A DNA stretch of 41,273 nt from Myxococcaceae bacterium (lineage in GTDB: Bacteria > Myxococcota > Myxococcia > Myxococcales > Myxococcaceae). This document shows, piece by piece, positions 1-41,273 of the stretch. Position 1 is the stretch's first letter; each line of letters opens with the position of its first letter. The notes beneath the pieces were generated by a model, which was not told where the DNA came from, made no database searches, and saw only the letters and a list, made by a program, of their open reading frames with translations. The stretch covers positions 1 to 41,273 of the forward strand of contig JAKEEX010000165.1 of assembly GCA_022616315.1 (NCBI GenBank), read 5' to 3'. The translations under genes and the position numbers were made by a program.

Positions 1-684
1 CCCGAGCCCATCACCAAGACGGTGGACGGCGTGCTCCACGAGCCGATGGAGCTCATGGTGTGCGACGTGCCGGACACCTCGGTGGGCTCCGTCACCGAGC
101 GGCTGGGACCCCGCAAGGGCCGCATGGTGGACATGGGTCAGCTGGGCGGAGGGCGCACGCGCCTGCAGTTCCGCATCCCCGCGCGCGGGCTGGTGGGCTT
201 CCGCAACGAGTTCCTCACCATCACCCGTGGTGAGGGCATCATGAGCAGCCAGTTCGACGGCTACGAGCCGTGGTTCGGGGCGATCGCCAAGCGGCAGAAC
301 GGCGCCATCGTGTCCGACCGCGCGGGCGACACCGTGCCCTACGCCCTCTTCTCCATCCAGGAGCGCGGCGCGCTCTTCGTGGGGGCGGGCGTGACCATCT
401 ACGAGGGCATGGTCATCGGCGAGCACAGCCACTCGAACGACCTCAACGTCAACGCCTGCCGTGAGAAGAAGCTCACCAACATCCGCGCCGCGGGCCGCGA
501 CGAGAACGTCATCCTCACCACGCCCCGCGACATGGGGCTGGAGAAGGCGCTCGAGTGGATCGCCTCGGACGAGCTGGTGGAGGTCACTCCGAAGTCGGTG
601 CGCATCCGCAAGCGCAAGCTCGCGCTGAACGACCGCTACAAGGACGACCGGGACCGCAAGCGCGAGGCGATGGGCGGCGAGTAG
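1..684 (+). CDS. typA: TypA/BipA translational GTPase, C-terminal part (5' truncated by window)
   Basis: The frame is open from base 1 and ends with TAG at 682-684, so about 227 C-terminal residues are present and the GTPase domain lies outside the window. The visible part carries TypA/BipA hallmarks: EPITKTVDG at the start, DVPDTSVGSVTERLGPRKG, RLQFRIPARGLVGFRNEF, TRGEGIMSSQFDGYEP, a YEGMVIGEH-type segment, and LVEVTPKSVRIRKR near the end. These form the domain V and BipA-specific C-terminal domain that bind the ribosome. The family is known for ribosome-associated roles in 50S assembly and in stress or low-temperature growth. The gene ends tail-to-tail with nfsH, leaving only three bases between the stop codons and no obvious terminator hairpin. 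Confidence 0.95.
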   Translation, partial: PEPITKTVDGVLHEPMELMVCDVPDTSVGSVTERLGPRKGRMVDMGQLGGGRTRLQFRIPARGLVGFRNEFLTITRGEGIMSSQFDGYEPWFGAIAKRQNGAIVSDRAGDTVPYALFSIQERGALFVGAGVTIYEGMVIGEHSHSNDLNVNACREKKLTNIRAAGRDENVILTTPRDMGLEKALEWIASDELVEVTPKSVRIRKRKLALNDRYKDDRDRKREAMGGE

Positions 685-687
685 GCG

Positions 688-1275
688 TCAGAACGTGTAC
701 TTCACCCGCGGAAAGATGGCGACCGCGGGGATGTTCGGGCCCACCACCAGCCGCACGGACACGTCCGCGCCGATGCTGAAGTGGTCCATGAACGTGGCGT
801 ACTCCACGCCCAGGCCCACGCCCACGTTGGGTCCGCTCATGCTGCCCGCCGCCCCTTCCGTGGGCGACGGATCCATGAGCGTGAAGCCCACGAGGAGCTT
901 GGGCGTGAGGTAGACGCGGTCCGCGATGGGCAGCAGATAGGCCGCCGATGCGTCGAGGAAGAACACGGTGAAGTTCTCGGATCCGACGCACGCCCCCGCC
1001 GGCGTGCGCCCGCCGAAGCAGTTGGCCGCGTTCGAGCCGAGCCCGAAGTGGCCGCCCAGCGAGAAGCGGTCCGCGAGGTCGTACCCCAGCCCCAGCTGCA
1101 GGTACGTCTGGGCATTGGAGTAGCCATCCACGCCGCCGAGCGTGAAGAACATCCCCACGTCGGTCTCCACGAAGAAGCCGCGCCGCACCTGGGGCACGAC
1201 GCCTTCGGGGGGCGCGGCCGCAAGCGACGCGGCCGGCAACAGTGCCACTGCACAGGACACGAGCAACGTCCTCAC
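688..1275 (-). CDS. nfsH: NfsH/GltH-type outer-membrane beta-barrel protein
   Basis: The predicted protein has 195 residues and starts at GTG 1275, preceded by AGGAGG. An upstream in-frame ATG at 1296 would add seven residues before the signal peptide and is less likely. The N-terminus (RTLLVSCAVALLPAASLAA) is a clear Sec signal. The mature part alternates short amphipathic strands such as YLQLGLGYDL, FSLGGHFGLG and NVGVGLGVEY, and ends in ...RVKYTF, whose terminal Phe is typical of BAM-inserted barrels. It is the last of eight co-directional genes matching nfsA-H. In Myxococcus xanthus NfsH and its paralogue GltH are outer-membrane components of the Nfs (spore coat) and Glt (gliding) machines. 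Assignment rests on position and protein class. Two cysteines (CFGGRTPAGAC) could form an extracellular-loop disulfide. Confidence 0.7.
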   Translation of the reverse strand: MRTLLVSCAVALLPAASLAAAPPEGVVPQVRRGFFVETDVGMFFTLGGVDGYSNAQTYLQLGLGYDLADRFSLGGHFGLGSNAANCFGGRTPAGACVGSENFTVFFLDASAAYLLPIADRVYLTPKLLVGFTLMDPSPTEGAAGSMSGPNVGVGLGVEYATFMDHFSIGADVSVRLVVGPNIPAVAIFPRVKYTF

Positions 1276-1313
1276 GCAGCCTCCTGCGGGTCCCATGAGC
1301 CGTCTCCTTCGCG

Positions 1314-3245
1314 CTACTCCTCACCGGCCTGCTTGAAGATCCAGGGGAACGTCACCACGGTGGAGCCGCCGCTCTGGGCCTCGGGGAACTTCCAGCGCCG
1401 GATGCGGGAGACGATGCAGTCCTCCACGGACCGGTTGCCCATGGTGGTCTCGGCCACCGTCGCGTCCGACACCTGCCCCGTCGCCTCGATGGTCCACACG
1501 ACTGCGATCTTGCCGCCGAGCGCAGGGTTCTTCTGCAGCTCCTTCTCGTAGCAGAACTGGATCTCGTTCTGATGGCGCCGGATGACCTGGGCGATCACGT
1601 CCTTGTCGAGTCCGCCCACCACCGTCGTCTTGCCGGGGATGATCTTCGTGATCTCCTTGCCCCCGCGACCGAGCCCGAGTCCACCGGTGCCACCGGGCCC
1701 ACCGCGCCCGGTGCCACGCGTGCCGAGGCCTCCGATGCCCAGGCCCGTGCCTCCACCGCCCGTCCCGGTGCCGCGCGCACCGAGGCCGCCCACACCCTGC
1801 GCGTCACCCAGGCCCTGGCCGCCGGTGAGGCCGCCGAGCGCGGTGTTGATGCCCGTGCCGAGCCCGCCCGGGCCGAAGACGTCCGAGGCCGCGCCCCTGC
1901 CGAGGGCGCCGAGCAGACCCGCCTGCGACACCAGCTTGCGGTCCTCCTCGCGCCTGTCCTTGTCCACGGTGGGGGCGCCCTTCTTGGAGGCGTCCGCCTC
2001 TTTCTTCTCGGCGTCCCTCTTGCCGAACTTGCCTTCCTCGTCCTTCGCCTTCGCGCCCTCGTCCGCGCCCGCCTGCTTCTGGGCCTTCTTGAACTGCTGA
2101 AGGTCGATGATCTTCTGCGGCTTGACGACGAGGCGCGCGTACTGCGCGGGGTTGCGGAAGATGTCGTCGCTCAGCGAGTTGTCGGGCGGAGGTGACATCA
2201 GCACCGCGGCGACGAGTGCGAAGAACACCATGAGGCAGACGCTGGCGATCTTGAAGTAGGTGTAGTCCGCCTCCTTCAGCAGGCCCACCGAGACCGCCGC
2301 GTCCGGACGCACGTAGCGGAGGACGAAGGACAGGGTGTCGAGCCGGACCTCGGCCCGGTCGTGGAGTCCCAGCTCCACGCTTCCGCTGGCGGCCGTTGCC
2401 GCCTGGCCCCGGCGGGCCACGCGCGCTTGCGCTCCCTCCGGAACGTGCACGGCGGCCTGGCTGCCACGGTTCTCCGCGAGCGCGAACTGCTCACCCACCC
2501 GCGGGGAGTACACGATGACCGAGTTCTGCCGGCCCTCTCCGACGATCACGGGCGCGCCGTCGCGGAAGTGACGGACGTCCAGCAGCGTGTCCCCGCCCCA
2601 GAGCAGGGCCACCTGGAGCACCCGCGCGGTCTCCGTGGGCTCGGCGCCCGGCGGCGTGGCGTCCTCGAAGCGAATCGGGAGACGTCCGGTGAACGCCTTC
2701 CGAGCGGGTGCTGCGCGCTGGGAAGCGAGCGGCGGCGGCCGTGAGCTGCCGAGCGGGGGGATGGCAGGCGGCACCGGTCCCGGCACCCGCTGTCCACCAG
2801 AGGGCGCCCTCAGCGTGTTCGCACTCCCGGACGTGGCGCTACGGACCGCAGGCCGCGCGGCCGGCGCCGATCGCGCGGGCTCGGCACGTCCGAACGACTC
2901 CACCGCGGCCGCCGCGGCACCACGCCCGTCACCGCCGAAGAGCACGCGCACCTGCGTGGCGCCCACGTGGAGGACGTCCCCGTCGGACAGGGGCACGGGC
3001 TGCGTGATGCTCGAGGCGCTGGAGCCCACGCGCGTGCCCGTCTCGCTTCCGAGGTCGATGGCGGTGACGACGCCATTGGTCTCCACCTTCAGCATCACGT
3101 GGAGGTTGGAGACCCGCGGGTCCACGAGCCGGACAGCCGCACCGGCGCCGGAGCCAAGGATGATGCTGTCCTGATCCGACGTGGACTCGACCACCGAGCC
3201 ATCCGGTCCCGTGATGCGCAGGGTGAGTCCGTTCTTCTTCGACAT
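1314..3245 (-). CDS. nfsG: NfsG/GltG-type inner-membrane protein: FHA domain, one TM, AgmX/PglI C-terminal domain
   Basis: The protein has 643 residues and starts at ATG 3245 with AGGAGG nine bases upstream. Residues about 5-105 form an FHA-like fold (IILGSGAGAAVRLVDPRVSNLHVML, then DLGSETGTRVG). A Pro/Ala-rich linker follows. Residues about 205-325 are a second beta-rich domain of the type found in PglI/GltG. A single TM segment (FKIASVCLMVFFALVAAVLM) then leads to a charged Lys/Glu stretch, a long Gly-rich tract and a TonB-like AgmX/PglI C-terminal domain (VIRRHQNEIQFCYEKELQKNP ... IRRWKFPEAQSGG) with a conserved Cys pair. The topology is cytoplasmic FHA, periplasmic C-terminus. By analogy with Myxococcus, it would link the proton-driven AglRQS motor to periplasmic and outer-membrane partners. 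It lies between nfsF (42 nt) and nfsH (38 nt). The FHA is degenerate at the usual Gly-Arg and Thr-Asn positions. Confidence 0.8.
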   Translation of the reverse strand: MSKKNGLTLRITGPDGSVVESTSDQDSIILGSGAGAAVRLVDPRVSNLHVMLKVETNGVVTAIDLGSETGTRVGSSASSITQPVPLSDGDVLHVGATQVRVLFGGDGRGAAAAAVESFGRAEPARSAPAARPAVRSATSGSANTLRAPSGGQRVPGPVPPAIPPLGSSRPPPLASQRAAPARKAFTGRLPIRFEDATPPGAEPTETARVLQVALLWGGDTLLDVRHFRDGAPVIVGEGRQNSVIVYSPRVGEQFALAENRGSQAAVHVPEGAQARVARRGQAATAASGSVELGLHDRAEVRLDTLSFVLRYVRPDAAVSVGLLKEADYTYFKIASVCLMVFFALVAAVLMSPPPDNSLSDDIFRNPAQYARLVVKPQKIIDLQQFKKAQKQAGADEGAKAKDEEGKFGKRDAEKKEADASKKGAPTVDKDRREEDRKLVSQAGLLGALGRGAASDVFGPGGLGTGINTALGGLTGGQGLGDAQGVGGLGARGTGTGGGGTGLGIGGLGTRGTGRGGPGGTGGLGLGRGGKEITKIIPGKTTVVGGLDKDVIAQVIRRHQNEIQFCYEKELQKNPALGGKIAVVWTIEATGQVSDATVAETTMGNRSVEDCIVSRIRRWKFPEAQSGGSTVVTFPWIFKQAGEE

Positions 3246-3287
3246 GGGGCCGTCCTCCTGGAGGTGGGCGCTCGACATGGGGGCGGA

Positions 3288-3557
3288 CTAGAGGTTGTCG
3301 ACGGACTTCTGGAGCTCGGGATTGAAGTTGTCCCTGACCTTGATGAGGCTCTTGAAGCGGGTGCGCTTCTTGTTGAGCACGTAGGAGCCTTCGGGACGCG
3401 TGATCTCGCCGTCGACGGTGACGTCCGTGAAGTCCACCACCGTCTTCTTGCGGACGACCACGCGGTCCTCCTCCTGGACGGTCCGGACGGTGTCCTGGGC
3501 CAGCGCCGGTGAGGCCACCAGCGTCAGGAGGGTAGTGACCAGGAGCATGCGCTTCAT
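3288..3557 (-). CDS. nfsF: NfsF/GltF-type small exported protein
   Basis: This 89-residue protein starts at ATG 3557 with AAGGAG nine bases upstream. Residues 1-21 are a signal peptide (MKRMLLVTTLLTLVASPALAQ) with an AxA cleavage site. The mature part of about 68 residues is highly charged (VVVRKKTVVDFTDVTVDGEITRP ... LNKKRTRFKSLIKVRDNF) and contains a VDF-DVTVDGEI-RP element, which suggests a small beta-structured periplasmic adaptor. No enzymatic motif is visible. Its place between the TPR lipoprotein and the FHA protein matches nfsF/gltF in Myxococcus xanthus, where the product is also small. It is separated from nfsE by 166 nt that hold a strong hairpin, so its expression may differ from that of the upstream genes. 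Family assignment is by synteny and size. Confidence 0.65.
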   Translation of the reverse strand: MKRMLLVTTLLTLVASPALAQDTVRTVQEEDRVVVRKKTVVDFTDVTVDGEITRPEGSYVLNKKRTRFKSLIKVRDNFNPELQKSVDNL

Positions 3558-3671
3558 CGTCGTGTGTCTCCTTCTCGCGTTCCTGCTGGGTGAGACACCG
3601 TCCGTCCACCCGGGTTCCGTCCACGGTAGGGCTTGAGACTCGCCGGCAGAATCGAGCGCCGGTTGAAGCGT

Positions 3672-3716
3672 CCGCGGTGCAACGCTCCGCCCACGTCGCG
3701 TGGGCGGACACCGCGG
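3672..3716 (-). promoter_or_regulatory. Large hairpin between nfsE and nfsF
   Basis: The perfect inverted repeat 3686-3695/3699-3708 forms a 10-bp stem with a three-base loop. It is extended by an 8-bp outer stem, 3672-3679/3709-3716, with a six-base bulge on one side only. It begins eight bases after the nfsE stop codon (3724) in the direction of transcription. No run of T follows on the minus strand, so it does not look like a classical intrinsic terminator. Likelier roles are an mRNA-stability element, an RNase processing site, or a partial attenuator setting the ratio of NfsA-E to NfsF-H. The structure is seen directly; the role is inferred. Confidence 0.55.
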
Positions 3717-3723
3717 GAAAGCG

Positions 3724-5118
3724 TCAGGGCGTGGGCGTGGGGGCCCCCTTCTGCTCGGCCGCCTCTGCTCCCTGCCCCTGCGGTGTCCCCTCTGCCGCGC
3801 CGTCGCCTGCGGGCGGTGCTTCACCCTGGGGCGTGGGCGCGGCTCCCTCCTGCGCCTCCTCCTCCGCGGTCACCTTGTCCAGGAGTCCGCCACCCCCCGG
3901 CGTGGCCGGGCGTGGAGTCGGCTTCTTCTCCTCCGGCGCCGCCTGCGCCTGGCCCGCCTTCATCACCTGGGCGAGCGTCTTGAGCTTCACGTCCACCTTC
4001 TGGCGCTCCACCTCGGGGACGGACGAGAGCCCCTTGCAGCGCTCGAGGAGGGAGATGGCCTTCGCGTAGCCTTGCTTGTCCGCCGCGTACGCCCAGCCTG
4101 CGCCACACACGGCCTCCGGGGAGTCCGGTCGGAGCGAGAGCACCTTCTCGAACGCCTCGCCCGCCGCGAGGCCCTTCTTCGGATCCCTCCCCTTCTGCCC
4201 ATCCAGGGCGTAGGCCAGGTACAGCCTCGCCTCGGACGAGGTGCCGTCCAGCTCCACGGCGCGCCGGAAGGCGGTCTCCGCGGCCGCGTAGTCCCGGTAG
4301 TTGAGGGCCATGGCGCCGATGTTGAGGTGACCCGGGGCGAAGCGGTCGTTCAGCGAGACCGCCTTCTTGAACTGCGTGAGCGCAGCGCCGCGGTCGTTCA
4401 GCTTGAGGAGGATCATCCCGTAGAGGTTGTAGACACCGGGGTCCTTGTCATCGAGCTGGTAGGCCTTCTCCGTGACGAAGCGCGCGAGCGGGTAGTTGCC
4501 CTGCTCGAAGTAGATGAGCGCGAGGTTCTTGTAGGCCTCGGGGTCGTCCTTCCTGCGCTCGAGCACCCGGCGCGCCGCGGCCTCCGCCTTGTCGTACTGA
4601 CGCGTCAGCCGGTAGGCCACGGTGAGGTTGTTGAGCAGCTCCACGTCGTGGGCGCGGGACTCGTCCCGGAGGATGGGTTCGTAGAGGGTGATGATCTCCT
4701 GGGCGCGGTCCTGCAGCCGGAAGAGGCGGCCGAGGTTGAGCAACGAGGGCTTGTGCGCAGGTTCCAGCTTGAGGGCCGCCTCGTACTGGCGCTTCGCGTC
4801 GTCGAGCTTGCCCTCGCGCTCGGCGAGGAGCGCCAGGTTGAACTGCGCGGCCACGCTGTCCGGCTGCTTGCGGAGCACCTCGGTGAAGCCCTTCCGGGCC
4901 TCCTCGAGGTTGCCGGACTGGAAGGCCTGGACCGCCTCGCGGAAGCGCTCGTCGGCGGACCTGACCACGGGCTTCGGTGGTGCCTTCTGGGCCACCCCGA
5001 CCGGGTCCTGCTTCTTCACGGGCGGGGCGGTCGCACAGGCGGCAGCGGCCAGCGCGGCTGCGGCGAGCAGGACGCGAGGACCCAAGACGCTCGGCTGGGG
5101 GATGCGTGCGTGGAACAC
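3724..5118 (-). CDS. nfsE: NfsE/GltE (AglT)-type TPR lipoprotein
   Basis: The protein has 464 residues. The start chosen is GTG 5118, one base after the nfsD stop, with AGGAGG nine bases upstream inside the nfsD end, which suggests translational coupling. The N-terminus is a lipoprotein signal (VLLAAAALAAAAC) with the lipidated Cys near residue 28. Residues about 55-400 hold consecutive TPR motifs, for example AQFNLALLAEREGKLDDAKRQYEAALKLEPAH and AYKNLALIYFEQGNYPLARFVTEKAYQLD. The last 60 or so residues are a Pro/Ala/Glu-rich tail. In Myxococcus xanthus AglT/GltE and its paralogue NfsE are TPR proteins of the periplasm/outer-membrane subcomplex. No Asp follows the Cys, so outer-membrane targeting by the Lol pathway is expected, placing it beside the beta-barrels and NfsC/D. 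Confidence 0.75.
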   Translation of the reverse strand: MFHARIPQPSVLGPRVLLAAAALAAAACATAPPVKKQDPVGVAQKAPPKPVVRSADERFREAVQAFQSGNLEEARKGFTEVLRKQPDSVAAQFNLALLAEREGKLDDAKRQYEAALKLEPAHKPSLLNLGRLFRLQDRAQEIITLYEPILRDESRAHDVELLNNLTVAYRLTRQYDKAEAAARRVLERRKDDPEAYKNLALIYFEQGNYPLARFVTEKAYQLDDKDPGVYNLYGMILLKLNDRGAALTQFKKAVSLNDRFAPGHLNIGAMALNYRDYAAAETAFRRAVELDGTSSEARLYLAYALDGQKGRDPKKGLAAGEAFEKVLSLRPDSPEAVCGAGWAYAADKQGYAKAISLLERCKGLSSVPEVERQKVDVKLKTLAQVMKAGQAQAAPEEKKPTPRPATPGGGGLLDKVTAEEEAQEGAAPTPQGEAPPAGDGAAEGTPQGQGAEAAEQKGAPTPTP

Positions 5119-5119
5119 G

Positions 5120-8100
5120 TCAGTGGTCCTCCTCGCGCTGCGCGGATGGAGTCCCGGCGTCTTCGGCGGGGGGCGGCGTTGCCCCTTCCGGTGCGGCGGG
5201 TGCCGGCTTGGCCGCGGGCACGGCCTGCGCGGGCCGCTGCGGCTGCACACGACCGGAGTCGACGAGCAGGGGGGCCGTGCGGAAGAACTCGCTGCCGCGG
5301 AACGGCACCTCGCGCCGATCCGCGTACGTGCCGCGGCGGTACTGGTTCACCTTGTCCTGCGCCTGGAGGGTCCACTCGTTGTAGACGCTGAGCTCGTAGG
5401 CCTTGTCGAGCGCCTTCTCCAGCGCCTCGATGCACTTGTCCTCGAGCGGCAGCGCAAGGTTCTCGAGCTCCGCGCGGTACATGTCGAGCTGCTCCTGCGA
5501 CCTGAGGGTCTTCGGGTCCGGCGAGCTCAGGATGTTCTGCGCCATGTCCGCATACGCCATCCCGATGCGCGTCAGCGCGGCGATGCCCCAGTCCCCCACG
5601 CCGATGGCGAGCACCTCCGTGTAGGCCTTCTCCACGTCCTTGATGCGCCGCTGCTTGGCCGTGAGGTCGCGCCGGAGGGTGGCCACCCTGACGAGGCGGA
5701 TGTCCGTGTACGACTTCCAGAGCGGCTCGAGGCCGAGGAAGCGCGCGTGTGCGTACGCATACTGCACGCGGGCATCCTTCCGGGCCTCCTCGGGCAGCTT
5801 CGCGTGGCCACGCACCAGCTCCGTCTGCAGCCTGTCCGCCTCGCGCTCGTTCTTCACCTCTCGGAAGGCGAGCATCCGACGGTACACCGCCCGGTAGTGG
5901 TCCGCCGCGCCCGTGCGGGTGTCGCGGGCGTAGGTGGTGTTGAAGGACTCGTACGCCGCGATGGCCTGGGTCCACCGCCTGTCCCGCTCGTGGATCTGCG
6001 CGACGCGGAACGCGACCTTCGGCACGTCGTCCTTCGCGGGGAAGCGCTCGATGTAGCGGGTGAAGGCGGCAATGGCCTTTTGCGTATCGCCGAGCCCCTC
6101 CCACCACACGCCCGCGTTGTACTGCGCGTCCGGCAGCCACTTCGCCGCCTCTGAGAGGAGCGTGCTGCGCTCCTGCTCGGGTGAGGTGCCCTCCCCCTCT
6201 GCCGCAGGAACCTCCGGCTTCTGTGGCTTCTCCGCCTTCTCCACGGGAGCACGGCCCTTCGAGCCCCGGCCGGACCTCGCGCCCGCCGTCTTGTTCTTCG
6301 CGTCCCCTGGCCCCTGGGTCTTCGCGTCGTAGGCGGCGATGAAGGCCTCGTACCCCTCCGCAGAGCGCCGGAAGTCCGCCAGCCGCTCGTAGAAGCGCGC
6401 GAGCGTGTAGCGCACCTTCAGCTCGAACTTCGACTGCGGGTACTCCTTCAGCATGCGCTCGCCCGCGATGACGCCCTTGTCGAGCTCGTTGGCGTCGTCC
6501 GCGATGAACATCACATAGGTGAGCGCCCGGTCCGCGTTCTCGCTCCTCGGGAACTCCTTGACGAAGGCGAGGAAGTGCTCGGCGGCCTTCTTCGGGTTCT
6601 TCTCCTTCCGGTAGACCACCTCGTCCACGTACTTGTACTGGCTGCCCTCCACGACCTCGGTGAGCCGCTTCTGGAACTCGCTCCCGGGCTTGTAGAGCTT
6701 CCGGTTGGCGAGGAACTCGCGCGACAGCTGGTTGAGCGCCAGCCACTCCTCCTTCGCGTTCAACACGTGCATGGAGAGGTCGGCGGCGTCCTGGCTGCGC
6801 GACTCGGTGGGGAACCTCTGGATGATGTCCCCGAGGCGCCGTGTGGCCTCCACGAACTGGTTCGCGTCGTAGAAGATGACGGCCGACTCGTAGCGGATGT
6901 CGATCTCGTCCTTCTGGTCCGGGAAGAGCTTGAGGTAGGCGTCACAGGCCGTCACGAGCTTCGTCTCGTTCGCCGTCAGCTGGCGCGCCTGCAGCTCGCG
7001 CGCGTCCCTCTTGACCACGCGCTTGCCCTTCTCCACGCCGCCCTTGCGCGTGTCCTCGCGGACCTTCTGGCCCTCCTTCAGGTGCTCCTGCGCCTCGAGG
7101 CCGCGCTCGATGCGGACCAGCTTCTCGTAGGAGAGGATGGTGTTGTTGGCCGCGTTCTTGCGGTAGCGCTCGTCGGAGACCTCGCGCGCGGAGTCACGCG
7201 GGGGAATCTTGAATGCCAGGACGGCCTCGTACTGGTCCGCCGCCGCCTGCCACTCCTTGAGCGTCCAGAGGATCTCCGCGTAGTAGAAGCGGAGGTTGAA
7301 GGCGTAGTCGCTGACGAAGGCCGGGTCCGCGCTGGTGGCGAACTTGTCCACGTATTGCTTGTAGATGTCCCGCGCGAGCCGGTAGGTCTCCACCAGGTTC
7401 GTCTTCTGCGCCTCGCGGTGGTAGTCGGTGACGATGCTGCGCATCGCCTCCTCGGTGACGCTGAACGCGTTGCGGAGCACCTGATCGTTCTTCGCGTTGG
7501 CCGCCCACCAGGAGGAGCCGGGGCTGTAGAGGTTCGCGAGCTTCTTGATCTCCTCGCGCACGCTGTCGCGCTGCCGCAGACCCTCGAACGCGCGCACGAT
7601 GGACTGCTGGAACTCGGGGGCCCGGGGGTTCATCGGGTCCTCGTTGATGAGCAGGCGGTACGTGTGGATGGCGCTGTCGTAAGCGCCCACCTCGGCGAGC
7701 GTGGCGGCCAGCTTCTCCACCAGCCGCGGGAAGCGCTTCCTGGTCGCCTTCTGCCGGTAGTACGCGATGCCGTCCTCGGCGCGCTCCAGGCGCACGAAGA
7801 AGAGGACGGTGTCGTTGAGCGACTCCGACTTCAGGTCCACCAGCGCCTTGACGTTCGTGGCGCGGTTGGCGTCCGCGTAGTCCACCACCTTCTGCAGCTT
7901 CTCCAGGCCCGGCTGGAACTCGCCCACGTTGAAGTCGCACCAGGCCAGCCGGTAGATGGAGAAGGCGTAGATGCGCGCGTCCTTGGACTTGCTGGCGTGC
8001 TCGTACGCGTTGCGCGCCTTCAGCACGTCCCCCACGTCGAACCAGTGGTTGCCCAGCTGGACGTACGTGTCACCCACGAACTGGGAGCTGGGGTAGTTCT

Positions 8101-8749
8101 TGATGAGCTCGGTGTAGCGCTTGACGGCCTCGGCCTTCTTGTCCGTCTCGTAGAGGTTGAAGCCGAGGTTGAAGAGCACCTCGTCCTTGCGGGGGTAGGC
8201 CGGGTACTCCTTCAGGATGGTCTCGTACAGCCGCATGGTCTCCGAGCGGAGCAGCTCGGACTGGCGGTTGTCCGGCTTCGGCTCGGGCCGCTTCTCTCCC
8301 CGCTGCTGCGCAGCCTCGTGCTCGGCCACCGCCTTCTCGTGGGCGGCCATCTCCTGGAAGTAGAGGTACTTGCTCTTCTCCCAGTAGAGCTCGCTCAGGC
8401 GATAGAGGAGCTCGGCCTTCTGCTCGCTGCCGTCCTCGATGCTGGGGATGATGTCCTTGAGCCGCGCGATGGACTCGTCACGCTTGGCGGCGGCCAGGCG
8501 CCCCTTCTCGCCGTCCTCGAGCTTCGGGACGCGCGCCTCGAGCTTCCTCGGGCCCAGCCGGCCCGGCTCCTCGTCCTCGCCGGTCGCACGCTTCTCTGCC
8601 TTCGCCGCGGTCTTCCCCTTCCCGGGCGCCTGCGTCTGCGTCTGCGCCTTGCGCGGGTCCTTGCGCGGAGGGGCGAGCCACCCGGCGCGCACCGAAGGCG
8701 CTGCGAGCAGCGCGAGGGAGAGCACTCCCACACCAAGCCACGACCTCAT
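5120..8749 (-). CDS. nfsD: NfsD/GltD (AgmU)-type giant TPR protein
   Basis: The protein has 1209 residues, close to the size I recall for AgmU/GltD of Myxococcus xanthus (about 1200). It starts at ATG 8749, overlapping no gene and five bases after the nfsC stop. A signal peptide (RSWLGVGVLSLALLAAPSVRAGW) is followed by a basic linker rich in Lys, Gln and Thr, then arrays of TPR-like helices over most of the chain, for example ELLYRLSELYWEKSKYLYFQEMAAHEKAVAEHE and VLFNLGFNLYETDKKAEAVKRYTELIKNYP. Near residue 830 there is a disordered Lys/Gly/Pro linker (KNKTAGARSGRGSKGRAPVEKAEKP), and the C-terminus is Pro/Ala-rich. It probably acts as a periplasmic scaffold linking the inner-membrane motor part to the outer-membrane barrels. 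Long antisense frames over this gene are codon-bias artefacts. Confidence 0.78.
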   Translation of the reverse strand: MRSWLGVGVLSLALLAAPSVRAGWLAPPRKDPRKAQTQTQAPGKGKTAAKAEKRATGEDEEPGRLGPRKLEARVPKLEDGEKGRLAAAKRDESIARLKDIIPSIEDGSEQKAELLYRLSELYWEKSKYLYFQEMAAHEKAVAEHEAAQQRGEKRPEPKPDNRQSELLRSETMRLYETILKEYPAYPRKDEVLFNLGFNLYETDKKAEAVKRYTELIKNYPSSQFVGDTYVQLGNHWFDVGDVLKARNAYEHASKSKDARIYAFSIYRLAWCDFNVGEFQPGLEKLQKVVDYADANRATNVKALVDLKSESLNDTVLFFVRLERAEDGIAYYRQKATRKRFPRLVEKLAATLAEVGAYDSAIHTYRLLINEDPMNPRAPEFQQSIVRAFEGLRQRDSVREEIKKLANLYSPGSSWWAANAKNDQVLRNAFSVTEEAMRSIVTDYHREAQKTNLVETYRLARDIYKQYVDKFATSADPAFVSDYAFNLRFYYAEILWTLKEWQAAADQYEAVLAFKIPPRDSAREVSDERYRKNAANNTILSYEKLVRIERGLEAQEHLKEGQKVREDTRKGGVEKGKRVVKRDARELQARQLTANETKLVTACDAYLKLFPDQKDEIDIRYESAVIFYDANQFVEATRRLGDIIQRFPTESRSQDAADLSMHVLNAKEEWLALNQLSREFLANRKLYKPGSEFQKRLTEVVEGSQYKYVDEVVYRKEKNPKKAAEHFLAFVKEFPRSENADRALTYVMFIADDANELDKGVIAGERMLKEYPQSKFELKVRYTLARFYERLADFRRSAEGYEAFIAAYDAKTQGPGDAKNKTAGARSGRGSKGRAPVEKAEKPQKPEVPAAEGEGTSPEQERSTLLSEAAKWLPDAQYNAGVWWEGLGDTQKAIAAFTRYIERFPAKDDVPKVAFRVAQIHERDRRWTQAIAAYESFNTTYARDTRTGAADHYRAVYRRMLAFREVKNEREADRLQTELVRGHAKLPEEARKDARVQYAYAHARFLGLEPLWKSYTDIRLVRVATLRRDLTAKQRRIKDVEKAYTEVLAIGVGDWGIAALTRIGMAYADMAQNILSSPDPKTLRSQEQLDMYRAELENLALPLEDKCIEALEKALDKAYELSVYNEWTLQAQDKVNQYRRGTYADRREVPFRGSEFFRTAPLLVDSGRVQPQRPAQAVPAAKPAPAAPEGATPPPAEDAGTPSAQREEDH

Positions 8750-8754
8750 GACCC

Positions 8755-10314
8755 TCAGTCCTCCTCGCCCCCGCCCGGCGCCGGCGGACACCCGCTCTTC
8801 AGCGTGTACTGGTAGTAGCCGATCTCGTCGCGCCAGAACTCGCCCTGGAACAGCCAGTAGTTCCAGTTCTCCGCGGGCACCTTGGGCCGGTGGATGGTCT
8901 TGTTGGCAAGGAACGCCTGCAGGTCCACGCCCGCCTCGACGATCTCCTTCTCCGCGTTCGCGGTCTCGAAGCGGATGATCTTGGCCTGGTCGTGGAAGGT
9001 CTTGATGTTGCGGTAGGCCTCGAGGAGCCGCTCTCGCGCCAGCGTCCCGGCCACCTTCACCAGGACCTCCCGGTTCTGGTCCAGGTCACCCTGGAGGGTC
9101 TCCGCCATCCGGCCACCGCGCCACGCCTGGTTGCCCGCGATGAGCGCCTTCTCGCGGTCAATCTGCGCGAAGTTCGAGGCGAGGTCGCGCAGGCGCTCGT
9201 TGGCGCGCACCCACAGGGAAACGGGCCTCGGCAGGCGCCCCTCGTCCCGCGTGATGGCCTCGTAATAGAAGGAGGGCTCCCGCGGGTCTCCCGTCACCAG
9301 CGGCTCGAGCGCCTGGCGCATGGGGAGGTAGATCTTCTCGTAGTCATCCAGTGAGCGCTTGGCCTCGTCGTACAGGCAGGTGAAGTAATAAACCGTGGCG
9401 GTGAGCACGCGGGACTCGGGCTGGAACGCCCCAGCGAACTGCGGCGAGTAGAGCGCCTGCAGCGTGCCGAGCGCGCCGCCGTAGTCTTCGTTCTGGAAGC
9501 GCGCGAAGCCATTCTCGAAGAGCGCCACGTCCCAGTAGCGGCTGAAGCGAGGGATGCGCTCGTACGCGTCCACGGCCTTCTGGAACTCGCCGGTGCCGTA
9601 GTACAGGCGCCCCATGCCGAGCAGCGCGAGCTCCTGGGCGTTCCTCAGGTTCGCCTGCTTCAGGTCCTTGAGCGCGACCACCTCCTCGAACGCCGAGGCC
9701 GCGGCGCGGTTGAGCTCGCGGGCGGTGTCCGGGTTCTCGCGGCCCGGATAGCGCGGATCCGCGAGCACGACGCCGAGCAGGTAGCGCGCCTGCGCGTGGA
9801 CCGCGCTCTCCTTTGGCACCGCCTCGAGGAACGTGCGGGCCTCCTCGAACTTCGCCCTGCGCCGCGCGATGTTCCCGATGAGGAAGTTGACGCGGTTCTG
9901 CACCTCCGCCGGCAGCTTCGCCCACTCCGCCTGGTCGTAGCTGTTGTTGATGAGGCTCGGGACGAGGTTCTGGTCGTCCAGGAGGGCCTGGACGTCCACC
10001 AGGCCCTCCACCGCCTTCAGATAGAAGGGGTGGCTCTTCCCCGCGTTGACGATGGACGCGTACTGGACCAGCGCCGTGGTGGGCAGCCCCGCCTTGAGGA
10101 AGGACTGCGCCAGGTAGTACTCGGATTTCTTCTGGGTCTCCGGGTCGCCCGTGGACTCGGACAGCTCGAAGAAGCGCTGCGCCGCGGCGCTGTGGTCGCC
10201 CGAGTTGAACGCGGAGAGCGCCTGGTTGAACTTGGCGAGCCCCTGACCCAGCGCGAGGCTCGCGGTGAGCAGGACGGCCGTTGCCGTGAGGGGAATCAGC
10301 TGGCGTCGGTTCAT
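8755..10314 (-). CDS. nfsC: NfsC/GltC-type exported TPR protein
   Basis: The protein has 519 residues and starts at ATG 10314. The N-terminus (NRRQLIPLTATAVLLTASLALGQ) is a Sec signal peptide. Residues about 30-350 contain TPR-like helix pairs (FNQALSAFNSGDHSAAAQRFFELSESTG; LALLGMGRLYYGTGEFQKAVDAYERIP). The rest is long helical segments such as RERLLEAYRNIKTFHDQAKIIRFETANAEKEIVEAG and ends with an aromatic segment NYWLFQGEFWRDEIGYYQYTLKSGCPP. The WLFxGExWxDEIGxY block is distinctive and probably a binding element. Position (third gene, between two barrels and the giant TPR protein) and type match nfsC/gltC of Myxococcus xanthus, described as periplasmic parts of the envelope-spanning complex. 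It lacks a lipobox, so it is predicted to be soluble periplasmic. Confidence 0.72.
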   Translation of the reverse strand: MNRRQLIPLTATAVLLTASLALGQGLAKFNQALSAFNSGDHSAAAQRFFELSESTGDPETQKKSEYYLAQSFLKAGLPTTALVQYASIVNAGKSHPFYLKAVEGLVDVQALLDDQNLVPSLINNSYDQAEWAKLPAEVQNRVNFLIGNIARRRAKFEEARTFLEAVPKESAVHAQARYLLGVVLADPRYPGRENPDTARELNRAAASAFEEVVALKDLKQANLRNAQELALLGMGRLYYGTGEFQKAVDAYERIPRFSRYWDVALFENGFARFQNEDYGGALGTLQALYSPQFAGAFQPESRVLTATVYYFTCLYDEAKRSLDDYEKIYLPMRQALEPLVTGDPREPSFYYEAITRDEGRLPRPVSLWVRANERLRDLASNFAQIDREKALIAGNQAWRGGRMAETLQGDLDQNREVLVKVAGTLARERLLEAYRNIKTFHDQAKIIRFETANAEKEIVEAGVDLQAFLANKTIHRPKVPAENWNYWLFQGEFWRDEIGYYQYTLKSGCPPAPGGGEED

Positions 10315-10345
10315 GGTCCGGACCTTCGGCCGCGAGAGGCGGGCT

Positions 10346-11443
10346 TCAGAAGAGGTAGGACAGGCCGGTGTAGAAGCTGACGAGGTTGAGGACGTCGGAG
10401 CTCGGTTCGGCGATGAGCTCGCGCGCGATGGCGAGGTCCGAGCTCCGCGGATTGCCGTCGAGGTCCTGGAAGGACTTGGCGTTGCAACCCGGCCCCCAGG
10501 TACCGCCCGCATTGTTGGCGTTGGTGATGATGGCCTCGATGTCGTCGCGGGTGCAGCCGTTCACGCGGTCCACCCGCGCCGTGTAGACGAAGTCGCGCAC
10601 CTCCAGGCGCACGGCGAGGCGGTCTCCCATCTGCACCCGGAAGCCGCCTCCCACCGAGCCCGTGAAGCGCACCCCTGTCTGCCCGAACGTGGCCTCGGTC
10701 TCGATTCCCTCCTGGTTCCTGCTGTAGGGCACCAGCTGGTGGCGGGTGCTGCCAAATCCCGCTCCGGCGTTGAGGACGAGGCTGAACTGCAGCAACGCGT
10801 CCTCGTTGAACGCGAACTTGCCGTAGAGCGGCGTCACCTCGAAGCCAGCGTTGATGCCCCACTCGAGCAGGAGGGAGCTCGCCGTCTGCGCCGTCTGCTG
10901 CGTCTTCTTGACGAGCTCCTCGTTGAACCCCGACTCCGCGCTGGTCCAGTGCCACTGCGGTGTGAGCTGCAGGCCGAAGTTCTCCTGCAGGTGGTAGGTG
11001 TAGGCGAGCGCCGATCCGAAGTGCTGGGTGAACTTTCCGTTCAACTGCGCGACGAAGGGATAGAGCGTGAACTCGTGCCGTCCGACGTCCGCGAACGCCT
11101 TGCGCTCCACCACGTGGACCGCGACGTCCGGATTGAAGAGAGGTGCGCCGGACACGAGCTCGCCACGGGGGCGCGCTTTGATGGACGGAGCGTCCGCCTG
11201 CGGCGCCAGTGTCGGCGCCTGGCCTGGTGGAGGAAGCGCGGTCTGCTGGATGGGCGCCCCTTCGGCCTCGCCGGTGTCGCGAGCGGCCGGGCTCTCCGCA
11301 TCTTCGTCCTCCTCTTCGTCGGCGGAAGGCGTGGGGGTGGCCTGGGCGACGACGGCTGTGCGGAGGTCCTCCAGGGCGGGAGTGAGCGGTGTCGCGCGGG
11401 CGAGTGGCGCGAGCAGGAGGGCAGCGGTCAGGAGCGAGCGCAT
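10346..11443 (-). CDS. nfsB: NfsB/GltB-type outer-membrane beta-barrel protein
   Basis: The protein has 365 residues and starts at ATG 11443 with GAGG eight bases upstream, nine bases after the nfsA stop. A signal peptide (RSLLTAALLLAPLARAT) precedes a disordered acidic and Pro-rich segment of about 60 residues (DEEEDEDAESPAARD ... LPPPGQAP). From about residue 100 the chain alternates beta strands of an outer-membrane barrel (HEFTLYPFVAQLNGKFTQHFGSALAYTYHL; FQFSL-type strands; VRFTGSVGGGFRVQMGDRLAVRLEVRDFVYTARV). It ends in ...FYTGLSYLF, with terminal Phe. The pattern GGGFRVxxGxxLAVRLEVRDFVY is shared with NfsA (GFRFFTHRGGALRVEVRDWVF), showing the two barrels are paralogues. A disulfide-capable loop (CTRDDIEAIITNANNAGGTWGPGC) is present. 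Expected role: surface contact of the Nfs machine. Confidence 0.75.
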   Translation of the reverse strand: MRSLLTAALLLAPLARATPLTPALEDLRTAVVAQATPTPSADEEEDEDAESPAARDTGEAEGAPIQQTALPPPGQAPTLAPQADAPSIKARPRGELVSGAPLFNPDVAVHVVERKAFADVGRHEFTLYPFVAQLNGKFTQHFGSALAYTYHLQENFGLQLTPQWHWTSAESGFNEELVKKTQQTAQTASSLLLEWGINAGFEVTPLYGKFAFNEDALLQFSLVLNAGAGFGSTRHQLVPYSRNQEGIETEATFGQTGVRFTGSVGGGFRVQMGDRLAVRLEVRDFVYTARVDRVNGCTRDDIEAIITNANNAGGTWGPGCNAKSFQDLDGNPRSSDLAIARELIAEPSSDVLNLVSFYTGLSYLF

Positions 11444-11452
11444 GGGTCCGCC

Positions 11453-12268
11453 TCAGAAGAAGAAGGTGTAGCCGACGTCCGCCATGACCAGATGCGTGAG
11501 CCCGGGTGCGCGCGCCGGGGTGCCACTGACCAGGCCGCTCTCCACGTCGACCCGGTTGATGAGCTCGAGGTAGCTATCGGGGAACACCCAATCCCGGACC
11601 TCCACGCGGAGCGCGCCGCCTCTGTGCGTGAAGAACCTGAAGCCCACCGCCCCGGAGCCGAGAGGTCCGGTCCTGCGGTCCGTGCGAAAGTCGATGCACT
11701 TGCGCGCGCCGGAGGACGTGTCCACCTGGTGGCAGAAGACGATGGACTCGCGCGTGAAGGTGCCCACGCCCGGTCCGGCCCACAGGTAGGCCTGGAAGTG
11801 CACGGGGACGTCACCGAGGACGTTCACCTTTCCGTAGAGCGGCATCCAGCGCACGCCCACGGCGAGGTTGCCGTTGAGCTGCCAGAGGTCCTTCAGGTCA
11901 TCGACCACGACGAACTTCGGCCGGTCACCTCCAGGGTCGTTCCTGACCATCTCGTCCTGGAGATCGCGCGCGAGCCCCGTGAGCCCCGAGAGCGCCCACC
12001 CACCCCGCGCCTCCACGGCGAGCGTCTCCGTGAAGTTCAGGGCCACGCCGAGGTTGAGGTTGTAGTGGTTGGTCAGGCGCGTCAGGATGGTGAGGCCCAG
12101 GACCGGGGAGACCTCGAGCTTCCCCGCCATGGTGTAGAGGCGGTTTCTCACCACCACCTTCTCGACCAGCTCCTCCCCCTCCTGCGCGAGCGCGGCGGGC
12201 GCGGCCAGGAGCGAGAGAACGAGGGGAACGGTGCAGAGGGAACGGGCCATACGCGAGCGCGACCTCAT
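11453..12268 (-). CDS. nfsA: NfsA/GltA-type outer-membrane beta-barrel protein
   Basis: This is the first gene of the nfs operon. With start ATG 12268 it has 271 residues; ATG 12250 (MARSLCTV) is an equally reasonable start, and neither has a strong ribosome-binding site. The signal peptide is SLCTVPLVLSLLAAPAALAQ. The mature part is a beta-barrel with the segments VVVRNRLYTMAGKLEVSPVLGLTI, YNLNLGVALNFTETLAVEARGGWAL, VGVRWMPLYGKVNVLG and GGALRVEVRDWVFPD, ending ...LVMADVGYTFFF. Its EVRDWVF motif and terminal aromatic triplet match NfsB. In Myxococcus xanthus NfsA and NfsB are outer-membrane barrels of the Nfs complex that acts on spore-coat polysaccharide. A sigma-54-type promoter lies 71-85 bases before the 12268 ATG. 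Confidence 0.73.
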   Translation of the reverse strand: MRSRSRMARSLCTVPLVLSLLAAPAALAQEGEELVEKVVVRNRLYTMAGKLEVSPVLGLTILTRLTNHYNLNLGVALNFTETLAVEARGGWALSGLTGLARDLQDEMVRNDPGGDRPKFVVVDDLKDLWQLNGNLAVGVRWMPLYGKVNVLGDVPVHFQAYLWAGPGVGTFTRESIVFCHQVDTSSGARKCIDFRTDRRTGPLGSGAVGFRFFTHRGGALRVEVRDWVFPDSYLELINRVDVESGLVSGTPARAPGLTHLVMADVGYTFFF

Positions 12269-12563
12269 GCGAAGGGACCAGGAACCGGGCTGTTGCTGCT
12301 GCCCGGGTTGCAGCGGGGGAGCTGGATCCGGGCCGGGGGCAAGTCTGGTGCCACACCCGGAGGAAGCAGCACGCTCCCCCTCGCATGGCGCGGCCAATCT
12401 GTTTCGGTGCGGGGCAACGGAGAAGGCCCCGCGCACCTCAGTGTGTGGAAGGGGGCAATTGGAGGCGCGCGGGCGTCACTGGAGGACACGCCGCCCTGGC
12501 CGTGCGCGGCCCAGCGAACGCCTCGAATGCGTGACGCGCCCGCCAGTCCCCTAACGGTGCCGT
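12269..12563. other. nfsA upstream regulatory region
   Basis: About 295 bases between the rplC terminator and nfsA contain no convincing gene. The one clear signal is a -24/-12 element on the minus strand at 12339-12353. The region upstream of that element (12354-12563) is where enhancer-binding-protein sites would be expected. I see no perfect long inverted repeat there by eye. Confidence 0.5.
12339..12353 (-). promoter_or_regulatory. Sigma-54 (-24/-12) promoter of the nfs operon
   Basis: The minus strand reads TGGCACCAGACTTGC, with GG and GC separated by exactly ten bases. It matches the sigma-54 consensus TGGCAC-N5-TTGC at all ten fixed positions. It points toward nfsA and predicts a transcript start near 12328 and a leader of about 60 nt. 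Sigma-54 promoters need an enhancer-binding protein, a very large family in myxobacteria that controls development. The motif is seen directly; activity is inferred. Confidence 0.72.
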
Positions 12564-12634
12564 AAAAAAGAAAGCGGGCGGAGCTGCCGGGGCAGTCCCT
12601 CTCGGGGGACGCACCACCGACCACTCCGCCCGCT
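12564..12634 (-). terminator. Intrinsic terminator of rplC
   Basis: A perfect 11-bp inverted repeat (12573-12583 and 12624-12634) is followed on the minus strand by a T-rich tract (TTTCTTTTTT, down to 12564). The roughly 40-base loop contains a second small stem (CTGC/GCAG). It starts 60 bases after the rplC stop and insulates nfsA from rplC read-through. T-tracts are rare in this GC-rich window, so the call is firm. Confidence 0.88.
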
Positions 12635-12693
12635 CCTGCGCGTCCCCTCCGGCCCTGGAGCCGCAGAGACGCGAGCGATTCGAATCTCGGGGA

Positions 12694-13374
12694 CTACTTC
12701 TTCCCGGCCTTCGCCGCCTTGTGCTGCTCGCGCATGGCCACCTTGATGGAGGGCCGCACGTAGACGATGCCCTGGTTGTGGCCGGCGACGCCGCCCTTCA
12801 CCAGCAGCAGGCCCTTCTCCACGTCCACGTCCACGACGGTGAGGTTCTGCGTGGTGACCTTCTCCACGCCGTAGTGGCCCGGCATCTTCTTGTTCGGGTA
12901 CACGCGGCCCGGCGTCTTGCGCTGACCGATGGCGCCCGGGTGACGCTGGTACTCGTGCGTGCCGTGCGTCTTCGTCTGCGAGCCCTTGAAGTTCCAGCGC
13001 TTCATCACGCCCGTGAAGCCGCGGCCCTTGGTGATGCCCGTCACGTCCACCAGCTGGCCCTTGGCGAACATGTCCGCCTTCACCGCTTCGCCCACCGTGA
13101 ACGCCTCCGCGTCGGCGGCGGACACGCGGAACTCCTTGACGTGGCGGCGCAGCGGCGCGCCCTGCTTCTTGAAGTGGCCGAGCTCCGCCTTCGTGAGCGC
13201 CTTCTCCTTCGCCACACCGAAGCCGAGCGCCACGGCGGAGTACTGGTCCTTCTCCTCCGTCCGCTTGCCCACCACCACGCAGGTGTTCACGTCGATGACG
13301 GTCACCGGCACGAGGTTGCCCTCGTCGTTGAACACCTGCGTCATCCCGACCTTCTTGCCAATCAGACCCTTCAC
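12694..13374 (-). CDS. rplC: 50S ribosomal protein L3, stand-alone gene
   Basis: The protein has 226 residues with the complete L3 fold: KGLIGKKVGMTQVFNDEGN at the N-terminus, DVTGITKGRGFTGVMKRWNFKG, THGTHEYQRHPGAIGQRKTPGRVYPNKKMPGHYG, and LLLVKGGVAGHNQGIVYVRPSI. L3 binds 23S rRNA near the peptidyl-transferase centre and starts 50S assembly. The start chosen is GTG 13374, which gives the family-typical VKGLIGKK N-terminus and has GAGG six bases upstream. An in-frame ATG at 13422 would add 16 residues that look like leader RNA rather than protein. Oddly, none of the S10-operon neighbours (rpsJ, rplD, rplW, rplB) is adjacent; the gene has its own terminator and lies between a ferritin-like gene and nfs. 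It may be a second copy or a relocated single copy. Confidence 0.95.
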   Translation of the reverse strand: MKGLIGKKVGMTQVFNDEGNLVPVTVIDVNTCVVVGKRTEEKDQYSAVALGFGVAKEKALTKAELGHFKKQGAPLRRHVKEFRVSAADAEAFTVGEAVKADMFAKGQLVDVTGITKGRGFTGVMKRWNFKGSQTKTHGTHEYQRHPGAIGQRKTPGRVYPNKKMPGHYGVEKVTTQNLTVVDVDVEKGLLLVKGGVAGHNQGIVYVRPSIKVAMREQHKAAKAGKK

Positions 13375-13394
13375 GTCGTCCTCGCTGCGCTGGC

Positions 13395-13462
13395 CCGCTC
13401 CATGGGAGCGGTCCGGCGCCATCTACCCTTTGGGAATTCCGCCACCTGCCCGTCTGGGCAGG
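13395..13462 (-). promoter_or_regulatory. Structured leader of rplC
   Basis: Two short perfect hairpins lie before the L3 start: 13395-13401/13405-13411 (7-bp stem, 3-base loop), ending 20 bases upstream of the GTG, and 13447-13452/13457-13462 (6-bp stem, 4-base loop). Ribosomal-protein leaders are often autoregulatory RNA elements. No known L3-binding motif can be assigned by eye, so the role is only suggested. Confidence 0.4.
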
Positions 13463-13542
13463 GTGCGGCCGCAGTGCACCCACAGGGTCCGGGGTGATGC
13501 GTGGGCGCCCCTCTAGCACTCCTCGGGGGGGAAGGACAGGGT

Positions 13543-14019
13543 TCAGCTCTCGGCGTGGGTGGCCCAGCCGTCGGGGGAGGCCTCGGGGGCCCGCTCGGCC
13601 ATGCCCCGCGCGAGGTGGGTGAGCTCGTTGGCCCGGTCCAGCTCCTCGGTGCGGTTCAGCTCGCACACCCAGGCGCTCGACAGGTCTGCGTGCTGGCGGG
13701 CGAGCTGGGCGAGGGCCTCGTACCGTTGCGCCGAGACGCGGGCGAAGTGTGCCTCGCGCAGGAGGAGGAGGCCCACCTGCTCGGCCTCGACGGGGTCCAC
13801 CTCGCGGGGCACTGGCAAGGGCCCCCGCCCCAGGGCGGAGAGGCGGGCCAGCAGGCGCGAGGCGTGGGCGCGGCAGAAGGCGGCGAGCACACGGAGCTTG
13901 GCCCGGGCACGGGCGTCCTGGTGACGCTCGGCCAGCGCATCGAGCAGGCGCGCCGACACCACCTCGGACTCCCAGGCGGCCGCAAGCGCGGCGCCCAGTC
14001 GGGTGTGTCTGCTCCCCAT
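13543..14019 (-). CDS. Hypothetical helical protein, ferritin-like
   Basis: The predicted protein has 158 residues. The start ATG 14019 was chosen because GGAGG lies seven bases upstream; longer upstream frames add low-complexity Pro/Gly sequence. It is almost wholly alpha-helical, with two long helical hairpins: AALAAAWESEVVSARLLDALAERHQDARARAKLRVLAAFCRAHASRLLARL and PVEAEQVGLLLLREAHFARVSAQRYEALAQLARQHADLSSAWVCELNRTEELDRANELTHLARGM. The two-plus-two helix layout and the E...H spacing in each half resemble ferritin-like/rubrerythrin folds, but a full set of di-iron ligands (ExxH in both halves) is not evident. It could be a metal-free relative. It lies 168 bases upstream of rplC in the same direction. 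No signal peptide. Function unknown. Confidence 0.7.
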   Translation of the reverse strand: MGSRHTRLGAALAAAWESEVVSARLLDALAERHQDARARAKLRVLAAFCRAHASRLLARLSALGRGPLPVPREVDPVEAEQVGLLLLREAHFARVSAQRYEALAQLARQHADLSSAWVCELNRTEELDRANELTHLARGMAERAPEASPDGWATHAES

Positions 14020-14277
14020 CCCGCCACCTCCATTCTTCCGCTCTGGATCGGGAACGCAACCGTCCCCTTCCGGCAACCTAGGGACGGGGGGTGGGCGATT
14101 CAACCGGCCACTCGCTTCACCATCCAGCCGGTGTGCACGAGGAGCATCCGCCCAAGGATGGCGCGCACCGTCCCGCGGGCGGGGCTCTGTCGCCGCGAGA
14201 GCACGCGCACCCCCGGAGGAGCCGACTCAGCCTTTGGAGCCACCCTGCGCGGCCGTGGTGCTCCGGACTTCGCGCGC

Positions 14278-14838
14278 CTACTCGCGCAGGAGGGACACGC
14301 GAACCGCGTGCGTGGGCCAGCCGTGACGCACGCCGCACTCCGGGCAGTGGAGCGGTCCGTCCCAGTCCGGTTGGACCTTCACGTCCAGGTCGCAGCACAC
14401 GAGGTGGACGGAGCGGAGGTCCTCCGGCTCCGTGCCGAGCGAGAACGGCAGCGGCTCGGGCGTCACCGGAAGGAAGGTGGGACGCGCGGTGGGGTCCAGC
14501 GTGTAGCCGGCCTGGAGCATCTGCGCGTGCTGCACGTGGTCCTCGAGTCCGCGCGCCAGCTTCGCGATGTGCGCGCGCTGGCCCGCCGTGAGCCAGGCCT
14601 CGGCCGCACCCGCGGTGCCGCAATAGGGGCAGCGCGAGTGCTCCACCGCGTCCGGGACGTCCGCGTCCTGGTGCTTCAGTTGCTTCGCGAGGAAGCGCTG
14701 CACCGCGAGCCCATCCTGTGCGCCCGGACGCGTCTTGAAGTGCCGGCGACACGCACCACACCTGCGCCGCACGAAGCCGGACCGGTCGCGCGGGAGCGCC
14801 ACCACACGCAGGCCGTCCGCGGAGAGGCCCACCTTCAT
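14278..14838 (-). CDS. Zinc-ribbon protein of unknown function
   Basis: The protein has 186 residues and starts at ATG 14838. Cysteine pairs occur at residues 27/30 (CGAC), 70/73 (CPYC) and 165/168 (CPEC), with adjacent cysteines at 148-149. This gives two probable zinc ribbons: CxxC 27/30 with 70/73, and CC 148-149 with 165/168. Between them is a helical segment (AEAWLTAGQRAHIAKLARGLEDHVQHAQMLQAGY). The N-terminal part (KVGLSADGLRVVALPRDRSGFVRRRCGACRRHFKTRPG) looks like a nucleic-acid-associated ribbon. No enzyme motif is seen. It begins 13 bases after the stop of the small membrane peptide and is probably co-transcribed with it. I do not recognise a named family. Confidence 0.75.
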   Translation of the reverse strand: MKVGLSADGLRVVALPRDRSGFVRRRCGACRRHFKTRPGAQDGLAVQRFLAKQLKHQDADVPDAVEHSRCPYCGTAGAAEAWLTAGQRAHIAKLARGLEDHVQHAQMLQAGYTLDPTARPTFLPVTPEPLPFSLGTEPEDLRSVHLVCCDLDVKVQPDWDGPLHCPECGVRHGWPTHAVRVSLLRE

Positions 14839-14851
14839 CGCGCCACACCCT

Positions 14852-15016
14852 TCATCGCGCCCCAGCTCCGCGCCCGCGTGCTCCCGCCGCGGCTGCGAGC
14901 ACCGCGCAGACGAGGGCGAAGACGAAGAAGAGGTGAAGCCAGAGGCCCAGGGACGCCCCGCTCACCATCCCCAGGACCCACAGTCCTAGGAGAATGACCG
15001 CCATCGTCCACAACAT
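14852..15016 (-). CDS. Lmo0937-family small membrane protein (54 aa)
   Basis: This short gene begins MLWTMAVILLGLWVLGMVSG, continues with a second hydrophobic stretch (ASLGLWLHLFFVFALVCAVLAAAAG), and has a short Arg-rich tail (ARGRGAGAR). The start ATG 15016 has GGAG seven bases upstream. The MLWTxAVILLxLWxLG opening followed by a second helix is characteristic of the Lmo0937/DUF5670 family of two-helix inner-membrane peptides found across bacteria, whose role is unknown. The basic tail should face the cytoplasm. It lies 13 bases upstream of the zinc-ribbon gene and is divergent from the lytic transglycosylase. Confidence 0.8.
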   Translation of the reverse strand: MLWTMAVILLGLWVLGMVSGASLGLWLHLFFVFALVCAVLAAAAGARGRGAGAR

Positions 15017-15328
15017 CCGTCCGCTCCAGGTCGCTGCACGGAAGGCGCGTGCACCGGGTGCGCAGCGTGGCCGAAGCTAGGAACGCCCACCCGGCGTGAC
15101 AACGACGCCGGTTGGGCCCCGCGGGGGGGGCGAGCAGGGGCCGCATCGTGGGCGTCCTTTTTCCGGGACCCGGCGCACGCGAGCGGTCGTTTTTTCAGGG
15201 TCGTCCGGCAGGTGCTGCTCGCCAGGTGCCGGAAAGCCTTGGATCCGGCGCCCTGGCACGGCGGCTGCTCGCAGGGCGCGTCTCTTGGACGCCTGGATGG
15301 GGTGGACCGGAGTCTGCAGGAGGTCGCA
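15017..15328. other. Divergent intergenic region
   Basis: The 312 bases between the divergent Lmo0937-type gene and the lytic transglycosylase hold no convincing gene. They contain a T-rich patch on the plus strand (15190-15195), a G-run (15121-15130) and a sigma-54-like element at 15254-15268 directed at the transglycosylase. Overlapping open frames here have no initiation signals or recognisable protein content. Confidence 0.5.
15254..15268 (+). promoter_or_regulatory. Possible sigma-54 promoter for the lytic transglycosylase
   Basis: CTGGCACG (15253-15260) gives a perfect -24 element. The spacing GG-N10-GC to CTGC at 15265-15268 is right, with one mismatch from TTGC. The predicted start near 15280 leaves a leader of about 50 nt. 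It is weaker than the nfs and sigma-factor promoters. Confidence 0.4.
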
Positions 15329-16063
15329 ATGCGCGGTTGGCTCTTGGCGTGGGTCCTCTTGGCCAGCGTGGGCCATGCAGACGAGGTCGGAGGTCCCACG
15401 CGGACGCTCCAGGAGGACACCCACGATTCCGACATGGTGCTCCTGCGGCGCGCTCTGGCCGAGAAGGAGGCCACCGTCCGGAAGCTCAAGGCGCGCATCG
15501 AGGAGCTCGAAGCCGAGGCGGCCTACCGCCGTGCGGAGGCGCTAGGCGTGGCGAAGGCGGTGCGTGCCACGGGACTGCCACAGAAACAGCAGCGGAGGCT
15601 CGCCGTCACCATCCTCCGCGAGGCGGAGCGTCATGGGCTGGATCCGCTCCTGGTTGTGGCCGTCATCCGGAGCGAGAGCTCGTTCAACCCCTACGCCGTC
15701 AGCCGCGTGGGTGCTCTGGGGCTGATGCAGCTGATGCCGGACACCGGTCGCTGGCTGATGCAGCGTCGTGGCCAGGTGCTCGGACGCACGGCAGACCTCT
15801 TCGAGACCGACCTCAACGTCGCGCTGGGCACCGCGTACCTCGCCGAGCTGCTCCAGCGCTTCGGCACCGTCGAGCGGGCGCTCGTGGCGTACAACGCGGG
15901 TCCGGGTGCCGCGAAGAAGATCCTCTCCCACGGGACGCGGGCCGCGAGGTTCATCGCCGGCTATCCCGTCAAGGTCGTGCGCGATTTCCAGCAGCTGAAG
16001 GCCGTCCAGCAGGCCGAGCTGTCGCGCCGCCTCGCCGAGGCCGTCTCGACGCCGACCAGCTGA
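15329..16063 (+). CDS. Exported lytic transglycosylase, SLT domain
   Basis: The protein has 244 residues. The start ATG 15329 is fixed by AGGAGG five bases upstream and by the signal peptide that follows (RGWLLAWVLLASVGHA). A short coiled coil (LLRRALAEKEATVRKLKARIEELEAEAAYRR) precedes the SLT domain. The catalytic Glu is E116 in VIRSESSFNPYAVS, followed by GALGLMQLMPDTGRWL, DLNVALGTAYLAELLQRFG and ALVAYNAGPGAA, the standard family 1 motifs. It cleaves the MurNAc-GlcNAc bond of peptidoglycan with 1,6-anhydro formation in the periplasm. The N-terminal coiled coil suggests oligomerisation or partner binding. The gene is monocistronic, followed by a small hairpin and the STAS gene. Confidence 0.92.
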   Translation: MRGWLLAWVLLASVGHADEVGGPTRTLQEDTHDSDMVLLRRALAEKEATVRKLKARIEELEAEAAYRRAEALGVAKAVRATGLPQKQQRRLAVTILREAERHGLDPLLVVAVIRSESSFNPYAVSRVGALGLMQLMPDTGRWLMQRRGQVLGRTADLFETDLNVALGTAYLAELLQRFGTVERALVAYNAGPGAAKKILSHGTRAARFIAGYPVKVVRDFQQLKAVQQAELSRRLAEAVSTPTS

Positions 16064-16098
16064 GGCTGCAGGCGCAGGGACGTGATCAGCTCTCGACA

Positions 16099-16114
16099 GT
16101 GGGAACGATCCCAC
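16099..16114. other. Small hairpin after the lytic transglycosylase
   Basis: GTGGGA and TCCCAC pair across a four-base loop, 35 bases after the stop codon. There is no T-tract, so it is only a possible weak terminator or processing site. Confidence 0.25.
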
Positions 16115-16197
16115 CCACGGGGGGCTGTTCTTTCCAGCACCCATCCACGATGGTCTCCGGCGGCCGACCCCCGGGAGTCAGGAAGGGAACCCCCCGC

Positions 16198-16536
16198 ATG
16201 CCATCGCTGGAAATCCGTCGCGAGGAGTCCGCAGGCGCCGTCACGCTCTACCTGTCCGGGACCTTCGACGGGAGTACCGCGGCGAAGCTGACCCGGGTGC
16301 TCGAGGGTCTGGACCATCGCCACGTCCGGGAGCTCATCCTCGACTTCTCGCAGGTGCGGGCCTTCGCGGACGTCGCGGTGGCCGTCGCATCGCAGAGCAT
16401 GCTGACCCAAACGCCGGTCCGCCTCTTCGGCCTGGACCACCACCGCGAGCAGGTGTTCCGCTACTTCGGGGTGGAGCTCCCACCTCCTGCGGCGAGAGCC
16501 TATGGGGCAGCCGAGGAGCTGCCGCTCGCGGGCTAG
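16198..16536 (+). CDS. Stand-alone STAS-domain protein
   Basis: The protein has 112 residues. The start ATG 16198 is preceded by AGGAAGGGAA. It is a single STAS domain: LEIRREESAGAVTLYLSGTFDGSTAAKLTRVLEG, then LILDFSQVRAFADVAVAVASQ, then PVRLFGLDHHREQVFRYFG. This is the SpoIIAA/RsbV anti-sigma-antagonist fold. The usual phosphorylated Ser in the DSS/T-G loop after LDFS is absent (AFADVAVAV), so regulation by an anti-sigma kinase in the ordinary way is unlikely. No partner kinase or phosphatase gene is adjacent. It lies 64 bases upstream of moxR and could be part of that transcript. Function unknown beyond domain class. Confidence 0.85.
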   Translation: MPSLEIRREESAGAVTLYLSGTFDGSTAAKLTRVLEGLDHRHVRELILDFSQVRAFADVAVAVASQSMLTQTPVRLFGLDHHREQVFRYFGVELPPPAARAYGAAEELPLAG

Positions 16537-16600
16537 AAGCGCATCCCACCCCCGTTCCTCCTCCCGTGGGAGCGAGGGCGTCGGCTAGAGTTCGGCGCGG

Positions 16601-17581
16601 ATGAGCCAGCCTGCCCGCCCCCTCGCACCCGCCTTCGAGCCCACCCGCGCCCGTGCCCAGATGGAGCGCGTGGTGCACGCCCTCGAGCGCGTCATCCTCG
16701 GGAAGCGCCCGCAGGTGGAGCTCGCCGTCACCTGCCTCGTCGCCGGTGGACACCTCCTCCTCGAGGACGTCCCCGGCGTGGGTAAGACGACGCTCGCCGA
16801 GGCGCTCGCGCGCGCCTTCCGCCTGTCCTACGCGCGGGTGCAGTTCACCTCGGACCTCATGCCCGCGGACATCCTCGGCACCCAGGTGTTCCACGCGGCG
16901 AGCGCGACCTTCACCTTCCGTCCGGGACCCCTCTTCCACCAGCTGGTGCTCGCGGACGAGCTGAACCGGGCCCCGCCGCGCACCCAGTCCTCGCTGCTCG
17001 AGGCCATGGCACAGGGGCAGGTGAGCCTGGACGGCACGAGCCATCCGCTTCCCCAGCCCTTCACCGTGGTGGCCACCCAGAACCCGGTGGACTTCAGCGG
17101 GACGTATCCCCTCCCCGACTCGCAGCTGGACCGCTTCCTCATGCGCCTGTCTCTCGGCCACCCCGGGCCGGAGTGGGAGGCGCAGCTCCTGATCCGCGGC
17201 GGTGGCGCGGGCGCGCTCACGGAGCTCGTGGGCAGCTCCTCACCCGAGGAGCTCCTCGGCCTGAGGGCGCTGTGCGCCGGGGTGACCGTGGAAGAGAGCG
17301 TGGCGGACTACGCAGTGCGGCTCGCCGGGGCCACGCGCACGCACGGAGACATCGAGCGCGGCGCCTCCACACGCGCGGTGATGGGGCTGATGGCGGCAGC
17401 GCGTGCGCGTGCGCTCTTCGAGGGGCGCGCCTTCGTCACCCCGGGGGACCTTCGCGCGTTGCTCGTGCCGTGTCTCGCGCACCGGCTGCTGCTGCGCAGC
17501 GCGGTGCAAGGGGCCTATTCCCGCGAGGAGGCGGCCCACGTGCTGGAGGAGGTCGCCCGCCGCGTTCCGGCTCCGCGCTAG
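16601..17581 (+). CDS. MoxR-family AAA+ ATPase
   Basis: The protein has 326 residues and starts at ATG 16601. It has the MoxR order: RVVHALERVILGKRPQVELAVTCLVAGGHLLLEDVPGVGKTT with Walker A at residues 59-64, then FTSDLMPADILGTQVF, VLADELNRAPPRTQSSLLEAMAQGQV (Walker B and following) and FTVVATQNPVDFSGTYPLPDSQLDRFLMRLS (sensor 1), with an AAA lid in the C-terminal third. MoxR ATPases act as chaperones and typically sit beside DUF58 and transglutaminase genes, as here. A CTAGAGT element at 16585-16591, ten bases before the ATG, could be a -10 box giving a near-leaderless mRNA, but no good -35 is visible. It is cytoplasmic. Confidence 0.93.
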   Translation: MSQPARPLAPAFEPTRARAQMERVVHALERVILGKRPQVELAVTCLVAGGHLLLEDVPGVGKTTLAEALARAFRLSYARVQFTSDLMPADILGTQVFHAASATFTFRPGPLFHQLVLADELNRAPPRTQSSLLEAMAQGQVSLDGTSHPLPQPFTVVATQNPVDFSGTYPLPDSQLDRFLMRLSLGHPGPEWEAQLLIRGGGAGALTELVGSSSPEELLGLRALCAGVTVEESVADYAVRLAGATRTHGDIERGASTRAVMGLMAAARARALFEGRAFVTPGDLRALLVPCLAHRLLLRSAVQGAYSREEAAHVLEEVARRVPAPR

Positions 17582-17602
17582 AGCCCCTCCTCCGACGACG
17601 CC

Positions 17603-18586
17603 GTGGCCTCCCCTCCCGCCCCCACTCCCACGCGACCCGCCTGGCGGGCGCGGCTCGCACGGTGGATGCGTCCACCGCGGAGGCTCTCCGTCACGCGGAC
17701 CGGGCGCACGTACCTGGTCGTCACGGTGGGCGTGGGCCTGGGCGCGCTCAACACCGGCAACAACCTCCTCTACCTCCTGCTGGGCCTCCTGCTGAGCGTC
17801 ATCGTCGTGTCGGGCGTTCTCTCCGAGCGCTGTCTGAGCGACCTCACGGTGCGCCGGCTGGGCGCGGAGGCGGCCCACGCGGGAGAGCCCTTCGCGTTCC
17901 GCTGGGCCCTCTCTCGCCGGCGCGGGCTGGCGTTCGCTCTCACCGTGAGCGAGGTGGGAGCCCCGCTGCAGGGCGAGGGCCGCCTCGCCGCCTTGAGCGC
18001 CGGCGCGGAGCAGGTGGTGCGCGCGGACCTGAAGGCCCCCCGGCGCGGGCCCGTTCCGCTCACGGCCGTGAAGGTCACCACCACCTTTCCGCTGGGCCTC
18101 TTCGCGAAGAGCCGTGTCTTCCCGCTGGAGGGCACGCTGCTCGTGTATCCCGCGCGCGGTCACTCCTGCGAGCCCGTGCCGGTCTCCCACGAGGGCCCCG
18201 CGGGGCTCGTGGGAAGCGCGCGCCTCCAGGACGGAACCGGTGACGTCGCGGGGCTTCGCGAGCTCGCCGAGGGCGAGGATGCCCGGCGCATCCACTGGCT
18301 GAAGAGCGCCTCCACCGGCACCCTGCTGCGCACCGAGCGCGAGCGGGAGGAGCGGCGGTCCTTCGTTCTCGAGGTGGACCCCACGCTCCCTCTCGCGGCT
18401 CTGGATCGCCGCTGTGAGGAGCTCGCCGCGCAGGCACAGCGGCTCCTCGCGGAAGGCCACGAGGTGGGCCTCGGGGCGGCGGAGTTCCGGCTGCGGCCCG
18501 CCGTGGGGCCTGGACAGCTGCGGCGGCTGCTCCGCGCACTCGCACTGGTGGGCCACGCCCCTCTCGCCCAGGAGGAGGCCGCGTGA
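17603..18586 (+). CDS. DUF58 membrane protein of the MoxR operon
   Basis: The protein has 327 residues from GTG 17603, 21 bases after moxR; the start lacks a good ribosome-binding site and may be further in. After a basic N-terminus there are two TM segments within TYLVVTVGVGLGALNTGNNLLYLLLGLLLSVIVVSGVL. The large domain that follows ends with the DUF58 signature GLRELAEGEDARRIHWLKSASTGTLLRTER (His near residue 231). DUF58 proteins have a von Willebrand A-like fold and are regularly encoded between MoxR and transglutaminase genes; they probably work with the ATPase on envelope proteins. It overlaps the next gene by one base (TGATG) with AGGAGG inside its end. Confidence 0.9.
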   Translation: MASPPAPTPTRPAWRARLARWMRPPRRLSVTRTGRTYLVVTVGVGLGALNTGNNLLYLLLGLLLSVIVVSGVLSERCLSDLTVRRLGAEAAHAGEPFAFRWALSRRRGLAFALTVSEVGAPLQGEGRLAALSAGAEQVVRADLKAPRRGPVPLTAVKVTTTFPLGLFAKSRVFPLEGTLLVYPARGHSCEPVPVSHEGPAGLVGSARLQDGTGDVAGLRELAEGEDARRIHWLKSASTGTLLRTEREREERRSFVLEVDPTLPLAALDRRCEELAAQAQRLLAEGHEVGLGAAEFRLRPAVGPGQLRRLLRALALVGHAPLAQEEAA

Positions 18587-20622
18587 TGCAGCCACGGTCC
18601 CTCCTCCGGCTGAGGCTCCGCGACCTCGCGGCCGCTTTCGCCTTCGTCTCCATGGCCGTCTCGGGTCAGCTTCCCGCCCCTGCGCTCGTGGTGGTGGGCC
18701 TGGGTGTCGGTCTCGCGCTGCTGGGGCGCCGCCCCTTCGGCAGCCGGGGTGGCCTGAGCGCCCTGGTGCTCGCGCTGATGGGCGCATTGCTCATGGGCGC
18801 CGTCGCGCGGGGAATGGTGGACCTGGTGGTGGCGGCGTGCACGTTCGCTGGACTCGTCACCACGCAGCGCCTCCTGTCCGCGCCCACGCCTGCCACCGAC
18901 GCGCAGGTCCACCTCACGGGCCTCCTCATGGTCGCGGGCGGCGCGGCGCTCTCCGGTGAGCTCCTCTACGCGCTCGCGCTCGCACTGTTCGCGACGTTCG
19001 CCGCGCTCTCACTGGGCCTGGGCGTGGTGGAGGCGGCCACTCCCGCGGGGGAGGTGGTGCCCGTGCGCGCCGTCCTCCGGCTGCTCGCGCTCGGGCTGCT
19101 CTTCGCGCTTGTGGGCAGCCTTGCCTTCTTCGTCCTCTTCCCCCGCCTCTCCTGGAACGTGGCCGGACGGCGCGTGTCGCCCGGGCTCGGGCCCGCCACC
19201 ACCGGCTACTCGGACACGGTCCGGCTCGGAGGCACCGGGACATTGAAGACCAATCCGCGCGTCGTGCTACGAGCGCGGCTGACCCCCGACCCCGGGCTGG
19301 AGCGACTGGACGCGTACTGGGTGGGCTCCACCTTCGACACGTTCGACGGCACCGAGTGGTCCAGCGTGGGCGAGCCTCTGGGCAGCGCGGACCAGGTGCG
19401 TCTGGCGCCGGGAGGCGAGGGTGTCCTCCACCAGGAGGTGGAGCTGCTGCCCGCGTACGGCGCAACGACCGCCGTCGCGCTCGAGTCGCCGTCCCTCATC
19501 GGAGGCGCCACCGCCCACTCGCCCCAGGGCAGCCGGCGGACGGGGCTCGTCCGCTCGCCGAGCGGGGAGGTCCGCTTCGCCGTCCGCGGCACGGGCTACA
19601 GCTACCACGCCTACAGCATGCCGCCCGCACGCCAGGAGACCCGCGCGGCGCGTGTGAAGGATGCGTCCCTCTTCCTCAGCCTGCCTCCGGACATGGACCC
19701 GCGCGTCAGCGCGCTCGCGGCGCGGGAGCTCGGCACCACCACCGAACCGCTCGCCTCCGCCGAGCGGCTCGCCACATACCTCCGGAGCAACTACCGCTAC
19801 AGCCTCGAGCTCCCGGGCGAGGTGGAGGACCCGCTCGCGCACTTCCTCTTCGAGCGCCAGGAGGGCCACTGCGAGCACTTCGCCACCGCGCTCGCCATCC
19901 TCCTGCGCACCCAGGGCATCCCTGCGCGTGTGGCCGCCGGATTCTTCGGGGGCGAGCGGATGGAAGGACACTACGTGGTGCGCGCCGGGGATGCGCACGC
20001 GTGGACCCAGGTGCTGGTGCCAGGGCGCGGCTGGGTCACCGTGGACGCGACGCCGGAGGCCTACCGCGCGGCACAGCCCGCCGCATTGCTCGCCTGGCTG
20101 ACGCGCGTGTACGAAGCGGTGGACGCCCTCTGGCGCACACAGGTCCTGGACTACAGCTTCCGTGACCAGGTGGACCTGCTGCGCTCACTCGTGCGCCCTC
20201 CCACCTCCCGCGAGGCCATGCCAGAGGGGCGGCTCCGGCTTCCGCCTGCACGTGCCTGGGCGGCGGCCCTTGCGGTGGCGCTCGCCGTCTACGCCACGCT
20301 CCGTCTGCTGGACCACAGACGCAGGAGGACCGCACCGCATGCGGCCACCGGCCTGCTCGAGGCAGTCGAGCGTGAGCTGCGACGCACTCCGGGCGTGTGG
20401 CGCGAAGGTGAGCCGCTTGAGGAGCTCGCCGCACGCCTCAGGGTGAGCGTGCACCCCCTGGCCGCGCCCGTGGCCCGCGTCACCCGCCGCTACCTCGAGG
20501 CGCGCTTCGGTGGTGTGTCCCTCGCCGACGGCGAGGCCCGGGCGCTGGCACGCGTGCTTGCCCGGGCCATCGAGGCCCGGCGACAGGCAGACGCGCCGCG
20601 CTCCGTCACCACCGGCCGCTGA
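18586..20622 (+). CDS. TgpA-type membrane transglutaminase (DUF3488 / transglutaminase core / DUF4129)
   Basis: The protein has 678 residues and starts at ATG 18586, coupled to DUF58 (a GTG at 18583 is also in frame). Five or six TM helices fill residues about 10-190 (DUF3488/TgpA_N). A periplasmic domain follows, with a transglutaminase core whose catalytic triad is visible: C429 in EGHCEHFATA, H471 in AGDAHAWTQV and D487 in VTVDATPEA. One C-terminal TM (RAWAAALAVALAVYATLRLL) is followed by a DUF4129-like cytoplasmic tail. In Pseudomonas TgpA is essential and its transglutaminase domain is periplasmic. The substrate here is unknown. Together with MoxR and DUF58 it forms the common three-gene module. 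Confidence 0.93.
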   Translation: MQPRSLLRLRLRDLAAAFAFVSMAVSGQLPAPALVVVGLGVGLALLGRRPFGSRGGLSALVLALMGALLMGAVARGMVDLVVAACTFAGLVTTQRLLSAPTPATDAQVHLTGLLMVAGGAALSGELLYALALALFATFAALSLGLGVVEAATPAGEVVPVRAVLRLLALGLLFALVGSLAFFVLFPRLSWNVAGRRVSPGLGPATTGYSDTVRLGGTGTLKTNPRVVLRARLTPDPGLERLDAYWVGSTFDTFDGTEWSSVGEPLGSADQVRLAPGGEGVLHQEVELLPAYGATTAVALESPSLIGGATAHSPQGSRRTGLVRSPSGEVRFAVRGTGYSYHAYSMPPARQETRAARVKDASLFLSLPPDMDPRVSALAARELGTTTEPLASAERLATYLRSNYRYSLELPGEVEDPLAHFLFERQEGHCEHFATALAILLRTQGIPARVAAGFFGGERMEGHYVVRAGDAHAWTQVLVPGRGWVTVDATPEAYRAAQPAALLAWLTRVYEAVDALWRTQVLDYSFRDQVDLLRSLVRPPTSREAMPEGRLRLPPARAWAAALAVALAVYATLRLLDHRRRRTAPHAATGLLEAVERELRRTPGVWREGEPLEELAARLRVSVHPLAAPVARVTRRYLEARFGGVSLADGEARALARVLARAIEARRQADAPRSVTTGR

Positions 20623-20990
20623 CACTCCGGGCGACTGCTCCCCTGCCCCCTGCACGGCAGGAGCGCCAGGCGAGGCGAGCGCGGGCACGTGCGCGCTGAC
20701 ATAGGTCGTTCGCCCCAGGGAGGTGAAGCGGATGAAACAACGGCATTCCTCGCCGTTCCTCGCTCGCACGGGAGTCTGCCCTGCGCCCGCTGCAAGTCTT
20801 ACCGGACGCGACCACGTGCCTTGCCAGGCCGGGCGTCAACCCCCCAGAACCCCGTCTGTTTCGCCGTTCGTCGCACTGGCACCGGTGTTGCTCCAGTCAA
20901 GTCCCGGCAGCGCCTCGAGTGGAAACGAACTTCCCTCGCCCACCCACTGGCCCCGGGCTCACGCCACGGGGCTGCTCACGGAGACCACGC
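20623..20990. other. Sigma-factor gene upstream region
   Basis: This 368-base stretch holds no gene I can support. A start-like site (GGGAGG then ATG at 20732) opens a frame that runs into the sigma-factor coding region in another frame with no recognisable protein content. The main signal is the sigma-54 promoter at 20877-20891. Confidence 0.5.
20877..20891 (+). promoter_or_regulatory. Sigma-54 (-24/-12) promoter of the RpoH-type sigma gene
   Basis: The sequence CTGGCACCGGTGTTGCT (20876-20892) matches the sigma-54 consensus YTGGCAC-N5-TTGCW at every specified position except the often-present G after TGGCAC, with GG-N10-GC spacing. It points to the sigma gene, with a predicted start near 20903 and a leader of about 88 nt. 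Confidence 0.75.
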
Positions 20991-21878
20991 ATGCAGGCCA
21001 CCCACGAGCAGTCCTCCTCGTCCGGCTCCCTGGCCATGTACCTGTCGGAGATCAACCGCTACTCGCTGCTGACGCAGGAGGAGGAGCAGGCGCTCGCGCG
21101 GACCTTCATCCGCGGTGACCTCCAGGCGGGGCACAGGCTGGTGACGTCCAACCTGCGCTTCGTGGTGAAGGTGGCCTACGAGTACCGCTCGTACGGCATC
21201 AAGATGTCGGACCTCATCCAGGAGGGGAACATCGGCCTGATGAAGGCGGTGCAGAAGTTCGACCCGGACAAGGGCATCCGCCTCATCTCCTACGCCGTGT
21301 GGTGGATCCGCGCGTACATCCAGAACTACATCCTCAAGAGCTGGAGCCTCGTGAAGCTTGGGACCACACAGGCGCAGCGCAAGCTCTTCTTCAGCCTCGC
21401 CCGGACGCGACGCGAGCTCGAGAAGCTCGGCGCGGACACCTCCGTGGGCAACGTGGAGGAGATCGCGCGGAGGCTTCGAGTCAAGCCCGCGGAGGTGCGC
21501 GAGATGGAGCAGCGCATGGGTGGGCGGGACCTGTCGCTCGACGCCCCCATGGGCGAGGACGGGGGCAACAGCCACGTGGACTTCGTGGTGAGCACGAGCG
21601 CGCCCCAGGACGACGAGTTCGCGGACAAGGAGGAGGCGGGCCTCATCAACTCCCGCGTCCGCACCGCGCTGATGCGGCTGGATCCGCGCGAGCGCTTCAT
21701 CATCGAGCAGCGCGTGATGAACGAGCGCCCCATGACGCTCAAGGAGCTGGGCGAGCACTTCGGCTTCTCCCGCGAGCGCGCGCGCCAGCTGGAGATCCGT
21801 GCCAAGGACAAGCTGAAGGCGGAGCTCGCCGCGCTGATGGCCGAGGTGGATCCGGAGCAGCTCAGCTCCGTGCAGTAG
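20991..21878 (+). CDS. rpoH: RNA polymerase sigma factor, RpoH (sigma-32) family, SigB/SigC-like
   Basis: The protein has 295 residues; the start ATG 20991 has GGAGA seven bases upstream. Residues 16-115 are region 1.2/2 ([63 protein letters not shown]). Residues 125-145 are the RpoH box ([19 protein letters not shown]), which is diagnostic for the heat-shock class. Residues 218-278 are region 4 with the HTH ([29 protein letters not shown]). In Myxococcus xanthus this class includes SigB and SigC, which act in development and spore maturation, so sigC or sigB may be the better symbol. The sigma-54 promoter upstream makes it a candidate step in a sigma cascade. Confidence 0.88.
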
Positions 21879-21887
21879 CGCCCCGCG

Positions 21888-22328
21888 CTAGCGTCGCCAG
21901 TTGATGAGGTAGAGGGCGACGAAGAGGAGCACCACGCCCGCCAGGCGCGGGACGCCCACCGGCCGCACCGCGAGCCCGAACCAGCCGAAGTGGTCGATGA
22001 GCATCGCCGTGACGAGCTGACCCAGGAGCCCTGTCACCATCACCACCGTGACGCCGATGCGTGGCACGGACACGATGATGAGGGTGACGTACGTGAGCCC
22101 GAGCAGCCCGCCCAGGAGCTGCCAGCGTGGGACCCCGAGCACCGTCCCGAGGTCTCCCTTTCCGAGCGCGGTGACGACCACCACCGCGGCGACGGTGCCC
22201 ACGGCGAAGGACACGAGTGACGCCTCGAAGACGCCCACGCCCCGCGCGAGTGCAGCGTTGATGGGAGACTGGAAGGCGATGAGAGCGCCGGCCAGCACCA
22301 TCAAGCCCACGTAGCTCCAGGACGTCAT
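21888..22328 (-). CDS. DUF606/YdcZ-type DMT membrane protein
   Basis: The protein has 146 residues from ATG 22328, converging on the sigma gene nine bases away. It has five TM segments: SWSYVGLMVLAGALIAFQSPINAALARG, FEASLVSFAVGTVAAVVVVTALG, WQLLGGLLGLTYVTLIIVSVPRIGVTVVMVTGLLGQLVTAML, and the C-terminal RLAGVVLLFVALYLINWRR. The opening AFQSPINAALAR, the SFxVGT motif and the IGVTVVMVTGLLGQLVTAMLIDHFGWFG block are typical of DUF606 (YdcZ) half-size members of the drug/metabolite transporter superfamily. These may dimerise to form a transporter; the substrate is unknown. An inverted repeat 16 bases upstream of the start could be an operator. Confidence 0.88.
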   Translation of the reverse strand: MTSWSYVGLMVLAGALIAFQSPINAALARGVGVFEASLVSFAVGTVAAVVVVTALGKGDLGTVLGVPRWQLLGGLLGLTYVTLIIVSVPRIGVTVVMVTGLLGQLVTAMLIDHFGWFGLAVRPVGVPRLAGVVLLFVALYLINWRR

Positions 22329-22343
22329 GCGCCCCAGGGCCCT

Positions 22344-22369
22344 AGCACACTCCCCACCCCCCGTGTGCT
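22344..22369. promoter_or_regulatory. Inverted repeat upstream of DUF606 gene
   Basis: AGCACAC (22344-22350) and GTGTGCT (22363-22369) form a perfect 7-bp inverted repeat with a 12-base spacer, starting 16 bases upstream of the DUF606 ATG. The spacing of arms (about two helical turns centre to centre) suits a dimeric repressor; a hairpin in the leader is the alternative. Confidence 0.35.
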
Positions 22370-22464
22370 CTCCGGGCGGGCGCGCGAGCGCTACGAACAC
22401 GCCATCCGCGGCATGTCTCGGGCAGGCGTGCTGTTGGAGCCTGGCTTCCCAGGGCGGAGTGTCC

Positions 22465-22507
22465 GGGCAGGCAGGGTGTACAGGGCAGGCAGGGTGTACC
22501 GGGCAGG
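22465..22507. repeat. 18-bp tandem repeat, about 2.4 copies
   Basis: The unit GGGCAGGCAGGGTGTACM occurs at 22465-22482 and 22483-22500, with a partial third copy from 22501. It lies between the DUF606 gene and the peptide transporter, about 100 bases before the latter. The degenerate copies before it (GGGCAGGC near 22430) suggest slippage. No coding role is seen. Confidence 0.75.
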
Positions 22508-22606
22508 GCTGCTGGACACCGGCATCTGGGCGCGACGGCCACGGGCCGCTAGGCTGCGGGCTCAGCCTTCTGACGAGGCCACTTCGAGAGCGAGGAATGA
22601 CCGACG

Positions 22607-24268
22607 ATGAGTGACACCGCCACCCTCCCGGCTGACGCCGCCAGTGCTCCGGGACGGACCCTGCTGGGCCACCCGCTCGGCCTCTACGTCTGCTTCTTCG
22701 TGGAGATGTTCGAGCGCTTTTCGTTCTACGGGATGAAGGCGCTGCTGTTCCTCTACCTCACGAAGTACCACCTCTTCAGCGACGCGAACGGGTACTTGCT
22801 GCTCGGCACGTACGCGGGCCTCGCATATGCGCTGCCGGTGCTCGGAGGCATGCTGGCGGACCGCTTCCTCGGGATGCGCAAGGCGGTCCTGTTCGGAGGC
22901 ATCCTCCTGGTCCTCGGCCACTTCGGGATGGCGTTCGAAGGCCAGGCGGCCAGGACCGTGGGCGGCGAGGTCGTGCGCGACGGGTTCGCGCTGCAGGTGT
23001 TCTACGCGTCGCTCGCCTTCATCATCATGGGCGTCGGCTTCCTCAAGCCCAACATCTCCACCATCGTGGGACGGCTCTATCCGGAGGCGGATCCGCGCCG
23101 GGATTCGGGCTTCACGCTGTTCTACATGGGCATCAACATCGGCGCCTTCGTGTCCAGCCTCCTCTGCGCCTACCTGGGCGAGACCTACGGTTGGGGCTAC
23201 GGCTTCGGCGCCGCGGGCGTCGGCATGGTCATCGGCCTCCTGGTCTTCTGGTTCTTCCAGAAGCACCTGCAGGGCAAGGCCGAGTCCCCTCGACCGGAGC
23301 TCCTGAAGCAGAAGCTCGTGGCGGGACTCAACCGCGAGTGGCTCATCTACCTGGGCGCGCTCGCCGGCGTGGCCGTCGTCTGGCAGATCCTCCAGACCCG
23401 GTTCGACTTCTCCGCCATCGGCTCCATTCTCGGCCTCGGTGCAGGCCACGAGATCACCGCCACCGAGGTGGTGGCCATCACTCTCACGGGCGTGCTCGCA
23501 GTGTGGCTCACGCGCTTCCTCCTCAAGGAGTGCACTCCATCGGAGCGGGGGCGCATGGTGTTGCTCCTGGCCATCATCGCCGTCAGCACGATGTTCTGGG
23601 GCCTCTACGAGCAGACGTATGGGACGTGGCTCGCGTTCTCGGACCGCGTGATGAACCGACAGGCGCTGGGCCAGGAGTGGAGCGCGGGCCAGCTCACCTC
23701 CATCGGGGCGTTCTTCATCTTCATCCTCGCGCCTCTCTTCTCCTGGCTGTGGCCGGTGCTCGACAGGGCACGGGCCAACCCGTCCGCACCGGCGAAGTTC
23801 GGCCTGGGCCTCGCCTTCGCCGGCCTCGCCATGTTCGTGCTCGTGTACGCAGCCACGCATCCGGAGGCGAACGGCAAGGTCGGGTTCTGGTGGTTCGTCC
23901 TGGCCTATCTCGTCCTGGAGGTGGGCGAGATGGTCCTCTCACCCATTGGCCTGTCCGCGGTCACGACACTCTCCGTGCCACGCGTCGTGAGCCTGATGAT
24001 GGGGGTCTGGTTCCTCGCCTCGGCGTTCGGCGAGATGCTCGCAGGCCGCTTCGGGACGATGGCAGCCATGGATCCCAACACCGCTACGGCCGATGCCCTC
24101 GTGAGGTACGCGGAGGTCTTCGGCGTGCTCGGCTGGGTGGGCCTCGGTTCGGGCGCCCTGATGCTCGTGGTGTCTCCCCTGCTTCGGCGACTCGAGGGCG
24201 GTGCGCGCGCAGTCGAGGCGACGGTACCCGCCACCGAGAAGAGCGCTCCCTCCAGCGCGGCGAGCTGA
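22607..24268 (+). CDS. POT/PTR2-family proton-coupled oligopeptide transporter
   Basis: The protein has 553 residues and starts at ATG 22607. Helix 1 carries the ExxERFxxYG proton/peptide motif (E33-MFERFSFYG). The PTR2 signature around residues 165-190 reads DSGFTLFYMGINIGAFVSSLLCAYLGETYGWGYGFGAAG. The chain is consistent with 14 TM helices. Further family blocks are ADRFLGMRKAVLFGG, WGLYEQTYGTWLAFSDR and LVLEVGEMVLSPIGLSAVTTLSVPRVVSLMMGVWFLASAFG. It would import di- and tripeptides with protons across the inner membrane, which fits the proteolytic, amino-acid-feeding habit of myxobacteria. It is monocistronic and converges on the pseudouridine synthase gene. Confidence 0.94.
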   Translation: MSDTATLPADAASAPGRTLLGHPLGLYVCFFVEMFERFSFYGMKALLFLYLTKYHLFSDANGYLLLGTYAGLAYALPVLGGMLADRFLGMRKAVLFGGILLVLGHFGMAFEGQAARTVGGEVVRDGFALQVFYASLAFIIMGVGFLKPNISTIVGRLYPEADPRRDSGFTLFYMGINIGAFVSSLLCAYLGETYGWGYGFGAAGVGMVIGLLVFWFFQKHLQGKAESPRPELLKQKLVAGLNREWLIYLGALAGVAVVWQILQTRFDFSAIGSILGLGAGHEITATEVVAITLTGVLAVWLTRFLLKECTPSERGRMVLLLAIIAVSTMFWGLYEQTYGTWLAFSDRVMNRQALGQEWSAGQLTSIGAFFIFILAPLFSWLWPVLDRARANPSAPAKFGLGLAFAGLAMFVLVYAATHPEANGKVGFWWFVLAYLVLEVGEMVLSPIGLSAVTTLSVPRVVSLMMGVWFLASAFGEMLAGRFGTMAAMDPNTATADALVRYAEVFGVLGWVGLGSGALMLVVSPLLRRLEGGARAVEATVPATEKSAPSSAAS

Positions 24269-24302
24269 CCGGCGGGAGCGCCGAGACCCGGAGTCGATCC
24301 AG

Positions 24303-24339
24303 CCCCCTCACCCTTTCCCTGTCCCGGAGGGGGAGGGGG
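24303..24339. repeat. Palindromic REP-like element at the convergent gene ends
   Basis: CCCCCTC (24303-24309) pairs with GAGGGGG (24333-24339), with a C-rich then G-rich interior, giving an imperfect hairpin. It straddles the stop codon of the RluA-type gene. It resembles the CCCTCxCCC...GGGAGAGGG-type dispersed palindromes found at ends of genes in GC-rich bacteria. No T-tract follows in either direction. Confidence 0.4.
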
Positions 24340-25285
24340 TGGCCGCACGCAGGGCTTCCAGGGCGCTCTTGAAGTCCGCGGGGAGCGGCGCTTCGAAGTG
24401 GAGTCGCTGCCCCGTGCGTGGGTGCGGGAACTCGAGCTTCCAGGCGTGGAGGGCCTGGCGGCCGAGGACCTCCTGGGCCTGTGCGACGGGGCCCTTCACC
24501 TTCCTCGCGCCGCCGTAGAGCTCGTCGCAGAGCAATGGATGGCCGGCCTCCGAGAGGTGCACCCGGATCTGGTGCGTCCGCCCCGTGTGCAGTTCCACCT
24601 CCACTAGGGCCGCGCCCTGGAAGTGCTCGCGGGTGTGGAAGACCGTGACGGCCCGCTTGCCCTCCTTCAGGCGGCCGGTGAAGCGCTGGCGGTGCACGGG
24701 GTGACGCCCGAAGTGCGTGTCGATGCGGCCCTCCGCGGGCGGCTTCCCGTGCACGAGGGCGAGGTACGTCTTGTCCACGTCGCGCGACTTGAAGGCGGCC
24801 TGCAGCGCCGCGAGCGCCTGGGCGTGCTTCGCCACCACGATGCAGCCGCTCGTGTCCTTGTCCAGACGGTGGACGATGCCTGGCCGCAGCTCACCGCCCA
24901 CGCCGCGCAGGTCCGCCACCCGGTGGAGGAGCGCGTTGACGAGCGTTCCGCGGTCGTGCCCCGCCCCCGGATGCACCACCATCCCCGCCGCCTTGTCGAG
25001 AACGACGAGGTCCGCATCCTCGTAGAGGAGCGTCAGGGGCAGGTCCTCCGGGAGCGCCTCTGCGGGGACCGGTGGAGGCACCCGGACGAGGAGCGACTCG
25101 CCTCCGGACAGCCGGTGGGACGCCTTGCGGACCCGGCCGTCCACCTGCACGTCGCCGGTCTCGAGGAGCGCCTGGATGCGCGAGCGGGAGAGGTCGGGGA
25201 AGACGCGGGCGAGGTACGCGTCGAGCCGCTCGCCCCTCGCCTCCGCGGGGACGGCGTGGCTGCGCTCGTCCGCGACGCCTACCAA
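24308..25285 (-). CDS. RluA-family pseudouridine synthase (RluD-like)
   Basis: The protein has 325 residues; the best start is TTG 25285, overlapping the preceding gene by seven bases. Residues about 18-75 form an S4 RNA-binding domain (RLDAYLARVFPDLSRSRIQALLETGDVQVDGR). The catalytic domain follows with HRLDKDTSGCIVVAKH (catalytic Asp near 142), KTYLALVHGKP, and VELHTGRTHQIRVHLSEAGHPLLCDELYG. It isomerises uridines in large-subunit rRNA. S4 plus RluA architecture and 325 residues match RluD/RluC, but the exact target base cannot be read from sequence. The non-ATG start and overlap suggest coupling to the 87-aa gene. Confidence 0.92.
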   Translation of the reverse strand: MVGVADERSHAVPAEARGERLDAYLARVFPDLSRSRIQALLETGDVQVDGRVRKASHRLSGGESLLVRVPPPVPAEALPEDLPLTLLYEDADLVVLDKAAGMVVHPGAGHDRGTLVNALLHRVADLRGVGGELRPGIVHRLDKDTSGCIVVAKHAQALAALQAAFKSRDVDKTYLALVHGKPPAEGRIDTHFGRHPVHRQRFTGRLKEGKRAVTVFHTREHFQGAALVEVELHTGRTHQIRVHLSEAGHPLLCDELYGGARKVKGPVAQAQEVLGRQALHAWKLEFPHPRTGQRLHFEAPLPADFKSALEALRAATPSPSGTGKG

Positions 25286-25542
25286 ATGCGGGACTTCACG
25301 TGCGCCTTGCTGCGCAGGACGATGTCGTTGATGGCCCGCTCGAAGAAGTTGGTGGTGGTGAACAGCTCCTGGCTCACCCTGCTGCGGTACAGCTCGCGGC
25401 CCTCCTCCAGCTCGTCCTTGAGCACCTCGAAGAGGTTGTCCTGCTCGACGCCCTTGATGATCTTCTGCTCGTTGTAGAGCGAGATGTCGGAGGCAATCGC
25501 GCGGGCGAGCCGCATCGCCTTGACCTTTTCCTCTTCCGTCAT
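25279..25542 (-). CDS. Conserved small hypothetical protein
   Basis: The protein has 87 residues and starts at ATG 25542. It is highly charged and helical (TEEEKVKAMRLARAIASDISLYNEQKIIKGVEQDNLFEVLKDELEEGRELYRSRVSQEL), with no signal peptide or TM. The pattern RLARxIxSDIxLYNxxK...EGRxLYxxRV is one I associate with short proteins of Deltaproteobacteria/Myxococcota, function unknown. It is 55 bases downstream of the J/HTH gene and overlaps the start of the pseudouridine synthase gene by seven bases, so it belongs to the same transcript. Confidence 0.8.
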   Translation of the reverse strand: MTEEEKVKAMRLARAIASDISLYNEQKIIKGVEQDNLFEVLKDELEEGRELYRSRVSQELFTTTNFFERAINDIVLRSKAHVKSRIW

Positions 25543-25597
25543 GGTCTCGTTCCTTTAGGCACGGGGCGGCGAGGGGTCAACTACGTCGAGCGGGCCG

Positions 25598-26317
25598 TCA
25601 GGGGGACGACGGACCGGATGCGCGGGCGGCGAGGTCCATGTAACTCCGCGCGACCCTCGCCGGATCCAGCCCCAGCTCCCGGGCCACGCTCATCAACATT
25701 CCACGCAGGTAGACCGATGCCGGGAGGAGCTTGTAGCGGTCCGCCTCGATGCTCTCCAGGTGCCGTGTGGAGATGCGCGTGCGGTCCACCATGGCCTGCA
25801 GGCTCACGCCGCGGCTCTCCCGGATGCGGCGCAGGAGCTCCCCGTTGAACTCGGCGTCCGGGGAGAACTCCACCCGGCTGATGCGGGACTCCCGGACACG
25901 GACGGCGGGAGCCGAGACACCCTCGTCGCCCGGGATGGAGGACTCGCGTCCCGCCTTCGGCGCCTCCTCGACCTGAACCGGAGCGGGGGGCGGAGGAGCG
26001 GGACGCGGAGGGGGCAGCGCCTCGGCGCGTGAGGCGGGAGGCTGAACCGGTGCCTCCGGGCGCGCGCCCGGAGGCGGGAGCCCGAGCTGCTGGTGGTACT
26101 CCGCGCGGAGGTCCGCGTCGGAGAGGAACTCCATCGCCTCGGTGAGCAGCTTGCGGAGCTCCTCCACCTGCGTGGTGTCCTCGAGAACGTAGAGGGCCAC
26201 CGAGTCCGGCGCGTACATCTCCTGCTGCCGGCGGTGGGCGTCGAGGATCTCCTCCGTGGTCGCCGTGTGGGGGACCTCGAGCAGTTCGAAGTAGTTGAGG
26301 GACTGGTAGGGCTTCAT
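25598..26317 (-). CDS. Degenerate J-domain plus RodZ-like helix-turn-helix protein
   Basis: The protein has 239 residues and starts at ATG 26317, overlapping the end of the ParA-type gene by four bases (ATGA). Residues about 5-75 resemble a DnaJ J-domain (NYFELLEVPHTATTEEILDAHRRQQEMYAPD ... LLTEAMEFLSDADLRAEYHQQLGL), but the HPD tripeptide reads APD. Residues about 75-125 are Pro/Ala-rich. Residues about 160-232 are a Cro/RodZ-type HTH (LLRRIRESRGVSLQAMVDRTRISTRHLESIEADRYKLLPASVYLRGMLMSVARELGLDP). The HTH of RodZ usually binds MreB rather than DNA, and this one has no TM segment. Tight pairing with a MinD/ParA ATPase suggests the two act together, perhaps in positioning a cell-envelope or polar structure. 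Confidence 0.85.
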   Translation of the reverse strand: MKPYQSLNYFELLEVPHTATTEEILDAHRRQQEMYAPDSVALYVLEDTTQVEELRKLLTEAMEFLSDADLRAEYHQQLGLPPPGARPEAPVQPPASRAEALPPPRPAPPPPAPVQVEEAPKAGRESSIPGDEGVSAPAVRVRESRISRVEFSPDAEFNGELLRRIRESRGVSLQAMVDRTRISTRHLESIEADRYKLLPASVYLRGMLMSVARELGLDPARVARSYMDLAARASGPSSP

Positions 26318-27360
26318 GGTCCAGCGGAAGGAGGGCCCGGAAGCGTCAGGAGGCGGCGCGCCACCTCCGTGATGCTGCGGGCGGCGGGGCTGTCGGGGCT
26401 CTCGAGCAGGAGGGGACGCCGCTTGCGCACCGCGCGCCAGGCGTCGTCATCGTAGGGAATGCTGCCGATGGGCTCCATCTCCAGCCCGAAGAACTTCTTC
26501 CAGGCGGAGGCCACGGCCTGCGCCACGTGCGCATCCGCCCCAGTGCGCACCTGGTTGACGACGAGCTGCACGCGGAAGGTCGTGAGCTCACGCTCCATGG
26601 CCGCGCCGGCCTCCGGGTTCTGACGCTTCACCCGGGAGATGAAGGTGAAGGGTGTGAGAGAGTTCCCGTCCCGCGTGCTGAGCGCGTCCTCGACGAGGTC
26701 CGCCACGCCCATCTCCATCCCGACGTTGAGCAGTCGCCGGAAGAACGCCGCCTTCACGAACCGGTACGCATTCTCCACCGAGGTGGGCTCCGGCAGCAGC
26801 ACGAGCACACCGATGTCCGCGACGAGGAAGAAGTCGAGCGTATTGAAGCTGGTGCCCGCCCCCAGGTCCAGGACGAGGTAGTCCACGTCCGTGGCGAGCA
26901 GGCTGCGGATGAGCTTCTGCTTCTGCGGGTACCGCATGTTCGCGGCGTCCAGCACGTCCTGCGCGCCGGCGATGACGCGCAGGTTCTCCACCCCCGAGGA
27001 CACCTGCGCCTCCTCGAGCGTCGCCACGCGGCGCTGGACGAAGTCCGAGAGCGTCACCGAGGGCGGCGGCATCCCGAGGCAGGTGTGGAGGTTCGCGCCC
27101 CCGAGGTCCCCATCCACGAGGAGGACCCGCGCGCCCTCGCGCGCGAGCGCGACGCCGAGGTTCGCGGAGAGGAGCGACTTTCCGATGCCGCCCTTCCCTC
27201 CCCCCACGGCGATGATGCGGCGGGGGCGCGCACGGGCTGCACTCCCCGGGAACGCATTCTTGGACACGGCGGCGACGGGCATGGCCTCCCCCTGATAGGG
27301 CGAGGCCTCCTCCGCGTCATCGACGGTCATTTCTGGGCGCCCGGGCTTGAACACGGCCAC
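26314..27360 (-). CDS. MinD/ParA-family ATPase (FlhG-like)
   Basis: The protein has 348 residues from GTG 27360; GTG 27354 and ATG 27330 are alternatives, and no start has a strong ribosome-binding site. The deviant Walker A is KGGIGKS at residues 56-62, followed by LLSANLGVALAREGARVLLVDGDLGGANLHTCLGM (switch I), YLVLDLGAGTSFNTLDFFLVADIGVLVLLPEPTSVENAYRFVK (Walker B/switch II and following) and a C-terminal helical region. This resembles the FlhG/MinD branch, yet no flagellar genes are present and myxobacteria lack flagella. It is cytoplasmic, with membrane or nucleoid association dependent on ATP. It is coupled by ATGA overlap to the J/HTH protein. Confidence 0.9.
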   Translation of the reverse strand: MAVFKPGRPEMTVDDAEEASPYQGEAMPVAAVSKNAFPGSAARARPRRIIAVGGGKGGIGKSLLSANLGVALAREGARVLLVDGDLGGANLHTCLGMPPPSVTLSDFVQRRVATLEEAQVSSGVENLRVIAGAQDVLDAANMRYPQKQKLIRSLLATDVDYLVLDLGAGTSFNTLDFFLVADIGVLVLLPEPTSVENAYRFVKAAFFRRLLNVGMEMGVADLVEDALSTRDGNSLTPFTFISRVKRQNPEAGAAMERELTTFRVQLVVNQVRTGADAHVAQAVASAWKKFFGLEMEPIGSIPYDDDAWRAVRKRRPLLLESPDSPAARSITEVARRLLTLPGPPSAGP

Positions 27361-27585
27361 AGCATGCTACCGCACCCTGTGGCCGAGTCGATTCTTCCGC
27401 CGCCCCACGGGGCAGCCGTCCGGCCTCCGTCTCCCGAAAGGCACCACGTGGGTGTACGCGGACGTGCCATCGCAGGCGCCATCGCCGGAGTCCAGACACG
27501 CCAGGCCCGAGCAGCGCTGGCGACTGGACGCGCAGGACGGCCTGGCGGACGAGCAGCTGCCTGGCCGACAGGTCAGTGTGCGTGT

Positions 27586-28182
27586 CTACTCGTCCCTGAG
27601 CTCGACGTGCCAGTAGGACGCGTCCGCGAGACTGAGGAAGGGAATCCACTCGCGGTAGGTGATGCGGCGGGAGGCGCCTCGGAAGAACGGCGTCCAGCGC
27701 GGCCTCATCGGCTTCTTCAGGAGCTTCATCCCGGCCTGGTCCGGCGTCCGCCCGCCCTTGCGCAGGTTGCAGGGGATGCACGAGCAGACCACGTTCTCCC
27801 AGGACGTCTTGCCACCCTGACTGCGGGGACTGACGTGGTCGAGGTTCAGCTCGGCGCGGGGCAGCGTCCGTCCGCAGTACTGGCACGTGTCTCCGTCGCG
27901 CGCGTAGATGTTGAGCCGGCTGAAGCGCACGCGCCCGCGCGGCAGGTGCTCGTAGGCGGTGAGCACCACCACCCGTGGAACACGGATGGTGCGGCTGATG
28001 GTGGTGATGCACTCGTGCTCGGCGGCGCTCAGGGCCGCCCAGTCCGAGAACTCGTAGAGCCGGTACTGCTCGTCAATCGCCTTGGCCACTCCCTGGTAGA
28101 GCAGCGCGAACGCCCGCTTCACCGTGGTGACGTGGACGGGCTGGTAGTTGCGATTGAGGACCAGGACGTTGCTTTGGATCAT
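27586..28182 (-). CDS. HNH endonuclease
   Basis: The protein has 198 residues and starts at ATG 28182, overlapping the selA stop by four bases (ATGA). The N-terminal half is a beta-rich domain (NVLVLNRNYQPVHVTTVKRAFALLYQGVAKAID) seen in many stand-alone HNH proteins. The HNH core is at residues 100-143: C100/C103 (CQYCG), D115-H116 (LNLDHVSPRSQGG), N130, and C135/C138 (CIPCN), forming a zinc-stabilised beta-beta-alpha nuclease. It would cut or nick DNA. Similar genes are widespread in myxobacteria and cyanobacteria with no defined role. No methyltransferase or restriction partner is nearby. The frame stays open for about 70 codons past its TAG stop. Confidence 0.9.
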   Translation of the reverse strand: MIQSNVLVLNRNYQPVHVTTVKRAFALLYQGVAKAIDEQYRLYEFSDWAALSAAEHECITTISRTIRVPRVVVLTAYEHLPRGRVRFSRLNIYARDGDTCQYCGRTLPRAELNLDHVSPRSQGGKTSWENVVCSCIPCNLRKGGRTPDQAGMKLLKKPMRPRWTPFFRGASRRITYREWIPFLSLADASYWHVELRDE

Positions 28183-29570
28183 GCACTCTCATCCCCGAGC
28201 ACTGCGCATATGGCCGCCGCGACGGCCTCCAGCTGCGACTCACCGAGACAGCGCACGTCGAACACCGCACGGCCATCCAGGAGACGGCCGATGACGGGAG
28301 TCTCCGACTTTCGCAGGCCCTCGAGCAAATCCGCCGGGTCCTCCACGTCCACACAGCAGGCCGAGGACGGCGGCGCCGCGAGCGGCATGGCCCCTCCTCC
28401 CACCTGCCCCACCACGTCCTCCACGCTCGCCGCGACGCCCCGGCTGGCCAGCAGGGAGGCGAGCTGCATGGCCCGTCGGCGCAGGAGCTCCGGGGGCTGG
28501 CTGAGGAGCCGGAGCGCAGGGATGTCGTCCCAGCGCTCGTCACGGTAGAGCTCCAGCGTGGCCTCCAGCGCGGCCACGGTCAGCTTGTCCACGCGCAGCG
28601 CGCGGTTGAGGGGGTGGGACCGCACACGCTCGATCCAACGCGCACCGCCCACGATGATTCCCGCCTGCGGCCCGCCGAGCAGCTTGTCTCCACTGAATGT
28701 CACGACGTCCGCGCCGGCCTCCACGGCGTCGCTCACGGTGGGCTCCGCGGTGAGACCCACCCCTCTGAGCGGCACGAGCGCGCCGGTTCCCAGATCCACG
28801 ACGACCGGGAGCCCCCGCTCCTGACCGAGCCGTGACAGCTCCGTCACCGGGACCTCCGACGTGAAGCCCACCTGCGCGAAGTTTCCGCGGTGTACCTTCA
28901 CGAGCAGCGCGGTCTCCGGAGTGAGGGCGCCTGCATAATCGTCGAGCCGGGTGCGGTTCGTGGTGCCCACCTCCACCAGGCGGACGCCGGACTGGCGCAT
29001 GACGTCCGGGATGCGGAAGCCCCCGCCAATCTCGATGAGCTCCCCTCGCGACACCACGCCCTCGCGCCCCGCACCGAGCGCCGCGAGCACGAGCAGCACC
29101 GCGCCGGCGCAGTTGTTGACCACCACCGCGTCCTCGGCCCCGGTGAGCTCACGCAGGACGTCCACCACGGGCGCGTAGCGGCTCCCCCGCTCCCCCTCCT
29201 CGAGATCGTACTCCAGGTTGGTGTAGCCCCCCGCCACCGCCTGGAGGCGCTCGAGGGCGTGCGCGCTCAGCGGCGCGCGGCCGAGGTTCGTGTGGAGCAC
29301 CACACCCGTCGCATTGAGCACCGGACGCAGCCGGGGCTGCGACAGGTGCGCGAGGGCGCTATGGACGTCCGCGTCCGCGAAGCCGGGCCCTCCGTGCTCG
29401 AGGAGGCGCGTGCGCGCCGTGTCCACCGCCAGGCGGATTGCGGCCACCGCGCGCGAGCGGGGCACACGCCCCAGGGCCTCGCCGAGCGACGCGCGCTGGA
29501 GCACCGCCTCCACGGAGGGAAGCGCCCGGAGGCGCACGTTCTTGTCGTTGTCTTCCACCGGTACACTCAC
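28179..29570 (-). CDS. selA: L-seryl-tRNA(Sec) selenium transferase
   Basis: The protein has 463 residues, the usual SelA length. The start GTG 29570 is chosen by the family N-terminus (LRALPSVEAVLQR). Motifs include RPVLNATGVVLHTNLGRAPLS, YTNLEYDLEEGERGSR, NNCAGAVLLVLAAL, SRGELIEIGGGFRIPDVM, KVHRGNFAQVGFTSEV and FSGDKLLGGPQAGIIVG with the PLP lysine at K296. It converts Ser-tRNA(Sec) to Sec-tRNA(Sec) using selenophosphate. It lies 56 bases after slt and overlaps the HNH gene. selB, selC and selD are not in the window. Its presence means some UGA codons in this genome probably encode selenocysteine. Confidence 0.96.
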   Translation of the reverse strand: MSVPVEDNDKNVRLRALPSVEAVLQRASLGEALGRVPRSRAVAAIRLAVDTARTRLLEHGGPGFADADVHSALAHLSQPRLRPVLNATGVVLHTNLGRAPLSAHALERLQAVAGGYTNLEYDLEEGERGSRYAPVVDVLRELTGAEDAVVVNNCAGAVLLVLAALGAGREGVVSRGELIEIGGGFRIPDVMRQSGVRLVEVGTTNRTRLDDYAGALTPETALLVKVHRGNFAQVGFTSEVPVTELSRLGQERGLPVVVDLGTGALVPLRGVGLTAEPTVSDAVEAGADVVTFSGDKLLGGPQAGIIVGGARWIERVRSHPLNRALRVDKLTVAALEATLELYRDERWDDIPALRLLSQPPELLRRRAMQLASLLASRGVAASVEDVVGQVGGGAMPLAAPPSSACCVDVEDPADLLEGLRKSETPVIGRLLDGRAVFDVRCLGESQLEAVAAAICAVLGDESA

Positions 29571-29626
29571 ACCGCCAAGTGTATCCGGGGCAGCCCACGC
29601 CTGCAGGGTTGCAGGCAGCGGTCTGC

Positions 29627-32047
29627 TCAGTTCCGCGATCCCGGGACGGACCCGAGCGCGCTGACGGCCTCCTTCGGGGGGCGCAGGCCGTAGAGCAGCT
29701 GGTAGGTGTTGTACGAACGAAGCACGCGCTTCACGTACCCCCGGGTCTCGGCGATGGGGATCTCCTCCACCCAGGCGTCCAGCGGCTGCTCGGGGCTCTC
29801 GGCGCGCCACCGCTTCACTGCACCCGCTCCCGCGTTGTAGCTCGCGAGCGCGAAGGCCTTCTCCCCTGCGAAGCGCCGGAGGAGGGAGCCCAGGTACCAG
29901 GAGCCGAGGCGGATGTTCAGCTCCGGCTGGAGCAGGTCCTCCGTCCCGAGCCTGCGGAGCTTGAGCTGGGAGGCCACACCCCGCGCGGTGACCGGCATCA
30001 GCTGGGTCAGTCCCATCGCTCCTGCCCACGAGAGCGCCTTGGGGTCCAGCGCGCTCTCCTCGCGCATGAGGGCCTGCAGCAGGTCCGGGTCCACACCCGC
30101 GGTGTCGCAGTGCTTCATCACCATGTCGCGGAAGGCGAGCGGGTACGCAATCTCCCAGACCGCCCGCGTCTTCGGGGTGATGCGGCCGCTCAGCTCGCGC
30201 CGGAGCGAGAGCCTCGCCACCGCGTGCGCGCCGCGCTGATCACCGGCACGGGCGAGCAGGTGGACGAGGAGACGGATGGACTCGGCAGGGGCCCCGCTTC
30301 GCTGGGCGGCGAGGAGCTCGGCACCCACCGCCTCGTCGAAGCCGAGGCGCAGGAGCTCCACCCCCGCCAGGAAGTGCGGGTCCTTCCCCAGCGGCCCTGC
30401 GTACATGGGCCATGGGCTGTCGGCCCTGGGAGGGGCCTCGAGCGCTTCCTGCAGCCGCTCGCGCCGCCCGGCGTCCAGCAGGAGCGTGCGCTCGCGCGCC
30501 ATCAGCCCGTAGTAGGTGGCGGGGTGGTTCACGGCCACGGACTCGAAGAGGTCCGCCGCGTCGCGCGTCTTCCCCTGCTCCTCGAGCATCCGCGCACGCC
30601 AGTACCGGGCACGCTCGACCTCGTACTGCTCCTCCGAGTTCCGGTACGTCTGCTCGAGCTGGGCGAGCACCGCGAGCGCCCGGTCCACCTCGCCCCGCGT
30701 GCGGTGAATCCAGAACGCCTTGAAGAGGCCCTCGGCGGCGAAGTCCCCGTCGGGGTACAGGCGCGCGAGCTCCGCGAGCTGCTCCAGCGCCCGGTCCAGC
30801 TGGCCCAGCTTCACGTGGAGGTCCGCCGCGTAGAACAGCGCGTCGTCCGCGAACGTGTGCGTGGGGAAGTCGTGGGCGATCCGGGTGTACGTCTCCACGC
30901 CGCGCGGGAGGTCCACGATGGAGCGGGAGCTCCCGAGCACGTAGAGGGCACGCACGCGAAGGTCCTCGTCGGTGCATCGCTCCACGACGGGCAGGAGCGC
31001 CGCCGCCGCCACCGTGTGCCGACGCTCCTTGCGCAGTCCCTTGCCGTACGCGAAGTGCGCACGGCACGCGAGCGCGTCCGGGAGCTCGAGCTTGCGCACC
31101 AGCGGGGCGAGCACCTCCAGGCCCTGCCGGTTCCGGTGCGCGTCCACGAGCGCCTCACCGCGTGCCACGAGCGCCTCCGGGGAGCGCGGCCTGCCCTTGA
31201 GGCGCGCCTCCGCCTGCTTCGCGAGCGGTGAGAGCGGATGGCGTCCCCACAGGCGCTCCAGCGCTGCGCGCTCGGCCTCGCGGTCCCTGGCGGCGCCCGC
31301 GAGGTCCGCGATGGCGAGGAGCGCCTCGGCGCCAAGGTCGCGTCCCCACGACGGCGCGCCCCGTGCCGCGAGGGGCTCGAGCGCCGCCATCGCGCCCTCG
31401 AGGTCCCCTCGCTTCCGCAGCACGCGCGCGAGGCCGAGCCGCGCGTCCGGGTAAAGCCGCGAGCTCTCCTCCACCTGGCGGAAGAGCTCCGCTGCCTCCG
31501 CCCAGTGCCCGAGCTGCTCGTGCGCGAGGCCCCCGTGCGTGAGGCAACGGTCCGCCAGGGCAGGGTAGTCCACGGCCAGCTCCGTCATCTCCTTCGCGGC
31601 GGCCACATGGTCCTCTGCGCGGACGGCGGCGAGGGCGCGCAGGAACCGCACCGGGACGTCGTTCCCCTCCTCCTTGAGGAGCGCACGCACCCTTCGGTAC
31701 TCACCGCGGTCGAAGGCTGCCTTCGCCTCCGCGCGCCGCCCGGTGGCGAAGTACCGCGCGATGTCCGCCTCGTCGAAGCGGCGACCCGCGTCCACCACCA
31801 CCGCTGCGGGCGCCACGGGCTCACGCGAAGGGAACGCGGGATTGTGGAGCGTGACGTAGCCGCCGGACGGGGCCTGCACCTTCTCGGCGTCGGGAGGCGG
31901 CGTGAGCACTGCCTCCGGGGGGTCGCCGGGGCGGGCCTGCGAGGGCGCCTCGCGGAGCTCCTCGGAGGGCGCGGAGGGACTCTGGGCGACCGCCGAGGCG
32001 GCCAGCAGACAGGCAGGGGTGAGGAGGACGAGGAAGCGGAGCTTCAT
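29627..32047 (-). CDS. Slt70-type soluble lytic murein transglycosylase with TPR-like superhelix
   Basis: The protein has 806 residues and starts at ATG 32047. A signal peptide (KLRFLVLLTPACLLAASAVAQ) precedes a disordered stretch and then TPR/superhelical repeats from about residue 100 to 560 (ADRCLTHGGLAHEQLGHWAEAAELFRQVEE; ALFYAADLHVKLGQLDRALEQLAELARLYPDGDFA). The SLT domain follows: VDPDLLQALMREESALDPKALSWAGAMGLTQLMPVTARGVA with catalytic Glu near 664, then ELNIRLGSWYLGSLLRRFAG, ALASYNAGAGAVKRW and PIAETRGYVKRVLRSYNTYQLLY. It is a periplasmic peptidoglycan exolyase. It is divergent from the histidine kinase with only 61 bases between starts, so their promoters overlap. Confidence 0.93.
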   Translation of the reverse strand: MKLRFLVLLTPACLLAASAVAQSPSAPSEELREAPSQARPGDPPEAVLTPPPDAEKVQAPSGGYVTLHNPAFPSREPVAPAAVVVDAGRRFDEADIARYFATGRRAEAKAAFDRGEYRRVRALLKEEGNDVPVRFLRALAAVRAEDHVAAAKEMTELAVDYPALADRCLTHGGLAHEQLGHWAEAAELFRQVEESSRLYPDARLGLARVLRKRGDLEGAMAALEPLAARGAPSWGRDLGAEALLAIADLAGAARDREAERAALERLWGRHPLSPLAKQAEARLKGRPRSPEALVARGEALVDAHRNRQGLEVLAPLVRKLELPDALACRAHFAYGKGLRKERRHTVAAAALLPVVERCTDEDLRVRALYVLGSSRSIVDLPRGVETYTRIAHDFPTHTFADDALFYAADLHVKLGQLDRALEQLAELARLYPDGDFAAEGLFKAFWIHRTRGEVDRALAVLAQLEQTYRNSEEQYEVERARYWRARMLEEQGKTRDAADLFESVAVNHPATYYGLMARERTLLLDAGRRERLQEALEAPPRADSPWPMYAGPLGKDPHFLAGVELLRLGFDEAVGAELLAAQRSGAPAESIRLLVHLLARAGDQRGAHAVARLSLRRELSGRITPKTRAVWEIAYPLAFRDMVMKHCDTAGVDPDLLQALMREESALDPKALSWAGAMGLTQLMPVTARGVASQLKLRRLGTEDLLQPELNIRLGSWYLGSLLRRFAGEKAFALASYNAGAGAVKRWRAESPEQPLDAWVEEIPIAETRGYVKRVLRSYNTYQLLYGLRPPKEAVSALGSVPGSRN

Positions 32048-32108
32048 GGGCGGGCGGGTGCGAAGGATAACTCCCGGCAGCGGGCGGAGGTTAAACTCGG
32101 GGTCCGAC

Positions 32109-34340
32109 ATGGACTTCCGCACCCAGAGCGCGCTGCTGGCCGCCATCGTAGGCGTCTCTCTCGGACTGTCCATGTTGCTGAGGGCGGCCCGTCCACGGGT
32201 CGTCACCCTGTACAGCGGGCTGGCGTTCACGCTGGGCGGCTACTACCTGGCCCTCTTCTTCCTGGACGTGCTCGAGCCGGCCGGCGTCGCGTGGCTCACC
32301 CGCGTGGCCCTGAGCGCAGCCCTCCTGCTCGGCAGCCTGGTCCCCGCGGCGGCGGTCAACTTCTTCCTCGAGTTCCTGGGGGTCCCCCTCAACGCGGCAC
32401 GGAGGGTGCGCCTGTCCTCGTTCGGCTCGGCCGCGTTCGGCTGGGTCGTGGCGCTGACGCCGCTCGCGGAAAACCGCTGGGCGCAGGTCGGCGTGGGCAT
32501 CTGGGTGCTCGGTGCCCTGGCCATCTCCCTGTCGCTCCTCGTGGGGCGGATCCGCCAGTCGGACTCGCAGGTGGACCGGCTGCGCCTCACCTACCTGGCC
32601 ATCGGGGCGGGCGCGTGCACCCTCTTCAGCGCCCTGGACTTCCTGGGACCCATGGGGGTCCCGGTCCCCACGCTCGGGCCGCTGCTCACGCAGCTCTACC
32701 TGTACTTCCTGGCGCAGACGCTGCTCCGGCTGCGCCTGCTGGACCTCAACGAGCTCCTGGGCAAGTTCGCCGCGCAGACGGTGCTCGCGGCCATCGTGGG
32801 CGCGGTGTTCGGTGTCCTCACCGGGTGGGTGCGCGGCAACGTCGCAGTCTATGTGTTCAACACGGCCATCGCGGCCTTCGTGGTGCTGACGCTGGCGGAC
32901 CCGCTCCGGGGGATGGTGGAGGACCGCGTGACGGCGCTCTTCTTCCGCGAGCGCTTCGCGCTCATTCAGAGCCTCGCCCAGCTGCGCGCACGCATGGCCA
33001 ACGTCATCGAGGTGCCGGCGCTGGCCACGCTCGTGCTCAACGCGCTCAACGAGACGCGCCGCATCACCCACGCGTCCGTCTATCTCCTCGCGGAGGACCG
33101 CCCCGGCTTCCGGCTGCTCGACTTCCGTGGGCCCCAGCCCGTCCATTTCCTCGACACGTCCGCGGCACGCGGGCTCCTGCACGCGGTGGCCAGCGGACAG
33201 AAGGCGGTGCTGCTCGAGAACCTCGACCGTCGCGCGGTGGAGATGCGAACCCAGCTCACCGAGGGCAAGCGGGTGCGGGACGAGCTGCGCCGCCTGCACG
33301 ACACGCGCGGGGCGCTCCAGCAGATGAAGGCGGGCATGACGGTGCCCCTCCTGGGGAACGATCAGCAGGTGCTCGGCTTCCTCAACCTGTGGGACGAGCG
33401 GGTGCCGGAGGCCTACGCGTCCGACGAGATCGCGCTCCTCCTGAACGTGGCCGAGCGCTTCGCCACCGCGGCGGAGAACAGCAAGCTGTACGAGAAGATG
33501 CGCGAGCGCGACCGCCTCGCAGCGCTGGGCGAGATGGCCGCGGGCCTCGCGCACGAGATCCGCAACCCGCTCGGGGCCATCAAGGGCGCGGTCCAGTGCA
33601 TGGACCCCAGGGGCCTGTCGGGGGAGGACTCGGAGTTCCTCGGCGTCATCGTGGAGGAGGTCAACCGGCTCAACGGCGTGGTGACCGCGTTCCTGGACTA
33701 CGCGCGGCCGCTGAAGGCGACCCTGGGGCCCACGGACGTCAACGAGGTCATCACCCGCACGGCGCGCCTCATCCAGAACGCGCTGCCCGAGCACGTCCAG
33801 CTCGAGCTGGCCCTGGACCTGGAGGCCTCCCGGGTGCAGGCAGACGCCGAGCAGCTCAAGCAGGTGCTCATCAACATCGTCCAGAACGCGGTCCAGGCGC
33901 TGGACGCGCGCCCCGGCACCATCACGCTGAGGACGGTGCGCCCGGCGCGGCTGGCGGAGTTCCGGGGCGCGACGCACGAGGTGGTGGAGCTCCACGTCAC
34001 GGACGACGGGCCCGGCATCCCGGCGGATCAGCTGCAGCACATCTTCGTGCCCTTCTTCACGACGAAGGAGAAGGGCACGGGCCTCGGGCTCGCCATCTGC
34101 CAGCGCATCGTGAAGAACCACGGGGGGACCATTGGCGTGCAGAGCCGCAGCGGTGAAGGCACGACCTTCACCATCCGGCTGCCGGCCATGCCTGCGGATG
34201 CCCCGGAGCTCACGGCCGCCGAGGGCTTCACGCCCTTCCCGGGCACCCTCACCCGCGCCCAGCTCAAGGCGGAGGTCCGCGCGGTCAAGGAGGAGGTCCG
34301 GCGCGGCCCCGAGCGCCGGACTGCGCGCGGGCAGAGCTGA
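32109..34340 (+). CDS. Seven-TM GAF sensor histidine kinase
   Basis: The protein has 743 residues; the start ATG 32109 places the first TM helix at the N-terminus (SALLAAIVGVSLGLSMLL). About eight hydrophobic helices fill residues 5-285. A GAF domain follows at about 305-455 (LATLVLNALNETRRITHASVYLLAEDRPGFRLLDF ... MTVPLLGNDQQVLGFLNLWD). The H-box is LAALGEMAAGLAHEIRNPLGAIKGAVQ with H482, then the N box (LKQVLINIVQNAVQAL), G1 (VTDDGPGIP), F (FVPFFTTKEKGTG) and G2 (GLGLAICQRIVKNHGG). The layout resembles PrsK-type kinases, which often pair with NtrC-type enhancer-binding proteins, but no response regulator is adjacent. It is an orphan kinase, common in myxobacteria. Confidence 0.94.
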   Translation: MDFRTQSALLAAIVGVSLGLSMLLRAARPRVVTLYSGLAFTLGGYYLALFFLDVLEPAGVAWLTRVALSAALLLGSLVPAAAVNFFLEFLGVPLNAARRVRLSSFGSAAFGWVVALTPLAENRWAQVGVGIWVLGALAISLSLLVGRIRQSDSQVDRLRLTYLAIGAGACTLFSALDFLGPMGVPVPTLGPLLTQLYLYFLAQTLLRLRLLDLNELLGKFAAQTVLAAIVGAVFGVLTGWVRGNVAVYVFNTAIAAFVVLTLADPLRGMVEDRVTALFFRERFALIQSLAQLRARMANVIEVPALATLVLNALNETRRITHASVYLLAEDRPGFRLLDFRGPQPVHFLDTSAARGLLHAVASGQKAVLLENLDRRAVEMRTQLTEGKRVRDELRRLHDTRGALQQMKAGMTVPLLGNDQQVLGFLNLWDERVPEAYASDEIALLLNVAERFATAAENSKLYEKMRERDRLAALGEMAAGLAHEIRNPLGAIKGAVQCMDPRGLSGEDSEFLGVIVEEVNRLNGVVTAFLDYARPLKATLGPTDVNEVITRTARLIQNALPEHVQLELALDLEASRVQADAEQLKQVLINIVQNAVQALDARPGTITLRTVRPARLAEFRGATHEVVELHVTDDGPGIPADQLQHIFVPFFTTKEKGTGLGLAICQRIVKNHGGTIGVQSRSGEGTTFTIRLPAMPADAPELTAAEGFTPFPGTLTRAQLKAEVRAVKEEVRRGPERRTARGQS

Positions 34341-34386
34341 GCGCGCTCCCCGATCCGACCCTGGCCAGACGCGGCGTCGGGTGCGT

Positions 34387-36351
34387 CTACGCGCTGAGTA
34401 TCTGTGTCTTGGCCAGCCGCTCCTGCGCCGCCTCCCACCTTGCGTAGAGAGCCTCGATCTCCTCCTTCACGACGCGGTGCCTGTCCATCATCGGCTTCGC
34501 ACGGCCGAAGTCGTTGTAGAGGTCGGGGTCCGCGAGCTGGCCCTCGAGACTCCTGTGCTCTTCCTCGAGCTCGGCGATGCGCGCCTCCAGCTGCGCGATC
34601 TCCTTCTTGATGGGCCCCTCGACGGCACCGCGACGCTGCCGCTCCTCGGCCTCCAGACGCCGGCGCTCCTTCTCGGACGGCGCCCGCGCCTCCACCTTGA
34701 CGGCGCCGCCGGGGCCCGCGCCTCCCTCCCCCGCCGCGAGCCGCAGCTGCTCCTGGTGGTGGAGCCAGTCGTCCAGGTTGCCCGGGTGGCGCAGCACCTT
34801 CTGGTCCTTCACCTCCCACAGGTGCGTGGCGAGCCCGTTCACGAAGCTCCTGTTGTGGGACACGAAGATCAACGTTCCGCCGTAGTCCTGCAGCGCCTCG
34901 ATGAGCATCTCGCTGCTGTCGAGGTCCAGGTGGTTCGTCGGCTCGTCCATGACGAGCAGGTTGGACGGCACCAGCAGGAGCTTCGCGAGCGCCACGCGCG
35001 CCCGCTCTCCACCGGACAGCACACCGATGGGCTTGTCCACGTCGTCCCCGCTGAAGAGGAACGCGCCGAGGATGGCACGCACGTGGCTCTCCGGCTTGTC
35101 CGGCACCAGCTTGCGGACCTCGGCGAGGATGGTGGACGTCGCATCCAGCGTGTCCGCGTGGTGCTGGGCGTAGTAGCCCATCGAGACGTTGTGGCCGAGC
35201 TCGACCCGTCCACCGTCCGCTGCGAGCTCGCCGGCGAGCATCTTCAGGAGCGTCGTCTTGCCCGCGCCGTTCGCTCCGATGACGGCGATGCGCTGGCCGC
35301 GCTCCACCACGGCATCCACGCCGTCGTACACGGTGTGCACACCGTACGCCTTGCGCAGCCCCTCCATCCTGGCGACGTCCCGGCCGGACCGCTCCACCTC
35401 GGGGAAGCGGAACTTGACGGTGGCGCGCTCCTCGAGCAGCTGGACGCTCTCGAGCTTCTCCAGCTGCTTCGCCTTGCTCTGCGCCTGGCGCGCCTTGGTG
35501 GCCTTCGCGCCGAAGCGGTCGATGAACTCCTGGAGCTCCGCCTTCCTCGCCTCCACCCGCGCCGCCTGCGCCTCCAGGAGCTCCTTCTCCTGCGCGCGCA
35601 GCACCTTGTACTTGTCGTAGTTGCCGGCCCAGGTCCGCAGGCCCTCCGGCTCGAGCGAGATGACGCGGTCGATCTGCCGGTTGAGGAAGTCGCGGTCGTG
35701 GCTGATGAGGACCAGCGCCTTGTTGCTGCGCTTGAGGAAGCCGTCGAACCACGTGAGCGTCGGCACGTCCAGGTGGTTCGTGGGCTCGTCCAGGAGGAGC
35801 AGGTCCGGGTCCTGGAGCAGCAGGGCCGCGAGCGCGGCACGCATGCGCCAGCCTCCGGAGAGCGACGCCGTGGCCACGTGGAAGCGCTCGTGGGAGAAGC
35901 CCAGCCCCTCGAGGATGCGCTCGGCGCGGTGCCGCCCGTAGCGCTCCTCGAACTGCTCCAGCTCCACGTGCAGGTCCGCGAGGGACTGGGACAGCTCGAG
36001 AAGCTCCTCCTCGTCCTTCGCCCCGGTGAGCGCCTGCTCCGTGTCCCGCAGCCTGTCCTCGAGCGCCCCGCGCCCGGGCACCGCGCTCATCACGGACTGG
36101 AGGACCGTCCCCGTCGGGATCGCGGCGATGTCCTGCGGCAGGTAGCCCGCACGCGTCTTGCGCCGGTACTGCACCCTCCCCGAGTCCGGGGCGCTCGCGC
36201 CAGCGAGGAGCTTCATCAGCGAGGACTTGCCCGTGCCGTTGGCGCCCACCAGCCCCACGCGGTCCTGCGGACCGATGGCGAAACCGGCGTTGTCCAGCAA
36301 CACCTTCTTGCCGTAGCGGAGGCAGAGGTCCTGGGCGATGACGAGGCTCAT
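34387..36351 (-). CDS. ABC-F family ATP-binding protein
   Basis: The protein has 654 residues; ATG 36351 has AGGAAG just upstream. Two ABC ATPase domains lie in tandem without TM segments: the first with GANGTGKSS (36-44), LSGGWRMRAALAALLL and DEPTNHLDVPTL; the second with GANGAGKTTLLK, LSGGERARVALAKLLL and DEPTNHLDLDS. They are joined by an ABC-F interdomain linker rich in Arg/Lys/Glu (RAQEKELLEAQAARVEARKAELQEFIDRFGAKATKARQAQSKAKQLEKL). A C-terminal coiled coil (IKKEIAQLEARIAELEEEHRSLEGQLADP) resembles Uup/YheS. ABC-F proteins act on the ribosome in translation or antibiotic protection. The exact subtype cannot be fixed by eye. Confidence 0.95.
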   Translation of the reverse strand: MSLVIAQDLCLRYGKKVLLDNAGFAIGPQDRVGLVGANGTGKSSLMKLLAGASAPDSGRVQYRRKTRAGYLPQDIAAIPTGTVLQSVMSAVPGRGALEDRLRDTEQALTGAKDEEELLELSQSLADLHVELEQFEERYGRHRAERILEGLGFSHERFHVATASLSGGWRMRAALAALLLQDPDLLLLDEPTNHLDVPTLTWFDGFLKRSNKALVLISHDRDFLNRQIDRVISLEPEGLRTWAGNYDKYKVLRAQEKELLEAQAARVEARKAELQEFIDRFGAKATKARQAQSKAKQLEKLESVQLLEERATVKFRFPEVERSGRDVARMEGLRKAYGVHTVYDGVDAVVERGQRIAVIGANGAGKTTLLKMLAGELAADGGRVELGHNVSMGYYAQHHADTLDATSTILAEVRKLVPDKPESHVRAILGAFLFSGDDVDKPIGVLSGGERARVALAKLLLVPSNLLVMDEPTNHLDLDSSEMLIEALQDYGGTLIFVSHNRSFVNGLATHLWEVKDQKVLRHPGNLDDWLHHQEQLRLAAGEGGAGPGGAVKVEARAPSEKERRRLEAEERQRRGAVEGPIKKEIAQLEARIAELEEEHRSLEGQLADPDLYNDFGRAKPMMDRHRVVKEEIEALYARWEAAQERLAKTQILSA

Positions 36352-36517
36352 GGGCTTCCTAACCGAGAAGACGCGTGGCTCCCTCTCAGCGCGAGGCCCC
36401 CGGGGCTGTCCAGAGAATCCGGACGGCCGCCCGCCGGGCGCCGGGGCAGGAGCCCCTCCTCCCGAAGCCCGCCCATCGCTTGCGCCCGGAGGCATTTCGT
36501 GGTTTCGCGCATGGGCC

Positions 36518-37009
36518 ATGGCAGAGCAGACCCTCGACCTCCGTGACCTCCCCAAGGCCCAGGCCTACACCCAGCTGAAGGCGCAAGTTCGCGCCGTGCT
36601 CGACGGTGTGGACGACGACGTGTGCGCCATGGCCACCATGAGCTGCCTGCTCCACCATGCCTTCGGGCACCTGTGGACGGGCTTCTACCGCGTGGTGGTG
36701 CCAGGCCAGCTGCTCCGTGTGGGGCCGTACCAGGGCACGCTCGGCTGTCTGGAGATCCGGTTCGGCAAGGGCGTCTGCGGGACGGCGGCCTCCACGGACA
36801 CCACCCAGGTGGTGCAGGACGTCCACGCCTTCCCGGGCCACATCACCTGCGACGCCCGGAGCGCGTCGGAGATCGTCGTCCCCGTCCACGGGAAGAACCA
36901 CGAGCTCATCGCGGTGCTCGACATCGACTCCGAGCACGAGGGTGCCTTCGACGAGGTGGACCGCGAGGGGCTCGAGTCGCTGATGCGCTGGTTCAGCGGC
37001 GAGCGGTAG
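36518..37009 (+). CDS. msrC: Free methionine-(R)-sulfoxide reductase (GAF type)
   Basis: The protein has 163 residues; ATG 36518 gives the family length. It is a single GAF domain with the fRMsr cysteine set at C77, C87 and C111 (GCLEIRFGKGVCGTAA; HITCDARSASEIVVPV). The spacing of 10 and 24 residues is the same as C84/C94/C118 of the Escherichia coli enzyme as I recall it. It reduces free L-methionine-R-sulfoxide in the cytoplasm with thioredoxin as reductant. It is divergent from the ABC-F gene (166 bases) and its last 17 bases overlap the end of the convergent FemAB-like gene on the other strand. Confidence 0.93.
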   Translation: MAEQTLDLRDLPKAQAYTQLKAQVRAVLDGVDDDVCAMATMSCLLHHAFGHLWTGFYRVVVPGQLLRVGPYQGTLGCLEIRFGKGVCGTAASTDTTQVVQDVHAFPGHITCDARSASEIVVPVHGKNHELIAVLDIDSEHEGAFDEVDREGLESLMRWFSGER

Positions 37010-38219
37010 GCCCCCCCCGCAGCGCAGAGCGACGGCGCCGCAGCCTCCGGAGGCTCTCCGTCCACGGGGCCGGCAGCACGCGCCTCGCCGCGCTCCTCAG
37101 GCGCCGCCCGGCCTCCTCCGAGAGCCCCAGGAGCTGTCCCACGCCTCCGCGCGGATGGACGCGGAGCGCCACAGTGCGGCGCTGGCGCGTTGCCCACTCG
37201 CTCTTGTAGGCCTCCGTCCCGCGCAGGAAGTCGTAGGCGGTGCACCCCGCGTCGAGCGCATCCTTGAAGGTCTGACCCAGGAGGACGAGCCCCACGCTCC
37301 GGTGCCTCCAGGCAGGGTCGTATCCCGACTGGTAGTAGAGGAACGTGCCCCCGTGCACCAGGCCGTAGACGGACGCGAGCGGCCGGCCCGCGAGTGAGAG
37401 CGTGTACAGCCACACCTTTCCCCGCTCCGCGAGGAGCTGCGTGGCATCGCGGTGGAAGGCCTCCACTTCCGGCCCACGGATGCCGTCACTTCCACCCTCC
37501 TCCGCCCAGCGCGCCGCGTGCAGGCGGAAGAAGCTCGCCAGGGGGCCCGCGAGCTTCCCGGGTGCGACCACCCGGTCGATGCGGAAGCCCTCCTGTTGGT
37601 CCAGCCACCTCCGTCGGCGGAGGTAGTTGTCCCGCCTTCCGGTGCGCCTGAGGAAGGAATGGAACGTCTCCGCCGGAAGGAACGCCTCCCACGGACACAC
37701 GAAGCGCGGCCTCACCTGGAGGCGGTAATCGCGGATGCCGAAGGACTCACGGAGCAGGGACTCGCTGGGTGACTCCGCGTCCACGTCCAGCAGGTCCAGC
37801 ACGTCCCAGTCGGCCTGGGTGTCCCGCAGGTACGCGACGAAGGCGCGCGTCACCTCCTCCCGGGTCCCGGAGTCCGCCACGACGTCCAGGAAGTCGCTGC
37901 CCACGTGCGCGTCGCCGAGGAAGGTCAGGCGCCGCACCTTCCGTCCGAGCACCCTGCGCTCCTGGAGAGCGAGCGGAAGGAGACCCACGAGGCGCCCGGA
38001 CCGGTCCCGCGCACACAGCACGCGCAGCGTGCGGTCCGGGCCGATGCGGTGGACCCAGGGCTGAAGCCACTCCCAGGCGGTGAAGAGCGAGGCACCGCTC
38101 GACTCGTGCAGGACGGTCCACTCGGTGCGGAGGCGCGCGAAGGAGAGGACGTCGGAGACCACCTCGACCCTCAGCCACCGGGCATGGGAAGGCGCCCTCA
38201 CCTCGCTCTCGCGAAACAT
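36993..38219 (-). CDS. FemAB/GNAT-like (CelD/BcsL-type) acyltransferase 2
   Basis: The protein has 408 residues; ATG 38219 has AGAGGAG about nine bases upstream and lies 20 bases after the aminotransferase stop. It has the BioF2-like/GNAT fold: FARLRTEWTVLHESSGASLFTAWEWLQPWVHRIG at the N-terminus, RRDNYLRRRRWLDQQEGFRIDRV in the middle, and the C-terminal block VWLYTLSLAGRPLASVYGLVHGGTFLYYQSGYDPAWRHRSVGLVLLGQTFKDALDAGCTAYDFLRGTEAYKSEWA. This PF13480-type domain is found with polysaccharide gene sets and is presumed to acylate sugars. No TM or signal is present. It is last in the three-gene operon. Substrate unknown. Confidence 0.88.
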   Translation of the reverse strand: MFRESEVRAPSHARWLRVEVVSDVLSFARLRTEWTVLHESSGASLFTAWEWLQPWVHRIGPDRTLRVLCARDRSGRLVGLLPLALQERRVLGRKVRRLTFLGDAHVGSDFLDVVADSGTREEVTRAFVAYLRDTQADWDVLDLLDVDAESPSESLLRESFGIRDYRLQVRPRFVCPWEAFLPAETFHSFLRRTGRRDNYLRRRRWLDQQEGFRIDRVVAPGKLAGPLASFFRLHAARWAEEGGSDGIRGPEVEAFHRDATQLLAERGKVWLYTLSLAGRPLASVYGLVHGGTFLYYQSGYDPAWRHRSVGLVLLGQTFKDALDAGCTAYDFLRGTEAYKSEWATRQRRTVALRVHPRGGVGQLLGLSEEAGRRLRSAARRVLPAPWTESLRRLRRRRSALRGGPTARR

Positions 38220-38239
38220 GCGCGCCGCTCCTCTCCGCT

Positions 38240-39418
38240 TCAGTGGACCGCTTGTGCGCGCCGCGTGCGCTGCTTGGCAAGGGCCACACGTGCCCGCTCG
38301 GCCACCTGCTGCATGAGTTCGGGTGAGAGGTCCTGGTGGCACGGCAGCTCCACCACGCGCTGGCGCAGGTCCGCCACCTCCGGAAACTCGGAGGCGGGGC
38401 AGGCCGGATGGAAGCGATGCCAGAAGTCGACCGCATCCACACCGGACTCGCGCAGGGAGGCGAGCACCCGCGGCTTGTCGTCCACCAGCAATGGGAAGAA
38501 GAGCGGACACACGCCCGGGGGAAGCTGGTTGAAGAGCGGCGCCGCCACGTCGCGCAGGCGTCCGAGCAGGAGGAAGTAGTTCCGCCGCCGGCGCTCGACG
38601 ATGGCCTCGAGGTCCTGGGCCGCCGCGATCCGCTGACCGAGCGCGCTCATCCCCAGGTCCACGTGGCCGCGGTCGAAGTGCTGCGTTCCCACGGGCACGC
38701 GCTGAAGTCCCGCGCCCTTCACGACGCTCCGGCCCAGCCTGCGGGCGATGGTCCTGAGGCTCCTGCCGACCCTGCCTCCGCGCAGCTCCAGGTTCTCGAG
38801 GAGCGAGGAGAGCAGCTGGCTCACCGTCGAGGTCCGTGGCGGAGCCGGGAGCCTGGGCAGGCTGAAGCTCCGCGCTCCGTTGATGACCAGTGCACCGCCG
38901 TCCGGCACGGGCAGCGTCTTGTAGAGGCAGAAGATGCCGACGTCTCCCGTGCTCCCGAGCGGCGAGCTGCCTTCACCCGAGAGCAACGACAGCGCGCAGT
39001 CCTCGATGAGCACCAGCCCATGCTGCTCCGCGAGCCGCTTCATCTCCCGCACGGGGCCCGGGAAGCCCGCGTAGTGCGTCAGGTAGAGCGCGCGGGTCCG
39101 GGGGCCGATCCGGCGCGCCACGTCCTCCACATCCACGTCCCAGCGCGCACCCACCCGGTAGAAGCGCGGTGTGGCTCCGGCGTCCACCAGGGCCTCGACC
39201 TCCACCCCGTGGTGGTAGGCCGGCATCAGCACCTCGCCCTGGTCCAGCCCGAGCATCTTCGCGGCGAGCCACACACCGTTGCGGGCGAAGTAGAACCAGT
39301 GGGCCCGCGGATGCGAGAAGGGGATGAACCCCGCTCGCGCAGGGCGTCGCGCCGCCAGCATCCCCGGCCACAGCGTCGGCTGGGCCGGGACGAACAGGCG
39401 CCCCTCGTGCTTCGTCAT
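38240..39418 (-). CDS. DegT/DnrJ/EryC1/StrS-family PLP aminotransferase
   Basis: The protein has 392 residues. The start ATG 39418 makes an ATGA overlap with the preceding acyltransferase stop; ATG 39427 is an alternative. Family features are EVLMPAYHHGVEVEALVDAGATPRFYRV, ALYLTHYAGFPGPVREMKRLAEQHGLVLIEDCA (D140 contacting the PLP ring nitrogen) and DVGIFCLYKTLPVPDGGALVI with the PLP lysine K167. Enzymes of this family transaminate nucleotide-linked keto-sugars or, in some members, long-chain bases. Setting between two FemAB/GNAT-like acyltransferases suggests it makes an amino-sugar (or other amine) that the neighbours acylate. It is cytoplasmic. Confidence 0.9.
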   Translation of the reverse strand: MTKHEGRLFVPAQPTLWPGMLAARRPARAGFIPFSHPRAHWFYFARNGVWLAAKMLGLDQGEVLMPAYHHGVEVEALVDAGATPRFYRVGARWDVDVEDVARRIGPRTRALYLTHYAGFPGPVREMKRLAEQHGLVLIEDCALSLLSGEGSSPLGSTGDVGIFCLYKTLPVPDGGALVINGARSFSLPRLPAPPRTSTVSQLLSSLLENLELRGGRVGRSLRTIARRLGRSVVKGAGLQRVPVGTQHFDRGHVDLGMSALGQRIAAAQDLEAIVERRRRNYFLLLGRLRDVAAPLFNQLPPGVCPLFFPLLVDDKPRVLASLRESGVDAVDFWHRFHPACPASEFPEVADLRQRVVELPCHQDLSPELMQQVAERARVALAKQRTRRAQAVH

Positions 39419-40536
39419 CGCGTCCATCGCGCCATCACCTCCCGGGCCGCCGGCCCCCAGCGGAACTTCGCCGCGCAAAGCGCACGCCCGAACGCACCGG
39501 GGCGGAAGAGGTAGAGCCACGCGTGGGGCCGTACCCTGGCCGTCCAGTCGCGCTTCCAGAGCATCTGGGGGCCGAGGAAGTCGAGCTCCCGCGCGCCCCG
39601 GTGCACCAGCTCCCGCACCACGTCGTCCATGAGCAGCTGTCCCGGGCCGAACGAGGCGAGCCCCTCGTCGTAGGCGGGCTTGAGCAGGAAGTAGCGTCCA
39701 TCGCGCTCGAGCGCGTAGTGGAACGCGACGGCTCGCCCCTCCAGGCGCAGGAACGAGAGCGCCAGCGTCCCCTCGTACGCGGCGTTGCGCGCGAGCTCCG
39801 TGTAGAAGCCGCGGGTGCCCGCGCTCTGCGCCATGGCGGTGCCGCGCTGTCCCTTCCAGCCGCTCGCCTCCAGCGCGAAGCCCTCCTCGAGCTTCGCCAT
39901 CAGCGACGCGCCACCCACCACGCGCTCGAAGGCCACGGCTCCCCGCTCGTCGAGCCTCCTGCGGCGCCTCCTCAGGTTCGCCTTGAAGCCTCCCTGCAGC
40001 GTGGCGAGGAGCGCCTCGAGCCCTCCTTCGAGCGGGAACCAGGGCGAGCGCTGCGACTCCCAGCGCCCGGTGGGAGCGCCGGCTGCGCGGGCCGCCTCCA
40101 GCAGGTGCTCGGCTGCCCCACCCTGGGGAACGTCCGTGAGCCTCAGCACGTCCCAGCCCGGCTGGCCCGCGAGGTGGTGATAGAAGGCCCGCGCAGCCTC
40201 TCTGGGCTCGCGCGCGAGCATGTCGAAGCGGCACGAGTGCGGGTTCGCCGCCGAGGTCAGCTGGCGCACGGGCACGCCGTGGAGGCGGGTGCGCTCCCAC
40301 ACCAGGACGAGCCCTGCCGCGAGGCTCCCGTCTGCGCTCCGGAGCGTCAGCACGCGCACGTCCGCGCCCGGAGCGAAGTTGTCCAGCCAGACGCGTAGGA
40401 AGGTGTGGCGGAAGAAGGGCTGGCCCAGGGCCACCTCGTCCGCGAGTGCGTCCCACTCGGACGCGAGGCCCATGAACCCTGTGTGGCCGCGACACTCCAC
40501 CACGCGGACAGCGGACGATGGGGCTTCTGCGTGCAT
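39415..40536 (-). CDS. FemAB/GNAT-like (CelD/BcsL-type) acyltransferase 1
   Basis: The protein has 373 residues from ATG 40536 (GTG 40548 is an in-frame alternative). The fold is the same as its neighbour's: GLASEWDALADEVALGQPFFRHTFLRVWLDNFAPG, FPLEGGLEALLATLQGGFKANLRRRRRRLDERGAVAFERV, and the C-terminal FLRLEGRAVAFHYALERDGRYFLLKPAYDEGLASFGPGQLLMDDVVRELVHRGARELDFLGPQMLWKRDW. It is a diverged paralogue of the 36993-38219 protein and heads the operon with the aminotransferase. No signal peptide or TM. The likely reaction is N- or O-acyl transfer onto a glycan precursor; acyl donor and substrate are unknown. Confidence 0.88.
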   Translation of the reverse strand: MHAEAPSSAVRVVECRGHTGFMGLASEWDALADEVALGQPFFRHTFLRVWLDNFAPGADVRVLTLRSADGSLAAGLVLVWERTRLHGVPVRQLTSAANPHSCRFDMLAREPREAARAFYHHLAGQPGWDVLRLTDVPQGGAAEHLLEAARAAGAPTGRWESQRSPWFPLEGGLEALLATLQGGFKANLRRRRRRLDERGAVAFERVVGGASLMAKLEEGFALEASGWKGQRGTAMAQSAGTRGFYTELARNAAYEGTLALSFLRLEGRAVAFHYALERDGRYFLLKPAYDEGLASFGPGQLLMDDVVRELVHRGARELDFLGPQMLWKRDWTARVRPHAWLYLFRPGAFGRALCAAKFRWGPAAREVMARWTR

Positions 40537-40544
40537 GTCGGTCA

Positions 40545-40606
40545 ACACCTTGCTGCACCGGAAGTCAGGGCCGCACCTCGAAGGCAGGTGCTGGCGGCCA
40601 AGGTGT
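40545..40606. other. Inverted repeat before the acyltransferase operon
   Basis: ACACCTTG (40545-40552) and CAAGGTGT (40599-40606) form a perfect 8-bp inverted repeat with a 46-base spacer in the 86-base gap between yvcK and acyltransferase 1. There is no T-tract. It could be a weak structure after yvcK or an operator pair; it could also be chance. Confidence 0.25.
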
Positions 40607-40622
40607 GGACGCACCGGGCGGC

Positions 40623-41273
40623 TTACAAGCCGGTGCGTGCCATCTTCAACAGACAGCGCGCCAGCTTCCCGCTGTCGTGGCGCACCCGCGGCCCCTGCTT
40701 CAGGAGGTCCGCCTCCACGGGTGCCACGCCCGCCTCGATGAGGGCTCGCCTGTTCACCGTCACCACGTGGCTCCCCTTCCGGGCGTACTGCTCCAGCGCG
40801 CCCTCCGGGATGGGGCGGATGTTCAGCAGCACCGCGTCCAGGACGGGCCCGGCGTGCTCCAGGACCGCCGTCACGTGGTCCTGGCAGCTCATCCCGTCCG
40901 TCTCGCCCGGCTCGGTCATCAGGTTGCTCACGAGCACCTTCAGGGCATGCGTCTCGCGGAGCGCCCGGGCCACTCCGTCCACCAGGAGATTGGGCAGCAC
41001 GCTCGAGTAGAGGGAGCCCGGCCCGATGGTGATGAGGTCCGCCGTGCGGATGGCCTCGAGCAGCCCCCGGGAAGGCGGTGGACGCTCCGGACGGAGGCCC
41101 ACGGACCACACGCGGCCCGGCACGCGGCAGACGTTGCGCTCACCGACCACCTCCATGCCCCCGGCCTTCTGCACCACGAGCTGGACGGGTGAGACGGTGC
41201 AGGGCAGCACCTGACCCTTGGACCCGAGGAGCTGGCCGGAGACCCGCACCGCCTCGAGGAAGTCCCCCTTCAG
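40623..41273 (-). CDS. YvcK/CofD-like protein, C-terminal part (5' end outside window)
   Basis: The frame is open to the right edge, so 216 C-terminal residues are present and the nucleotide-binding N-terminus is missing. Diagnostic blocks are ADLITIGPGSLYSSVLPNLLVDGVARAL, KVLVSNLMTEPGETDGMSCQDHVTAVLEHAG and DAVLLNIRPIPEGALEQYARKGSHVV. These belong to the YvcK (gluconeogenesis factor) branch of the CofD superfamily, which binds UDP-sugars and is needed for cell-wall homeostasis on some carbon sources. The bound UDP-GlcNAc theme fits the sugar-modifying genes downstream, but the 86-base gap makes co-transcription uncertain. Confidence 0.9.
   Translation of the reverse strand: MKGDFLEAVRVSGQLLGSKGQVLPCTVSPVQLVVQKAGGMEVVGERNVCRVPGRVWSVGLRPERPPPSRGLLEAIRTADLITIGPGSLYSSVLPNLLVDGVARALRETHALKVLVSNLMTEPGETDGMSCQDHVTAVLEHAGPVLDAVLLNIRPIPEGALEQYARKGSHVVTVNRRALIEAGVAPVEADLLKQGPRVRHDSGKLARCLLKMARTGL

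Follow-up and report, generated by a model that had tools for sequence, protein, structure and literature searches.

The locus analysed here, a run of eight genes in an uncultured Myxococcaceae bacterium, encodes parts of an envelope machine of the kind that Myxococcus xanthus possesses in two versions, Nfs and Glt. The question it raises is which of the two is encoded, and whether a single ancestral machine might instead serve both sporulation and gliding in this organism. The window (the whole stretch of DNA that was analysed) is 41,273 nucleotides long. A preliminary description had reported eight co-directional genes in the order A to H, with short gaps and three outer-membrane barrels ending in phenylalanine, and this layout was recovered in full: all eight open reading frames lie on the minus strand between 12268 and 688, and six of the seven intergenic gaps are shorter than 45 bp. 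The genes and their surroundings are as follows.

1..684, plus strand: 3' part of typA, converging on nfsH; typA is likewise reversed at the nfsH end in relatives.
688..1296, minus strand: nfsH, 202 aa, outer-membrane beta-barrel (OMP_b-brl), paralogue of CglE/GltH; NF033755 189 bits (cut-off 70); ends TF.
1314..3245, minus strand: nfsG, 643 aa, FHA domain (PF00498, E 2.7e-9) plus AgmX/PglI C-terminal domain.
2901..3245, minus strand: NfsG FHA domain, carrying GSG at the position of the GR found in FHA domains that bind phosphothreonine, from alignments and the AlphaFold2 fold.
3288..3557, minus strand: nfsF, 89 aa, small exported CglF-like protein; NF033764 (CglF) 71.5 bits (cut-off 90).
3724..5118, minus strand: nfsE, 464 aa, GltE-like TPR protein; NF033758 124 bits (GltE cut-off 225).
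5120..8749, minus strand: nfsD, 1209 aa, giant periplasmic TPR protein; TPR_6 E 8.8e-20.
8755..10314, minus strand: nfsC, 519 aa, exported GltC-like TPR protein, paralogue of GltC; NF033756 219 bits (GltC cut-off 450).
10346..11443, minus strand: nfsB, 365 aa, outer-membrane beta-barrel (OMP_myx_plus); TIGR04565 68 bits (cut-off 60); ends LF.
11453..12268, minus strand: nfsA, 271 aa, outer-membrane beta-barrel (OMP_myx_plus); NCBIfam TIGR04565 E 6.6e-36; ends FFF.
12269..12693, minus strand: rplC-nfsA intergenic region, 425 bp, likely site of the operon promoter.
12694..13422, minus strand: rplC (uL3), conserved neighbour upstream of nfsA, in the same direction.

From A to H the gaps are 9, 31, 5, 1, 166, 42 (or 9) and 17 bp, the longest lying between nfsE and nfsF, and GC3 of the operon genes is 0.84-0.95. 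The uncertainty in the sixth gap reflects the start of nfsG: translation could also begin at an ATG at 3278, but the ATG at 3245 has AGGAGG upstream and agrees with the start in relatives. The nfsE gene starts with GTG at 5118, preceded by GAGGAGG, and its product is read as a lipoprotein from the cysteine that follows the signal region. The AlphaFold2 model of NfsA, built with 14 orthologues, consists of eight long strands (pLDDT 81.5). NfsG is laid out as an FHA domain, one predicted transmembrane segment, a Gly/Lys-rich linker and the TonB-like AgmX/PglI domain; it scores 333 bits with NF033760, below the cut-off of 650, and 117.6 bits with NF033768, above the cut-off of 40.

The assignment to Nfs, already favoured in the preliminary description, is carried by phylogeny. 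In the tree of D proteins there are three clades (Nfs, Glt and a third set); all three span several families of the order and are supported at 100/100 (UFB/SH-aLRT). The window protein groups with the nfs operon of Myxococcus dinghuensis, again at 100/100, this species serving as the Nfs anchor because M. xanthus, a member of the same genus, was absent from the sets. Placement of the window protein with Glt was rejected by the AU test (p 2.8e-54). The G tree agrees, likewise placing the window protein with M. dinghuensis nfs and away from Glt; D and G are thus assigned by trees, and C, E, F and H by best match only. For C, that match is 53% identity with M. dinghuensis NfsC, as against 27% with GltC from the same genome as the window. 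On these sequence comparisons the operon is orthologous to nfsA-H of Myxococcus, an eight-gene member of an already known machine, and it extends Nfs to another genus of the Myxococcaceae.

As such an orthologue, the operon most likely encodes an envelope-spanning, motor-driven transducer for spore-coat assembly, a role assigned with high confidence by orthology with M. xanthus. Gene content, orthology, the separate Glt set and aglRQS were computed here; motor coupling, transport and the spore-coat role are carried over from M. xanthus, in which nfs and aglRQS have been tied to sporulation and AglR to NfsG (PMC2875238, PMC3858216). By analogy with that species, NfsG would sit in the inner membrane and couple to the proton-driven AglRQS motor. 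NfsC, NfsD and NfsF would span the periplasm to NfsE, a probable outer-membrane lipoprotein, and to NfsA, NfsB and NfsH, the predicted outer-membrane barrels. During sporulation, the complex would then be dragged around the cell by AglRQS, as happens in M. xanthus (PMC3858216), and in moving it would spread and compact the spore-coat (Exo) polysaccharide.

The distribution and age of the Nfs clade bear on this assignment of function. Beyond the family of the window organism, Nfs is present in seven families of the same order. An apparent absence of Nfs in one genome (G001) proved to be only a contig break, since that genome does contain nfsA-C and the beginning of nfsD. Two genomes (G018 and G019) yielded Nfs, the third set and AglQ but no Glt-type D. 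Conversely, the Anaeromyxobacter-like genome G016 (75% GC) has Glt and no Nfs was found in it, in line with the surface motility, without observed sporulation, of A. dehalogenans (PMC2330069). A duplication inside the family was rejected by a topology test on the D tree (p 8e-8), and the Nfs/Glt duplication, judged from these sequences, predates the whole order. This dating contradicts the earlier proposal that a single terminal branch had undergone the duplication recently (PMC3858216).

Because Nfs occurs in several other families, its role may be wider than sporulation. In its strongest form, this argument would have the Nfs-clade machine move some other surface polymer here rather than the spore coat, the clade being older than Myxococcus-type sporulation. 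The presence of Nfs in genomes where no Glt set was found, as well as the age of the duplication, speak for such a reading. It nevertheless seems rather unlikely for the window organism, which belongs to the same family as Myxococcus and shares its synteny, and the Myxococcus nfs genes are sporulation-specific (PMC2875238). Spore-coat assembly remains the preferred function.

The proposal of one ancestral machine doing both gliding and sporulation, raised in the preliminary description as the alternative, could be addressed by searching the rest of the source genome, a draft of 5.54 Mb in 912 contigs that is 93.5% complete. The window set is contiguous, like that of lineages with one set, and its contig has no gltI or gltJ. 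Elsewhere in the genome, however, there is a second D gene on contig C16 with E, F, G and H alongside (gltD-H), together with gltC on C654 and gltJ on C289; a fragment next to gltJ is read as gltI. Every NCBIfam model tested gave this set scores above the Glt cut-offs, namely GltC 954, GltE 557, CglF 131, GltG 869 and GltJ 612 bits, as well as the CglE homologue; a GltD homologue is also present, and the second D protein branches inside the family of the window organism. The gltA and gltB genes of the second set were not seen; its gltC opens the contig on which it lies. Contig C837 of the same genome bears aglRQS-like genes with a HAD phosphatase after them, an arrangement shared with M. dinghuensis and with a further genome (G007). 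With a separate Glt set in the same genome, the single-machine reading is out of the running for practical purposes, barring contamination as the origin of the contigs that carry this second set.

The motor itself appears to be common property. All 21 genomes that were searched have AglQ, among them the Glt-only G016 and also G018 and G019, where the search recovered Nfs and the third set but not Glt. This distribution fits the finding that M. xanthus AglR binds both GltG and NfsG (PMC3858216).

That the window operon is itself the gliding machine is scarcely credible: the NCBIfam equivalog names GltC, GltE, GltG and CglF all appear among its matches and H exceeds the CglE cut-off, but C, E, F and G stay under their curated cut-offs (219/450, 124/225, 71/90 and 333/650 bits), as do NfsC, NfsE and NfsG of M. 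dinghuensis, the AU test is decisive, and true Glt copies lie elsewhere in the genome.

The reasons originally offered for calling the operon Nfs fare less evenly. The absence of gltI and gltJ from the operon interval stands, the sole GltJ match in the window being the tail domain of NfsG. Contiguity does not serve as a mark of Nfs: in three other families (f5, f6 and f9) the Glt genes likewise adjoin one another, in the order B-A-C-D-E-F-G-H or nearly so; in G017 and G020, Glt forms one block, B-A-C-D-E-F-G(-H), and in G016 nearly so. Nfs is better recognised by phylogeny, by gene order (A-B-C as opposed to B-A-C), by the neighbouring rplC and by the FHA signature.

The rplC neighbour was found beside nfs at 14 loci, including the window, in seven families. 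The order rplC-A-B-C-D-E-F-G-H recurs in relatives from several families, which argues that it is not due to chance. A second rplC copy as the cause of the linkage was ruled out, a single copy being found in each of eight genomes. Between families, the uL3 proteins encoded beside nfs share only 46-54% identity, a seemingly low value for this protein. The M. xanthus nfs promoter is contained in the 323 bp that precede nfsA (PMC2875238); a search of the 425-bp region before nfsA in the window for a sigma-70 consensus or a terminator found neither. Two nfs clusters, those of G010 and G005, contain extra, shorter G-like genes (L021:3066-4247 and L024:5523-6476).

In canonical FHA domains the arginine of the GR motif contacts the phosphate, and the FHA domains of YscD type in type III secretion are phospho-independent scaffolds. 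The FHA domain of the window NfsG is modelled by AlphaFold2 as a confident FHA fold (pLDDT 87), and it lacks this arginine of phosphothreonine-binding FHA domains: its GSG (3147-3155) aligns with the GRG of the M. tuberculosis FhaA FHA domain, the nearest solved structure by sequence. Across the order, serine occupies the arginine position in 15 of 16 NfsG rows, the remaining one (G018) having no FHA domain. GltG, in contrast, keeps GR in 16 of 17 rows (L008 and other loci), the exception being the long-branched G015. As a second discriminator, the Asn in the 'TNG' motif of FHA domains was considered and discarded, since GltG also lacks it. The NfsG domain, which the open-access papers searched describe only as a phosphothreonine reader (PMC2875238), is inferred to be phospho-independent.

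These observations suggest, tentatively and with chances a little short of even, that the machines sharing one AglRQS motor differ in gating by threonine phosphorylation. GltG would have kept its binding pocket, NfsG would have lost the arginine already in the order's common ancestor, becoming a phospho-independent scaffold like YscD, and an uncharacterised third machine would have a motor of its own, M2. A pocket in GltG and none in NfsG offers a testable angle on how two machines share one motor.

In the genome of the window organism, the third Nfs/Glt-like set lies on C543 (L009) and an M2-like pair on C857 (L113). Co-occurrence of the two was predicted before the search. An M2 protein at at least 40% identity was found in 17 of the 21 genomes and was absent or weakly matched in G008, G011, G016 and G017; the third set and M2 are both present in 17 genomes and both absent in four, counting a fragment in G005. 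That genome was the sole misfit, and it was resolved as an exception when the third set was located at the edge of contig C419. The four genomes without either do not group as sisters in the D tree, which implies several independent joint losses. The M2 homologue of AglR bound neither NfsG nor GltG (PMC3858216), making the third set its natural candidate partner. We infer that the M2 motor may drive the third set, a testable proposal for what this orphan motor drives. The third set is presumably M. xanthus G4 or G5. Several genomes also contain a fourth, more divergent D-like set (L148, L150, L151, G019 C10 and G017 C1:2961493), possibly G5.

Among the systems compared, the third set has a C-D-E-G core in common with the window operon, with about 26% identity in D; F and H were not found in the third set, and that set co-occurs with the M2 motor. 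M. xanthus Glt (G1+G2) has paralogous A-H components and shares domain layout and AglRQS with Nfs. It differs from the window operon in its D protein (about 30% identity), in the addition of GltI, GltJ and GltK, and in the FHA phosphate-binding arginine, which GltG retains and NfsG lacks. The Nfs proteins of M. dinghuensis, the orthology anchor to M. xanthus Nfs, are 46-57% identical with those of the window, and their operon likewise has rplC upstream and typA downstream. M. xanthus NfsA-H itself (MXAN_3371-3378, cluster G3) has these eight genes, identically ordered, and the window operon is the tighter of the two, with 5 versus 214 bp between C and D and 17 versus 152 bp between G and H (M. 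xanthus values from PMC2875238).
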